Shown: in pieces, positions 1 to 39,118 of the stretch
How positions within the stretch are numbered: position 1 is the stretch's first letter
Layout of the letters: each line of letters begins with the position of its first letter
NCBI GenBank assembly: GCA_024400195.1
Contig: JAKSNC010000017.1
Location: 1-39,118, forward strand
DNA length: 39,118 bases
Direction: 5' to 3'
From: Bacteroidales bacterium
GTDB taxonomy: Bacteria; Bacteroidota; Bacteroidia; Bacteroidales; F082
Translations under genes and position numbers: made by a program
Notes under the pieces: generated by a model
What the model was told of the DNA's origin: nothing
Databases searched by the model: none
The model's input: only the letters and a program-made list of their open reading frames with translations

Positions 1-55
<55 letters not shown>

Positions 56-140
56 AACTCCATATTTTTGTCGTAATTTTGGACTATCAATTGAAACTTT
101 TTAACAAAAAAATTGCGTTTATCACTTAAATTCAGCAACA

Positions 141-332
141 ATGGAAATGTTAATAATTTTTACAATATTCGTAATCGCATTTGCGTGTCGTTACTATTTT
201 AATGTGCAGTTAAAAAAAGGAAAAATTTCATTGCAGAATCGAAACAATATAAGGCTTGCCGAAGACATAACATTTTTGATATGCATAGTGGCTCTTGCCA
301 TCGACTTCGGACTGCATCTATATGCACAATGA
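141..332 (+). CDS. small hydrophobic membrane protein, probably cut short by an in-frame TGA
   Basis: A 63-residue reading frame with two hydrophobic segments (about residues 3-18 and 43-61) separated by a basic, polar loop; probably an inner-membrane protein of unknown function. I do not recognise the family. It stops at a TGA (330-332), but the same frame then stays open for 38 more codons to a TAA at 447-449 and encodes a third hydrophobic segment (ITIQIIVYALFIIGCIVHFF) followed by a lysine-rich tail. The uninterrupted product would be about 102 residues with three membrane spans, which reads like one coherent protein. Two TAnnTTTG-like elements (63-70 and 74-81) lie upstream. A nonsense mutation, a sequencing error or leaky termination (TGA followed by C) could each explain the stop. 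Confidence 0.55.
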   Translation: MEMLIIFTIFVIAFACRYYFNVQLKKGKISLQNRNNIRLAEDITFLICIVALAIDFGLHLYAQ

Positions 333-449
333 CTTGACAATCATGACATTACAATTCAAATTATTGTTTATGCACTGTTTATCATAGGTTGTATTGTACA
401 TTTTTTCCGTGTCTTCAAAAAAGACTTGAATAAAATTAAAAAAACATAA
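333..449 (+). pseudogene. in-frame continuation of the 141-332 gene after TGA
   Basis: Thirty-eight sense codons follow the TGA in the same frame and end at TAA 447-449. They encode a hydrophobic helix of about 20 residues and a basic tail (FRVFKKDLNKIKKT). There is no in-frame ATG near its beginning, so it is unlikely to be an independent gene and is best read as the detached C-terminus of the preceding membrane protein. Confidence 0.5.
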
Positions 450-770
450 TATCGTTAAAGGGAAAATATTCATCCAATAAAGGTGTTCTATAAATTCACC
501 CATAGAATCAGCCTAAGATTTTTATTGCCAATCTCATTTTTTCTTTTGAATAAACTTCAAATCACGCCGTAATTTGCGCCGACGTCGTGCTATCAATGTA
601 AACAATATTTTACATTTGCAAACAAATATAAAAGTGTAAAAAAATTTTACAGTCACTGTAAAGAAATTTTACAGTTATCATTTTCAATATTTTGATAAGA
701 AACTGATTATCACTATACTATCCTTATGGCATAGTGCTTGTCTTATTTTTCGGCGAGTAAATATTTTTTA
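450..770. other. AT-rich intergenic region ahead of the efflux operon
   Basis: About 320 bases with no convincing gene. It contains the TTTACA/TGTAAA array at 609-675, annotated separately. A -33-like TTTG (about 692-695) and a weak TATCCTTA (719-726) are the nearest promoter-like elements to the channel gene; neither matches the consensus well. Confidence 0.5.
609..675. promoter_or_regulatory. operator-like array of TTTACA/TGTAAA half-sites
   Basis: Five copies of a TTTACA half-site or its complement fall in about 67 bases: near 609-615, 634-640, 646-653, 655-662 and 667-675. The central pair forms a perfect palindrome TTTACAGT-C-ACTGTAAA (646-662), and another TTTTACAGT follows at 667-675. 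This is the usual look of a binding site for a dimeric repressor. It lies about 95 bases before the efflux-channel start, so it probably controls that operon. No regulator gene is adjacent in the window. Confidence 0.5.
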
Positions 771-2111
771 ATGAAAAAGCACATCTTCATTTCGGCAGTC
801 ATGACTTTGGCATTCGTTTCGGCATCAGCCCAGAAAATGACTTTAAGAGACTGCATGGAATATGCCGTAGAAAATTCGACAAAAATCAAAATACGGCAGG
901 CGGAAAACCGTAACGACCAGATTAACAGGCGCGAAGCCATCTTGTCGGCTTTTTCGCCATCAATAAGCAGCGACGTTTACGCCTATTACAATTTCGGGCG
1001 TTCCATCAATCCGGAGACAAACACCTATTTTTCAACGACTTCGTTCACCAACGGCTATTCAGTCTCCGCCGGAATGTACATCTTCAACGGATTCAAAGCC
1101 ATCGACAACATCAAGATTACGTCAACAGCTAAGTTAATGGGAATCAATGAGGAGCAGCAGTTAAAAGACATAATCTGCCTCGCCACGATGGAAGCTTTTT
1201 ACAACGTGGTTTATTATTCCGAGTTGACCGACATCCTCAATTCGCAAGTCAAAACGGCGCAAAAATCGTTGGAACTCGTTAAAAATCAAAATCGACTCGG
1301 ACAGAAAGGCTATGCTGACATCATTCAAACGGAGGCGGAATTAGCCGACAGACAATATCAGGTCATAACAGTCCAAAACGAGCTCAACGATGCCTATATC
1401 ACATTGAAAGACATTATGTTTTGGCCCATTCAGGACAGTCTCGCGATTGATTTCGACGTTGATAATGCCACTCCGATATACAGTCACGCCGACAATCCCG
1501 ACGACATTATGGAGACGGCAAAAAACACGCTTCCTTCGATGCTCATCGCCGAAGGTGCTATGAGAAACGCCAAACTCGAACTTCATTCTGCAAAATGGAG
1601 TCGTCTGCCGTCGTTAACGTTCAACTGCGGCTGGTCGTCGAATTATTACACTTACACCGATATGCCTGGTTATCACACGATTCCATTTGACGAGCAGTTC
1701 AAAAACAACAGCGGCGAATACATTCAGCTTTCGCTCTCAATACCCATTTTCGACAGGTTTTCGAGACATAACGAGGTGATGAGGAAGAAAAACGCCTACG
1801 CCATCGCGGAAGCCCAATATTCACAACGCACGCGCGAAGTCGAAGCCGAAGTGCTGAGAGCCGTCTCCGACAGAGACGGGGCATCGGCTGCAATGACCCA
1901 GGCACTGCACCGTGAATCGGTTCAGGAACAAGCTTTTCAACTCAACACGAAACGTCACGAACAAGGACTCATCTCATCGATAGAATATCAGACCGCAGTA
2001 GATAACTACTTGAATGCCAAGGCAGAACGTCTGTATGCAGTACTCATGCTCATCACAAAACAGAAAGTCGTGAATTATTACAAAGGTGTTTCATATTTAG
2101 AACAGGAATAA
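771..2111 (+). CDS. TolC-family outer membrane efflux channel protein
   Basis: A 446-residue outer-membrane factor. The start is placed at ATG 771 rather than the TTG at 738, because a clean signal peptide (MKKHIFISAVMTLAFVSASA) begins there and is followed by QKMTLRDCMEYAVENS, the typical first helix of TolC-like proteins. Two similar halves follow, each with beta-barrel strands (aromatic YAYYNFGRSINP and SLSIPIFDRFSRHNEV) and long coiled-coil helices, as expected of this family. It would form a trimeric barrel and periplasmic tunnel, giving an efflux or type I secretion machine its exit. The adaptor gene begins one base after the stop codon, so the two are cotranscribed. No inner-membrane transporter gene accompanies them. 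Substrate unknown. Confidence 0.9.
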   Translation: MKKHIFISAVMTLAFVSASAQKMTLRDCMEYAVENSTKIKIRQAENRNDQINRREAILSAFSPSISSDVYAYYNFGRSINPETNTYFSTTSFTNGYSVSAGMYIFNGFKAIDNIKITSTAKLMGINEEQQLKDIICLATMEAFYNVVYYSELTDILNSQVKTAQKSLELVKNQNRLGQKGYADIIQTEAELADRQYQVITVQNELNDAYITLKDIMFWPIQDSLAIDFDVDNATPIYSHADNPDDIMETAKNTLPSMLIAEGAMRNAKLELHSAKWSRLPSLTFNCGWSSNYYTYTDMPGYHTIPFDEQFKNNSGEYIQLSLSIPIFDRFSRHNEVMRKKNAYAIAEAQYSQRTREVEAEVLRAVSDRDGASAAMTQALHRESVQEQAFQLNTKRHEQGLISSIEYQTAVDNYLNAKAERLYAVLMLITKQKVVNYYKGVSYLEQE

Positions 2112-2112
2112 C

Positions 2113-3372
2113 ATGGACAGAATCATAGAACGCAAAAAAGGGCTCAGCAACATCATTTCAAAAAAAGCCATTCCCTATTGGGTTGGCGGCATCGTCATCG
2201 CATTCGCCATCTACCTCATTCTCAAGCCAAATATTAAAACATTGAGAATCAACAGCGAAACACTTTCGATACAGACTGCAAAGATCGGCGAGTTCAACGA
2301 CTATGTCAGGATAAGCGGGCAGGTACAGCCCATGACGACAATACAGCTAAGTCCGCAGGAAGGCGGCATCGTTCAGGAGATCATTGTTGAAGAAGGCTGC
2401 ATGGTGAAGAAAGGCGACATTATCTTGATTTTGAACAATGAGAACCTCGACCTGCAGATTCTCAATTCGGAGGCCGAACTCGCGGAGAAGGAAAACATTC
2501 TCCGCAACACGATGATTTCCATGGAACAGCAGAAACTCAGCGTTGAAGAAGAAAGACTTCAGTATCAATTAGATGCAAGAAGATTCAAAAGAGCTTTTCT
2601 TCAAAACGAGCAACTTTACAACGACTCACTCATCGCCCGCGAGACTTTTTTACAGTCGAAAGAAGACTACGAACTCGCCTGCGACAAACTCAATCTGATT
2701 CTCAACCGCCAGAAGCAGGACAGTCTATACAGAAGTGTCGAGATAAGGCAGATGGAGGAGAGTCTGAAAAACATGCGCCTCAACATGCAGATGATTCGCA
2801 AACGCAGGGACAATCTCAGCATCAAGGCACCTATTGACGGCGTTCTCGGTCTGTTGGACGTGGTTCTCGGGCAGTCAGTCGGTACCGGGACGAAGATCGG
2901 CCAAATCAATAATTTGGACAATTACAAAATCGAGGCTCAAATTGACGAGCACTACATCGACCGCGTGACGGCAGGACTTTCGGCCACTTTCGAGCGTCAG
3001 GGCGAGTCGTACGGCGCGATACTCAGGAAAGTCTATCCGGAAGTACGCGACGGCAAGTTCAAGGCCGATTTCAGGTTTGACGGCGAGCAGCCGAGAAACA
3101 TACGTGCCGGGCAGACCTATTACCTTAATTTACAGCTCGGTCAGCCGACGGAAGGCGTGATAATACCGCGCGGTTCGTTCTATCAGAAGACGGGCGGCAG
3201 ATGGATTTACGTTGTATCAGCCGACGGCACGAAGGCGACGAGACACGAGATTCACATCGGCAGGCAGAATCCCCAATATTACGAGGTTTTGGAAGGACTA
3301 AGCGGAGGCGAGAAGGTCATCGTTTCGGGCTACGACGACTTCGGCGACAGCGACGTTTTGATGATAAATTAA
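2113..3372 (+). CDS. HlyD/MacA-like periplasmic adaptor subunit
   Basis: A 419-residue membrane-fusion protein. An N-terminal membrane anchor (about residues 22-40) is followed by a first half-lipoyl segment (VQPMTTIQLSPQEGGIVQEI), a long coiled-coil hairpin (about 110-245, rich in Q, L, E and R), the second half-lipoyl segment (IKAPIDGVLGLLDVVLGQSV) and beta-barrel and membrane-proximal domains ending in an EVLEGLSGGEKVIVSG motif. It would bridge an inner-membrane transporter to the TolC-like channel encoded just upstream. Such adaptors in Bacteroidota are normally followed by MacB-type ABC permease genes, but here the next gene is ferritin, so the inner-membrane partner must be encoded elsewhere or has been lost. 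Confidence 0.9.
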   Translation: MDRIIERKKGLSNIISKKAIPYWVGGIVIAFAIYLILKPNIKTLRINSETLSIQTAKIGEFNDYVRISGQVQPMTTIQLSPQEGGIVQEIIVEEGCMVKKGDIILILNNENLDLQILNSEAELAEKENILRNTMISMEQQKLSVEEERLQYQLDARRFKRAFLQNEQLYNDSLIARETFLQSKEDYELACDKLNLILNRQKQDSLYRSVEIRQMEESLKNMRLNMQMIRKRRDNLSIKAPIDGVLGLLDVVLGQSVGTGTKIGQINNLDNYKIEAQIDEHYIDRVTAGLSATFERQGESYGAILRKVYPEVRDGKFKADFRFDGEQPRNIRAGQTYYLNLQLGQPTEGVIIPRGSFYQKTGGRWIYVVSADGTKATRHEIHIGRQNPQYYEVLEGLSGGEKVIVSGYDDFGDSDVLMIN

Positions 3373-3439
3373 CGCGGATTATCTGTTTTATCAATATCAG
3401 CATTGTTTAAAAACGGTGTCATCATGACATTTTTTTGCA

Positions 3440-3447
3440 TAACTTTG
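3440..3447 (+). promoter_or_regulatory. -7 promoter element TAACTTTG of the ferritin gene
   Basis: TAACTTTG matches the Bacteroidota TAnnTTTG consensus and lies 26 bases before the ferritin ATG. The -33 element is not clear. Confidence 0.6.
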
Positions 3448-3472
3448 CATCAAAATTTTAAAATTACAATAT

Positions 3473-3961
3473 ATGATAAGCAACAAAATGCAAGAGGCTA
3501 TCAATGCCCAAATCAACGCCGAGATGTGGTCGGCCTACCTTTATCTCTCAATGTCAATGGAAGCGGCAGACAACGATATGAAAGGTATCGCCCATTGGTT
3601 CCGCAAACAATTTAACGAGGAGATGGAACACGCGATGAAATTCGTTGACTATCTGCACTCACAGACGGCTCGCGTCGAACTGAAAGCCATTGACGCAGTT
3701 CCTACCAAATGGGACGGCTGTCCGGTCAAGATGTTCGAACAGACTCTGGAGCACGAAAAGAAAGTCACTTCGATGATCCACAACCTCTATGAAATGGCCG
3801 TCAAAGAGAAAGACTACGCGACCTCTATCATGCTTCAGTGGTTCGTCAACGAACAAGTGGAAGAAGAAGCCAACGCCCAGGAGATCCTCAACACGTTAAA
3901 GTGCATCGGAAAAGAGAAGACCGCATTTTTCCTTTATGACAAAGAACTCGGAAAGAGATAG
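3473..3961 (+). CDS. ftnA: non-haem ferritin
   Basis: A 162-residue ferritin, the usual length for bacterial FtnA. It forms a 24-subunit cytoplasmic shell that oxidises Fe(II) at a di-iron ferroxidase centre and stores iron as a mineral. Ligand positions are visible: E17 (NAEMWSAYLYLSM), E50 and H53 (NEEMEHAMKF), a glutamate near 93-95 (TLEHEKK), and E127/E130 in NEQVEEE. The N-terminal helix with ISNKMQEAINAQINAE is characteristic. It has its own promoter and a terminator directly after the stop codon, so it is a single-gene unit. It may be induced by iron or oxidative stress, as ferritins in Bacteroides are, but no operator is recognisable here. Confidence 0.95.
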   Translation: MISNKMQEAINAQINAEMWSAYLYLSMSMEAADNDMKGIAHWFRKQFNEEMEHAMKFVDYLHSQTARVELKAIDAVPTKWDGCPVKMFEQTLEHEKKVTSMIHNLYEMAVKEKDYATSIMLQWFVNEQVEEEANAQEILNTLKCIGKEKTAFFLYDKELGKR

Positions 3962-3981
3962 TCTTTTTTTCTTAAGAAAGA

Positions 3982-4011
3982 AACGCCAAGGTTTGAATCG
4001 ACCTTGGCGTT
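3982..4011. terminator. bidirectional rho-independent terminator
   Basis: A perfect 11-bp inverted repeat (arms 3982-3992 and 4001-4011) with an 8-base loop is followed by a T-rich tract on the plus strand, and on the minus strand reads into A/T-rich sequence with a T run (3962-3970 as TTTTTTTC on the plus strand). It lies between the convergent ferritin and GNAT-like genes and probably serves mainly the ferritin transcript. Confidence 0.85.
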
Positions 4012-4016
4012 TTGTT

Positions 4017-5222
4017 TTATTCGACTTTGCCTTTTTGCAGTTTGGCGCGCGTGAATGGCTTTTCCCTGTCGAATAGGTATCTGTAGGTTATGTGCGTCTT
4101 GCAAAGTTCCGCCCCGACGCTCTTAGCCAGTTTAATCATTGCCGGATTAAAGTCACCTATCCAATTGAGTTGCAAGTCTTTATACTTAAACCTTTTCTTT
4201 ATGGCCTGAGCTTCTAACGAGCAGACGAGGCCGGCTTCGAGGCCTTTGCGCTGATGTTCCGGGACGACGCCGAAAGCCAACGAGATAGCTCTATCGCAGA
4301 TTCTCGAGACCTTAATCCTCCAGAAAATCCTCAGTTTGCTAATGATGTTGTTTTTTCCATGAAGGCCCTTGTAAATCTGGTTCATATCTATCATCATAAG
4401 GAAGAATCCGACGGGTTCGCCTTTGTAATAAGCAAAGTGCATCAGTCGCGGGTCGATAATAGGTTTGAGGCTCTTCATCAAGGCGAGGGCGTGTTGGCGC
4501 GTCAGTTTAGCGGAACCCGGGATGCTTCCCCACGCCTTATTGTATATAGTCAGGAAATCGTCGGCATATTTTTCAAGATGTCTTTTTTCAAGTATTCTGA
4601 AGGTATAGTCGGGATTCTCCGAAATTCTCAGAGCCTTTTCATGAAGGATGGGGTCGAAACCGCCGAGGCTCATATTACGATGATAAGTAAGTTGTTTAAA
4701 GAAGTCTTTAAAGCCGTAATTTTCAAACAGTTTTGCGTAGTAAGGATAGTTATACGGCATATTGTATATCGGGTCGGTGAAGCCATCGACGAGGCATCCC
4801 CAGAAATAGTCGCGGTCGCCGAAATTGATAGGCGCGTCCATTGCCTCCTGACCGTGTGCCTTAAGCCATTCCTTAGCAGCGTCAAACATCATATTGGCTG
4901 CTTCCTGATTGTCGATGCAGTCGAAGAAGCCGCATCCGCCCGTAGGTTGTCCGTTCTCCTCATTGGCATAATTGCGAGACGTCTTCTCATCATAAAATGC
5001 CGCGATACGCCCCACAACATGTCCCCTCTCGTCTTTGAGGAGATACCTCACTGCATCACCGTGACGAAAGAGTTTGTTTTTCGACTTGTCGAAGACTGCT
5101 TCCACCTCGTCATCCATCGGTCTGACGTAGTGAGTATCCTTTTTATATAATTTTGATGGAAAGCCAAGCCACAATTTGGAATCTTTTGCCGTCTTGACCT
5201 CCGATAAGGTAAAAAGCGCCAT
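4017..5222 (-). CDS. GNAT-like acyltransferase fold protein
   Basis: A 401-residue cytoplasmic protein. ATG at 5222 is preferred to the TTG at 5228. The C-terminal half shows an acetyltransferase motif A, ISLAFGVVPEHQRKGLEAGL (QRxGxEA loop at about residues 324-330), followed by NPAMIKLAKSVGAELCKTHITYRY, typical of the last strand and helix of GNAT proteins. The N-terminal half has the arrangement of large uncharacterised GNAT-like proteins of the YghO type (KLYKKDTHYVRPMDDEVEAVFD; PINFGDRDYFWGCLVDGF). An acetyl- or aminoacyl-transfer role is likely but the substrate is unknown. It is a monocistronic minus-strand gene that converges on ferritin. Confidence 0.7.
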   Translation of the reverse strand: MALFTLSEVKTAKDSKLWLGFPSKLYKKDTHYVRPMDDEVEAVFDKSKNKLFRHGDAVRYLLKDERGHVVGRIAAFYDEKTSRNYANEENGQPTGGCGFFDCIDNQEAANMMFDAAKEWLKAHGQEAMDAPINFGDRDYFWGCLVDGFTDPIYNMPYNYPYYAKLFENYGFKDFFKQLTYHRNMSLGGFDPILHEKALRISENPDYTFRILEKRHLEKYADDFLTIYNKAWGSIPGSAKLTRQHALALMKSLKPIIDPRLMHFAYYKGEPVGFFLMMIDMNQIYKGLHGKNNIISKLRIFWRIKVSRICDRAISLAFGVVPEHQRKGLEAGLVCSLEAQAIKKRFKYKDLQLNWIGDFNPAMIKLAKSVGAELCKTHITYRYLFDREKPFTRAKLQKGKVE

Positions 5223-5318
5223 GCTCAAAAATTTTGTGCAAAGTTCCGAAAAAATAAGGACTTATAAAAGAAAAAAAATAATTTTCACTTTTTTTGTCGG
5301 ATGTATGAAAAATATCCG

Positions 5319-5326
5319 TACCTTTG
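5319..5326 (+). promoter_or_regulatory. -7 promoter element TACCTTTG of tRNA-Glu
   Basis: TACCTTTG lies 20 bases before the mature tRNA, and a TTTTTTG stretch about 22 bases further upstream (5290-5296) fits the -33 element of Bacteroidota sigma-70-type promoters. Confidence 0.7.
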
Positions 5327-5345
5327 CACTCGCAAAACGACGGTT

Positions 5346-5419
5346 GGTCTCTTCGTCTAGTCTGGTCAGGACGTCAGGTTTTCATCCTGGTAACAGGGGT
5401 TCAAATCCCCTAGAGACTA
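5346..5419 (+). tRNA. tRNA-Glu (anticodon TTC)
   Basis: A complete cloverleaf can be folded: acceptor stem GGTCTCT (5346-5352) with AGAGACT (5412-5418), a D arm, an anticodon stem GTCAGG/CCTGG around loop TTTTCAT with anticodon TTC, and a T arm with GGTTCAAATCC. The first acceptor pair is G-U. The 3' CCA is not encoded. TTC reads GAA and GAG (glutamate). Confidence 0.93.
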
Positions 5420-5476
5420 CAAAAATCAAGAGCTGCCTAAAAATGGCGGCTCTTTTTATTTTTAATGTTTTAGCAA

Positions 5477-6436
5477 ATGAAACTTCAGGTCATAATAGGT
5501 AAACAGAATAATCCGTATCTGAATCTCGCCGTGGAAAACGACATCATTGAAAACGGTGGCGACGATGTTGTGACTCTTTTCCTTTGGAAAAACGGGCATA
5601 CCGTTGTGATCGGCGCAAATCAGAATCCTTATACGGAATGCGATGTCAAGGCACTTTACGCCGACGGAGGCTGTGTCTCGCGGCGTAGAACCGGCGGTGG
5701 TGCCGTCTATCATGACCTCGGAAACCTCAACTTCTCGTTCATCGCCGACAAGAAGACTTATAACGTCAGAAAACAGATGTCGGTGATACAGAAAGCTTTA
5801 CAGGATTTTGGCCTCAATGCCGAAGTAACCGGGCGCAACGACATCGCACTTGACGGGAGGAAGTTCTCCGGAAACGCCTTCAGGCTCACCGACAGGCGCG
5901 GGCTTCATCACGGCACGCTATTAATAAAAACTGATTATCAACTAATTGCAAAATATCTAAAAATCAATCCGGCGAAACTGCAGAAACACGGCGTGAAATC
6001 GGTCGGCAGCCGCGTCATCAATCTTTCGGAAGTGGCCGACATAACGTCCGACAACATCATCCCCCACCTCATCAAAGCATTCGAAAACATCTACGACGGC
6101 ATAGTTGAATTTGTCGATTTCGACTCTTTGTGCACCGAAAAAATCAGAAAAGAAGCCGAATATATCGCCGGCGACGAATATTTGTTCGCAAAATGGCGCA
6201 GTTTCAAGGCAAAACGCACGGCGGTATTTTCATGGGGCATCGTAGAGATTGACATCAACATTGACGAAGAACACGGCATCATCAAAGATGTCGAGATAGC
6301 ATCCGACGGACTTGACACGGAAATCATCATAGAGGCGAAAAAACTGCTCATCGGAGCACGGACAGACGCAAAACCACAAATATCCGACAAAGGGTTTAAG
6401 AACGAAATCGAAGACATCTTATCATTGATTTTTTGA
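5477..6436 (+). CDS. lplA: lipoate-protein ligase A
   Basis: A 319-residue cytoplasmic enzyme that adenylates lipoate and attaches it to lysines of lipoyl domains (2-oxoacid dehydrogenases, glycine cleavage H protein). The LplA signature is clear: RRRTGGGAVYHDLGN at about residues 69-83, the adenylate-binding GRNDIALDGRKFSGNA with the invariant lysine near K129, and HHGTLLI near 144-150. An accessory C-terminal domain (about 240-319) is present, so it resembles full-length LplA rather than an LplA/LplB half enzyme. It lies 57 bases after tRNA-Glu with no clear promoter between. The TGA stop is the first part of a TTGAC-rich repeat. Confidence 0.93.
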   Translation: MKLQVIIGKQNNPYLNLAVENDIIENGGDDVVTLFLWKNGHTVVIGANQNPYTECDVKALYADGGCVSRRRTGGGAVYHDLGNLNFSFIADKKTYNVRKQMSVIQKALQDFGLNAEVTGRNDIALDGRKFSGNAFRLTDRRGLHHGTLLIKTDYQLIAKYLKINPAKLQKHGVKSVGSRVINLSEVADITSDNIIPHLIKAFENIYDGIVEFVDFDSLCTEKIRKEAEYIAGDEYLFAKWRSFKAKRTAVFSWGIVEIDINIDEEHGIIKDVEIASDGLDTEIIIEAKKLLIGARTDAKPQISDKGFKNEIEDILSLIF

Positions 6437-6469
6437 CGACTTAGCTTCTTGACTTTTCGACTTTTTGAC
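6431..6469. repeat. degenerate TTTTTGAC tandem repeat at the lplA stop codon
   Basis: Four imperfect copies of a TTTTGAC/CTTGACT unit begin in the lplA TGA stop and run up to the TATCTTTG promoter element of the next gene. It belongs to the GTCAAA/TTTGAC repeat family found at several junctions in the window. Confidence 0.6.
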
Positions 6470-6477
6470 TATCTTTG
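6470..6477 (+). promoter_or_regulatory. -7 promoter element TATCTTTG of the AAA/nuclease gene
   Basis: TATCTTTG begins 30 bases before the ATG at 6500. The leader that follows includes a 21-base block (6486-6506) that is repeated exactly at 10174-10194, with the same 30-base spacing from the -7 element. Confidence 0.75.
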
Positions 6478-6499
6478 CGGCAGTTAAAACAACAAGATT

Positions 6500-8077
6500 A
6501 TGGGAATCTACCTCAATCCGAACAACGTACTGCTTCGTCAAGACCGCAATGCTGATATTTTTATTGATAAATCATTAATTATCAGTGAACTAAACAAACT
6601 TATAAACTCAAGGGACAAGTTTCTGTGCGTCTCGCGTCCGCGCCGTTTCGGTAAAAGTATGGCCGGAAACATGATTTCGGCTTATTATTCAAAAGGCTGC
6701 GATTCCCGCGAGTTGTTCAAGGATTTGAAGATTGCCCAACATCCAAGCTTCGAGAAATATCTCAACAAGTTGAACGTCGTCAAGTTCGACCTGAATGGTT
6801 TTTATATGAACTACGGCAATGAATTTCTTCAGGTTATGCAGGAAAAAATAATGAGAGACTTTGCACGTGAATATCCTGACGTGGATTTTTCTCATTGCCG
6901 CAATTTCGGCGACTGTATGATAGAAGTCTATGCCGCGATGGGTGAAACATTCGTTATCATCATTGATGAATACGATGTTTTGATACGTGAAGAAGCACCA
7001 CAATCACTATTCAAAGATTATTTGGCGTTTCTGAATGCACTCTTCAAAAATGCCGACCTCTCGCCGGCGATTTCGCTCGCCTATCTGACCGGAATTCTGC
7101 CCATCGTGCGCGACAAAATCCAGTCGAAACTGAATCTTTTTACCGAATATTCGATGACCGATGCCGGACGTTTAACGGAATTTGTCGGTTTTACTGCAGA
7201 AGAAACAAAAGGCCTTTGCGAACAGTACGGCATGGACTACGACGAATGCCGACGCTGGTACGACGGATACGATATGGGGAACATCAAAGAAATATTCAGT
7301 CCGCGTTCCGTCGTTAGTGCGATGGAAAGAAAACGTTTCGGCAGTTATTGGACACAGACAGGCTCATACGAAGCCTTGAAACTCTACATTTTAATGAATT
7401 TCGATGGCATGCGTGACGACGTCGTGACTATGATCGGAGGCGGAAAAGTCGATGTGAACGTATATAAGTACTTGAACACGATGACGGATTTTCACTCAAA
7501 AGACGACGTGTTTACATATTTAATACATCTCGGTTATCTCGCCTACGACAGTGAAACAAAGCAATGTTACATACCAAACAGTGAAATTCGCGAACAATGG
7601 GTAATTTCTGTTGAATACGAAGCTGATTATAAGCCCATAATCAAACTTATCAACGACTCGAAACAACTTCTTGAGGCCACGATAAACAAAGACGCGGCTG
7701 CCGTCGCCTCCGCTTTGACCGAGTCGCATATGCGTGCCACAAACCCATTGACGTACAACAACGAAGCGTCGTTCCAGAGCGCAATCGGCCTCGCCTATTT
7801 CTACGCGAACCTGAAATATACAGTCATCAAGGAACTCCCGACCGGCAAAGGCTACGCGGATTTGGCTCTTATTCCGTACGTTCCAAATATTCCGGCGATG
7901 ATTATCGAGTTGAAAAACAACAAGTCGGCGGAATCGGCGATAAACCAGATTAAAGAGAAAAAATACGACGATCTTCTTGAACATTACCGTGGCAGAATGC
8001 TTTTCGTCGGCATAAATTATGATGAAAAGACGAAGGAACACGAATGTGTTATTGAGGAGCTAGAAGTTAGAAGTTAG
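6500..8077 (+). CDS. AAA-ATPase-like / PD-(D/E)XK nuclease family protein (DUF1703 type), copy 1
   Basis: A 525-residue protein of the Bacteroidota-enriched family combining an N-terminal AAA-ATPase-like domain with a C-terminal PD-(D/E)XK nuclease-like domain. The family Walker A region is SRPRRFGKS (residues 45-53); Walker B is VIIIDEYD (D156, E157). The nuclease core is GYADLALI (D454) followed by MIIELKNNKS (E470, K472), with a NQIKEKKYDD helix after it. The biological role of the family is unsettled; defence, mobile-element and housekeeping roles have been suggested. Both active sites look intact. The last residues and the TAG stop are encoded inside a heptamer tandem repeat. It is 29% longer in its flanks than its paralogue at 32052-33602 is similar, and the two differ substantially in sequence, so they are not a recent duplication. 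Confidence 0.85.
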   Translation: MGIYLNPNNVLLRQDRNADIFIDKSLIISELNKLINSRDKFLCVSRPRRFGKSMAGNMISAYYSKGCDSRELFKDLKIAQHPSFEKYLNKLNVVKFDLNGFYMNYGNEFLQVMQEKIMRDFAREYPDVDFSHCRNFGDCMIEVYAAMGETFVIIIDEYDVLIREEAPQSLFKDYLAFLNALFKNADLSPAISLAYLTGILPIVRDKIQSKLNLFTEYSMTDAGRLTEFVGFTAEETKGLCEQYGMDYDECRRWYDGYDMGNIKEIFSPRSVVSAMERKRFGSYWTQTGSYEALKLYILMNFDGMRDDVVTMIGGGKVDVNVYKYLNTMTDFHSKDDVFTYLIHLGYLAYDSETKQCYIPNSEIREQWVISVEYEADYKPIIKLINDSKQLLEATINKDAAAVASALTESHMRATNPLTYNNEASFQSAIGLAYFYANLKYTVIKELPTGKGYADLALIPYVPNIPAMIIELKNNKSAESAINQIKEKKYDDLLEHYRGRMLFVGINYDEKTKEHECVIEELEVRS

Positions 8078-8101
8078 AAGTTAGGAGTTAGAAGTTAGAA
8101 G
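8061..8101 (+). repeat. tandem heptamer repeat TAGAAGT (about 6 copies)
   Basis: Five full copies and one partial copy of TAGAAGT (one copy TAGGAGT). The repeat begins inside the C-terminal codons of the AAA/nuclease gene, and the gene's TAG stop (8075-8077) is part of the third copy. Because the unit is 7 bases, its TAG falls in every reading frame. Confidence 0.95.
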
Positions 8102-8102
8102 G

Positions 8103-8120
8103 GCTTACGATATTCACGTA
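8103..8120 (+). repeat. GCTTACGATATTYACGTA box, copy 1
   Basis: An 18-base sequence directly after the heptamer repeat. It recurs at 10228-10245 with one change (C to T), again just after a short tandem repeat. It contains an inverted TACG/CGTA pair. Confidence 0.75.
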
Positions 8121-8201
8121 AACCAGAAATCGAAAAATTAAAAAAATATTTTAATTAATTAGAGCCGAAGGTCCGATGGTAAATAACAGGACGGAAATAA
8201 A

Positions 8202-10055
8202 ATGAAAAAAATTTTACTTGCTGCTTTAGTTTTACTCTTTTGTACGAGTATGTATGCAAATACTGGCCGCGACTGCACAATAGGTTATCCTTATCTTGAG
8301 ACATTCGATGTCAACGGTATGGATGACTGGAGCAACCTCGACGAAGACGGTGACGGCCACGTCTGGGAACTTGCAGCAGGCCGCACCGGAATGGGCGCCA
8401 AGTCTGTTTCATGGGAAAACAGCTACGGTAAAGCTTCATACGATCCTGACAACTGGCTCATCAGCCCTGAAGTCACCATACCGGCAACAGCAGGTCAGGA
8501 AAATTCTGTCCAACTGTCATGGTACGTACAGGCTGGTGCCAATTCATATCCTGATCACTACGGCGTCTATATCTCCACAACAGGCGACCAACCCGCCGAC
8601 TTCACCACACTGGTCTATGAAGGAACACAACTGTCAACATTATGGACTCAGCTGTCTGTTGACATCAACGATTACATCGGACAGACTATCCGCATAGCAT
8701 TCCGCCACTACGATAGCTACGATAGGTGGCACTTCGTCATTGACGACATCGCCATCCAAGAAGAAGAACCTCAACCTGTCGAATGCGATCCTATCACTGA
8801 TTTTCCGTACTTCAACGATTTCGAAGACTTCCTCACCAACCACGACTGCTGGATTGACATCGACAACGACGGCGATGGTCAGACATGGCTTACTGGTACG
8901 ACAAACTACGGAACTATGAGTTTTGGCGTTGATGGTTCGAAATGCCTCGTTTCACAGTCATTCGACAACTACATCGGTTCGTTTAATGCCGACAACTACC
9001 TTGTTTCTCCTGAATTCGAACTTCCCACAACGGTAGAAGAATCCCTCATCCTTTCATGGTATGAACAGTCACAAGATGCAGACTATCCCGACTCGTACGA
9101 AGTGATGATTGCTCCTAACGGATCGACCGAAATCAACGACTTTGTGTCGATATACAGCGGTGTTGCCGTCAATCCGTGGACAAAACGCACATTCGACATT
9201 TCATCATACATTGGGACAACGGTGCGCGTGGTTTTCCATCACCAAAGCTACGACTGCAACATGCTCGAAATCGACAACATGAGCATCTATGACGGTCAGG
9301 GTGAGTCCCCTATATCCTGCGATCCTATCACCGAGTTCCCATACTTCAACGATTTCGAGAACTTCCCTGCTGAGAAAGAGTGCTGGGTCTCCATTGACAA
9401 CGACGGCGACGGCCATGACTGGCTCACCGGAACTGCAAACTTCTGGGGCAACGGCTGGGGCGTTGACGGTTCAAACTGCATCGCTTCACAGTCATTCGAG
9501 AACTATACAGGTGCCTACAACGCCGATAATTACCTCGTATCTCCCGAGTTCGTTCTTCCTGCCGGCGAAAACATCAAACTTTCATGGTATGCCCAGGCTC
9601 AAGACCCGAACTATCCAGACTCATACGAAGTGATGATTGCCCCTAACGGCTCGACCAATATCAGCGACTTCGTGCCAGTTTATGGTGAAACTGCACCAAA
9701 CCCCTGGACCCAACGCTATGCCGACATCTCGGCATTCGCTGGAACAACTGTCCGCGTGGTCTTCCACCATCAGGATTACGACAAATTCTATATTGAAATC
9801 GACAACATGAGCATTGAAGTTTACACTGGTATTGAGGAAAATAACAGCGAAGCAGTCGCCGTTTGTCCTAACCCCGTCAAAAACACTATGACTCTTACAG
9901 GTGTCGGGGCCGGTACTGAAGTCAGAATCTACGACCTCGCCGGCAATATCGTCACGAGTTTCGTCTATGAAGGCCAGACCGTCAACGTTGAAAACCTCGC
10001 AAACGGCGTCTATATCCTCCGCACTAATGACAACATAGTCAAGATTGTGAAGTAG
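8202..10055 (+). CDS. secreted type IX cargo protein with three choice-of-anchor J (cleaved-adhesin-like) domains
   Basis: A 617-residue exported protein. A signal peptide (residues 1-19, MKKILLAALVLLFCTSMYA) is followed by three jelly-roll domains at about 25-190, 192-368 and 371-545. Each has a FDVN/FEDF strand, an acidic D-x-D-x-D-G calcium-type loop (DEDGDGHVW, DNDGDGQTW, DNDGDGHDW), a DNWLISPE/DNYLVSPEF strand and a final IDDI/IDNMSI strand. This is the layout of the choice-of-anchor J and cleaved adhesin domains known from gingipains. Domains 2 and 3 are closely similar (both have YPDSYEVMIAPNGST), indicating internal duplication. Residues about 552-617 form a type IX C-terminal sorting domain (CPNPVKNTMTL, VRIYDLAGN, GVYILR). 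It is probably anchored at the cell surface or released, binding protein or glycan. A strong terminator follows. Confidence 0.88.
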   Translation: MKKILLAALVLLFCTSMYANTGRDCTIGYPYLETFDVNGMDDWSNLDEDGDGHVWELAAGRTGMGAKSVSWENSYGKASYDPDNWLISPEVTIPATAGQENSVQLSWYVQAGANSYPDHYGVYISTTGDQPADFTTLVYEGTQLSTLWTQLSVDINDYIGQTIRIAFRHYDSYDRWHFVIDDIAIQEEEPQPVECDPITDFPYFNDFEDFLTNHDCWIDIDNDGDGQTWLTGTTNYGTMSFGVDGSKCLVSQSFDNYIGSFNADNYLVSPEFELPTTVEESLILSWYEQSQDADYPDSYEVMIAPNGSTEINDFVSIYSGVAVNPWTKRTFDISSYIGTTVRVVFHHQSYDCNMLEIDNMSIYDGQGESPISCDPITEFPYFNDFENFPAEKECWVSIDNDGDGHDWLTGTANFWGNGWGVDGSNCIASQSFENYTGAYNADNYLVSPEFVLPAGENIKLSWYAQAQDPNYPDSYEVMIAPNGSTNISDFVPVYGETAPNPWTQRYADISAFAGTTVRVVFHHQDYDKFYIEIDNMSIEVYTGIEENNSEAVAVCPNPVKNTMTLTGVGAGTEVRIYDLAGNIVTSFVYEGQTVNVENLANGVYILRTNDNIVKIVK

Positions 10056-10074
10056 TTTACGATTGATATTTTCT

Positions 10075-10108
10075 GTAGAGACTGGGCTCGCTCAGTCTCT
10101 ACTTTTTT
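10075..10108 (+). terminator. rho-independent terminator
   Basis: A 10-bp perfect stem GTAGAGACTG/CAGTCTCTAC, extendable by G-C and G-U pairs to 12 bp around a CTCG loop, is followed directly by TTTTTT. It lies 20 bases after the stop of the type IX cargo gene. Confidence 0.92.
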
Positions 10109-10157
10109 ATTTTCATACTCAAGCGTTGAGTCCATAATAAACTCCAAATTCTTTTCG

Positions 10158-10217
10158 TAACTTTGCGGCGCAAAAAACAACAAGATTATGGGAACTAACA
10201 GCCTTGTTGAGCCGTGA
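10158..10217 (+). pseudogene. orphan promoter, leader and start codon of a deleted AAA/nuclease gene
   Basis: TAACTTTG (10158-10165), a leader and an ATG (10188-10190) reproduce the start region of the AAA/nuclease gene at 6500: the same 30-base spacing from -7 element to ATG and an identical 21-base block (10174-10194 and 6486-6506). The reading frame after the ATG has only nine codons (MGTNSLVEP) before a TGA inside a GAGCCGT repeat. The body of the gene is absent. Confidence 0.7.
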
Positions 10218-10225
10218 GCCGTGAG
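10209..10225 (+). repeat. short GAGCCGT tandem repeat
   Basis: Two full copies and a partial third copy of the heptamer GAGCCGT. Its TGA stops the orphan reading frame that begins at 10188. It occupies the place that the TAGAAGT repeat takes downstream of the intact gene copy. Confidence 0.75.
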
Positions 10226-10227
10226 CT

Positions 10228-10245
10228 GCTTACGATATTTACGTA
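10228..10245 (+). repeat. GCTTACGATATTYACGTA box, copy 2
   Basis: Second copy of the 18-base box found at 8103-8120, differing at one position. Its presence only about 40 bases after the orphan start codon at 10188 is the basis for reading this place as a deletion scar. Confidence 0.75.
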
Positions 10246-10250
10246 TATTA

Positions 10251-10325
10251 ATGTCTAATGTCTAATGTCTAACGTCTAACGTCTAATGTCTAACTGTCAA
10301 ATCGTCAAATCGTCAAATCGTCAAA
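10251..10325 (+). repeat. compound tandem repeat: heptamer RYGTCTA then octamer GTCAAATC
   Basis: Six copies of ATGTCTA or ACGTCTA (10251-10292) are followed by three full and one partial copy of GTCAAATC (10296-10325). The array ends 16 bases before the ATG of the alpha-2-macroglobulin gene, so it fills that gene's untranslated or promoter region. Confidence 0.95.
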
Positions 10326-10341
10326 AATAACAATAAAAATC

Positions 10342-13300
10342 ATGAAGACAAAAATTTTTAATGGTTTTACATCATTGATTATCACGTTATTATCACTCGC
10401 TATCATCTCCGGATGTAGCGAACGCGATTCATCAAGAAATGTCAGCAAGGACATCTTCATCGAGTATATAAAACCCATTCCGGAAGAACTGCTGACTGTC
10501 GTTGACGGCTACACATCCGGCATGATTGACGCCAAAGAGCCTATCAAGGTCAAATTCGCCGAATCGGCACAGATGAAGCTCAAATACGGAGAGGAAATAC
10601 CTTCGGGCACTTTCAAATTCGAGCCTTCCTTGAAAGGCCGTGCGGACTGGATTGACGACAACACCGTCGGCTTCTTCATCGAAAAGGCCGACAAGAAGTC
10701 GTATCACTGCATTTTCAACGCGTCGTTGTTCGCCGATGTTCCACAAGAAAAAAAATTAGAATTTGATTTCGGGATTCGCGAACAGAGACTTAACATCGTG
10801 AAAATGTGGCCGTTATGTGAAGGCGGAGACGTGATGAGCTACGTCGTCGGCGTTAACTTCGCAAACAGCACAAGTATCGGCGATGTCGAAAAACTCGCGT
10901 CAAACTCGGTAAAAGGCAGAGACGTCAAGGCGAAAGTCAGAATGATAAACGACAAATCGTATGAGATTGAATATTACGACATTACGCGCACATCGTCATC
11001 AAGGACAGAGAATATCAAACTCGATGGTTCAGACGTTAATGCCAAGGAGAGCAAAAAAATCGAGATGGAGATATTCAGGAAAGACGTTTTTGCGGTTGCT
11101 GATGCAAAATTCGATGCGTCATCGAGCCTCATCAACATATTCTTCACGCAGCCTCTTGACGAGAGTCAAAACCTCGACGGATTCATCGTCTTCAACAAGC
11201 AAATCGAATATAAAACGAGTATTTCCGATAACAGAATAGAAGTCTTCATCGACGGCAATTCTATTCCATCTCACCAAAAAGACAACATTAAAATCGCTGT
11301 AAGACAAGGAATTAAATCGGAGAAAGGCATACGTACGTCAGCTGAAGCGAAATACACTTTCGACATCAACATGAAAAAGCCGGAAGTGAAATGGACGAGC
11401 AACGGCAACATCATTCCCGACGAAGACGCGACAATTTATTTCGATGCCGTCTGCCTCAACAGCGTGACTGTCAGGATCGTGAGAATATACGACGACAACA
11501 TTCTTTCATTGCTTCAGGATAATTCATTATCAGCTACATACGGAATCAACAAAGTCGGACGTTTGGAGAAAAAGTTTCGTCTCGAACTTGATAACGCGAT
11601 TCCTACACAATGGAGGACTTTTCCGATAAGGTTATCGGACTACGTCAAGACTAAGCGCGGCGATATGTTTCAGGTGATTATTGATTTCGGGCCGCAGGAC
11701 TATATTTTTGCGAGCGATATGATGAAATCGTACGTCAAAGACAACATCGCGCAGGAAAAGAAATATTGGGACGGCGAGTCGTACGACTTCAAAGTCTATA
11801 ATTATGAAGGCGGTTGGGACGATCCGTCAACGCCATACTACTATAATTATGTCAACAAGGAGAGGAACGTATTAGTTTCGGACTTGTCCATCACGGCGAA
11901 ATCAGGCAGCGACAACATCATCGACATCTTCGTGAACAACATCAGTGACGCGAAGCCGGCATCGGCAGACGTGAGTGTGTTCAACTACCAGAAGCAGTAC
12001 ATCGGAGGCGGAAAAACCGACGTTGACGGCTACATCAGGATTCAGACGCCCGAAAAAGCGGCTTTTGTAACCGCTAAAAACAGCGAAAAGGGAAAATCGT
12101 ACCTCAAGGTGACCAACGGAGAAAGCTTGTCGTACAGCAAGTTCGACATTGACGGCGCGAATGTGGCGAAAGGTGTTCTCGGCTTTGCCTACTCCAACAG
12201 AGGCGTGTGGCGTCCCGGCGACGAAATTCAGTTGAACCTCATGCTCAGCGACGCATCTGATGTCGTTCCAGACGGATATCCGGTTGTGCTCGAAATTTTC
12301 GACGCGCAAGGCAGCCTCTATGCAAAACAGTCGAAAAGCGAAAACATAAACGGCATCTACTGCTTCACCATTGAAACGAGTCCGAATGACGAAACGGGCA
12401 CATGGACGGCGAAATTCAAAATCGGAAACACCGTCATAATCAAGAATCTGAAAGTTGAAACGGTAAAACCGAACAAGCTCGACATCAGCCTTTCTACGCC
12501 TGAGATAATAAAAATCGGGACATCAGACAGGGCTTCCATCAAGGCGAGATGGCTCAACGGAATGAAGGCCACCAAACTCAAAGCTAAAGTCGATGTGCGC
12601 GTTCGCAAAAGCGAGACGAAATTCGACAATTTCAAGGATTATGTCTTTGTAAATGAAAGCGAAACGTTTTACGACAACGAATACGAAATCTTCAGCGGCG
12701 CTTTGAACGACAACGGCGAGACGACGTTTAACTTCGCGCCGCTCGGCAACATCAGAAGCAACACCATGTTGAAAGGAATCTTCACGACAAAGGTTTTTGA
12801 TCAAAGCGGCGACTTCAGCGTTGTCTCGACGGCGAAAACGATTTCGCCGTGTTCAAGATACATCGGGATGAAGATGCCGGAGACGCCGGCCAAATACGGA
12901 GACTATTATTTCACTGGCAGAGACTGGCGATTCGACATTGCAGTCGTCAATGCCGACGGAACGCCGTACATGACTGCAGAAGAGATTCGTTATAAGATTT
13001 ATAAGATGGAGAACTACTGGTGGTGGTCAGACGAAGACGCGTATAGGCTTCAGAACTACGTCAACAGCAGTTACACCAAGCCTGTTTATGACGGTGAGAT
13101 ACAATGCCGTGACGGAAAAGCATCGCTCACAATGAACGTCAAGGATAAGGATTGGGGATCCTATCTCCTCGTCCTGAACGACAACGAAAACACTTTCGTC
13201 AAAGTCGTTTCTTTCGACTGGGAAGACTACTTCGGGCATTCAAATTCCGACACAGACGCGCCGTCGATAATAAGTCTGAAGGCATCAAAAGAGAAATACG

Positions 13301-15777
13301 AAGTCGGAGACGAGGTCATCATAACGTTTCCATCGAATGAGAAAGCGGAGGCGATAGTCACTATCGAAGCCAATGATATGATTATCAAGACTATGCGTAT
13401 AAAAAGCGATAGCAGTGACGGCGTTGTGCGTTTCGAGGCCACAGCCGATATGGTGCCTAACGTTTATGTTTCGTTGTCGCTGATACAGCCATATCGGTCG
13501 GGCAACGGAATGCCGATAAGAATGTACGGAGTTATTCCGATAACCATTGAAAATAAAGATTTCAGACTTCAACCTGAGATAAAGGCACCGACGGAATCCA
13601 ACACACAAAATAAAATCGACATCGTTGTGAAGGAAAAAGGAGGAAAGCCTATGACTTACACGCTCGCCGTCGTTGATGACGGAATACTCACACTCACCAA
13701 CTTCAAGACACCGAACCCTTACGAACACTTCATGAGCAAACAGGCTTTGAATGTACGCACGTGGGACAACTACGGATACGTGATGAGCGCATTCCTCGGC
13801 GAGTTCGGCTCCGTTTATGCCGTCGGCGGTGACGAATATCTTGATTTACAAGACGTTCTCAGCAAACGTTTTAAGGCTTACGCCGTAACGATGGGGCCTT
13901 TCACTTTGAAGGCAAACGAGACGAAGAAACACGAGTTCGAAGTGCCGCAGTGTTCCGGCAGACTTCGCGTCATGGTTGTGGCGAAAGATGGTGAAAAATC
14001 TTTCGGCTCCGCTGAGACATCCGTCAACGTCATCGACCCCGTGACACTTTATCCGGCCATGCCGAGAGTCATCATGCCAGGCGACGAGACGACGCTGAAG
14101 ATACAGGTTTTGTCGCCCGAAAACAAAGGCAAAGACTTGAACGTGAAGGCTGTTTTAGCAAATATGACCGCAATGCAGAATCTTCCCAAGACAGTCCACA
14201 TCGACAACAACGGAGAAGGACTCATTTGTCTGAATGTCAAGGCCGATAAAACTTCGGGAATAGCATCTGCCAAGTTTGAAGTGACAGCCGGAAACTACAC
14301 TGCCAAAACGGAAACCGACATTCCGATAAGGGTGCCGTCATCAGTCAGACATGAATCGATATTTAAGGAAATCGCTTCAAAAGCAGGCGAAACGGTAAGA
14401 TTCACATCGGAAGGACTAAGCGGGACGTTAGAAGGTAAAGTCGTCATCGGGACGGCGTTGCCAATCAACATCTTCCACAGATTGGACTATCTCATCGACT
14501 ATCCTCACGGCTGCCTCGAACAGACGACATCGCGTGCCTTTGCACAGTTGTACGTCAACCGCCTCGTCAGCCTTGACACGACGACGAGAGACCTCGTCCG
14601 CAGAAACATCACGACCGCCATTGACAACCTGCGTGCCTTCCAACAACCCGACAAATCGCTCACGACGTGGGTCGGCGGCAGATACGTCAATCCGTGGACG
14701 GAGGTCTATGTACTTCATTTCCTGACTGAAGCGAAGACGTCGGGATATGCTGTGCCGGACGCTTTCTACAAAGGTTTGGTGTCGTATCAGAAAAACATAG
14801 CGTCATCGTGGAACCACAATCCCGATTACAGAGACGGCGATGTCATACAGGCCTATCGTCTGTTCGTCCTCGCCTTAGCCGACGCACGCGACATGGGCGC
14901 GATGAACCGTTTCAAGGAATTAGACGTTGTCCAGTCCGATGAGACGAAATCATACATCGCGGCGGCATACGCCTTGAGCGGAAATATATCAACGGCACAA
15001 AGACTTCTCCCCGTCTCGGTCAACGAGGACGATTTTTCGGAGTTGTCTGCCTACATCTGCGCGATGCTGCTTTGCGACAAGGACTCTCCAGCTATCGACA
15101 GGTCGATAGAGACGGTCTGCGACATCATAAACGGCGACAGATGGCTCGGAACGCTCGGTACATCAAGACTGATGACAGCCGTCGGGGACTATGCGGAGAC
15201 GCGCGGCCTGAACAGCGGAAACATCTCGGCAGTCGTAAACATCAACAGTGAAAAAGAAAACATCTCCGGCAACATCCCGGCAGTAAGTATCAACTTCACG
15301 CCGCGACAAGGCGATAACGAAATCACTGTCAACAACAACGGCCAAGAGGACATCAAAATGAGGGTCTTTACGAAGTCGGTTTTTGCGGAAGAAGCTGTAA
15401 AAGAAGAAGGCAACTCATTGGAAATGAAGGTAAAAATGGCAACCAATGCGAATATCGGAGACGATATAACGGCAACGATAACCATAACGAATCCGAATGC
15501 CGTCACAGACCTCAGCGACCTCGCACTGACGTTTTTCGCTCCTGCCGGAATGGAAATCCTTAACACTCCGGAAAACGATGATTTGACACACACCGACGTG
15601 CGCGACGACAGAATTTATTATTACTTCAATCTCGACAAGAAGAGTAGTAAGACATTCATTGTCAAGATGAATGCGACATTCGCGGGACGTTACACGATGC
15701 CGGCGGTGCGTTGCGAGGCGATGTATGACGGTTCTGTCTATTATGTCGTTCCTGCAAAGACCATCACCGTAAAATAA
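10342..15777 (+). CDS. alpha-2-macroglobulin family lipoprotein with thioester motif
   Basis: An 1811-residue bacterial alpha-2-macroglobulin (A2M). A lipoprotein signal ends in the lipobox IISGC (C25). A long array of macroglobulin-like beta domains follows; the segment with SNRGVWRPGDEIQLNLML (near residue 615-635) is a typical A2M N-terminal-region motif. The thioester-domain motif YPHGCLEQ is intact, with Cys at about 1391 and Gln at about 1394, so the protein can probably trap proteases covalently. Bacterial A2Ms with this motif inhibit host or competitor proteases in the periplasm. It lies 11 bases before a PBP1C gene, the same pairing as yfhM-pbpC in E. coli, which suggests that A2M guards the envelope while PBP1C repairs the wall. 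It is somewhat longer than the about 1650-residue E. coli protein. Confidence 0.93.
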   Translation: MKTKIFNGFTSLIITLLSLAIISGCSERDSSRNVSKDIFIEYIKPIPEELLTVVDGYTSGMIDAKEPIKVKFAESAQMKLKYGEEIPSGTFKFEPSLKGRADWIDDNTVGFFIEKADKKSYHCIFNASLFADVPQEKKLEFDFGIREQRLNIVKMWPLCEGGDVMSYVVGVNFANSTSIGDVEKLASNSVKGRDVKAKVRMINDKSYEIEYYDITRTSSSRTENIKLDGSDVNAKESKKIEMEIFRKDVFAVADAKFDASSSLINIFFTQPLDESQNLDGFIVFNKQIEYKTSISDNRIEVFIDGNSIPSHQKDNIKIAVRQGIKSEKGIRTSAEAKYTFDINMKKPEVKWTSNGNIIPDEDATIYFDAVCLNSVTVRIVRIYDDNILSLLQDNSLSATYGINKVGRLEKKFRLELDNAIPTQWRTFPIRLSDYVKTKRGDMFQVIIDFGPQDYIFASDMMKSYVKDNIAQEKKYWDGESYDFKVYNYEGGWDDPSTPYYYNYVNKERNVLVSDLSITAKSGSDNIIDIFVNNISDAKPASADVSVFNYQKQYIGGGKTDVDGYIRIQTPEKAAFVTAKNSEKGKSYLKVTNGESLSYSKFDIDGANVAKGVLGFAYSNRGVWRPGDEIQLNLMLSDASDVVPDGYPVVLEIFDAQGSLYAKQSKSENINGIYCFTIETSPNDETGTWTAKFKIGNTVIIKNLKVETVKPNKLDISLSTPEIIKIGTSDRASIKARWLNGMKATKLKAKVDVRVRKSETKFDNFKDYVFVNESETFYDNEYEIFSGALNDNGETTFNFAPLGNIRSNTMLKGIFTTKVFDQSGDFSVVSTAKTISPCSRYIGMKMPETPAKYGDYYFTGRDWRFDIAVVNADGTPYMTAEEIRYKIYKMENYWWWSDEDAYRLQNYVNSSYTKPVYDGEIQCRDGKASLTMNVKDKDWGSYLLVLNDNENTFVKVVSFDWEDYFGHSNSDTDAPSIISLKASKEKYEVGDEVIITFPSNEKAEAIVTIEANDMIIKTMRIKSDSSDGVVRFEATADMVPNVYVSLSLIQPYRSGNGMPIRMYGVIPITIENKDFRLQPEIKAPTESNTQNKIDIVVKEKGGKPMTYTLAVVDDGILTLTNFKTPNPYEHFMSKQALNVRTWDNYGYVMSAFLGEFGSVYAVGGDEYLDLQDVLSKRFKAYAVTMGPFTLKANETKKHEFEVPQCSGRLRVMVVAKDGEKSFGSAETSVNVIDPVTLYPAMPRVIMPGDETTLKIQVLSPENKGKDLNVKAVLANMTAMQNLPKTVHIDNNGEGLICLNVKADKTSGIASAKFEVTAGNYTAKTETDIPIRVPSSVRHESIFKEIASKAGETVRFTSEGLSGTLEGKVVIGTALPINIFHRLDYLIDYPHGCLEQTTSRAFAQLYVNRLVSLDTTTRDLVRRNITTAIDNLRAFQQPDKSLTTWVGGRYVNPWTEVYVLHFLTEAKTSGYAVPDAFYKGLVSYQKNIASSWNHNPDYRDGDVIQAYRLFVLALADARDMGAMNRFKELDVVQSDETKSYIAAAYALSGNISTAQRLLPVSVNEDDFSELSAYICAMLLCDKDSPAIDRSIETVCDIINGDRWLGTLGTSRLMTAVGDYAETRGLNSGNISAVVNINSEKENISGNIPAVSINFTPRQGDNEITVNNNGQEDIKMRVFTKSVFAEEAVKEEGNSLEMKVKMATNANIGDDITATITITNPNAVTDLSDLALTFFAPAGMEILNTPENDDLTHTDVRDDRIYYYFNLDKKSSKTFIVKMNATFAGRYTMPAVRCEAMYDGSVYYVVPAKTITVK

Positions 15778-15788
15778 GTTGATTTATC

Positions 15789-18101
15789 TTGAAAAAAGCA
15801 CGTAAGACAACGATTTATATCACGGCAGCGATTGCATTGTCTTTCGTGCTTTTCCTTTTGGTGCCCGTGCCCAAATTCAGCACACCCTACTCCACCGTGA
15901 TGACTGCCAAGGACGGGACGCTTCTTGCGGCTTCGGTAGCTTCCGACGGACAATGGCGTTTTCCGCCCACAAACACTTATTCAGACAAATACACGCGCTG
16001 TCTCCTCGAATTTGAAGACAAATATTACTTCGTCCATCCGGGTTTTAATCCGATAGCTTTTTTCGAAGCATTCAAGACGAACCGCAAGGCTGGGACGATT
16101 GTGCGCGGCGGCAGCACGATAACGATGCAGGTCGTGAGGATGACGCGTGCCGACAAGCCGAGAACGTATTTTGAGAAACTGATTGATGTTATTCTCGCCG
16201 TCAGGTTGGAGATTGCATGCAGTAAAGACGAGATTTTGGACATGTACGCCGCGAACGCGCCTTTCGGCGGCAACGTCGTCGGTATTGACGCGGCGGCATG
16301 GCGTTATTTCCACACCACACCCGACCGCCTCACATGGGCCGAAGCCGCCACACTCGCCACACTGCCCAACTCCCCCGCACTCATCCACCCCGGAAAATCG
16401 CGGGACAAACTGCTGAAAAAAAGAAACGACCTTTTGAAACAACTGACATCATCAAAAGTTTATCTTACTAAAAGACATCAACTTCCGCTGTTAGATGAAG
16501 AAGACTGCACCCTCGCATTGATGGAAGACATTCCCGACAAGCCTTCGGACCTGCCCATGCTCGCCTATCATCTCTTCAAGGAAGAAGAAAAGAAACACAA
16601 AGGCGAACACATCAAGACAGACATCAATAGCAGTCTTCAGAAAAAGATTTCAGATATAATGTCGCGGCATCACGCCGAGAATGCACTCAACGGCATTGAA
16701 AATTCAGCCGTCTGCGTTATCGACTATATTGATAATGAAATCGTTGCATACATAGGCAATAACCTTGACGCCAAAGACGCCGCGATGGTCAATATGGTGT
16801 CTGCCCCGCGTTCGACGGGAAGCGTGCTCAAACCGTTCCTTTTTGCAGCCATGCTCGACGAGGGCACACTGCTTCCAGATATGATTCTTCCCGATGTCCC
16901 GACCAACATCTCAGGTTACACGCCGAAGAACTATTCCGGCGAATACGAGGGAGCCATCAGCGCACGCAGAGCTTTGCAGAAATCGCTCAACGCGCCTTTC
17001 GTCTATCTTCTGAAAGAATATGGGCCGCAGCGTTTTCACGCACTTCTGAAGAAAATGGGATTCACCGACATCGACGAATCCGCCGAGCACTATGGCCTTG
17101 CCATAGTGCTCGGCGGAGCGGAACTATCACTCTTCGACATCGTAAGAGCCTACGCCGCTATGGGAAGGAAAATCGCTGCCGCCAATAACATCAAAATATC
17201 TGAAGCACAGACAGAAACGCCTTTCAGCGCGGAAGCCGTAGCTGCGACATTCAACGCACTGACCGGACTCACCCGCCCCACAAACCAGACAGGCTGGAGT
17301 ACTTTCGCTTCAGCACGCAATATCGCATGGAAAACAGGTACAAGCTTCGGATTCCGCGACGCCTGGGCCGTCGGCGTGACTGACAGATACGTCGTCGGAG
17401 TGTGGGCCGGCAACGCCAACAGAGAAGGACGACCCGGACTTACAGGAATCGCGACAGCCGCACCAATACTCTTCGACATCATACCTTTCCTCAACAGCAG
17501 CTACACCTACCCATCTTCAACATCAGAAAGCATCGAAATAGAAGTCTGCAAACAGTCAGGCTACCCGAAATCGGCATTCTGCAAAGAAACAGTAAAAATA
17601 TCCGCACCCGATGTCGAACTGAAAACCGGAGTCTGTCCTTATCACAAAAAAATCTATCTTGATGAGACACGACAGTTCCGCATCGACCCCGACTGCGAAA
17701 AGGCCGACGACAACAGAAGCGAAGTGTATTTCGTGCTGCCGCCAGTCATGGAATGGTTCTACAAAAGCCACTCCATGGACTACTGCCCCACACCGCCATA
17801 TCTGAAGAAATGCGGACAAAGCCACACTGACGACATCATGGCCTTCGTCTATCCAAAATCAGATGCACACGTATCAATCCCAATAGGAATCAAAGGAGAC
17901 AAGCAGATGGTCGTCTTCGAGATCGCACACCGCAACCCGCAGAAAAAAATCTTCTGGAACCTCGACGACATCTTCCTCGGAAAAACCGAATTCATTCACC
18001 AGATGCCAATCGATGTCGGACACGGCGAACACATAATAAGATGTGTCGATGAAGACGGAGTCGAACTGAAACGAAGGTTGGCTGTTTCAAAAAATCCGTA
18101 A
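15789..18101 (+). CDS. pbpC: penicillin-binding protein 1C (bifunctional transglycosylase/transpeptidase)
   Basis: A 770-residue class A penicillin-binding protein, the same length as E. coli PBP1C. The start is TTG at 15789: it gives a short basic N-terminus and a membrane anchor (about residues 8-27), with no better ATG. The GT51 transglycosylase domain (about 50-225) shows EDKYYFVHPGF (E76) and RGGSTITMQ (106-114). The transpeptidase domain has SVLK (catalytic S345), SLN and WKTGTSFGFRDAW. A C-terminal beta domain of the BiPBP_C type occupies about 685-768. The enzyme polymerises and cross-links peptidoglycan at the periplasmic face. It follows the A2M gene by 11 bases and is surely cotranscribed with it. 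Confidence 0.95.
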   Translation: MKKARKTTIYITAAIALSFVLFLLVPVPKFSTPYSTVMTAKDGTLLAASVASDGQWRFPPTNTYSDKYTRCLLEFEDKYYFVHPGFNPIAFFEAFKTNRKAGTIVRGGSTITMQVVRMTRADKPRTYFEKLIDVILAVRLEIACSKDEILDMYAANAPFGGNVVGIDAAAWRYFHTTPDRLTWAEAATLATLPNSPALIHPGKSRDKLLKKRNDLLKQLTSSKVYLTKRHQLPLLDEEDCTLALMEDIPDKPSDLPMLAYHLFKEEEKKHKGEHIKTDINSSLQKKISDIMSRHHAENALNGIENSAVCVIDYIDNEIVAYIGNNLDAKDAAMVNMVSAPRSTGSVLKPFLFAAMLDEGTLLPDMILPDVPTNISGYTPKNYSGEYEGAISARRALQKSLNAPFVYLLKEYGPQRFHALLKKMGFTDIDESAEHYGLAIVLGGAELSLFDIVRAYAAMGRKIAAANNIKISEAQTETPFSAEAVAATFNALTGLTRPTNQTGWSTFASARNIAWKTGTSFGFRDAWAVGVTDRYVVGVWAGNANREGRPGLTGIATAAPILFDIIPFLNSSYTYPSSTSESIEIEVCKQSGYPKSAFCKETVKISAPDVELKTGVCPYHKKIYLDETRQFRIDPDCEKADDNRSEVYFVLPPVMEWFYKSHSMDYCPTPPYLKKCGQSHTDDIMAFVYPKSDAHVSIPIGIKGDKQMVVFEIAHRNPQKKIFWNLDDIFLGKTEFIHQMPIDVGHGEHIIRCVDEDGVELKRRLAVSKNP

Positions 18102-18167
18102 AACTGATTCAAACATAAAAAACAACCAAGAAATAGTGTCACGCAGAGATACAGAAAGTTTTTTTTG

Positions 18168-18175
18168 TATTTTTG
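18168..18175 (+). promoter_or_regulatory. -7 promoter element TATTTTTG of speA
   Basis: TATTTTTG lies 28 bases before the speA ATG and fits the Bacteroidota consensus. The T-rich stretch just upstream obscures any -33 element. It probably drives both speA and the Card1-like gene. Confidence 0.65.
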
Positions 18176-18203
18176 CAACTCTTAAAACCTGAATTTTTTC
18201 ATT

Positions 18204-20111
18204 ATGGCAAGAAGCATGAGAAAATGGCGTGTCGAAGACTCAGCCGAGTTGTACAACATCAACAATTGGGGTATTAACTATTTCTCTATCAATGAGAAAG
18301 GAAATGTCGTGGTGACTCCACGCGAAGGCTGCGTCCCTATCGACCTTCGCGAACTCGTCGATGAGCTGCAGTTGCGCGACGTGTCGGCTCCGATGCTGAT
18401 TCGTTTTCCCGACATCTTAGACACGCGTATTGAGACTATCGACTCCTGTTTCCGTCATGCTGCGGAAGAATACGACTATAAAGGCAAAAACTTCATCGTG
18501 TTTCCAATCAAGGTGAATCAGATGCGCCCCGTTGTTGAGGAAATCGTCAGCCACGGCAAAAAGTTCAACATCGGGCTCGAAGCCGGCTCCAAACCCGAAC
18601 TTCACGCCATCATCGCATCCAACACCGACACCGACTCGCTGATAATATGCAACGGATATAAAGACGAGAGTTTCATCGAACTCGCACTTTTAGCGCAGAA
18701 GATGGGACGAATGATTATCATCGTCGTCGAGAAACTCAACGAACTGAAACTCATTGTCAAAGTGGCTAAACGTCTCAAAGTCACGCCGATGATAGGAATG
18801 AGAATCAAACTGTCGAGTTCGGGAAGCGGCAAATGGGAAGACTCAGGCGGCGATGGTTCCAAATTCGGCCTCAACTCGTCGGAACTGCTTGAAGCACTTG
18901 AATATCTTGAGAAAAACGAAATCAAAAACTGGCTGAAACTCGTTCATTATCACATCGGAAGCCAGGTCAATAAGATAAGGAGCATCAAACTCGCGCTGCG
19001 TGAAGCGGCACAGTTTTACGTTCAACTCCACAAACTTGGTTACAACATCGAGTTTGTCGATGTCGGCGGCGGTCTCGGTGTCGATTACGACGGTTCGCGC
19101 TCGTCGAACAGTGCGAGCAGTGTCAACTACAGCATTCAGGAATATGTCAACGACGCCGTGTTCAGCGTCGTCGATGCCTGCGACAAGAACGGACTCGCCC
19201 ACCCCAACATCATCACCGAATCGGGACGCGCACTCACGGCTCATCATTCAGTGCTGATTTTTGAAGTCCTCGAAACGGCTTCTCTCCCGACTTGGGACGA
19301 TGACGAGGAAGTGAAAGACGACGACCATGAACTCATCAAAGACCTGTACGAAGCTTGGGACAACCTCACCAGCAAACAGTCGTCGATGCTTGAGACATGG
19401 CACGATGCGCAGCAGATCCGCGAAGAAGCCCTCGACATGTTCAGCCTCGGAATGCTCGATTTGAAGACGCGCGCCAAGATAGAACGCCTGTTCTGGTCGG
19501 TGGCGATGGAGATAAACCAAATGGCAGCCAATATGAAACGCGTGCCGGAAGAACTCGACCAGCTATCGAAACTCTTAGCAGACAAATACTTCTGCAACTT
19601 CTCACTGTTCCAGTCGCTGCCAGACGCATGGGCTATCGACCAAGTCTTTCCAGTCATGCCGATTCACCGCTTGGACGAATATCCCGACAGACTTGCGACG
19701 CTTCAGGACATAACCTGCGACTCCGACGGCAAACTCACGACCTACGTCTCAAGCCGCACGATGTCGCACAATCTCCCTGTTCATTCGCTCGGCAAAGAAC
19801 CCTACTACATCGGAGTCTTCTTAGTCGGTGCATATCAGGAAATCCTCGGCGACCTGCACAACCTCTTCGGCGACACAAACGCCGTCCACGTCTCCGTTGA
19901 CGAAAAAGGCTATTACATCGACCAAGTCATTGACGGCGAAACGGTGGCAGAAGTGCTTGAATATGTGCAATACAGCCCCAAAAAACTCGTCAGAAGCGTC
20001 GAGACATGGGTGACTTCCTGCGTCAAACAGGGTAAGATAACGGTTGAAGAAGGCAAGGAATTCCTGTCGAACTACCGCTCCGGACTTTACGGCTATACCT
20101 ACCTCGAATAA
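18204..20111 (+). CDS. speA: biosynthetic arginine decarboxylase
   Basis: A 635-residue PLP-dependent enzyme of the alanine racemase-like (fold III) class that decarboxylates arginine to agmatine, the first step of polyamine synthesis by the agmatine route. Features seen: the PLP-binding lysine in FPIKVNQ (K103), the HYHIGSQ segment, the glycine-rich FVDVGGGLGVDYDG loop that binds the cofactor phosphate, ITESGRA, and the catalytic cysteine motif CDSDG (C505) completing the active site across the dimer. Length agrees with SpeA (about 630-660). It has its own promoter. The Card1-like nuclease gene follows after 30 bases on the same strand with no terminator or clear promoter between. Confidence 0.95.
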   Translation: MARSMRKWRVEDSAELYNINNWGINYFSINEKGNVVVTPREGCVPIDLRELVDELQLRDVSAPMLIRFPDILDTRIETIDSCFRHAAEEYDYKGKNFIVFPIKVNQMRPVVEEIVSHGKKFNIGLEAGSKPELHAIIASNTDTDSLIICNGYKDESFIELALLAQKMGRMIIIVVEKLNELKLIVKVAKRLKVTPMIGMRIKLSSSGSGKWEDSGGDGSKFGLNSSELLEALEYLEKNEIKNWLKLVHYHIGSQVNKIRSIKLALREAAQFYVQLHKLGYNIEFVDVGGGLGVDYDGSRSSNSASSVNYSIQEYVNDAVFSVVDACDKNGLAHPNIITESGRALTAHHSVLIFEVLETASLPTWDDDEEVKDDDHELIKDLYEAWDNLTSKQSSMLETWHDAQQIREEALDMFSLGMLDLKTRAKIERLFWSVAMEINQMAANMKRVPEELDQLSKLLADKYFCNFSLFQSLPDAWAIDQVFPVMPIHRLDEYPDRLATLQDITCDSDGKLTTYVSSRTMSHNLPVHSLGKEPYYIGVFLVGAYQEILGDLHNLFGDTNAVHVSVDEKGYYIDQVIDGETVAEVLEYVQYSPKKLVRSVETWVTSCVKQGKITVEEGKEFLSNYRSGLYGYTYLE

Positions 20112-20141
20112 AGAAAACGCATAACCGACAAAACAGTTTTT

Positions 20142-21350
20142 ATGGCCACCATACTCATCACGACTTTGAGCGAAAACACGATTCCGTGTGTCCAACTCAT
20201 CAAGGAAATGAAAGACGAAATCGATGATTATTTCTTCGTGACCACAAAGGAGATAGAGTACTACGGTTCCCGCACCTGGATAGGAGACACTCTCGGCATC
20301 GACACGACGCATTTCGGCATCGTCGAAGCCTTCCTGTGGGATTCTGTCAGCGAAACACTCGACAAACAGGATTTTTCAAAATACGACAGAATCATCGTCA
20401 ACATAAAGTGCGGCACCAAAGTGATGTTCGCGTCAACGTACTACTACTTCCTGATGAAATATCCACAAACGGAATTCATCTACATCTACCAGATCAACAA
20501 AATCTACCGTTGGAAATTAACGCCCGACAGATTCAGCGACTTTGAAGAAGTAAAAATCTTCAGCAAGAAGCTGAGCCTCAGCGAATATCTTGCCGCCAAC
20601 GGAGTCTCCGTAGTGCAGTCGGAACCCATCGATTATCCTTTCGAGATGTCGGAGAAGATATTCAAAGCCTATTGCCGGCTTGAAAACGAGCAGTTCGCGG
20701 GGGAAAAAGAAATCATCAGGCTGAAACGAAACAAAGTACTAAGCGGAGACGAATTTGACACTGTAAAACCCTATCTCGACTTCCTCGGATTCGTTCCGGA
20801 AGAAGACGGAAAGTTGTCGAAGAAAGAGACGAAATTCCTTTCCGGAGAATGGTTCGAACAATATGTCGGCTTCAAAATAAAACAAGAACTCGGGCTTTCC
20901 GACGAAGACATCCTCATTGGCGCAGAAGTGAGAAAAAACGCCTATAAATACAGTAAAAACGACCCGATGGCACTTGTCGGAGCCGTAGCCGAATTAGAGA
21001 CTTCCGACAACGAAATGGACGTCATGTTCGTGTATAACAACGAGTTTTATTCAATAGAATGCAAGACATCCATCATTGACGCAGGCACCGGAAAAATCTT
21101 TCTCGGAGAGACAATATACAAATCCGATTCGCTTCAGTATCGTTTCGGAATACAGCCACACACGGCCATAATGACGTTGAGCGACATCTCGGAATGCGCC
21201 AAGACCGACGGCATCTTCGATAAAAACAAAGTCAGAAACCTCAACGGCATCATCAACAGAGCCAATATATCATTCATCAAGCTCGTTGACAAGAAAATCA
21301 TCCTCAACACGCCGCGTCTGTTTGACACGATAAACCCGAGTTGGAGGTAG
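20142..21350 (+). CDS. Card1/Can2-like CARF-domain nuclease (DUF1887 family)
   Basis: A 402-residue protein with the layout of Card1 (Can2), the type III CRISPR ancillary nuclease activated by cyclic tetra-adenylate. The N-terminal CARF domain (about 1-145) has ILITTLSENTIPCVQLIK, FFVTTKE and the ligand-loop strand IIVNIKCGTKVM (GTK at 91-93). A linker containing SLSEYLAANGVSV follows. The nuclease core has GEWFEQYV (about 235-242), then EMDVMFVYNNEFYSIECKTS, giving the PD-(D/E)XK residues D293, E306 and K308, plus the conserved upstream glutamate E239. All catalytic positions look intact. The loop is CGTK where Card1 has GGTK. No CRISPR array, cas10 or other cas gene is in the window. The gene follows speA by 30 bases and ends 2 bases from the convergent ABC transporter. 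Family is confident; activating ligand and role are not. Confidence 0.9.
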   Translation: MATILITTLSENTIPCVQLIKEMKDEIDDYFFVTTKEIEYYGSRTWIGDTLGIDTTHFGIVEAFLWDSVSETLDKQDFSKYDRIIVNIKCGTKVMFASTYYYFLMKYPQTEFIYIYQINKIYRWKLTPDRFSDFEEVKIFSKKLSLSEYLAANGVSVVQSEPIDYPFEMSEKIFKAYCRLENEQFAGEKEIIRLKRNKVLSGDEFDTVKPYLDFLGFVPEEDGKLSKKETKFLSGEWFEQYVGFKIKQELGLSDEDILIGAEVRKNAYKYSKNDPMALVGAVAELETSDNEMDVMFVYNNEFYSIECKTSIIDAGTGKIFLGETIYKSDSLQYRFGIQPHTAIMTLSDISECAKTDGIFDKNKVRNLNGIINRANISFIKLVDKKIILNTPRLFDTINPSWR

Positions 21351-21352
21351 TC

Positions 21353-23191
21353 TTAAACGCCGCCGATCGACTGCATCTGGGTGAGATGCCTATAGACACC
21401 GCCCTTCGCCAAGAGTTCGGTGTGCGTTCCGCGTTCAACGATTTGACCCTTAACCAAGACGACAATCTCGTCGGCATTCTGTATTGTTGAGAGACGATGC
21501 GCGATGACGATAGAAGTCCTGTTGCTCATAACCTTTGCAAGCGCATCTTGAACAAGTCGTTCGGATTCGGTGTCCAAAGCCGCCGTAGCCTCGTCAAGAA
21601 TAAGAACCGGCGGGTTTTTCAGGACGGCACGCGCAATGCTGATACGCTGTCTCTGACCGCCTGAAAGCGTCATTCCCCTATCGCCGATGACTGTGTCGTA
21701 ACCGTTTTCCAGATTCATGATAAACTCATGCGCATTAGCCACTTTTGCTGCCGCGATGACATCTTCCATCGAAGCACTCTCCATTCCGAAGGCGATATTG
21801 TTGAACACCGTGTCGTTGAACAGAATGCTCTCCTGCGTGACAATACCCATCATACCGCGCAAGTCGCTGATACGATACTCGCGGATGTCGATACCGTCAA
21901 CAGTGACAGAGCCATCGCACACGTCGTAGAAACGCGGCAGCAGGTCGGCCATAGTCGATTTTCCGCCTCCGCTTTCACCTACGAGTGCTATCATCTTTCC
22001 CTTCTTGATGGTGAGATTGATGTCCTTCAGCACGTCGCCGTTGCCATAACCAAACGTCACATTGTCGTATTTTATCTCATCCTTGAAGTCACTTATGCTG
22101 ACAGGGTTCTCTTTCTCAACGATAACTTCTTCTGCATCAAGCACTTCAAAGACACGATCAACGGCGGCGAGACCTTTTTGGACATTATAATAGCCCTGAG
22201 AGATGGCCTTCACTGGAGAGATAATCTGCGAGAAGACGGCCACGTATGCTATGAACGAAGCCGCGTCAAGACCGACACCGGCACCGCCGAGTATCAGACG
22301 ACCGCCAAACCAAAGTACAACACAGATGACGGCGGCTGAGAGGAACTCGCTCATCGGAGAACTCAACTCACGCTTGCGACTGACGAAACGCAGCAGACGA
22401 GCATATTTGTCGTTCTGCTCGTTGAAAGCCCTTTTCGAATAACCTATAGCATTGAAAGCCTTGATGATACGGAGGCCGGAGATGGATTCCTCCAAAGTGG
22501 AGATTATTCCGCCCAAACGCCACTGAGCCTCCTTCGAGTCCTTCTTCAGCGACTTGCCGATGGCACCGATAACCAAACCGGCGATAGGCAGCACCACGAG
22601 GACAAAGACGGTAAGCTGCCAGCTGACGAAGAGCATATACAGAAAATATCCAATGATGGTTATAGGATTCTTTATGAAGACATCGATATAATTCATCACG
22701 GAGACCTCTATCTCGTAAAGGTCAGTCGTAACACGCGCTATAATATCGCCCTTCTTATGCTTGCTGTAAAAAGCGAGTGGTAGAATTAAAATCTTGTGAT
22801 ACAGATCGTTACGCAAATCTCTAATTGGGTTAACCCTCACGTTGGCGATGTAGTACTGACCCATATATGTCGTAAGGTTACGGAGAAAAAACGCCGCCAC
22901 TACGAGGCAGCAGATGAAGAGAAGTGCACTATTCGGGCCTTTCGTCAGGATAAGGAAACTCAGATAATGGTCGAGGATGCCTTCTATCGACTTGACATCA
23001 AGGCCGAATTCAGGTAGCGGCATGACTTCCTGCGGAGGGTTAAAGAGCAGGTTGAGGAACGGCACTATCATCGTGAACGACAACAATGAGAAGATGACTG
23101 AGAAGATGTTCAGAATGAAATTTGCCACGACGCTGCCCCAATACGGTTTGACGTAGCCCATCATCCTGCGGAAGTTGCGGTTTTTCTTCAT
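21353..23191 (-). CDS. MsbA-like ABC exporter (fused permease and ATPase)
   Basis: A 612-residue half-transporter. An N-terminal six-helix permease domain (about 20-335) precedes a nucleotide-binding domain with Walker A GESGGGKS (405-412), Q-loop VTQES, signature LSGGQRQR (509-516), Walker B VLILDEA (529-535) and switch histidine IAHRLST. It would dimerise in the inner membrane and export a lipid, lipid-linked precursor or drug; MsbA-type lipid A flipping is plausible but cannot be settled from sequence. It starts 12 bases after the purB stop and is probably cotranscribed with purB. Its 3' end is only 2 bases from the end of the convergent Card1-like gene, with no terminator between. Confidence 0.92.
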   Translation of the reverse strand: MKKNRNFRRMMGYVKPYWGSVVANFILNIFSVIFSLLSFTMIVPFLNLLFNPPQEVMPLPEFGLDVKSIEGILDHYLSFLILTKGPNSALLFICCLVVAAFFLRNLTTYMGQYYIANVRVNPIRDLRNDLYHKILILPLAFYSKHKKGDIIARVTTDLYEIEVSVMNYIDVFIKNPITIIGYFLYMLFVSWQLTVFVLVVLPIAGLVIGAIGKSLKKDSKEAQWRLGGIISTLEESISGLRIIKAFNAIGYSKRAFNEQNDKYARLLRFVSRKRELSSPMSEFLSAAVICVVLWFGGRLILGGAGVGLDAASFIAYVAVFSQIISPVKAISQGYYNVQKGLAAVDRVFEVLDAEEVIVEKENPVSISDFKDEIKYDNVTFGYGNGDVLKDINLTIKKGKMIALVGESGGGKSTMADLLPRFYDVCDGSVTVDGIDIREYRISDLRGMMGIVTQESILFNDTVFNNIAFGMESASMEDVIAAAKVANAHEFIMNLENGYDTVIGDRGMTLSGGQRQRISIARAVLKNPPVLILDEATAALDTESERLVQDALAKVMSNRTSIVIAHRLSTIQNADEIVVLVKGQIVERGTHTELLAKGGVYRHLTQMQSIGGV

Positions 23192-23203
23192 ATTTTTATG
23201 TTT

Positions 23204-24559
23204 TTATTCAACAAAACCGTAGCCTGTATAATTTTCCGGCGTTATAGCGTGCATCTCCGCCTTTACTTTGTCGGAGACCGGAAGTTCATCAATAAACGCG
23301 TCAATCGAGCTGCGGGTAACTTTCTCGTTAGTGCGAGTCAGTTTCTTGAGGAGTTCGTATGCGCCTTCGACCTGTTCGCGGCGCAGAATAGTCTGGACGG
23401 CTTCAGCCACAACCGCGTAGTTATTTTCGAGATCGGAACGCAGTTTGTCTTCATTAAGAATGAGTTTACCGAGTCCTTTCATCAGCGACGCGAGGGCGAT
23501 GAGCGTATGAGCCAACGGCACTCCGATGTTGCGTGTCACCGTCGAGTCGGTCAGGTCGCGCTGCATGCGGCTGATAGGCAGTTTTCGACTCAGATGTTCA
23601 AACAAAGCGTTGGCCATACCGAGATTACCTTCGGCGTTTTCAAAATCGATAGGATTGACTTTGTGCGGCATTGCTGAGCTTCCCACTTCTCCAGCCTTGA
23701 TTTTCTGTTTAAAATAGTCCATTGAGACGTACATCCAAATGTCGCGTGCGAAGTCAATGAGGATTGTGTTGATACGCTTCATCGTGTCGAAGTAGGCAGC
23801 CATATAGTCGTAATGTTCAATCTGTGTCGTGGTCTGCTGCCTCACGAGGCCGAGTTTCAGTTCCACAAAGTCGTTAGCGAAATCGCGCCAGTTGATGTCC
23901 GGATATGCTATCTTATGAGCGTTCATATTACCTGTTGCGCCGCCGAATTTGGCCGAGAATGGAGCGTCGTCGAGCATCTCAAGTTGATCGCTGAGGCGTT
24001 CTGCGAAGACGTAGATTTCCTTACCGAGGTGTGTCGGGCTGGCAGGCTGACCATGAGTGCGGGCGAGCATCGGGACATCGGCCCATTCGCGGGCGAGTTC
24101 CTCGATTTTATCGACAAGAGATTCCAACATTGGAAGCATGACTTTTTCATGAGCGTCGCGCATTGACATTGGAACCGCAGTGTTGTTGATGTCCTGGGAA
24201 GTCAGACCGAAATGGACAAATTCTTTAAAGGCCGAAATGCCGAAAGCATCGAAACGGCGTTTCAGAAAATATTCTACCGCCTTGACATCGTGGTTCGTCT
24301 CTTTCTCAATATCCTTAATCTCCTGAGCATCAGACAGTTGAAAATCCTGATATATCTTACGGAGCCTATCGTAGTTCTTTTTGTCGAAACCTGAAAGCTG
24401 CGGCAGCGGAATCTCGCATAGCGCGATAAAATATTCCACTTCGACGTTGACGCGGTAGCGGATGAGGGCGAACTCTGAAAAATACTCCGAAAGTTGTTCT
24501 GTTTTAGCGCGATACCTGCCATCAACAGGCGATACGGCCGTTAATCTTGAGAAATCCAT
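23204..24559 (-). CDS. purB: adenylosuccinate lyase
   Basis: A 451-residue enzyme of the fumarase/aspartase superfamily that releases fumarate from SAICAR and from adenylosuccinate in purine synthesis; active as a cytoplasmic homotetramer. Seen: SPVDGRYRAKT at the N-terminus, KETNHDVKAVEYF (H90), TSQDINNT, the catalytic RTHGQPASPT (H169) and the superfamily signature GSSAMPHKVNP (293-303). Length and motifs match the E. coli-type PurB (about 450). It has its own minus-strand promoter and is followed by the ABC exporter gene. Confidence 0.96.
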   Translation of the reverse strand: MDFSRLTAVSPVDGRYRAKTEQLSEYFSEFALIRYRVNVEVEYFIALCEIPLPQLSGFDKKNYDRLRKIYQDFQLSDAQEIKDIEKETNHDVKAVEYFLKRRFDAFGISAFKEFVHFGLTSQDINNTAVPMSMRDAHEKVMLPMLESLVDKIEELAREWADVPMLARTHGQPASPTHLGKEIYVFAERLSDQLEMLDDAPFSAKFGGATGNMNAHKIAYPDINWRDFANDFVELKLGLVRQQTTTQIEHYDYMAAYFDTMKRINTILIDFARDIWMYVSMDYFKQKIKAGEVGSSAMPHKVNPIDFENAEGNLGMANALFEHLSRKLPISRMQRDLTDSTVTRNIGVPLAHTLIALASLMKGLGKLILNEDKLRSDLENNYAVVAEAVQTILRREQVEGAYELLKKLTRTNEKVTRSSIDAFIDELPVSDKVKAEMHAITPENYTGYGFVE

Positions 24560-24578
24560 CCTTTTTAAATTTATGCTG

Positions 24579-24586
24579 CAAAGATA
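24579..24586 (-). promoter_or_regulatory. -7 promoter element TATCTTTG of purB
   Basis: The minus strand reads TATCTTTG 20 bases ahead of the purB ATG, matching the Bacteroidota consensus. No PurR-like operator is recognisable. Confidence 0.7.
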
Positions 24587-24613
24587 AGAATTTTTTGAAG
24601 AAAATGATAGTTA

Positions 24614-24694
24614 GAAAGTCGAGAGTCGAGGGTCGAGGGTTGAGAGTTGAGAGTCTAAAATGTCAAATCGTCAAAATCGTCAAAATCGTCAAAA
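24614..24694 (+). repeat. compound tandem repeat: heptamer GAGRGTY then 8/9-mer GTCAAAATC
   Basis: Six heptamers (GAAAGTC, GAGAGTC, GAGGGTC, GAGGGTT, GAGAGTT, GAGAGTC) at 24614-24655 are followed by GTCAAATC, two GTCAAAATC and a partial copy at 24662-24694. The array separates the divergent purB and ORF6N genes and ends 5 bases before the -7 element of the latter. Confidence 0.95.
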
Positions 24695-24699
24695 AACCG

Positions 24700-24707
24700 T
24701 ATCTTTG
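24700..24707 (+). promoter_or_regulatory. -7 promoter element TATCTTTG of the ORF6N gene
   Basis: TATCTTTG lies 11 bases before the ATG at 24718. The -33 region falls within the GTCAAAATC tandem repeat, so repeat number could change promoter geometry. Confidence 0.7.
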
Positions 24708-24717
24708 CGCAATAAAA

Positions 24718-25539
24718 ATGAAACCGATGGAAGAACCGAAAACCGAATCAATGGGACAACTTTTTGATAAGAACGAACAAATGTCCGTTACTGACAATAA
24801 TATTCGTTCCATAATATGCTCGATTCGAGGCAGACAAGTCATTCTTGATAGAGATTTGGCCGTCTTATATCAAGTTGATGTCGCTCAAATGAATCGGCAG
24901 GTAAAGCGAAATATAGAACGTTTTCCTGATGACTTCATGTTTCGTCTTACTAAAACCGAGTGGGATCTTTTGAAATGCCATTTTGGCATTTCAAAAGAAA
25001 AAGGAGGAGACAGAGCTTTGCCGAATGCCTTCACTGAACAAGGCATATCAATGCTTTCAGGTTTGTTACGAAGCGAAGTTGCGATAAAGATTAACATCCT
25101 CATTATGAGGACTTTTGCCGCCATGCGCCAGTTCGTAACAGCAAACGCAGGACTGTTCCAACGAGTAGAAACTCTCGAGCGGCAGCAAATATCTTTCGAT
25201 GAGAAAATTGTCGACATTTTGAATAAGATTGAAGAACTGAATCCTGCTCCGCCGACAGAACAGTTATTCTCCTCGGGCTGTATTTGGGACGCGTGGAATT
25301 TCCTGAGCGAGCTGATACGCAATGCCAAACGGCGCGTCTTTCTTATCGACAATTTCGTTGACGAACGCACTTTGTCGCTTTTGGACAAACGCGAAGATGA
25401 TGTACAATGCACGGTTTACACCCGCTATAACGCCCAGACGAACACCGATTTCGAGAAACACAACGCACAGATTGTCGTGTCACTCGACCGCACGAATGAC
25501 ATGAATTTTTTGTTTTTCACGCGAGTTTCGCAGGTTTGA
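24718..25539 (+). CDS. ORF6N-domain DNA-binding protein, probably truncated at the C-terminus
   Basis: A 273-residue protein; the start at 24718 is chosen because it directly follows the promoter, while the longer in-frame extension would run through the tandem repeat and purB leader. The ORF6N domain (about 25-115) is clear: VILDRDLAVLYQVDVAQMNRQVKRN, FPDDFMFRLT and ALPNAFTEQGISMLSGLL. ORF6N domains occur in phage and mobile-element proteins and probably bind DNA. The C-terminal part (about 180-255) carries the family's phospholipase D-like segment (RRVFLIDNFVDERTLSLL) but the usual HDRFLIID-type motif and the last 40 or so residues are missing. The frame runs into a low-complexity tail (NFLFFTRVSQV) overlapping a CGCAG-containing intergenic repeat. 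Likely decayed. Confidence 0.8.
   Translation: MKPMEEPKTESMGQLFDKNEQMSVTDNNIRSIICSIRGRQVILDRDLAVLYQVDVAQMNRQVKRNIERFPDDFMFRLTKTEWDLLKCHFGISKEKGGDRALPNAFTEQGISMLSGLLRSEVAIKINILIMRTFAAMRQFVTANAGLFQRVETLERQQISFDEKIVDILNKIEELNPAPPTEQLFSSGCIWDAWNFLSELIRNAKRRVFLIDNFVDERTLSLLDKREDDVQCTVYTRYNAQTNTDFEKHNAQIVVSLDRTNDMNFLFFTRVSQV
24967..24997. repeat. 14-bp perfect inverted repeat inside the ORF6N gene
   Basis: Arms at 24967-24980 and 24984-24997 with a TTT loop (core TGAAATGCCA/TGGCATTTCA). It encodes LLKCHFGISK in the gene. It would fold into a stable mRNA hairpin; it may also simply reflect local codon constraints or a regulator site. Confidence 0.85.
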
Positions 25540-25550
25540 CGCAGATTTTA
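25518..25550. repeat. degenerate CGCAG-type intergenic repeat at the ORF6N gene end
   Basis: The segment around CGCGAGTTTCGCAGG and TTTGACGCAGATTT consists of imperfect short copies of a CGCAGRTTT unit, and the ORF6N stop TGA (25537-25539) lies within it. It resembles other low-complexity repeats in the window and seems to have replaced the true gene end. Confidence 0.5.
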
Positions 25551-25585
25551 TTTTTCAAAAACCTTTCACATTCAAATATTATTTG

Positions 25586-25593
25586 TATTTTTG
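25586..25593 (+). promoter_or_regulatory. -7 promoter element TATTTTTG of the DUF4160/DUF2442 pair
   Basis: TATTTTTG lies 36 bases ahead of the DUF4160 ATG and matches the consensus. Confidence 0.6.
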
Positions 25594-25629
25594 TGGCGAT
25601 TAATTGTTTAATAACAAAAAGTACAATTT

Positions 25630-25929
25630 ATGCCAACAATTTATGAATACTTTGGTTTTGTTTTCAAATTCTACTCTTTGGAACATGAACCCATTCACAT
25701 TCACGCTGTAAAAGCTGGACGACAGACGATCTTTGATATTATAATTGAAGACGGAAAACTCAAAGATGTCAGGAAAAGAGATGGCGAAGGGATGCCACTG
25801 ACTGACAAAGAAGAAAAGGTGGCACGTGAGTTTGTTGAAAAATACGCTATGAATATTACTGAAAAGTGGATTAATTATTTCATTATGAAAAAAAACGTAA
25901 GGAGAACTATAATAAAAAAGAAAATATAA
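25630..25929 (+). CDS. DUF4160-domain protein
   Basis: A 99-residue protein. The first 65 residues match the DUF4160 pattern: MPTIYEYFGFVFKFYSLEHEPIHIHAVKAG, with the conserved EH-x-P-x-H-x-H element, then a short strand pattern (TIFDIIIEDGKLKDV). The last 12 residues are strongly basic (KKNVRRTIIKKK). The gene ends immediately before the ATG of a DUF2442 gene; this two-gene pairing is widespread in bacteria and is often suspected to be a toxin-antitoxin-like module, although which partner does what is not established. Cytoplasmic. No membrane segments. Confidence 0.82.
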   Translation: MPTIYEYFGFVFKFYSLEHEPIHIHAVKAGRQTIFDIIIEDGKLKDVRKRDGEGMPLTDKEEKVAREFVEKYAMNITEKWINYFIMKKNVRRTIIKKKI

Positions 25930-26175
25930 ATGGAACACTTGATAAGCATAACAGAAGCGATATGTAACGATGATATAACTGTGTTGTTAGTGTTCAGCGA
26001 TGGCACTTCACGGCTTGTTGACATCGGCAGATTCATTCGTGAGCATCCGCATCCGCAATACAACAAATACCTCAAAGCCTCAAATTTTAAGAAAGGCCGC
26101 CTTGAATACGGCAACATCGTTTGGGGTAACGACCTCGAATTTCACGTTGCCGACCTTTATGAAGGCCGGATTTGA
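25930..26175 (+). CDS. DUF2442-domain protein
   Basis: An 81-residue protein whose ATG directly abuts the TAA of the DUF4160 gene, so translation is probably coupled. It shows the DUF2442 pattern: a strand pair (ITVLLVFSDGTSRLVDIGRFI), then FKKGRLEYGNIVWGNDLEFHVADLYE, close to the family's G-x-I-x-W-x-x-x-x-D core. Function unknown; the family is commonly encoded beside DUF4160. A long hairpin follows the gene. Confidence 0.82.
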   Translation: MEHLISITEAICNDDITVLLVFSDGTSRLVDIGRFIREHPHPQYNKYLKASNFKKGRLEYGNIVWGNDLEFHVADLYEGRI

Positions 26176-26305
26176 AGACAATCCCACAAACTTTCCCGCC
26201 GCGGTTTGCCATTATTCGATTGGTTGTCCGCTTCAACTCCGTGTCGCACCAACGATTGTTCGACTCCCTGCGGTCGCTCACAAGGACGCGCAGCGGTTGG
26301 GGTGT

Positions 26306-26354
26306 ATAAGTAGATGATGTGTTGCGGCTTCGCCGCAACACATCATCTACTTAT
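26306..26354. terminator. 23-bp perfect hairpin between convergent genes
   Basis: Arms of 23 bases (26306-26328 and 26332-26354) pair perfectly around a TTC loop, with a core TGTTGCGGC/GCCGCAACA. It lies between the DUF2442 gene and the convergent transketolase gene. No U-rich tract follows on either strand (TTAAGTTTTC on the right), so it is not a textbook intrinsic terminator, but it would block transcription or protect 3' ends from both sides. It could equally be a REP- or MITE-like element. Confidence 0.75.
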
Positions 26355-26388
26355 TTAAGTTTTCAAAACAAATCGCGCGTCATTGGCT

Positions 26389-27342
26389 TCACTTCTTCCT
26401 CGCGACTGCGCGTTTGGCGGCGGCCACGATGTCGGGAGTGTCGAGATGATAGAAACTAAGCAGTTCTTCAGGTTTTCCGCTTTGTCCGAAGACGTCGTCA
26501 ACGGCGACCATCTCTATCGGGGTCGGGTTCTTCATCGCGAGAAGCTGCGCTATGCTGTCGCCGAGACCACCATTACGCTGGTGCTCTTCAGCCGTCACGA
26601 CACATCTCGTCTTGGCCACTGACTTCAGAACGGCGTCTTCGTCTAAAGGCTTTATAGTATGAATGTTAATCACTTCAGCGCTGATGCCCGCCTCTTTGAG
26701 CTGGGCTGCCGCCTCAATGGATTTCCACACGAGATGTCCGCATGCGAAGATGGTGACATCAGTGCCTTCCTGCATCATCTGTGCCTTCCCGATGACGAAT
26801 TTCTCATCAGCGGGAGTGAAGTTAGGCACGGCGGGACGACCGAAGCGCAGATAGACGGGGCCTTCGTATTCGGCGGCGGCTATCGTTGCGGCCTTGGTCT
26901 GGTTGAAGTCGCACGGCACAATGACCGTCATATTGGGCAACGTCTTCATCAGGCCGATGTCTTCGAGAATCTGGTGTGTCGCGCCGTCTTCGCCGAGGGT
27001 CACGCCCGCGTGTGATGCGGCAATCTTTACGTTTTTGTTCGAGTATGCGACGACCATCCTGATCTGGTCATAGACGCGCCCGGTGATGAAGCCCGCGAAG
27101 GAGCCTGCGAATGGGACGAATCCGCCGTTGGCGAGACCTGCCGCGATACCTATCATATTGGCTTCGGCTATGCCTGTCTGGAAGAACCTTTCGGGAAACT
27201 CTTTGACGAAGGCGTTCATTTTGAGCGAGCCGATAAGGTCGGCGCACAATGCCGTCACTTTGGGGTTGCGTCTGCCGGCTTCTAAGAGTCCCTCGCCAAA
27301 TCCCGACCTTGTATCTTTATAATTCTGAATAGCAAATTCCAT
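26389..27342 (-). CDS. transketolase, C-terminal subunit
   Basis: A 317-residue protein carrying the pyrimidine-binding and C-terminal domains of transketolase. The start is set at ATG 27342 (MEFAIQNYKDTRSGFGEGLL); a longer frame would overlap the upstream gene. The glutamate that activates thiamine diphosphate is in FFQTGIAEANMIGIAAGLA (E60), and PCDFNQTKAA and YLRFGRPAVP are conserved. It follows the N-terminal subunit by 31 bases; together they make the two-subunit transketolase common in bacteria and archaea that moves two-carbon units in the pentose phosphate pathway. Confidence 0.93.
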   Translation of the reverse strand: MEFAIQNYKDTRSGFGEGLLEAGRRNPKVTALCADLIGSLKMNAFVKEFPERFFQTGIAEANMIGIAAGLANGGFVPFAGSFAGFITGRVYDQIRMVVAYSNKNVKIAASHAGVTLGEDGATHQILEDIGLMKTLPNMTVIVPCDFNQTKAATIAAAEYEGPVYLRFGRPAVPNFTPADEKFVIGKAQMMQEGTDVTIFACGHLVWKSIEAAAQLKEAGISAEVINIHTIKPLDEDAVLKSVAKTRCVVTAEEHQRNGGLGDSIAQLLAMKNPTPIEMVAVDDVFGQSGKPEELLSFYHLDTPDIVAAAKRAVARKK

Positions 27343-27373
27343 ATTTTTCCAATTTATAATGAAACACTTCCTG

Positions 27374-28216
27374 TTAATAGTCGCCCAATGTCTCGCGCAG
27401 CTGGGCAAGAGCCGACGCAGCCTGTTCGTCGTTGGGAGGTGTGCCGTGCCATTTGTGCGTTCCCATCATGAAATCGACGCCCATACCCATCTCCGTCTTG
27501 GCGAGGAGCAGTTGCGGCCTGCCTTTGAATGCGTTTTCGCGTGCTTTGTTCAGCGTCGCGACGACATCGCTCATGTTGTTACCGTCGAGGTCATAGACAA
27601 TCCAGCCGAAAGCCTCGTATTTTGCCTTCATATCGCCGAGGTTCAAAACGGCGTCTGTCGGGCCGTCGATTTGTTTTCCGTTGTAGTCGATGATGCCGAC
27701 GAGGTTGTCAACGCCTTTCGCGCCGGCATACATGATGCCTTCCCAGAGTTGTCCTTCCTCATGTTCGCCGTCGCCCATCATGACGAAGACGATGTTTTTC
27801 TCTCCGTTGAGTTTCTTAGCCTGTGCCGCGCCTATCGCGACGCTGAGGCCTTGTCCGAGGGAGCCCGACGCCATTCTTATTCCGGGGAGTCCCTCAACCG
27901 GCGTCGGATGTCCTTGGAGACGTGTTCCGAGACGGCGGAATGTGGCGAGTTCACTCACCGGAAAATATCCGCGCCGCGCCATAATGCTGTAAAGCATAGG
28001 GCTGATGTGCCCGTTCGACAGGAAGAACATGTCTTCGCCGGAGCCGTCCATCCTGAATTTGTCGGGATTGATGTGCATCTGGTCGAAATAGAGAGCCGTC
28101 ACGATGTCGGTTGCACCGAGAGAGCCGCCGGGATGTCCCGACTGGCAACCGTGCACCATACGGATAATGTCGCGCCTGACCTGAGAGGCGATGTCTTGAA
28201 GTTTACTTATTTCCAT
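27374..28216 (-). CDS. transketolase, N-terminal subunit
   Basis: A 280-residue protein with the diphosphate-binding half of transketolase. Seen: the catalytic histidine in SGHPGGSLGATD, FLSNGHISPMLYS, the TPP/magnesium motif MGDGEHEEGQLWEG followed by NLVGIIDYNGKQIDGPT, and the late THKWHGTPP histidines. It is the first gene of a two-gene minus-strand operon with the C-terminal subunit. The promoter is about 75 bases upstream. Confidence 0.94.
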   Translation of the reverse strand: MEISKLQDIASQVRRDIIRMVHGCQSGHPGGSLGATDIVTALYFDQMHINPDKFRMDGSGEDMFFLSNGHISPMLYSIMARRGYFPVSELATFRRLGTRLQGHPTPVEGLPGIRMASGSLGQGLSVAIGAAQAKKLNGEKNIVFVMMGDGEHEEGQLWEGIMYAGAKGVDNLVGIIDYNGKQIDGPTDAVLNLGDMKAKYEAFGWIVYDLDGNNMSDVVATLNKARENAFKGRPQLLLAKTEMGMGVDFMMGTHKWHGTPPNDEQAASALAQLRETLGDY

Positions 28217-28290
28217 TTGGTTTCGTTTTTATAATTTTCTTTTATAATACCATTCATTATCAATGTCTTTCGCAAGATTTTTTACTATTG

Positions 28291-28298
28291 CAAAAATA
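28291..28298 (-). promoter_or_regulatory. -7 promoter element TATTTTTG of the transketolase operon
   Basis: The minus strand reads TATTTTTG 74 bases before the ATG at 28216, matching the consensus. The leader between them is AT-rich with no evident structure. Confidence 0.6.
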
Positions 28299-28439
28299 AG
28301 TACTTTTACCGAACCTTTATCATTTTATTTCATAATTTTTTACTGGTAAAATCGACAACAAAATGCAGTTTTTTGCACAGTAGATTGATAATTTTAGCGA
28401 AAGAGTTATGCTGGCACACTGAGTCAGACAAAGTCCGAT

Positions 28440-29012
28440 TTATACTTCTAATTCATCTATTTCGGCATCAATAACAAACATTGTTCCGTCTTTGGCAATT
28501 AAAACATTTTTCGGTTTTATATCCCACAATAATAATCGGCTGTTTGTGAACTTTCCATCCTCATCAGTCGGTTCAAAACCACGGGCTTGCATATATTCCA
28601 CTATCTCCTCTCTTGTCGCAAAACGAGAATTAACGACAAATGGTTGAGAAAATATCGGAAATACACTTGAACGGCTCATTACTTGTACACCAACAAGACG
28701 CATCGCTGTTTCGGGAAAAAGTTCGTTATACAGATTCACCCTGTCTAACAATTTCGCCAAATCTCCGCCGACATGATTAAGCGTATTCATTTTGTACAGA
28801 ACATTGCCTATCGGATCTAACCAATTTTCATATTCACTACCACTTTGAAAGACAATCAGATGGCGTTCTTTAGCAAAATCACCGAAAACGTCAATAACAC
28901 GATGATTTTCAATCGCCCATTGAACGGTTGCGCGACATTGCTCTACCGAACCGAGTCCCGCAAGGACTTCTCGTAGGCTTCGTGCATTTCTCTGTGGTGA
29001 CGAATTTCCCAT
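28440..29012 (-). CDS. protein kinase-like domain of polyvalent-protein type (Kinase-PolyVal), frameshifted at its 5' end
   Basis: A reading frame of 190 residues. From about residue 26 onward it matches the pattern of the kinase domain found in phage and mobile-element polyvalent proteins: QWAIENHRVIDVFGDFAKER, GSEYENWLDP, VLYKMNTLNHVG, LFPETAMRLVGVQ, FSQPFVV, REEIVEYMQARGF, LLWDIKPKNVLI and MFVIDAEI. The D-x-K-x-x-N element (WDIKPKNV) and the late D resemble kinase catalytic and metal-binding residues. The first 25 or so residues here are out-of-frame; the true N-terminus appears to be the 47-codon frame at 28943-29086, so one base seems missing near 28943-28960. It is monocistronic on the minus strand and may be inactive. 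Confidence 0.7.
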   Translation of the reverse strand: MGNSSPQRNARSLREVLAGLGSVEQCRATVQWAIENHRVIDVFGDFAKERHLIVFQSGSEYENWLDPIGNVLYKMNTLNHVGGDLAKLLDRVNLYNELFPETAMRLVGVQVMSRSSVFPIFSQPFVVNSRFATREEIVEYMQARGFEPTDEDGKFTNSRLLLWDIKPKNVLIAKDGTMFVIDAEIDELEV

Positions 29013-29086
29013 TCGTAATCAATTACTTGGTTGGCGGTGTTGGCTATATATGCAAAAGCTTTTTTTTGATTTTCTTGTGCTGACAT
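28943..29086 (-). pseudogene. detached N-terminal part of the Kinase-PolyVal gene
   Basis: A 47-codon frame from ATG 29086 to TAG 28943 encodes a helical, charged segment (MSAQENQKKAFAYIANTANQ ... YEWEIRHHREMHEAYEKSLRDSVR). It overlaps the 5' end of the kinase frame in a different register. Joining it with a one-base shift to the QCRATVQWAIENHRV segment gives one continuous protein of about 215 residues. It is very unlikely to be an independent gene. Confidence 0.6.
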
Positions 29087-29263
29087 AAAACAGAACCCTA
29101 ATCGGCCGCAAAATTACTGAAAACAAATCATATTCGCAAATTTTTTTCAACTCACATAAAAACCTGCAAAAATTTTGACGTCATTTTCCTGTCCGCCATG
29201 ACTTACCTAAAATTTTCTCCTTAAAAAATCTCAACAACTCATTTATACTTGTGTAAAAAACAT

Positions 29264-29271
29264 TACCTTTG
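29264..29271 (+). promoter_or_regulatory. -7 promoter element TACCTTTG of the pseudouridine synthase gene
   Basis: TACCTTTG lies 33 bases before the ATG at 29304 and fits the consensus. The remaining intergenic sequence back to 29087 holds nothing else I recognise. Confidence 0.6.
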
Positions 29272-29303
29272 CCGCGAGTTTTCTTTGTTTAAAAGAATTA
29301 TAT

Positions 29304-30188
29304 ATGAACCACAAGCAGCACAATAAGTTTCAGGAAGCGAAAACGACGATTTTCAGAGTCGATCGCGAGGACACTCTGATGCCTTTCCTTATGAGGAAGT
29401 TCGGAAGCATGAGCAAGACCGGCGTGAAGAAAATTCTCTCCAACGGCTTTGTAAGTATTGATGGACAACAAGTTACAAATTTCGACTATAATTTAAGGAC
29501 TGGCATGGAAGTCGTCATCAGAAAGGAATCCGACAACGAGAGATTCAGAAATCCGTGGGTAAAAATCGTCTATCAGGACGACGACATATTCGTCATCGAG
29601 AAGAGAAACGGCATCTTGTCGAACAGCGCAAACGCCAAAGACGAAACGGTTCAGCGTATTCTCAACACGTATCTCGACAGGACTCACCAACGCTGCAGTT
29701 CGCACGTCGTCCACCGCCTCGACCGCGACACCTCAGGACTGATGGTCTATGCTAAAAGTAAGAAAGTCGCACTCGCCTTTGAAGAAGACTGGAAAAACAT
29801 TGTTTATGACCGCCGCTACGTGGCGATGGTTCACGGCGAGATGACGGAAAAAACGGGAACAGTGACGTCATATCTGAGGGAAAACAGTCATTTCCTGACA
29901 ATTTCGAGCAAAGAAGACAACGGCGGGAAACTCGCGATAACGCATTATAACGTGCTCAAAGTGGCTGACGGCTTCAGCCTCGTGGAACTGAAGTTGGAGA
30001 CCGGACGCAAGAACCAGATAAGGGTTCACATGCAAGACCTCGGTTTTCCGGTCGTCGGAGATGCGAAATACGGCGACGGCACAAACCCCATCGGACGCCT
30101 CGGACTTCACGCCTACAAGTTGTGCTTCAGACATCCCGTCACCGGCGAGGATATGGTTTTTGAGACCGCGATGCCGAAGTGGGTATAA
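29304..30188 (+). CDS. RluA/RluD-family pseudouridine synthase
   Basis: A 294-residue RNA-modifying enzyme. An N-terminal S4 RNA-binding domain (about residues 17-75: LMPFLMRKFGSMSKTGVKKILSNGFVSIDG) precedes the catalytic domain, with the family motif HVVHRLDRDTSGLMVYAKS carrying the catalytic aspartate near D140 (E. coli RluD uses D139), and late GRKNQIRVHMQDLGFPVVGDAKYG and LGLHAYKLCFRHPVT. It isomerises uridines in ribosomal RNA; the exact site cannot be told from sequence. Its last 50 bases overlap the end of the convergent BatA-type gene. Confidence 0.92.
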   Translation: MNHKQHNKFQEAKTTIFRVDREDTLMPFLMRKFGSMSKTGVKKILSNGFVSIDGQQVTNFDYNLRTGMEVVIRKESDNERFRNPWVKIVYQDDDIFVIEKRNGILSNSANAKDETVQRILNTYLDRTHQRCSSHVVHRLDRDTSGLMVYAKSKKVALAFEEDWKNIVYDRRYVAMVHGEMTEKTGTVTSYLRENSHFLTISSKEDNGGKLAITHYNVLKVADGFSLVELKLETGRKNQIRVHMQDLGFPVVGDAKYGDGTNPIGRLGLHAYKLCFRHPVTGEDMVFETAMPKWV

Positions 30189-32049
30189 GGATAAATATCG
30201 TCTCCGCTACGAAAAATACGGCTGCAAGGAGCGCAAAAAGCTTCCACAACGTGCTTTCCCTATGCATCGCGGCTGCCGATGAAGCATCACGGACAACAGA
30301 CTGGCTTACGATGCCGTTACATTTCATAAAATCCTGAATATCAGCATCTGAAAGAAACGTCATATCTGACTCAACGCGGCTGTCGTTCCATGCCGTGAGC
30401 AACGTGTCGCCATCGCCGACCGACGTTGCAAATCCAGCGACGGCCTCATCGCGACCGATGGTCTGAGCGAGCTGTGTTCCCTTTCCACCGAAAGCCGCCA
30501 TCCTGACGAAGACGGGGACACATAAAGCGTTGTCGAAGAAATCTGTACTCTCGGCTTCGAACGAAGAAGCGAAAACGAAGACGTTTCCATTGTTATATGG
30601 TGCCGAGACCAGCCAAGGCCGCCCATTCTGAAGCATCAGAAGCACATTGGCACGCGACGACTCACGCAAAGTCATGGCACGATGACGATAGACCTGCGGA
30701 AAATCGACGTTAGACGGAATGTCGATGATGACGTCTTTGAAGAAAATGTTAGAACGAAAGACGTCCGAAAGCCTCACCGTGTCGTTGTAAGTAGCATCAG
30801 AGACGTTGATTTTCAAGTTGTCGATGATAATTTTCTCATCGGAGACGGAAGGAGCGTTGACGGCGAGAGTGCCTCCATCGGAGACGAAATCCATCAAGTC
30901 ATTCTGAAGTGAAACGCTTATCGGAGACGCACCCGACACGACGGCCAAATCAAAGTCCTTAATAAAGTGATAATCAGCCTTTCGCATATTGATGGAAACG
31001 AAATCGAACAGTTCATCGCCGAAGACGTCACGCAAATCATGACCGCCGTCGTCGCTGCCTATTTCGACAACGCGGACTTTGTCGCGCACATTGACGACGG
31101 CGTAGTAGTTATCATCGAAAGTAACAGGCTCGTCGTGAATGGAGACGGTTATTTCGTGCCGGCCTTCTTCATTGATAACGAAAGGAACAACAACCTTCGA
31201 CTTGCCGCCGCGCGCGACATCAACGTTAACGAGTGCGGCTTCCTCGCCGTCAATATACATCTCAACCGGGAAAGCCGTAAGGTCGCGCGCGGCGGCGTTA
31301 ACGACTTCGACTGTCAATTCATTCGCATGACCGCTGATGACAAGCGGAGACGCGAGGAAGACGGTGTCGATAAAGACGTTTTCGGGCGTATTGGATGCCA
31401 CATACAGCGGCACAACGCTTATAGTGCTGTCGGATTTAACATCGGAGGCGAGAAAGTTCTTCTGAAAATCAGAAATAACGAAAAGCACCGCCGACTCGAA
31501 ACCGTTTCTTTCCTTGATGACGCCGAGGTTTTCCATCACTTCGGCAAACGTTCCAGACGGACCTTCGCACTTCATCGCGTCGAGACGAAGTAACATCTCG
31601 TCGCAGCTCATCGGATGTTCGTTCTCCACTTCCCTGCTATTCGTGAGCAGCACGAAACGGTGTGTTCGCCCCATTTCGGCGACGATGCCGGCAGCCTGCG
31701 CACGAGCCGCGTCAACAAGCCGCGTCGTAACATTCTCCTGCCCCATACTCATCGAATTATCAACATAGACGGCAACAAGGTCGGAAGACGATATTGCCTT
31801 ATCGGAGTCGTTTTTCAAGCGAGGACGAGCGAAAGCGAGGACGAGCGCGGCGATAAAACACATCCGCAAAATCAAAATAATCAGTTCGCGAAGCCTTTTG
31901 ACACGCGCTTTCTCCTTATAAACTTCTTTCAGAAGTGCGTTATTGCTGAAATAAACCGTCCTTCTCCTCCTGAAACTGACAAGATGAATGATGACGGGAA
32001 TCATCAGGGCGAAGAGAAAATACAATATTTCAGGGTGAAGAAAAGACAT
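30139..32049 (-). CDS. BatA-domain membrane protein with VWA-like domain
   Basis: A 636-residue membrane protein of the Bacteroidota BatA-domain family. An N-terminal double-membrane domain (hydrophobic segments about 6-24 and 55-75: FLHPEILYFLFALMIPVIIH and ELIILILRMCFIAALVLAFARP) is followed by a VWA-like domain with an intact metal-binding D-x-S-x-S in YVDNSMSMG (D97, S99, S101). A large periplasmic region with a second Rossmann-like segment follows (DFDLAVVSGASPIS, GGTLAVNAP), then a C-terminal membrane span (about 608-628). Related genes are often part of MoxR-BatABD aerotolerance loci, but no MoxR gene is nearby. It begins 2 bases after the stop of the AAA/nuclease gene. Its 3' end overlaps the pseudouridine synthase gene by 50 bases. 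Confidence 0.88.
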   Translation of the reverse strand: MSFLHPEILYFLFALMIPVIIHLVSFRRRRTVYFSNNALLKEVYKEKARVKRLRELIILILRMCFIAALVLAFARPRLKNDSDKAISSSDLVAVYVDNSMSMGQENVTTRLVDAARAQAAGIVAEMGRTHRFVLLTNSREVENEHPMSCDEMLLRLDAMKCEGPSGTFAEVMENLGVIKERNGFESAVLFVISDFQKNFLASDVKSDSTISVVPLYVASNTPENVFIDTVFLASPLVISGHANELTVEVVNAAARDLTAFPVEMYIDGEEAALVNVDVARGGKSKVVVPFVINEEGRHEITVSIHDEPVTFDDNYYAVVNVRDKVRVVEIGSDDGGHDLRDVFGDELFDFVSINMRKADYHFIKDFDLAVVSGASPISVSLQNDLMDFVSDGGTLAVNAPSVSDEKIIIDNLKINVSDATYNDTVRLSDVFRSNIFFKDVIIDIPSNVDFPQVYRHRAMTLRESSRANVLLMLQNGRPWLVSAPYNNGNVFVFASSFEAESTDFFDNALCVPVFVRMAAFGGKGTQLAQTIGRDEAVAGFATSVGDGDTLLTAWNDSRVESDMTFLSDADIQDFMKCNGIVSQSVVRDASSAAAMHRESTLWKLFALLAAVFFVAETIFILIPTSASRSQKPYPRR

Positions 32050-32051
32050 CT

Positions 32052-33602
32052 CTACTCAACAATCCACTTGTCGATATTTCTGCATTCCGTGCTGAAGTTC
32101 ACGCCGATTTTGATGATATTTCTTTCGTCCTTTGCAAATGGTTCGGCGTAACCTTTTTCATTGATTTGCGTCAACGCCTCTTCAGCCGATTTGTTGAATT
32201 TGAATTCAAAAATGTAGATATAATCTTTTGTTTTAACCGTCATATCCATGCGGCCCTTGTTGGTATGAGTTTCAATATCAACGTAATAGCCGCAGAGAGA
32301 AGTGAGGATGAACATCACGCTTTGGAAATGGCGTTCCTGTTCGGGCTCGAGTTCGTAGGGACACGCGCTAAGAAACGACTGCAGTCTTTCCATAAAGTCC
32401 TCGATATTTCCTTCGCGCAGCGAGCGCACAAAACGCCTTATCTCAAAACCGGAATCGACTTCATCGACATTCGTATAGCTCGGAATGAGGAAACGCACAA
32501 AGCCCTGTTTCACTTCCTGATTTGGAAAACCCAGAAGATAAAGACCGAATTCCCTGTCGTAACCCTTTATCGTCAGATAACCGCTCTGATAAATCACCGG
32601 CAGCGGGTTTGTCGAAGCAATATCGACGCTGTTCAAAACATCGCTCACGACTTCCTCTTTCTCTATTCTCGACAAATCGTACTGATGATGTTTGAGAAGT
32701 TCGACAAGATACGTCGGAGTGCCCGTCTCGAACCAATAATAGTCAATTTTATTATTAACGAAGGCGTTAAGCAGGCTGAAAGGATTATAGACGCCGGGCA
32801 AATCTTCTTCACAAAAATGATAGCCGTCATAGTTCTCGCGAAGCGCGGCGTATGCCTCGTCAATAGTCATCTTTTGGGCGGAAGCTAATTCCGACACTTC
32901 GATCTTGAAATTTTTACGGAGTTCATCTTCCGTTATGCCGCAGATGTCGAAATACTGCGGAAGCATTGAGAGGTCGCGGAGATTGTTCAGATCGCTGAAG
33001 ACGCTCACTTTGCCGAACTTCGTCACGCCGGTGAGGAACGCGAACCTGATGCAGCCGTCCATCGATTTCAGAGCTCCGTAGAAGCCTTTCAGAGTGGCGC
33101 GGTAGGCATCTTGAAGTTCCACGTTTCCAATGGCTTGAAGTAATGGTTTATCATATTCGTCAACGAGAATCACCACTTGGCGGCCGGTTTTCTCGTAGGC
33201 CAAACGTATCACTTGTGTGAAACGTTCCTCAATGCTGCGGTTACGATATGTGTCACCGTACTTTGACTCCCACTGTTCAAGATGTTTGTTCAGTTCGGCC
33301 TCAAGACCGGTTTTATCCTTATAGTTACGGGTGTTTAAATCCAAATGAAGCACGGGATATTCTGTCCAATCGTGTTCCAACTTTTCTATCGCAAGGTCTT
33401 TAAAAAGTTCGCGTTTCCCTAAGAAATACGACTCTAAAGTATTGAGCAGCAGACTCTTTCCAAAACGGCGCGGACGAGAAAGGAAATAATATTTTCCTTC
33501 ACTGACAAGTTTAAAGACGATGGCTGTTTTGTCAACGTATTTAAAATTCTTGTTTCTCAAGTCCTCGAAGCTCTGTATGCCGATTGGAAGTTTCTGTCCC
33601 AT
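32052..33602 (-). CDS. AAA-ATPase-like / PD-(D/E)XK nuclease family protein (DUF1703 type), copy 2
   Basis: A 516-residue paralogue of the 6500-8077 protein. It has the family N-terminus (LPIGIQSFEDLRNKNFKYVDKT), Walker A-like SRPRRFGKS (42-50), Walker B VVILVDEYD (D148, E149), the FAFLTGVTKFGKVSVFSDLNN segment typical of the family, and a C-terminal nuclease core GRMDMTVKTKDYIYIFEFKF (D453, E466, K468) followed by LTQINEKGYAEPF. Both active sites look intact. Sequence differs widely from copy 1, so they represent different subfamilies. The BatA-type gene starts 2 bases downstream, so the two probably share a transcript. Heptamer repeats lie just upstream of its promoter. Function of the family is not established. 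Confidence 0.9.
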   Translation of the reverse strand: MGQKLPIGIQSFEDLRNKNFKYVDKTAIVFKLVSEGKYYFLSRPRRFGKSLLLNTLESYFLGKRELFKDLAIEKLEHDWTEYPVLHLDLNTRNYKDKTGLEAELNKHLEQWESKYGDTYRNRSIEERFTQVIRLAYEKTGRQVVILVDEYDKPLLQAIGNVELQDAYRATLKGFYGALKSMDGCIRFAFLTGVTKFGKVSVFSDLNNLRDLSMLPQYFDICGITEDELRKNFKIEVSELASAQKMTIDEAYAALRENYDGYHFCEEDLPGVYNPFSLLNAFVNNKIDYYWFETGTPTYLVELLKHHQYDLSRIEKEEVVSDVLNSVDIASTNPLPVIYQSGYLTIKGYDREFGLYLLGFPNQEVKQGFVRFLIPSYTNVDEVDSGFEIRRFVRSLREGNIEDFMERLQSFLSACPYELEPEQERHFQSVMFILTSLCGYYVDIETHTNKGRMDMTVKTKDYIYIFEFKFNKSAEEALTQINEKGYAEPFAKDERNIIKIGVNFSTECRNIDKWIVE

Positions 33603-33628
33603 AACCCTTTATCTCATTTTTTGATGTG

Positions 33629-33636
33629 CAAAGTTA
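33629..33636 (-). promoter_or_regulatory. -7 promoter element TAACTTTG of the AAA/nuclease copy 2 gene
   Basis: The minus strand reads TAACTTTG 27 bases before the ATG at 33602. A GAATTTA heptamer array (33643-33677) covers the region where the -33 element should lie. Confidence 0.7.
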
Positions 33637-33642
33637 CGAAAA

Positions 33643-33677
33643 GAATTTAGAATTTAGAATTTGGAATTTAGAATTTA
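33643..33677. repeat. tandem heptamer repeat GAATTTA (5 copies)
   Basis: Five consecutive heptamers (GAATTTA, one copy GAATTTG) directly upstream of the promoter of AAA/nuclease copy 2. Unit length matches the other heptamer arrays although the sequence differs. Confidence 0.95.
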
Positions 33678-33734
33678 TCATGAACTCAACACCTGCGTCC
33701 GAAAACATATAATATCGCACTTCCAATCATCGAA

Positions 33735-33759
33735 AGTCAAAAGTCAAACTGTCAAATCG
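33735..33759 (+). repeat. short GTCAAAA/GTCAAATC tandem repeat ahead of marC
   Basis: Imperfect units AAGTCAA, AAGTCAAACT, GTCAAATCG. It belongs to the GTCAAA family and ends about 11 bases before the -7 element of the marC-like gene. Confidence 0.7.
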
Positions 33760-33769
33760 AAAAAATGAT

Positions 33770-33777
33770 TATTTTTG
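33770..33777 (+). promoter_or_regulatory. -7 promoter element TATTTTTG of the marC-like gene
   Basis: TATTTTTG lies 39 bases before the ATG at 33817, with the GTCAAA repeat occupying the -33 region. Confidence 0.6.
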
Positions 33778-33816
33778 CACGTTTTATTTCATCAGTGAAA
33801 CTAAACCACTAAAACC

Positions 33817-34398
33817 ATGAATATCAGCTTAATACAAATCTTCAGTGCGTTCATTGTTTTGTTCGCCATCATTGACATCACAGGTTCGATTCCCATTTTT
33901 CTCTCACTCAAAAACCAAGGAAGGAAAATCCGTGCACTCCAGGCCTGCTTAGTCTCGCTCGGTATATTTCTAATCTTCTTTTTCCTCGGAGACGCTCTTC
34001 TCAACCTCTTCGGTGTTGATGTTCAATCATTTGCTGTTGCCGGTTCCATCGTACTCTTCATCCTTGCGCTTGAAATGATTCTCGGCATAGAGATTTTCAG
34101 GAACGAGGAAGGCTCGTCCAATTCGTCCGTTGTGCCGATAGCATTTCCTCTGATAGCCGGTCCGGGAGCCCTCACGACAGTCATATCGCTCAAAGCGGAA
34201 TACGCCGGTATCAACATCCTTATCGGATTGGGAATCAACCTTATAATCGACTTCATCGTGCTTCGCTACATCCATAAGATGGAGAATTTACTCGGCGGTA
34301 CATTCATCATCATACTCAGAAAATTCTTCGGCGTCATCCTGATGGCGATGGCCGTAAAACTGTTCACCACGAACCTTGACGCGATGTTAGGAAATTAG
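33817..34398 (+). CDS. MarC-family integral membrane protein
   Basis: A 193-residue inner-membrane protein with about six hydrophobic segments. The family motifs are visible: FAIIDITGSIPIFLSL in the first third, the paired AVAGSIVLFILALEMILG, and PIAFPLIAGPGALTTVISL, typical of the second repeat of MarC (UPF0056) proteins. Biological role is unclear; a former link to multiple antibiotic resistance was not upheld for MarC in E. coli. It has its own promoter; the next gene has its promoter overlapping the marC stop. Confidence 0.9.
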   Translation: MNISLIQIFSAFIVLFAIIDITGSIPIFLSLKNQGRKIRALQACLVSLGIFLIFFFLGDALLNLFGVDVQSFAVAGSIVLFILALEMILGIEIFRNEEGSSNSSVVPIAFPLIAGPGALTTVISLKAEYAGINILIGLGINLIIDFIVLRYIHKMENLLGGTFIIILRKFFGVILMAMAVKLFTTNLDAMLGN

Positions 34399-34406
34399 TA
34401 TCTTTG
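34399..34406 (+). promoter_or_regulatory. -7 promoter element TATCTTTG of the prohibitin-like gene
   Basis: TATCTTTG begins at the base after the marC stop codon and lies 25 bases before the next ATG; -33 therefore lies in the marC coding sequence. Confidence 0.7.
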
Positions 34407-34430
34407 CGCAAATTTTAAAATCAATCAGTT

Positions 34431-35279
34431 ATGGAATACACACAGAACAACAACGACAACGGAAACATGAAGAAATACATTCCGTGGATGGTTACCATCG
34501 GGGCAGTGTTGCTGCTCATCATATTCTGGAACCGCATCAGCGTAACGATTCCCGCAGGTCACGGCGGAGTGCTTTTCAGAATGTTCGGCGGCGGCGTCGA
34601 TACGGAACACACATACGACGAAGGCTTCCACTTCATCGCGCCGTGGAACACGATGAATATCTACGAGACTCGTCAACAGGAGACTTCGGAAGACATGAGT
34701 GCGCTGTCATCCAACGGCCTTGAGATAAAAATTGAGTTCTCGACATGGTATCAGCCCAAATGGGAAGAACTCGGAACGCTTCACGCCAAGATAGGCACCA
34801 ACTACCTTAACCGCGTGGTCATCCCGGCAATGCGTTCCGCAGCAAGAAGCGTCGTCGGACGTTACACGCCCGAGCAGATTTATTCGACCAGACGCGACGC
34901 CATTCAGGAAGAAATTTTTGAAGAAACGAAGAAACTCTTGGACGAAAAACACGTCCAGCTCAATCAAGTCCTCATTCGTTCCGTGACACTTCCTCCGACC
35001 ATCAAGGCGGCCATCGAGAGCAAGCTCAAACAAGAACAGGAAGCCCTCGAATACGAGTTCAAACTCCAGAAAGCACAACAGGAAGCCGAGCGCCAGCGCG
35101 TCGAAGCCGAAGGAAAAGCCAACGCCAACAACATCGTGAGCGCGTCCATCAACGACAGGATTCTGCGCGAGAAAGGCATCGAGGCGACACTGAAACTCGC
35201 CGACTCGCCAAACAGCAAAATCGTCATCGTGGGAAACAGCAAGGACGGAATGCCGCTCATTCTCGGAGACCTCAAATAG
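34431..35279 (+). CDS. prohibitin-like SPFH-domain membrane protein
   Basis: A 282-residue protein with one N-terminal membrane span (about 16-34, MVTIGAVLLLIIFW) and an SPFH/prohibitin domain (about 38-215: VTIPAGHGGVLFRMFGGG, GFHFIAPWNTMNIYETRQQ, NRVVIPAMRSAARSVVGRYT, QLNQVLIRSVTLPPTIKAAIESKL). A coiled-coil with heptads (about 195-245, KQEQEALEYEFKLQKAQQEAERQRVEAEGKA) follows. Such proteins form large ring or cage assemblies that organise membrane proteases or lipid domains; bacterial relatives include HflC/HflK and QmcA. Partner here unknown. The smpB gene begins 12 bases after it, so cotranscription is likely. Confidence 0.9.
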   Translation: MEYTQNNNDNGNMKKYIPWMVTIGAVLLLIIFWNRISVTIPAGHGGVLFRMFGGGVDTEHTYDEGFHFIAPWNTMNIYETRQQETSEDMSALSSNGLEIKIEFSTWYQPKWEELGTLHAKIGTNYLNRVVIPAMRSAARSVVGRYTPEQIYSTRRDAIQEEIFEETKKLLDEKHVQLNQVLIRSVTLPPTIKAAIESKLKQEQEALEYEFKLQKAQQEAERQRVEAEGKANANNIVSASINDRILREKGIEATLKLADSPNSKIVIVGNSKDGMPLILGDLK

Positions 35280-35291
35280 GGTTAGACACAA

Positions 35292-35747
35292 ATGGGAAAA
35301 GACAAGAACATATCGACGATAAGAATTAAGAACAAACGCGCGTCGTTTGAGTATTTCCTGCTCGACAAACTCGTCGCGGGCATCGCGCTTACCGGCACCG
35401 AGATAAAGAGCATCCGCGCCGGCAAAGCCAACTTGTCCGACTCGTACTGCGTCTTCAAGGGAAACGAGATGTTCGTCGTAGGAATGCATATCTCGGAATA
35501 CGAGAACGGCACGTACAACAACCACGACCCGAAACGCGACCGCAAACTTCTCCTCACAAAAAAGGAACTGAGGAAGATGAAGTCGAAAGTAAACGAAAAA
35601 GGCCTCACCATCGTACCCGTCGTGATGTTCATCAACGGAAACGGACTCGCGAAGTTGGAAATAGCCCTCGCCAAGGGAAAACACTACTTCGACAAGCGCG
35701 AATCGCTCAAAGAGAAACAGACAAAACGTGAAATGGAAAGATATTAA
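35292..35747 (+). CDS. smpB: SsrA-binding protein SmpB
   Basis: A 151-residue RNA-binding protein that delivers tmRNA to stalled ribosomes for trans-translation. Family motifs are present: NKRASFEYFLLDKLVAGIALTGTEIKSIR, the SYCVFKGNEMFVVGMHISEY strand, HDPKRDRKLLLTKKEL, and the C-terminal basic tail (KGKHYFDKRESLKEKQTKREMERY) that enters the mRNA channel. Length is normal. It sits in a run with short spacings: prohibitin-like (12 bases before), thioredoxin-like (12 bases after) and beta-helix lipoprotein genes. The tmRNA gene (ssrA) is not in the window. Confidence 0.96.
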   Translation: MGKDKNISTIRIKNKRASFEYFLLDKLVAGIALTGTEIKSIRAGKANLSDSYCVFKGNEMFVVGMHISEYENGTYNNHDPKRDRKLLLTKKELRKMKSKVNEKGLTIVPVVMFINGNGLAKLEIALAKGKHYFDKRESLKEKQTKREMERY

Positions 35748-35759
35748 AACATCAGAATC

Positions 35760-36281
35760 ATGAAAAAAATACTATTTCTGTCATTTTTGGCAATGATTGC
35801 CATCGCAAAGACGACGGCACAGGAAATCAAATGGATGGACATCACCGAAGCCGAAAAAAGGTGCAAGGAGAATCCGAAACAAATATTCATCGACGTCTAT
35901 ACCGACTGGTGCGGATGGTGCAAACGCATGGACAGCCAGACGTTTTCCAAACCAGAAGTGGCAAAATATATGAACGAGACGTTCTACTGCGTGAAACTCG
36001 ATGCCGAAAGTACAAAAACGATACGCTTCAACGGCACGGACTTCACTCCCGGCGAACAAAAAGCCAACTCAAAAAGAAACCCTGTCCACATGCTCGCCGC
36101 TACCCTACTGCAAGGAAACATGTCATACCCGTCGTACGTCTTCCTCACTCCGAATAACGAAGTGATAACAGTAGTAAAAGGCTTCAGAGAAGCATCCGAG
36201 ATGCTCAACATATTGAAGTATATCGGCACCGACGCCTATAAGACGCAGACGCCGGAAGAATTTATCGAAAAAAACAAGTAG
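35760..36281 (+). CDS. exported thioredoxin-like protein with CGWC motif
   Basis: A 173-residue protein with an N-terminal signal peptide (MKKILFLSFLAMIAIAKTTA, cleaved near residue 20) and a thioredoxin-like fold. The active-site motif is FIDVYTDWCGWCKRMDSQTF (C51 and C54), as in the Thioredoxin_7 subgroup often found in periplasmic Bacteroidota proteins, and a late cis-proline segment MSYPSYVFLTPN is present. It probably reduces or isomerises disulfides of envelope proteins. It starts 12 bases after smpB and ends 3 bases before the following lipoprotein gene, so all three are likely cotranscribed. Confidence 0.87.
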   Translation: MKKILFLSFLAMIAIAKTTAQEIKWMDITEAEKRCKENPKQIFIDVYTDWCGWCKRMDSQTFSKPEVAKYMNETFYCVKLDAESTKTIRFNGTDFTPGEQKANSKRNPVHMLAATLLQGNMSYPSYVFLTPNNEVITVVKGFREASEMLNILKYIGTDAYKTQTPEEFIEKNK

Positions 36282-36284
36282 TCA

Positions 36285-37733
36285 ATGCGGCGCGTAACCT
36301 TCATCATCACAGCCATCATCTTGATTATCAGTTCCTGTAAGAAAGAAAAGAACTTCAGCGGGGACTCATCGTTAAGACTTGCATTTTCGACAGACACGGT
36401 AACATTCGACACCGTTTTCACCGCGATAGGCTCTGCAACGAAGAAGTTGATGGTATATAACAGAAACGGCGACGACCTCAAGATTGGCAGCATCAGACTG
36501 AAAAACGGTTCGTCATCAGTGTTCAGCATCAATGTTGACGGTCACGCAGGACATTCATTCAACGACGTCGAGATTCTAAACGACGACAGCCTCTACATCT
36601 TCGTAAAGGCGACGATAGACCCGAACAAAGGAAGCAATCCCTTCCTTGTTGAAGACGAACTCATCTTCAGCACCAACGGCAACGAACAAAAAGTCCTTTT
36701 GACGGCATACGGACAGAACGCCATCTACATAGTGGCAGACCAGACCGTCGGGTCGTTTCCAAAATTCAAAATTGTGGCCGACAGCCTTCAGGAAACGCAT
36801 TGGACTGCGGAAAAGCCCTACGTCATCTACGGTTACGCCCTCATTGACAGCTACGGCACGCTCGTCATCGAACCCGGGACGCGCATCTACATACATAACG
36901 GCGGAGGCATCTGGGCATACAGCGAAGGACAGCTCATCATCGATGGGACCCTCGAAAACCCAGTCACGATACAGGGCGACAGATTGGAACACTCATACGA
37001 CGACGAGGCCGGACAATGGGACCGCATCTGGCTCATGGAAGCGCGACAAAACTGCGGTCACAGCATCAACAACGCCATAATAAAGAACGGATTCATTGGT
37101 ATTCAGGCGGAACGTTTCGTGAAAAACAACTACGAATTTCTCAATATAACGAACACTGTCATCGACAACATGTCGGGAATGGGCATTTACACAAACCTCT
37201 ACAGCGCATATATCGGCAACGTCAGCATCCGCCACTGCGGACAATACGCCATGGCTCTTACCGGCGGAGGTTCTTACGTCGTCGGACACTCCACTATCGC
37301 CAACAACTGGGCCGGAACCATCAGGAACACGCCGTCGCTGTATTTCGACAACCTTTATTACAACGCGGAAGACGGCAACTACTACCCCATCGACTTCGAC
37401 TTCACGATGAACAACAGCATCGTCTATGGAAACCTCGCCGACGAGTTCAAGACGGACTTTTACAAGGAAGCGGCCACCGACACATCGTACAAATTCAACA
37501 ACTGCATCATCAGGACGAAGAGAAAGTCTCAAGAAGAAATATTCTCAGAATGTCTGTTCAACAAAGACCCGATGTTCACTGATTATAACCTCGGAGACCT
37601 TCACCCCGACAGTCTCTCACCGGCAATAGGCTTCGGCAATCCGTCATACGCAATCGGAGATTTACAGTTCGATATAGAAGGAACTTCACGTTCAACAAGA
37701 GCCGACGCAGGATGTTTGCAAAGTAAGTTTTGA
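36285..37733 (+). CDS. lipoprotein with right-handed beta-helix repeats
   Basis: A 482-residue lipoprotein: the signal sequence ends in the lipobox IISSC (C18). Residues about 30-140 form a beta-sandwich-like region (LAFSTDTVTFDTVFTAIGSATKKLMVYN), which resembles an N-terminal DUF-type domain common in Bacteroidota surface lipoproteins. From about 165 onward repeated short strands (GTLVIEPGTRIYIHNGGGIWAYSEGQLIIDGTLENPVTIQGDR, INNAIIKNGFIGIQ, ITNTVIDNMSGMGIYT) indicate a parallel beta-helix with Asn/Gly turns, as in pectate-lyase-like and polymer-forming surface proteins. It may act on, or bind, a polysaccharide; function unproven. The TGA stop is part of a TTTTGACA repeat. Confidence 0.82.
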   Translation: MRRVTFIITAIILIISSCKKEKNFSGDSSLRLAFSTDTVTFDTVFTAIGSATKKLMVYNRNGDDLKIGSIRLKNGSSSVFSINVDGHAGHSFNDVEILNDDSLYIFVKATIDPNKGSNPFLVEDELIFSTNGNEQKVLLTAYGQNAIYIVADQTVGSFPKFKIVADSLQETHWTAEKPYVIYGYALIDSYGTLVIEPGTRIYIHNGGGIWAYSEGQLIIDGTLENPVTIQGDRLEHSYDDEAGQWDRIWLMEARQNCGHSINNAIIKNGFIGIQAERFVKNNYEFLNITNTVIDNMSGMGIYTNLYSAYIGNVSIRHCGQYAMALTGGGSYVVGHSTIANNWAGTIRNTPSLYFDNLYYNAEDGNYYPIDFDFTMNNSIVYGNLADEFKTDFYKEAATDTSYKFNNCIIRTKRKSQEEIFSECLFNKDPMFTDYNLGDLHPDSLSPAIGFGNPSYAIGDLQFDIEGTSRSTRADAGCLQSKF

Positions 37734-37759
37734 CATTTTGACATTTTGATATTTTGACG
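37728..37759 (+). repeat. tandem octamer repeat TTTTGACA (4 copies)
   Basis: Four consecutive 8-base units TTTTGACA, TTTTGACA, TTTTGATA, TTTTGACG. The first unit contains the TGA stop (37731-37733) of the beta-helix lipoprotein gene. Confidence 0.92.
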
Positions 37760-37819
37760 ATTAGATAATTTGACATGGATTGTGGATGTTTTGCCCAAAT
37801 ATCGGATGTGACAATTTTA

Positions 37820-37827
37820 TAGTTTTG
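37820..37827 (+). promoter_or_regulatory. -7 promoter element TAGTTTTG of the DUF362 gene
   Basis: TAGTTTTG lies 26 bases before the ATG at 37854. A TTTTG at 37789-37793 is a candidate -33 element although the spacing is a little long. Confidence 0.55.
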
Positions 37828-37853
37828 TAATTATTGTAAACAAACATTAAATC

Positions 37854-38873
37854 ATGAGAAAGTACATTTATTTATTGATGGCATTGCTTTGTGCGGCATC
37901 AATCATCAGTTGCGGAACCGCTACCAAGCCTGAAGCGGAGGCGCAAAAAACCGACGACAAATCGGTAGTTTATTTCATTGAAGAGATTACACCTGAGAAT
38001 CTCGTAAAGATTTACAATGCTCTCGGTATCAAGGCTGAAGGAAACGTCGCCGTGAAGATAAGCACCGGTGAGGCCGGAGGTCACAACTACCTAAAGCCTG
38101 AACTTATCGGACAGCTTGTCAACTCAGTCAACGGAACCATCGTGGAGTGCAACACAGCTTACGCCGGCAAACGCATGAAGACCGAAGACCATTGGCAGAC
38201 CATTGAGGACCACGGTTTCACAAAAATTGCCAAGGTCGATATTCTGGATGCCGAAGGTGAGTTTGAGATTCCGGTCGTCGATACAACGTGGATTAAGCAC
38301 GACATCGTGGGTTCTCATCTTGCCAACTACGACTTTATGATTAACCTCGCTCATTTCAAGGGGCACGGCATGGGAGGCTTCGGCGGCGTGTTGAAAAACG
38401 CATCCATCGGTGTGGCCTCTATCAATGGAAAGACCTATATCCACACTGCGGGCAAAGCCGACAAAGTCGAAGACATTTGGGCGAACCTTCCTGAAGGATG
38501 GGATAAAACACCCGAGGGCAACGACCCGTTCATCGAATCGATGGCATCGGCTGCACAGGCTGTACACAACTACTTCATGGCAAAGAAAGGCATCGTCTAT
38601 ATCAATGTGATGAACAACATGTCAATCGATTGTGACTGCAGTTCCCACCCCGCTGATCCATTGCTCAAAGACAGAGGAATCTTAGCTTCGACTGATCCCG
38701 TAGCGTTGGACAAAGCCTGCCTCGACATCGTGTTCGGCATCACTCCGAGCGAAGGCGACGACAACGGCCCGTTAGTCGAGCGCATCAAACAGCGTCACGG
38801 AACGCACATCGTGGAACATGCTGCAGAGAATGAACTCGGCAATATGGAATACGAAATCGTAGTCATCAAGTGA
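37854..38873 (+). CDS. DUF362-domain lipoprotein
   Basis: A 339-residue exported lipoprotein: the signal sequence MRKYIYLLMALLCAASIISC ends in a lipobox (C20). The mature part matches the DUF362 pattern: ENLVKIYNALGI, AVKISTGEAGGHNYLKPELIGQLV, GTIVECNTAYAGKRMKTEDHW, LANYDFMINLAHFKGHGMGGFGGVLKNASIG, GIVYINVMNNMSIDCDC, and ASTDPVALDKACLD. Typical DUF362 proteins are cytoplasmic and many carry ferredoxin-type cysteine clusters; this one has a short DCDC pair and is exported, which is unusual. Function unknown, possibly redox or metal linked. It ends in TGA inside a TTTGAC repeat. Confidence 0.85.
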   Translation: MRKYIYLLMALLCAASIISCGTATKPEAEAQKTDDKSVVYFIEEITPENLVKIYNALGIKAEGNVAVKISTGEAGGHNYLKPELIGQLVNSVNGTIVECNTAYAGKRMKTEDHWQTIEDHGFTKIAKVDILDAEGEFEIPVVDTTWIKHDIVGSHLANYDFMINLAHFKGHGMGGFGGVLKNASIGVASINGKTYIHTAGKADKVEDIWANLPEGWDKTPEGNDPFIESMASAAQAVHNYFMAKKGIVYINVMNNMSIDCDCSSHPADPLLKDRGILASTDPVALDKACLDIVFGITPSEGDDNGPLVERIKQRHGTHIVEHAAENELGNMEYEIVVIK

Positions 38874-39118
38874 TTTGACCTTTTGACGATTTGACCTTTT
38901 GACGATTCGACGATTTGACTTTCTTGACTTTCTTGACTTTTTGACCTTTCTTTACTTTCTTAACCCTTCGAACCTTTTGGACCGTGAACCATTTAAGGTT
39001 TAAGGTCAAAAAACATTTCGCATTACGAATTACGAATTAAACCATTGACTTCTTAGCGAGCAATCCTGACTTTGACAGCTTAAATTTAGATTCTCTGTAA
39101 CTGATTCAAATTCAATTA
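38874..39118 (+). repeat. degenerate TTTTGACGA/TTCTTGACT tandem repeat and following non-coding tail
   Basis: About 90 bases (to roughly 38967) of imperfect 7-9-base units built on TTGAC (TTTGACC, TTTTGACGA, TTCTTGACT) begin at the DUF362 stop codon. Then come short AAGGTTT and ATTACGA heptamer pairs (38994-39004 and 39022-39040). The last 80 bases to the window end hold no gene I can support. The whole segment is a repeat-rich intergenic spacer. Confidence 0.75.

What the first reader, a model, noticed from the sequence alone, without database searches (positions are those of the whole stretch)
20142..21350. Card1-like CARF nuclease without a CRISPR locus in the window
The protein shows the complete Card1/Can2 layout: a CARF domain with a VNIKCGTK ligand loop and a PD-(D/E)XK core with D293, E306 and K308. 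Card1 is activated by cyclic tetra-adenylate made by type III CRISPR Cas10. Here no array, cas10 or other cas gene lies within 20 kb on the left or 18 kb on the right; the neighbours are housekeeping genes (speA, purB). Either it answers a distant type III locus, or it is wired to another cyclic-nucleotide source. The Gly-to-Cys change (CGTK for GGTK) in the ligand loop may alter specificity.
Basis: partly seen in the sequence, partly recalled or inferred. Interest (0 to 1): 0.75.

Follow-up and report, generated by a model that had tools for sequence, protein, structure and literature searches.

The report
Card1-type CARF nuclease without CRISPR
This gene encodes a nuclease of the kind that type III CRISPR systems switch on with a small ring-shaped signal, but no such system was found in its genome and the signal-binding loop is changed, so it is probably a former CRISPR effector that now works alone or for another signal.

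Summary
Window 20142-21350 (+) encodes an intact 402-aa protein with a Card1-type CARF domain and a PD-(D/E)XK nuclease domain. The window is a whole contig without an array or, in the 19 proteins scanned, a cas gene. In the 1.84-Mb, 89.7% complete genome, profiles for Cas10, RAMPs, SMODS and mCpol found nothing; the one Cas1 belongs to a type II locus. A tree puts the protein in a supported 11-member clade in which 6 of the 10 others lie beside cas10: it descends from type III effectors. Catalytic residues and the equivalents of four Can2 cA4 contacts are kept, but near-invariant sensor positions are changed: N16C, T89K, G90C. Gly-to-Cys alone is not telling (two cas10-linked relatives have it); T89K occurs in none of 80 relatives. 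Two or more loop departures: 4 of 8 proteins from Cas10-negative genomes, 1 of 44 cas10-linked ones; a post hoc count with too few independent events for proof. Best reading: a chromosomal ex-type III effector, nuclease intact, sensor decoupled or retuned. Orphan CARF genes are known; the loop pattern is the new lead.

The parts
20142..21350 (+). CARF - PD-(D/E)XK nuclease, 402 aa, Card1/Can2 family
20151..20588 (+). CARF sensor domain (residues 4-149)
   Evidence: PF23400 CARF_Card1, E 8.4e-18
20400..20420 (+). ligand loop N87-I-K-C-G-T-K93; consensus N-[LI]-T-G-G-T-K; K89 and C90 depart, K93 kept
20820..21167 (+). PD-(D/E)XK nuclease domain (residues 227-342) with E239, D293, E306, K308
   Evidence: PF09002 Card1_endonuc; invariant positions
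18204..20111 (+). speA, biosynthetic arginine decarboxylase, ends 30 bp upstream of the CARF gene
   Evidence: Pfam
21353..23191 (-). ABC transporter (ABC_membrane + ABC_tran), convergent, next to purB
   Evidence: Pfam; ABC-purB order kept in 29 of 29 relatives' loci examined

Best explanation
It is a chromosomal orphan of the Card1/Can2 family, descended from type III CRISPR effectors and now without a detectable type III system in its genome. As in Card1/Can2, two subunits should bind a cyclic nucleotide across the paired CARF domains, which brings the nuclease domains into a conformation that nicks DNA and cuts RNA with a divalent metal. The nuclease half is intact. The sensor half keeps the four main phosphate/base contacts but has a changed loop (T89K, G90C) and N16C, so it most likely no longer has standard cA4 gating. 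Either it is retuned to another nucleotide signal or its dependence on cA4 is weakened. Shown here: family, descent, absence of detectable cas10, intact catalytic residues, changed loop. Inferred: dimerisation, nuclease activity, ligand and role.
For: Domain matches. Tree: the window sits in an 11-row clade (SH-aLRT 97); of its 10 other members 6 have a Cas10 match on the locus and 2 more (L105 by one gene, L108 by five) have genes like those that flank Cas10 elsewhere. Own genome negative for Cas10, RAMPs (41), SMODS (42) and mCpol (60). At columns conserved in 95% or more of relatives, 0 of 7 nuclease columns and 2 of 9 CARF columns are changed (N16C, T89K), more than in 79 of the 80 relatives. 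Loop with two or more departures: 4 of 8 proteins from Cas10-negative genomes against 1 of 44 cas10-linked proteins, Fisher p 0.0012. Codon use is typical of the window, third closest of 25 ORFs, so not an obvious recent import.
Against: The genome is 89.67% complete in 54 contigs, so a type III locus could be missing. The loop pattern was found by looking, not predicted. On the tree there are only 5 independent supported pairs, of which 2-3 agree, 0 oppose and the rest do not differ, too few for significance. Four proteins from Cas10-negative genomes have fewer than two departures: L124, L129 and L144 have none, G531's second copy has one (K93N). 31 of the 80 relatives with undecided CRISPR state were left out of the count; none of them has two departures and 3 have one. 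At the 90% threshold the window's 3 CARF departures are equalled or exceeded by 6 relatives, three of them cas10-linked (L139, L157, L170), and it has one nuclease departure, L337I. The four main cA4-contact residues are kept, which fits ordinary cA4 sensing. Host-like codon use cannot exclude import from a donor of similar composition.
Confidence: 0.55

Rival explanations
1. Ordinary ancillary effector: a type III system exists in the organism but lies in the missing part of the assembly or on a plasmid, and the protein answers its cA4.
For: 89.67% completeness and 54 contigs; S10, T35, K93 and Y114 kept; nearest relatives in the tree are mostly cas10-linked.
Against: No Cas10 or RAMP match; PF22335 does score the two Cas10s that my own profile had missed; Cas10 is rare in the genus, 3 of 99 genomes; 44 of 80 relatives' loci hold a Cas10 match close by, whereas this gene lies between housekeeping genes on a 39-kb contig; loop changes.
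Confidence: 0.2
2. Decaying relic: the gene outlived its CRISPR system and is drifting, as suggested in print for VC1899.
For: Changes fall in the sensor, as in VC1899 (PMC7969007, passages); two other Cas10-negative genomes have ORFs with partial Csx1 matches near the CARF gene (L088, L090); the window's end branch of 1.02 is long against the median of 0.43.
Against: Full-length ORF, 0 of 7 strongly conserved nuclease columns changed, window-typical codon use; two cas10-linked clade neighbours have end branches nearly as long, 0.91 and 0.98.
Confidence: 0.2
3. Eavesdropper: it waits for cyclic oligoadenylates made by type III systems on incoming plasmids or phages, or diffusing from them.
For: The four main cA4-contact residues are kept.
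Against: Loop changes are not expected if cA4 is the ligand. No positive evidence; whether cas10-bearing plasmids or phages reach this host was not tested.
Confidence: 0.05

Closest known systems
Card1 (6wxw) / Can2 (7bdv), DUF1887
   Same: Domain order, CARF_Card1 and Card1_endonuc families, catalytic D/E/K, residues equivalent to Can2 Ser19, Thr42, Lys99 and Tyr118 (S10, T35, K93, Y114; contacts from passages of PMC7969007, mapped by me on the alignments)
   Different: No type III locus found in the genome; N16C, T89K and G90C in the sensor; lone gene between speA and an ABC transporter, no Csx20 ring nuclease next to it
VC1899 (1xmx), orphan DUF1887 protein
   Same: Stands outside CRISPR; its loop also has Cys at the position of C90 (sequence NASCGLR)
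   Different: VC1899 lacks the four cA4-contact residues and is not cA4-activated (PMC7969007, passages read); the window protein keeps all four
L113/L121 orphan pair (genomes G299/G396)
   Same: Card1-type protein in genomes without a Cas10 match and with a two-residue loop change
   Different: Acidic change (SDG, SEG), and a Csx20-like gene lies next door
Cdn1 (8z4i), Can2-family effector
   Same: CARF + PD-(D/E)XK; its paper names T9, Q11, T37, K104 and Y124 as conserved ligand residues (PMC12825302, passages read)
   Different: Type III-B linked; about 20% identical to Card1/Can2 according to that paper; only a weak match to the window protein

Membership tests
Card1/Can2 (CARF + PD-(D/E)XK effector) | Card1-type CARF domain | tested here: met
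   PF23400, 65.2 bits against cut-off 24.6
Card1/Can2 (CARF + PD-(D/E)XK effector) | Card1-type nuclease domain with intact catalytic residues | tested here: met
   PF09002, 31.8 bits against cut-off 26.4; E239, D293, E306, K308 invariant
Card1/Can2 (CARF + PD-(D/E)XK effector) | Residues equivalent to Can2 Ser19, Thr42, Lys99, Tyr118 that contact cA4 | tested here: met
   S10, T35, K93, Y114 by alignment
Card1/Can2 (CARF + PD-(D/E)XK effector) | Conserved TGGTK ligand loop | tested here: not met
   KCGTK; T or S at 89 in 80 of 80 relatives, G at 90 in 74 of 80. A conserved feature seen here, not a published definition of the family
Card1/Can2 (CARF + PD-(D/E)XK effector) | Association with a type III CRISPR locus | tested here: not met
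   No Cas10 or RAMP match in the genome; genome 89.67% complete, so not final
Card1/Can2 (CARF + PD-(D/E)XK effector) | cA4-activated nuclease, homodimer | not testable with these tools
   Needs protein; structure prediction switched off
VC1899-like orphans | Loss of the Ser and Lys ligand contacts (Asp and Arg instead) | tested here: not met
   Window has S10 and K93; the genus's own group B has D at 10 in 20 of 26 and R at 93 in 26 of 26
CBASS effector | Adjacent or same-genome CD-NTase | tested here: inconclusive
   SMODS PF18144: no match; other CD-NTase families not searched

The most novel reading that the evidence does not exclude
Card1-type nucleases that leave CRISPR repeatedly change the same ligand loop while keeping the nuclease, so this protein is a retuned sensor-nuclease answering a nucleotide signal that Cas10 does not make, perhaps a household second messenger.
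Probability: 0.25. Interest if true: 0.7.

Novelty: new variant of a known kind. Interest (0 to 1): 0.42.

Why it matters
CARF genes without CRISPR have been noted since 2014 (PMC4012209, passages read), and the one orphan of this family whose testing I read about, VC1899, was not activated by cA4 (PMC7969007, passages read). A CRISPR-free relative that keeps the cA4-contact residues but has an altered loop, with similar changes in other Cas10-negative genomes, gives a concrete test of whether such orphans are relics or have been adopted by other nucleotide signals.

Tried and rejected
Gly-to-Cys as the specificity change: rejected as sole evidence, since CGTK occurs in cas10-linked L155 and in L096:9103-10134, whose contig also holds a Cas10 match. 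Empty-site comparison: failed. 29 of 29 relatives' loci keep ABC-purB, none shows speA or the CARF gene within 1.5 kb, and none of 12 longer regions shows speA. Mobile origin: no homologue found on plasmids, phages or, by two peptide patterns, in viral contigs. The first genome-contig scan with the single protein found none; the profile scan found 267 and kept 80. Cas10 calls with my own seeds were incomplete: L139 and L171 were missed and found by NCBIfam and Pfam. Of the 38 loci without a Cas10 by my seeds, only L101, L139 and L171 were re-examined with family libraries, and only with some of their genes, so others may hold a divergent Cas10.

Paper searches. Makarova 2020, the Card1 Nature paper and Jungfer 2024 are not held and were not seen. 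No title or abstract start in these listings reports the loop/Cas10 pattern; six papers were opened, as passages only.

Full report
What is there. The ORF at 20142-21350 (+) encodes 402 aa. Pfam gives a Card1-type CARF domain (PF23400, E 8.4e-18) and a Card1-like endonuclease domain (PF09002, E 1.2e-7), both over threshold. PADLOC's best model is CARF4-CARF_PDDEXK (E 1.1e-35). The best solved structures are Card1 and Can2; a profile of 14 relatives reaches Card1 at 7.7e-66, Can2 at 3.5e-39 and VC1899 at 1.6e-24. Chance is excluded. PF09002 has no second match in the genome.

Where it is. The window is the whole contig C9 of a 1.84-Mb, 54-contig, 89.67% complete genome. speA ends 30 bp upstream; an ABC transporter gene runs towards it and ends 2 bases downstream; purB follows. 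The repeat search shows no CRISPR-like array in the window. Pfam scans of 19 window proteins show no cas family.

Is there a signal maker in the genome? Cas10 (PF22335) gives no match and no first-look candidate. RAMPs (PF03787), SMODS CD-NTases (PF18144) and mCpol (PF18182) give no match. Of the 14 control genomes, PF22335 rings in 5, RAMPs in 4, SMODS in 3 (2 over cut-off) and mCpol in 1 (0 over cut-off), so the reach of the mCpol search is not shown. PF22335 scores 85 and 88 bits on two divergent Cas10s that my own seed profile had missed. Cas1 gives one match, on contig C6 next to Cas9 (TIGR01865) and Cas2, that is, a type II locus. Limits: about 10% of the genome may be missing, and other CD-NTase families were not searched.

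How common is this? In 99 genomes of the genus, 3 have Cas10, and 48 have a match to the window protein at E 1e-7 or better. A second group (B), about 28% identical to the window protein, has the loop NLAGG[NST]R. I read this loop in 36 loci: 27 loci (26 distinct sequences), and 9 more. 35 of these 36 genomes have no Cas10 match; the other, G159, has one and also a Card1-type gene close to its cas10. The remaining 10 genomes of the 48, besides the window's own and G060, were not classified by loop. Card1-type genes of the window's group (A) lie 3.7-5.4 kb from the Cas10 match in G060, G008 and G159. In 393 genomes of the order, 44 have Cas10; of 10 other genomes with a window-protein match at 1e-12 or better, 4 have it (G192, G207, G271, G422) and 6 do not (G299, G342, G396, G494, G499, G531; listed completeness 97, 85, 82, 90, 96 and 98%).

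Descent. A scan of the species-genome collection kept 80 relatives, the best of 267. 42 have a Cas10 match on the fetched DNA by my seeds, plus L139 and L171 by NCBIfam, so 44 of 80. 12 more have genes that resemble those flanking Cas10 elsewhere, 8 of them by a single gene; such genes may be other effectors, not only type III core genes. 24 show neither, mostly on short contigs; only L113 and L121 have about 10 kb on both sides and none. L101, in the window's own clade, has over 8 kb on each side with a Cas1 but no Cas10 match by my seeds. In a quick maximum-likelihood tree of 81 group A rows and 8 of the 26 group B rows, the window falls into an 11-row clade (SH-aLRT 97). Of its 10 other rows, 6 have a Cas10 match (L100, L102, L103, L106, L107, L109), 2 have flank-like genes (L105, one gene; L108, five) and 2 are undecided (L101, L104). 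Group B is a separate clade (support 100). The orphan state of the window protein is therefore most simply derived.

The sensor. Reading the alignments against the contacts given for Can2 (Ser19, Thr42, Lys99, Tyr118; PMC7969007, passages), the window has S10, T35, K93 and Y114, all as in the family. But N16 (N in 77 of 80), T89 (T in 76, S in 4) and G90 (G in 74) are C, K and C. N12 is a further change: Q in 67, H in 7 and N in 0 of 80; the residue that I take as its equivalent in Cdn1, Q11, contacts the ligand (PMC12825302, passages). At columns conserved in 95% or more of the other members, the window departs at 2 of 9 in the CARF domain and 0 of 7 in the nuclease; only L139 departs more in the CARF. 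At the 90% threshold it has 3 of 14 CARF departures, equalled or exceeded by 6 other members (L139, L121, L166, L113, L157, L170), of which L139, L157 and L170 are cas10-linked, and 1 of 11 nuclease departures (L337I). L139 lies in a type III-B locus with a CorA gene and has S10G, T35D and K93I.

Loop against CRISPR linkage. I compared 8 proteins from 7 genomes without a Cas10 match (window, G299, G396, G342, G494, G499 and two of G531) with 44 cas10-linked ones. Two or more departures at positions 89, 90 and 93: 4 of 8 against 1 of 44, Fisher p 0.0012. One or more: 5 of 8 against 2 of 44, p 0.0004. G299 and G396 share one locus, so events are fewer than proteins. 31 of the 80 relatives had an undecided state and were left out; none of them has two departures and 3 have one (L152, L161, L166). 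Independent pairs on supported branches: 5; for two or more departures 2-3 agree, 0 oppose, rest equal; for one or more, on average 2.9 agree and 0.3 oppose. This cannot reach significance. The measure was chosen after seeing the window's loop. I treat the pattern as a lead.

Working model. By analogy with Can2 and Card1, a homodimer would bind a cyclic nucleotide between its CARF domains and activate a metal-dependent, low-specificity nuclease. The nuclease half is intact and the gene reads as resident (codon use third closest to the window's average among 25 ORFs of 150 aa or more), which argues against simple decay, though its end branch of 1.02 is long against the tree's median of 0.43. 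The changed loop argues against unchanged cA4 gating, though the kept contacts allow it. I favour an ex-type III effector that has been decoupled or retuned (0.55), then an unseen type III partner (0.2), a relic (0.2) and eavesdropping (0.05).

Known and new. Makarova and colleagues stated in 2014 that every CARF family has genes not linked to CRISPR-Cas (PMC4012209, passages). VC1899 is a described orphan without cA4 activation (PMC7969007, passages). So the orphan state is not new. New here, as far as five paper searches show (listings and passages only), is an orphan that keeps the contacts but alters the loop, and the tentative link of loop change to absence of Cas10.

Noticed in passing
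L139 10001-11101 (Tannerella sp. MAG), CorA gene at 1337-2899, Cas10 at 4893-6584: A Card1-type nuclease in a type III-B locus with a CorA gene has lost three cA4-contact residues (S10G, T35D, K93I) but keeps the nuclease; it may answer SAM-AMP instead of cA4 (SAM-AMP activating CorA: abstract of PMC12255297 in a search listing).
   Followed up: partly
L060 7782-8939 and equivalents in L047-L062 (same genus as the window): Group B: a second CARF-nuclease family (NLAGG[NST]R loop) at a conserved chromosomal place; an LD-carboxypeptidase gene is near in 12 of 16 loci and a diacylglycerol-kinase-like gene in 13 of 16, often with pgk between; 35 of 36 genomes read have no Cas10 match. Looks like a vertically kept CRISPR-free CARF nuclease.
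   Followed up: partly
L113 and L121 (G299, G396), about 9.97-11.14 kb: Two species keep, in the same gene order, a Card1-type gene plus a Csx20-like gene and no type III genes found within about 10 kb; Csx20 is a cA4 ring nuclease (PMC12409355, passages), so a sensor/eraser pair may persist without Cas10.
   Followed up: partly
own genome contig C6:33000-43343 (L043 3322-10204): Type II CRISPR locus: Cas9 of 1551 aa, a 275-aa gene, Cas1, Cas2, then two repeats of at least 28 nt, 77 bp apart, near the contig end, so the array is probably cut by the assembly.
   Followed up: partly
window 24547-25539 (+) and 28440-29012 (-): ORF6N-domain gene (PADLOC PDC-S05, E 1.8e-83) and a Kinase-PolyVal gene, both of low GC (0.418 and 0.407), suggest small acquired pieces right of purB.
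   Followed up: no
window 6500-8077 (+) and 32052-33602 (-): Two AAA-ATPase_like + PDDEXK_9 genes in one contig, a repeated family whose role here is unknown.
   Followed up: no
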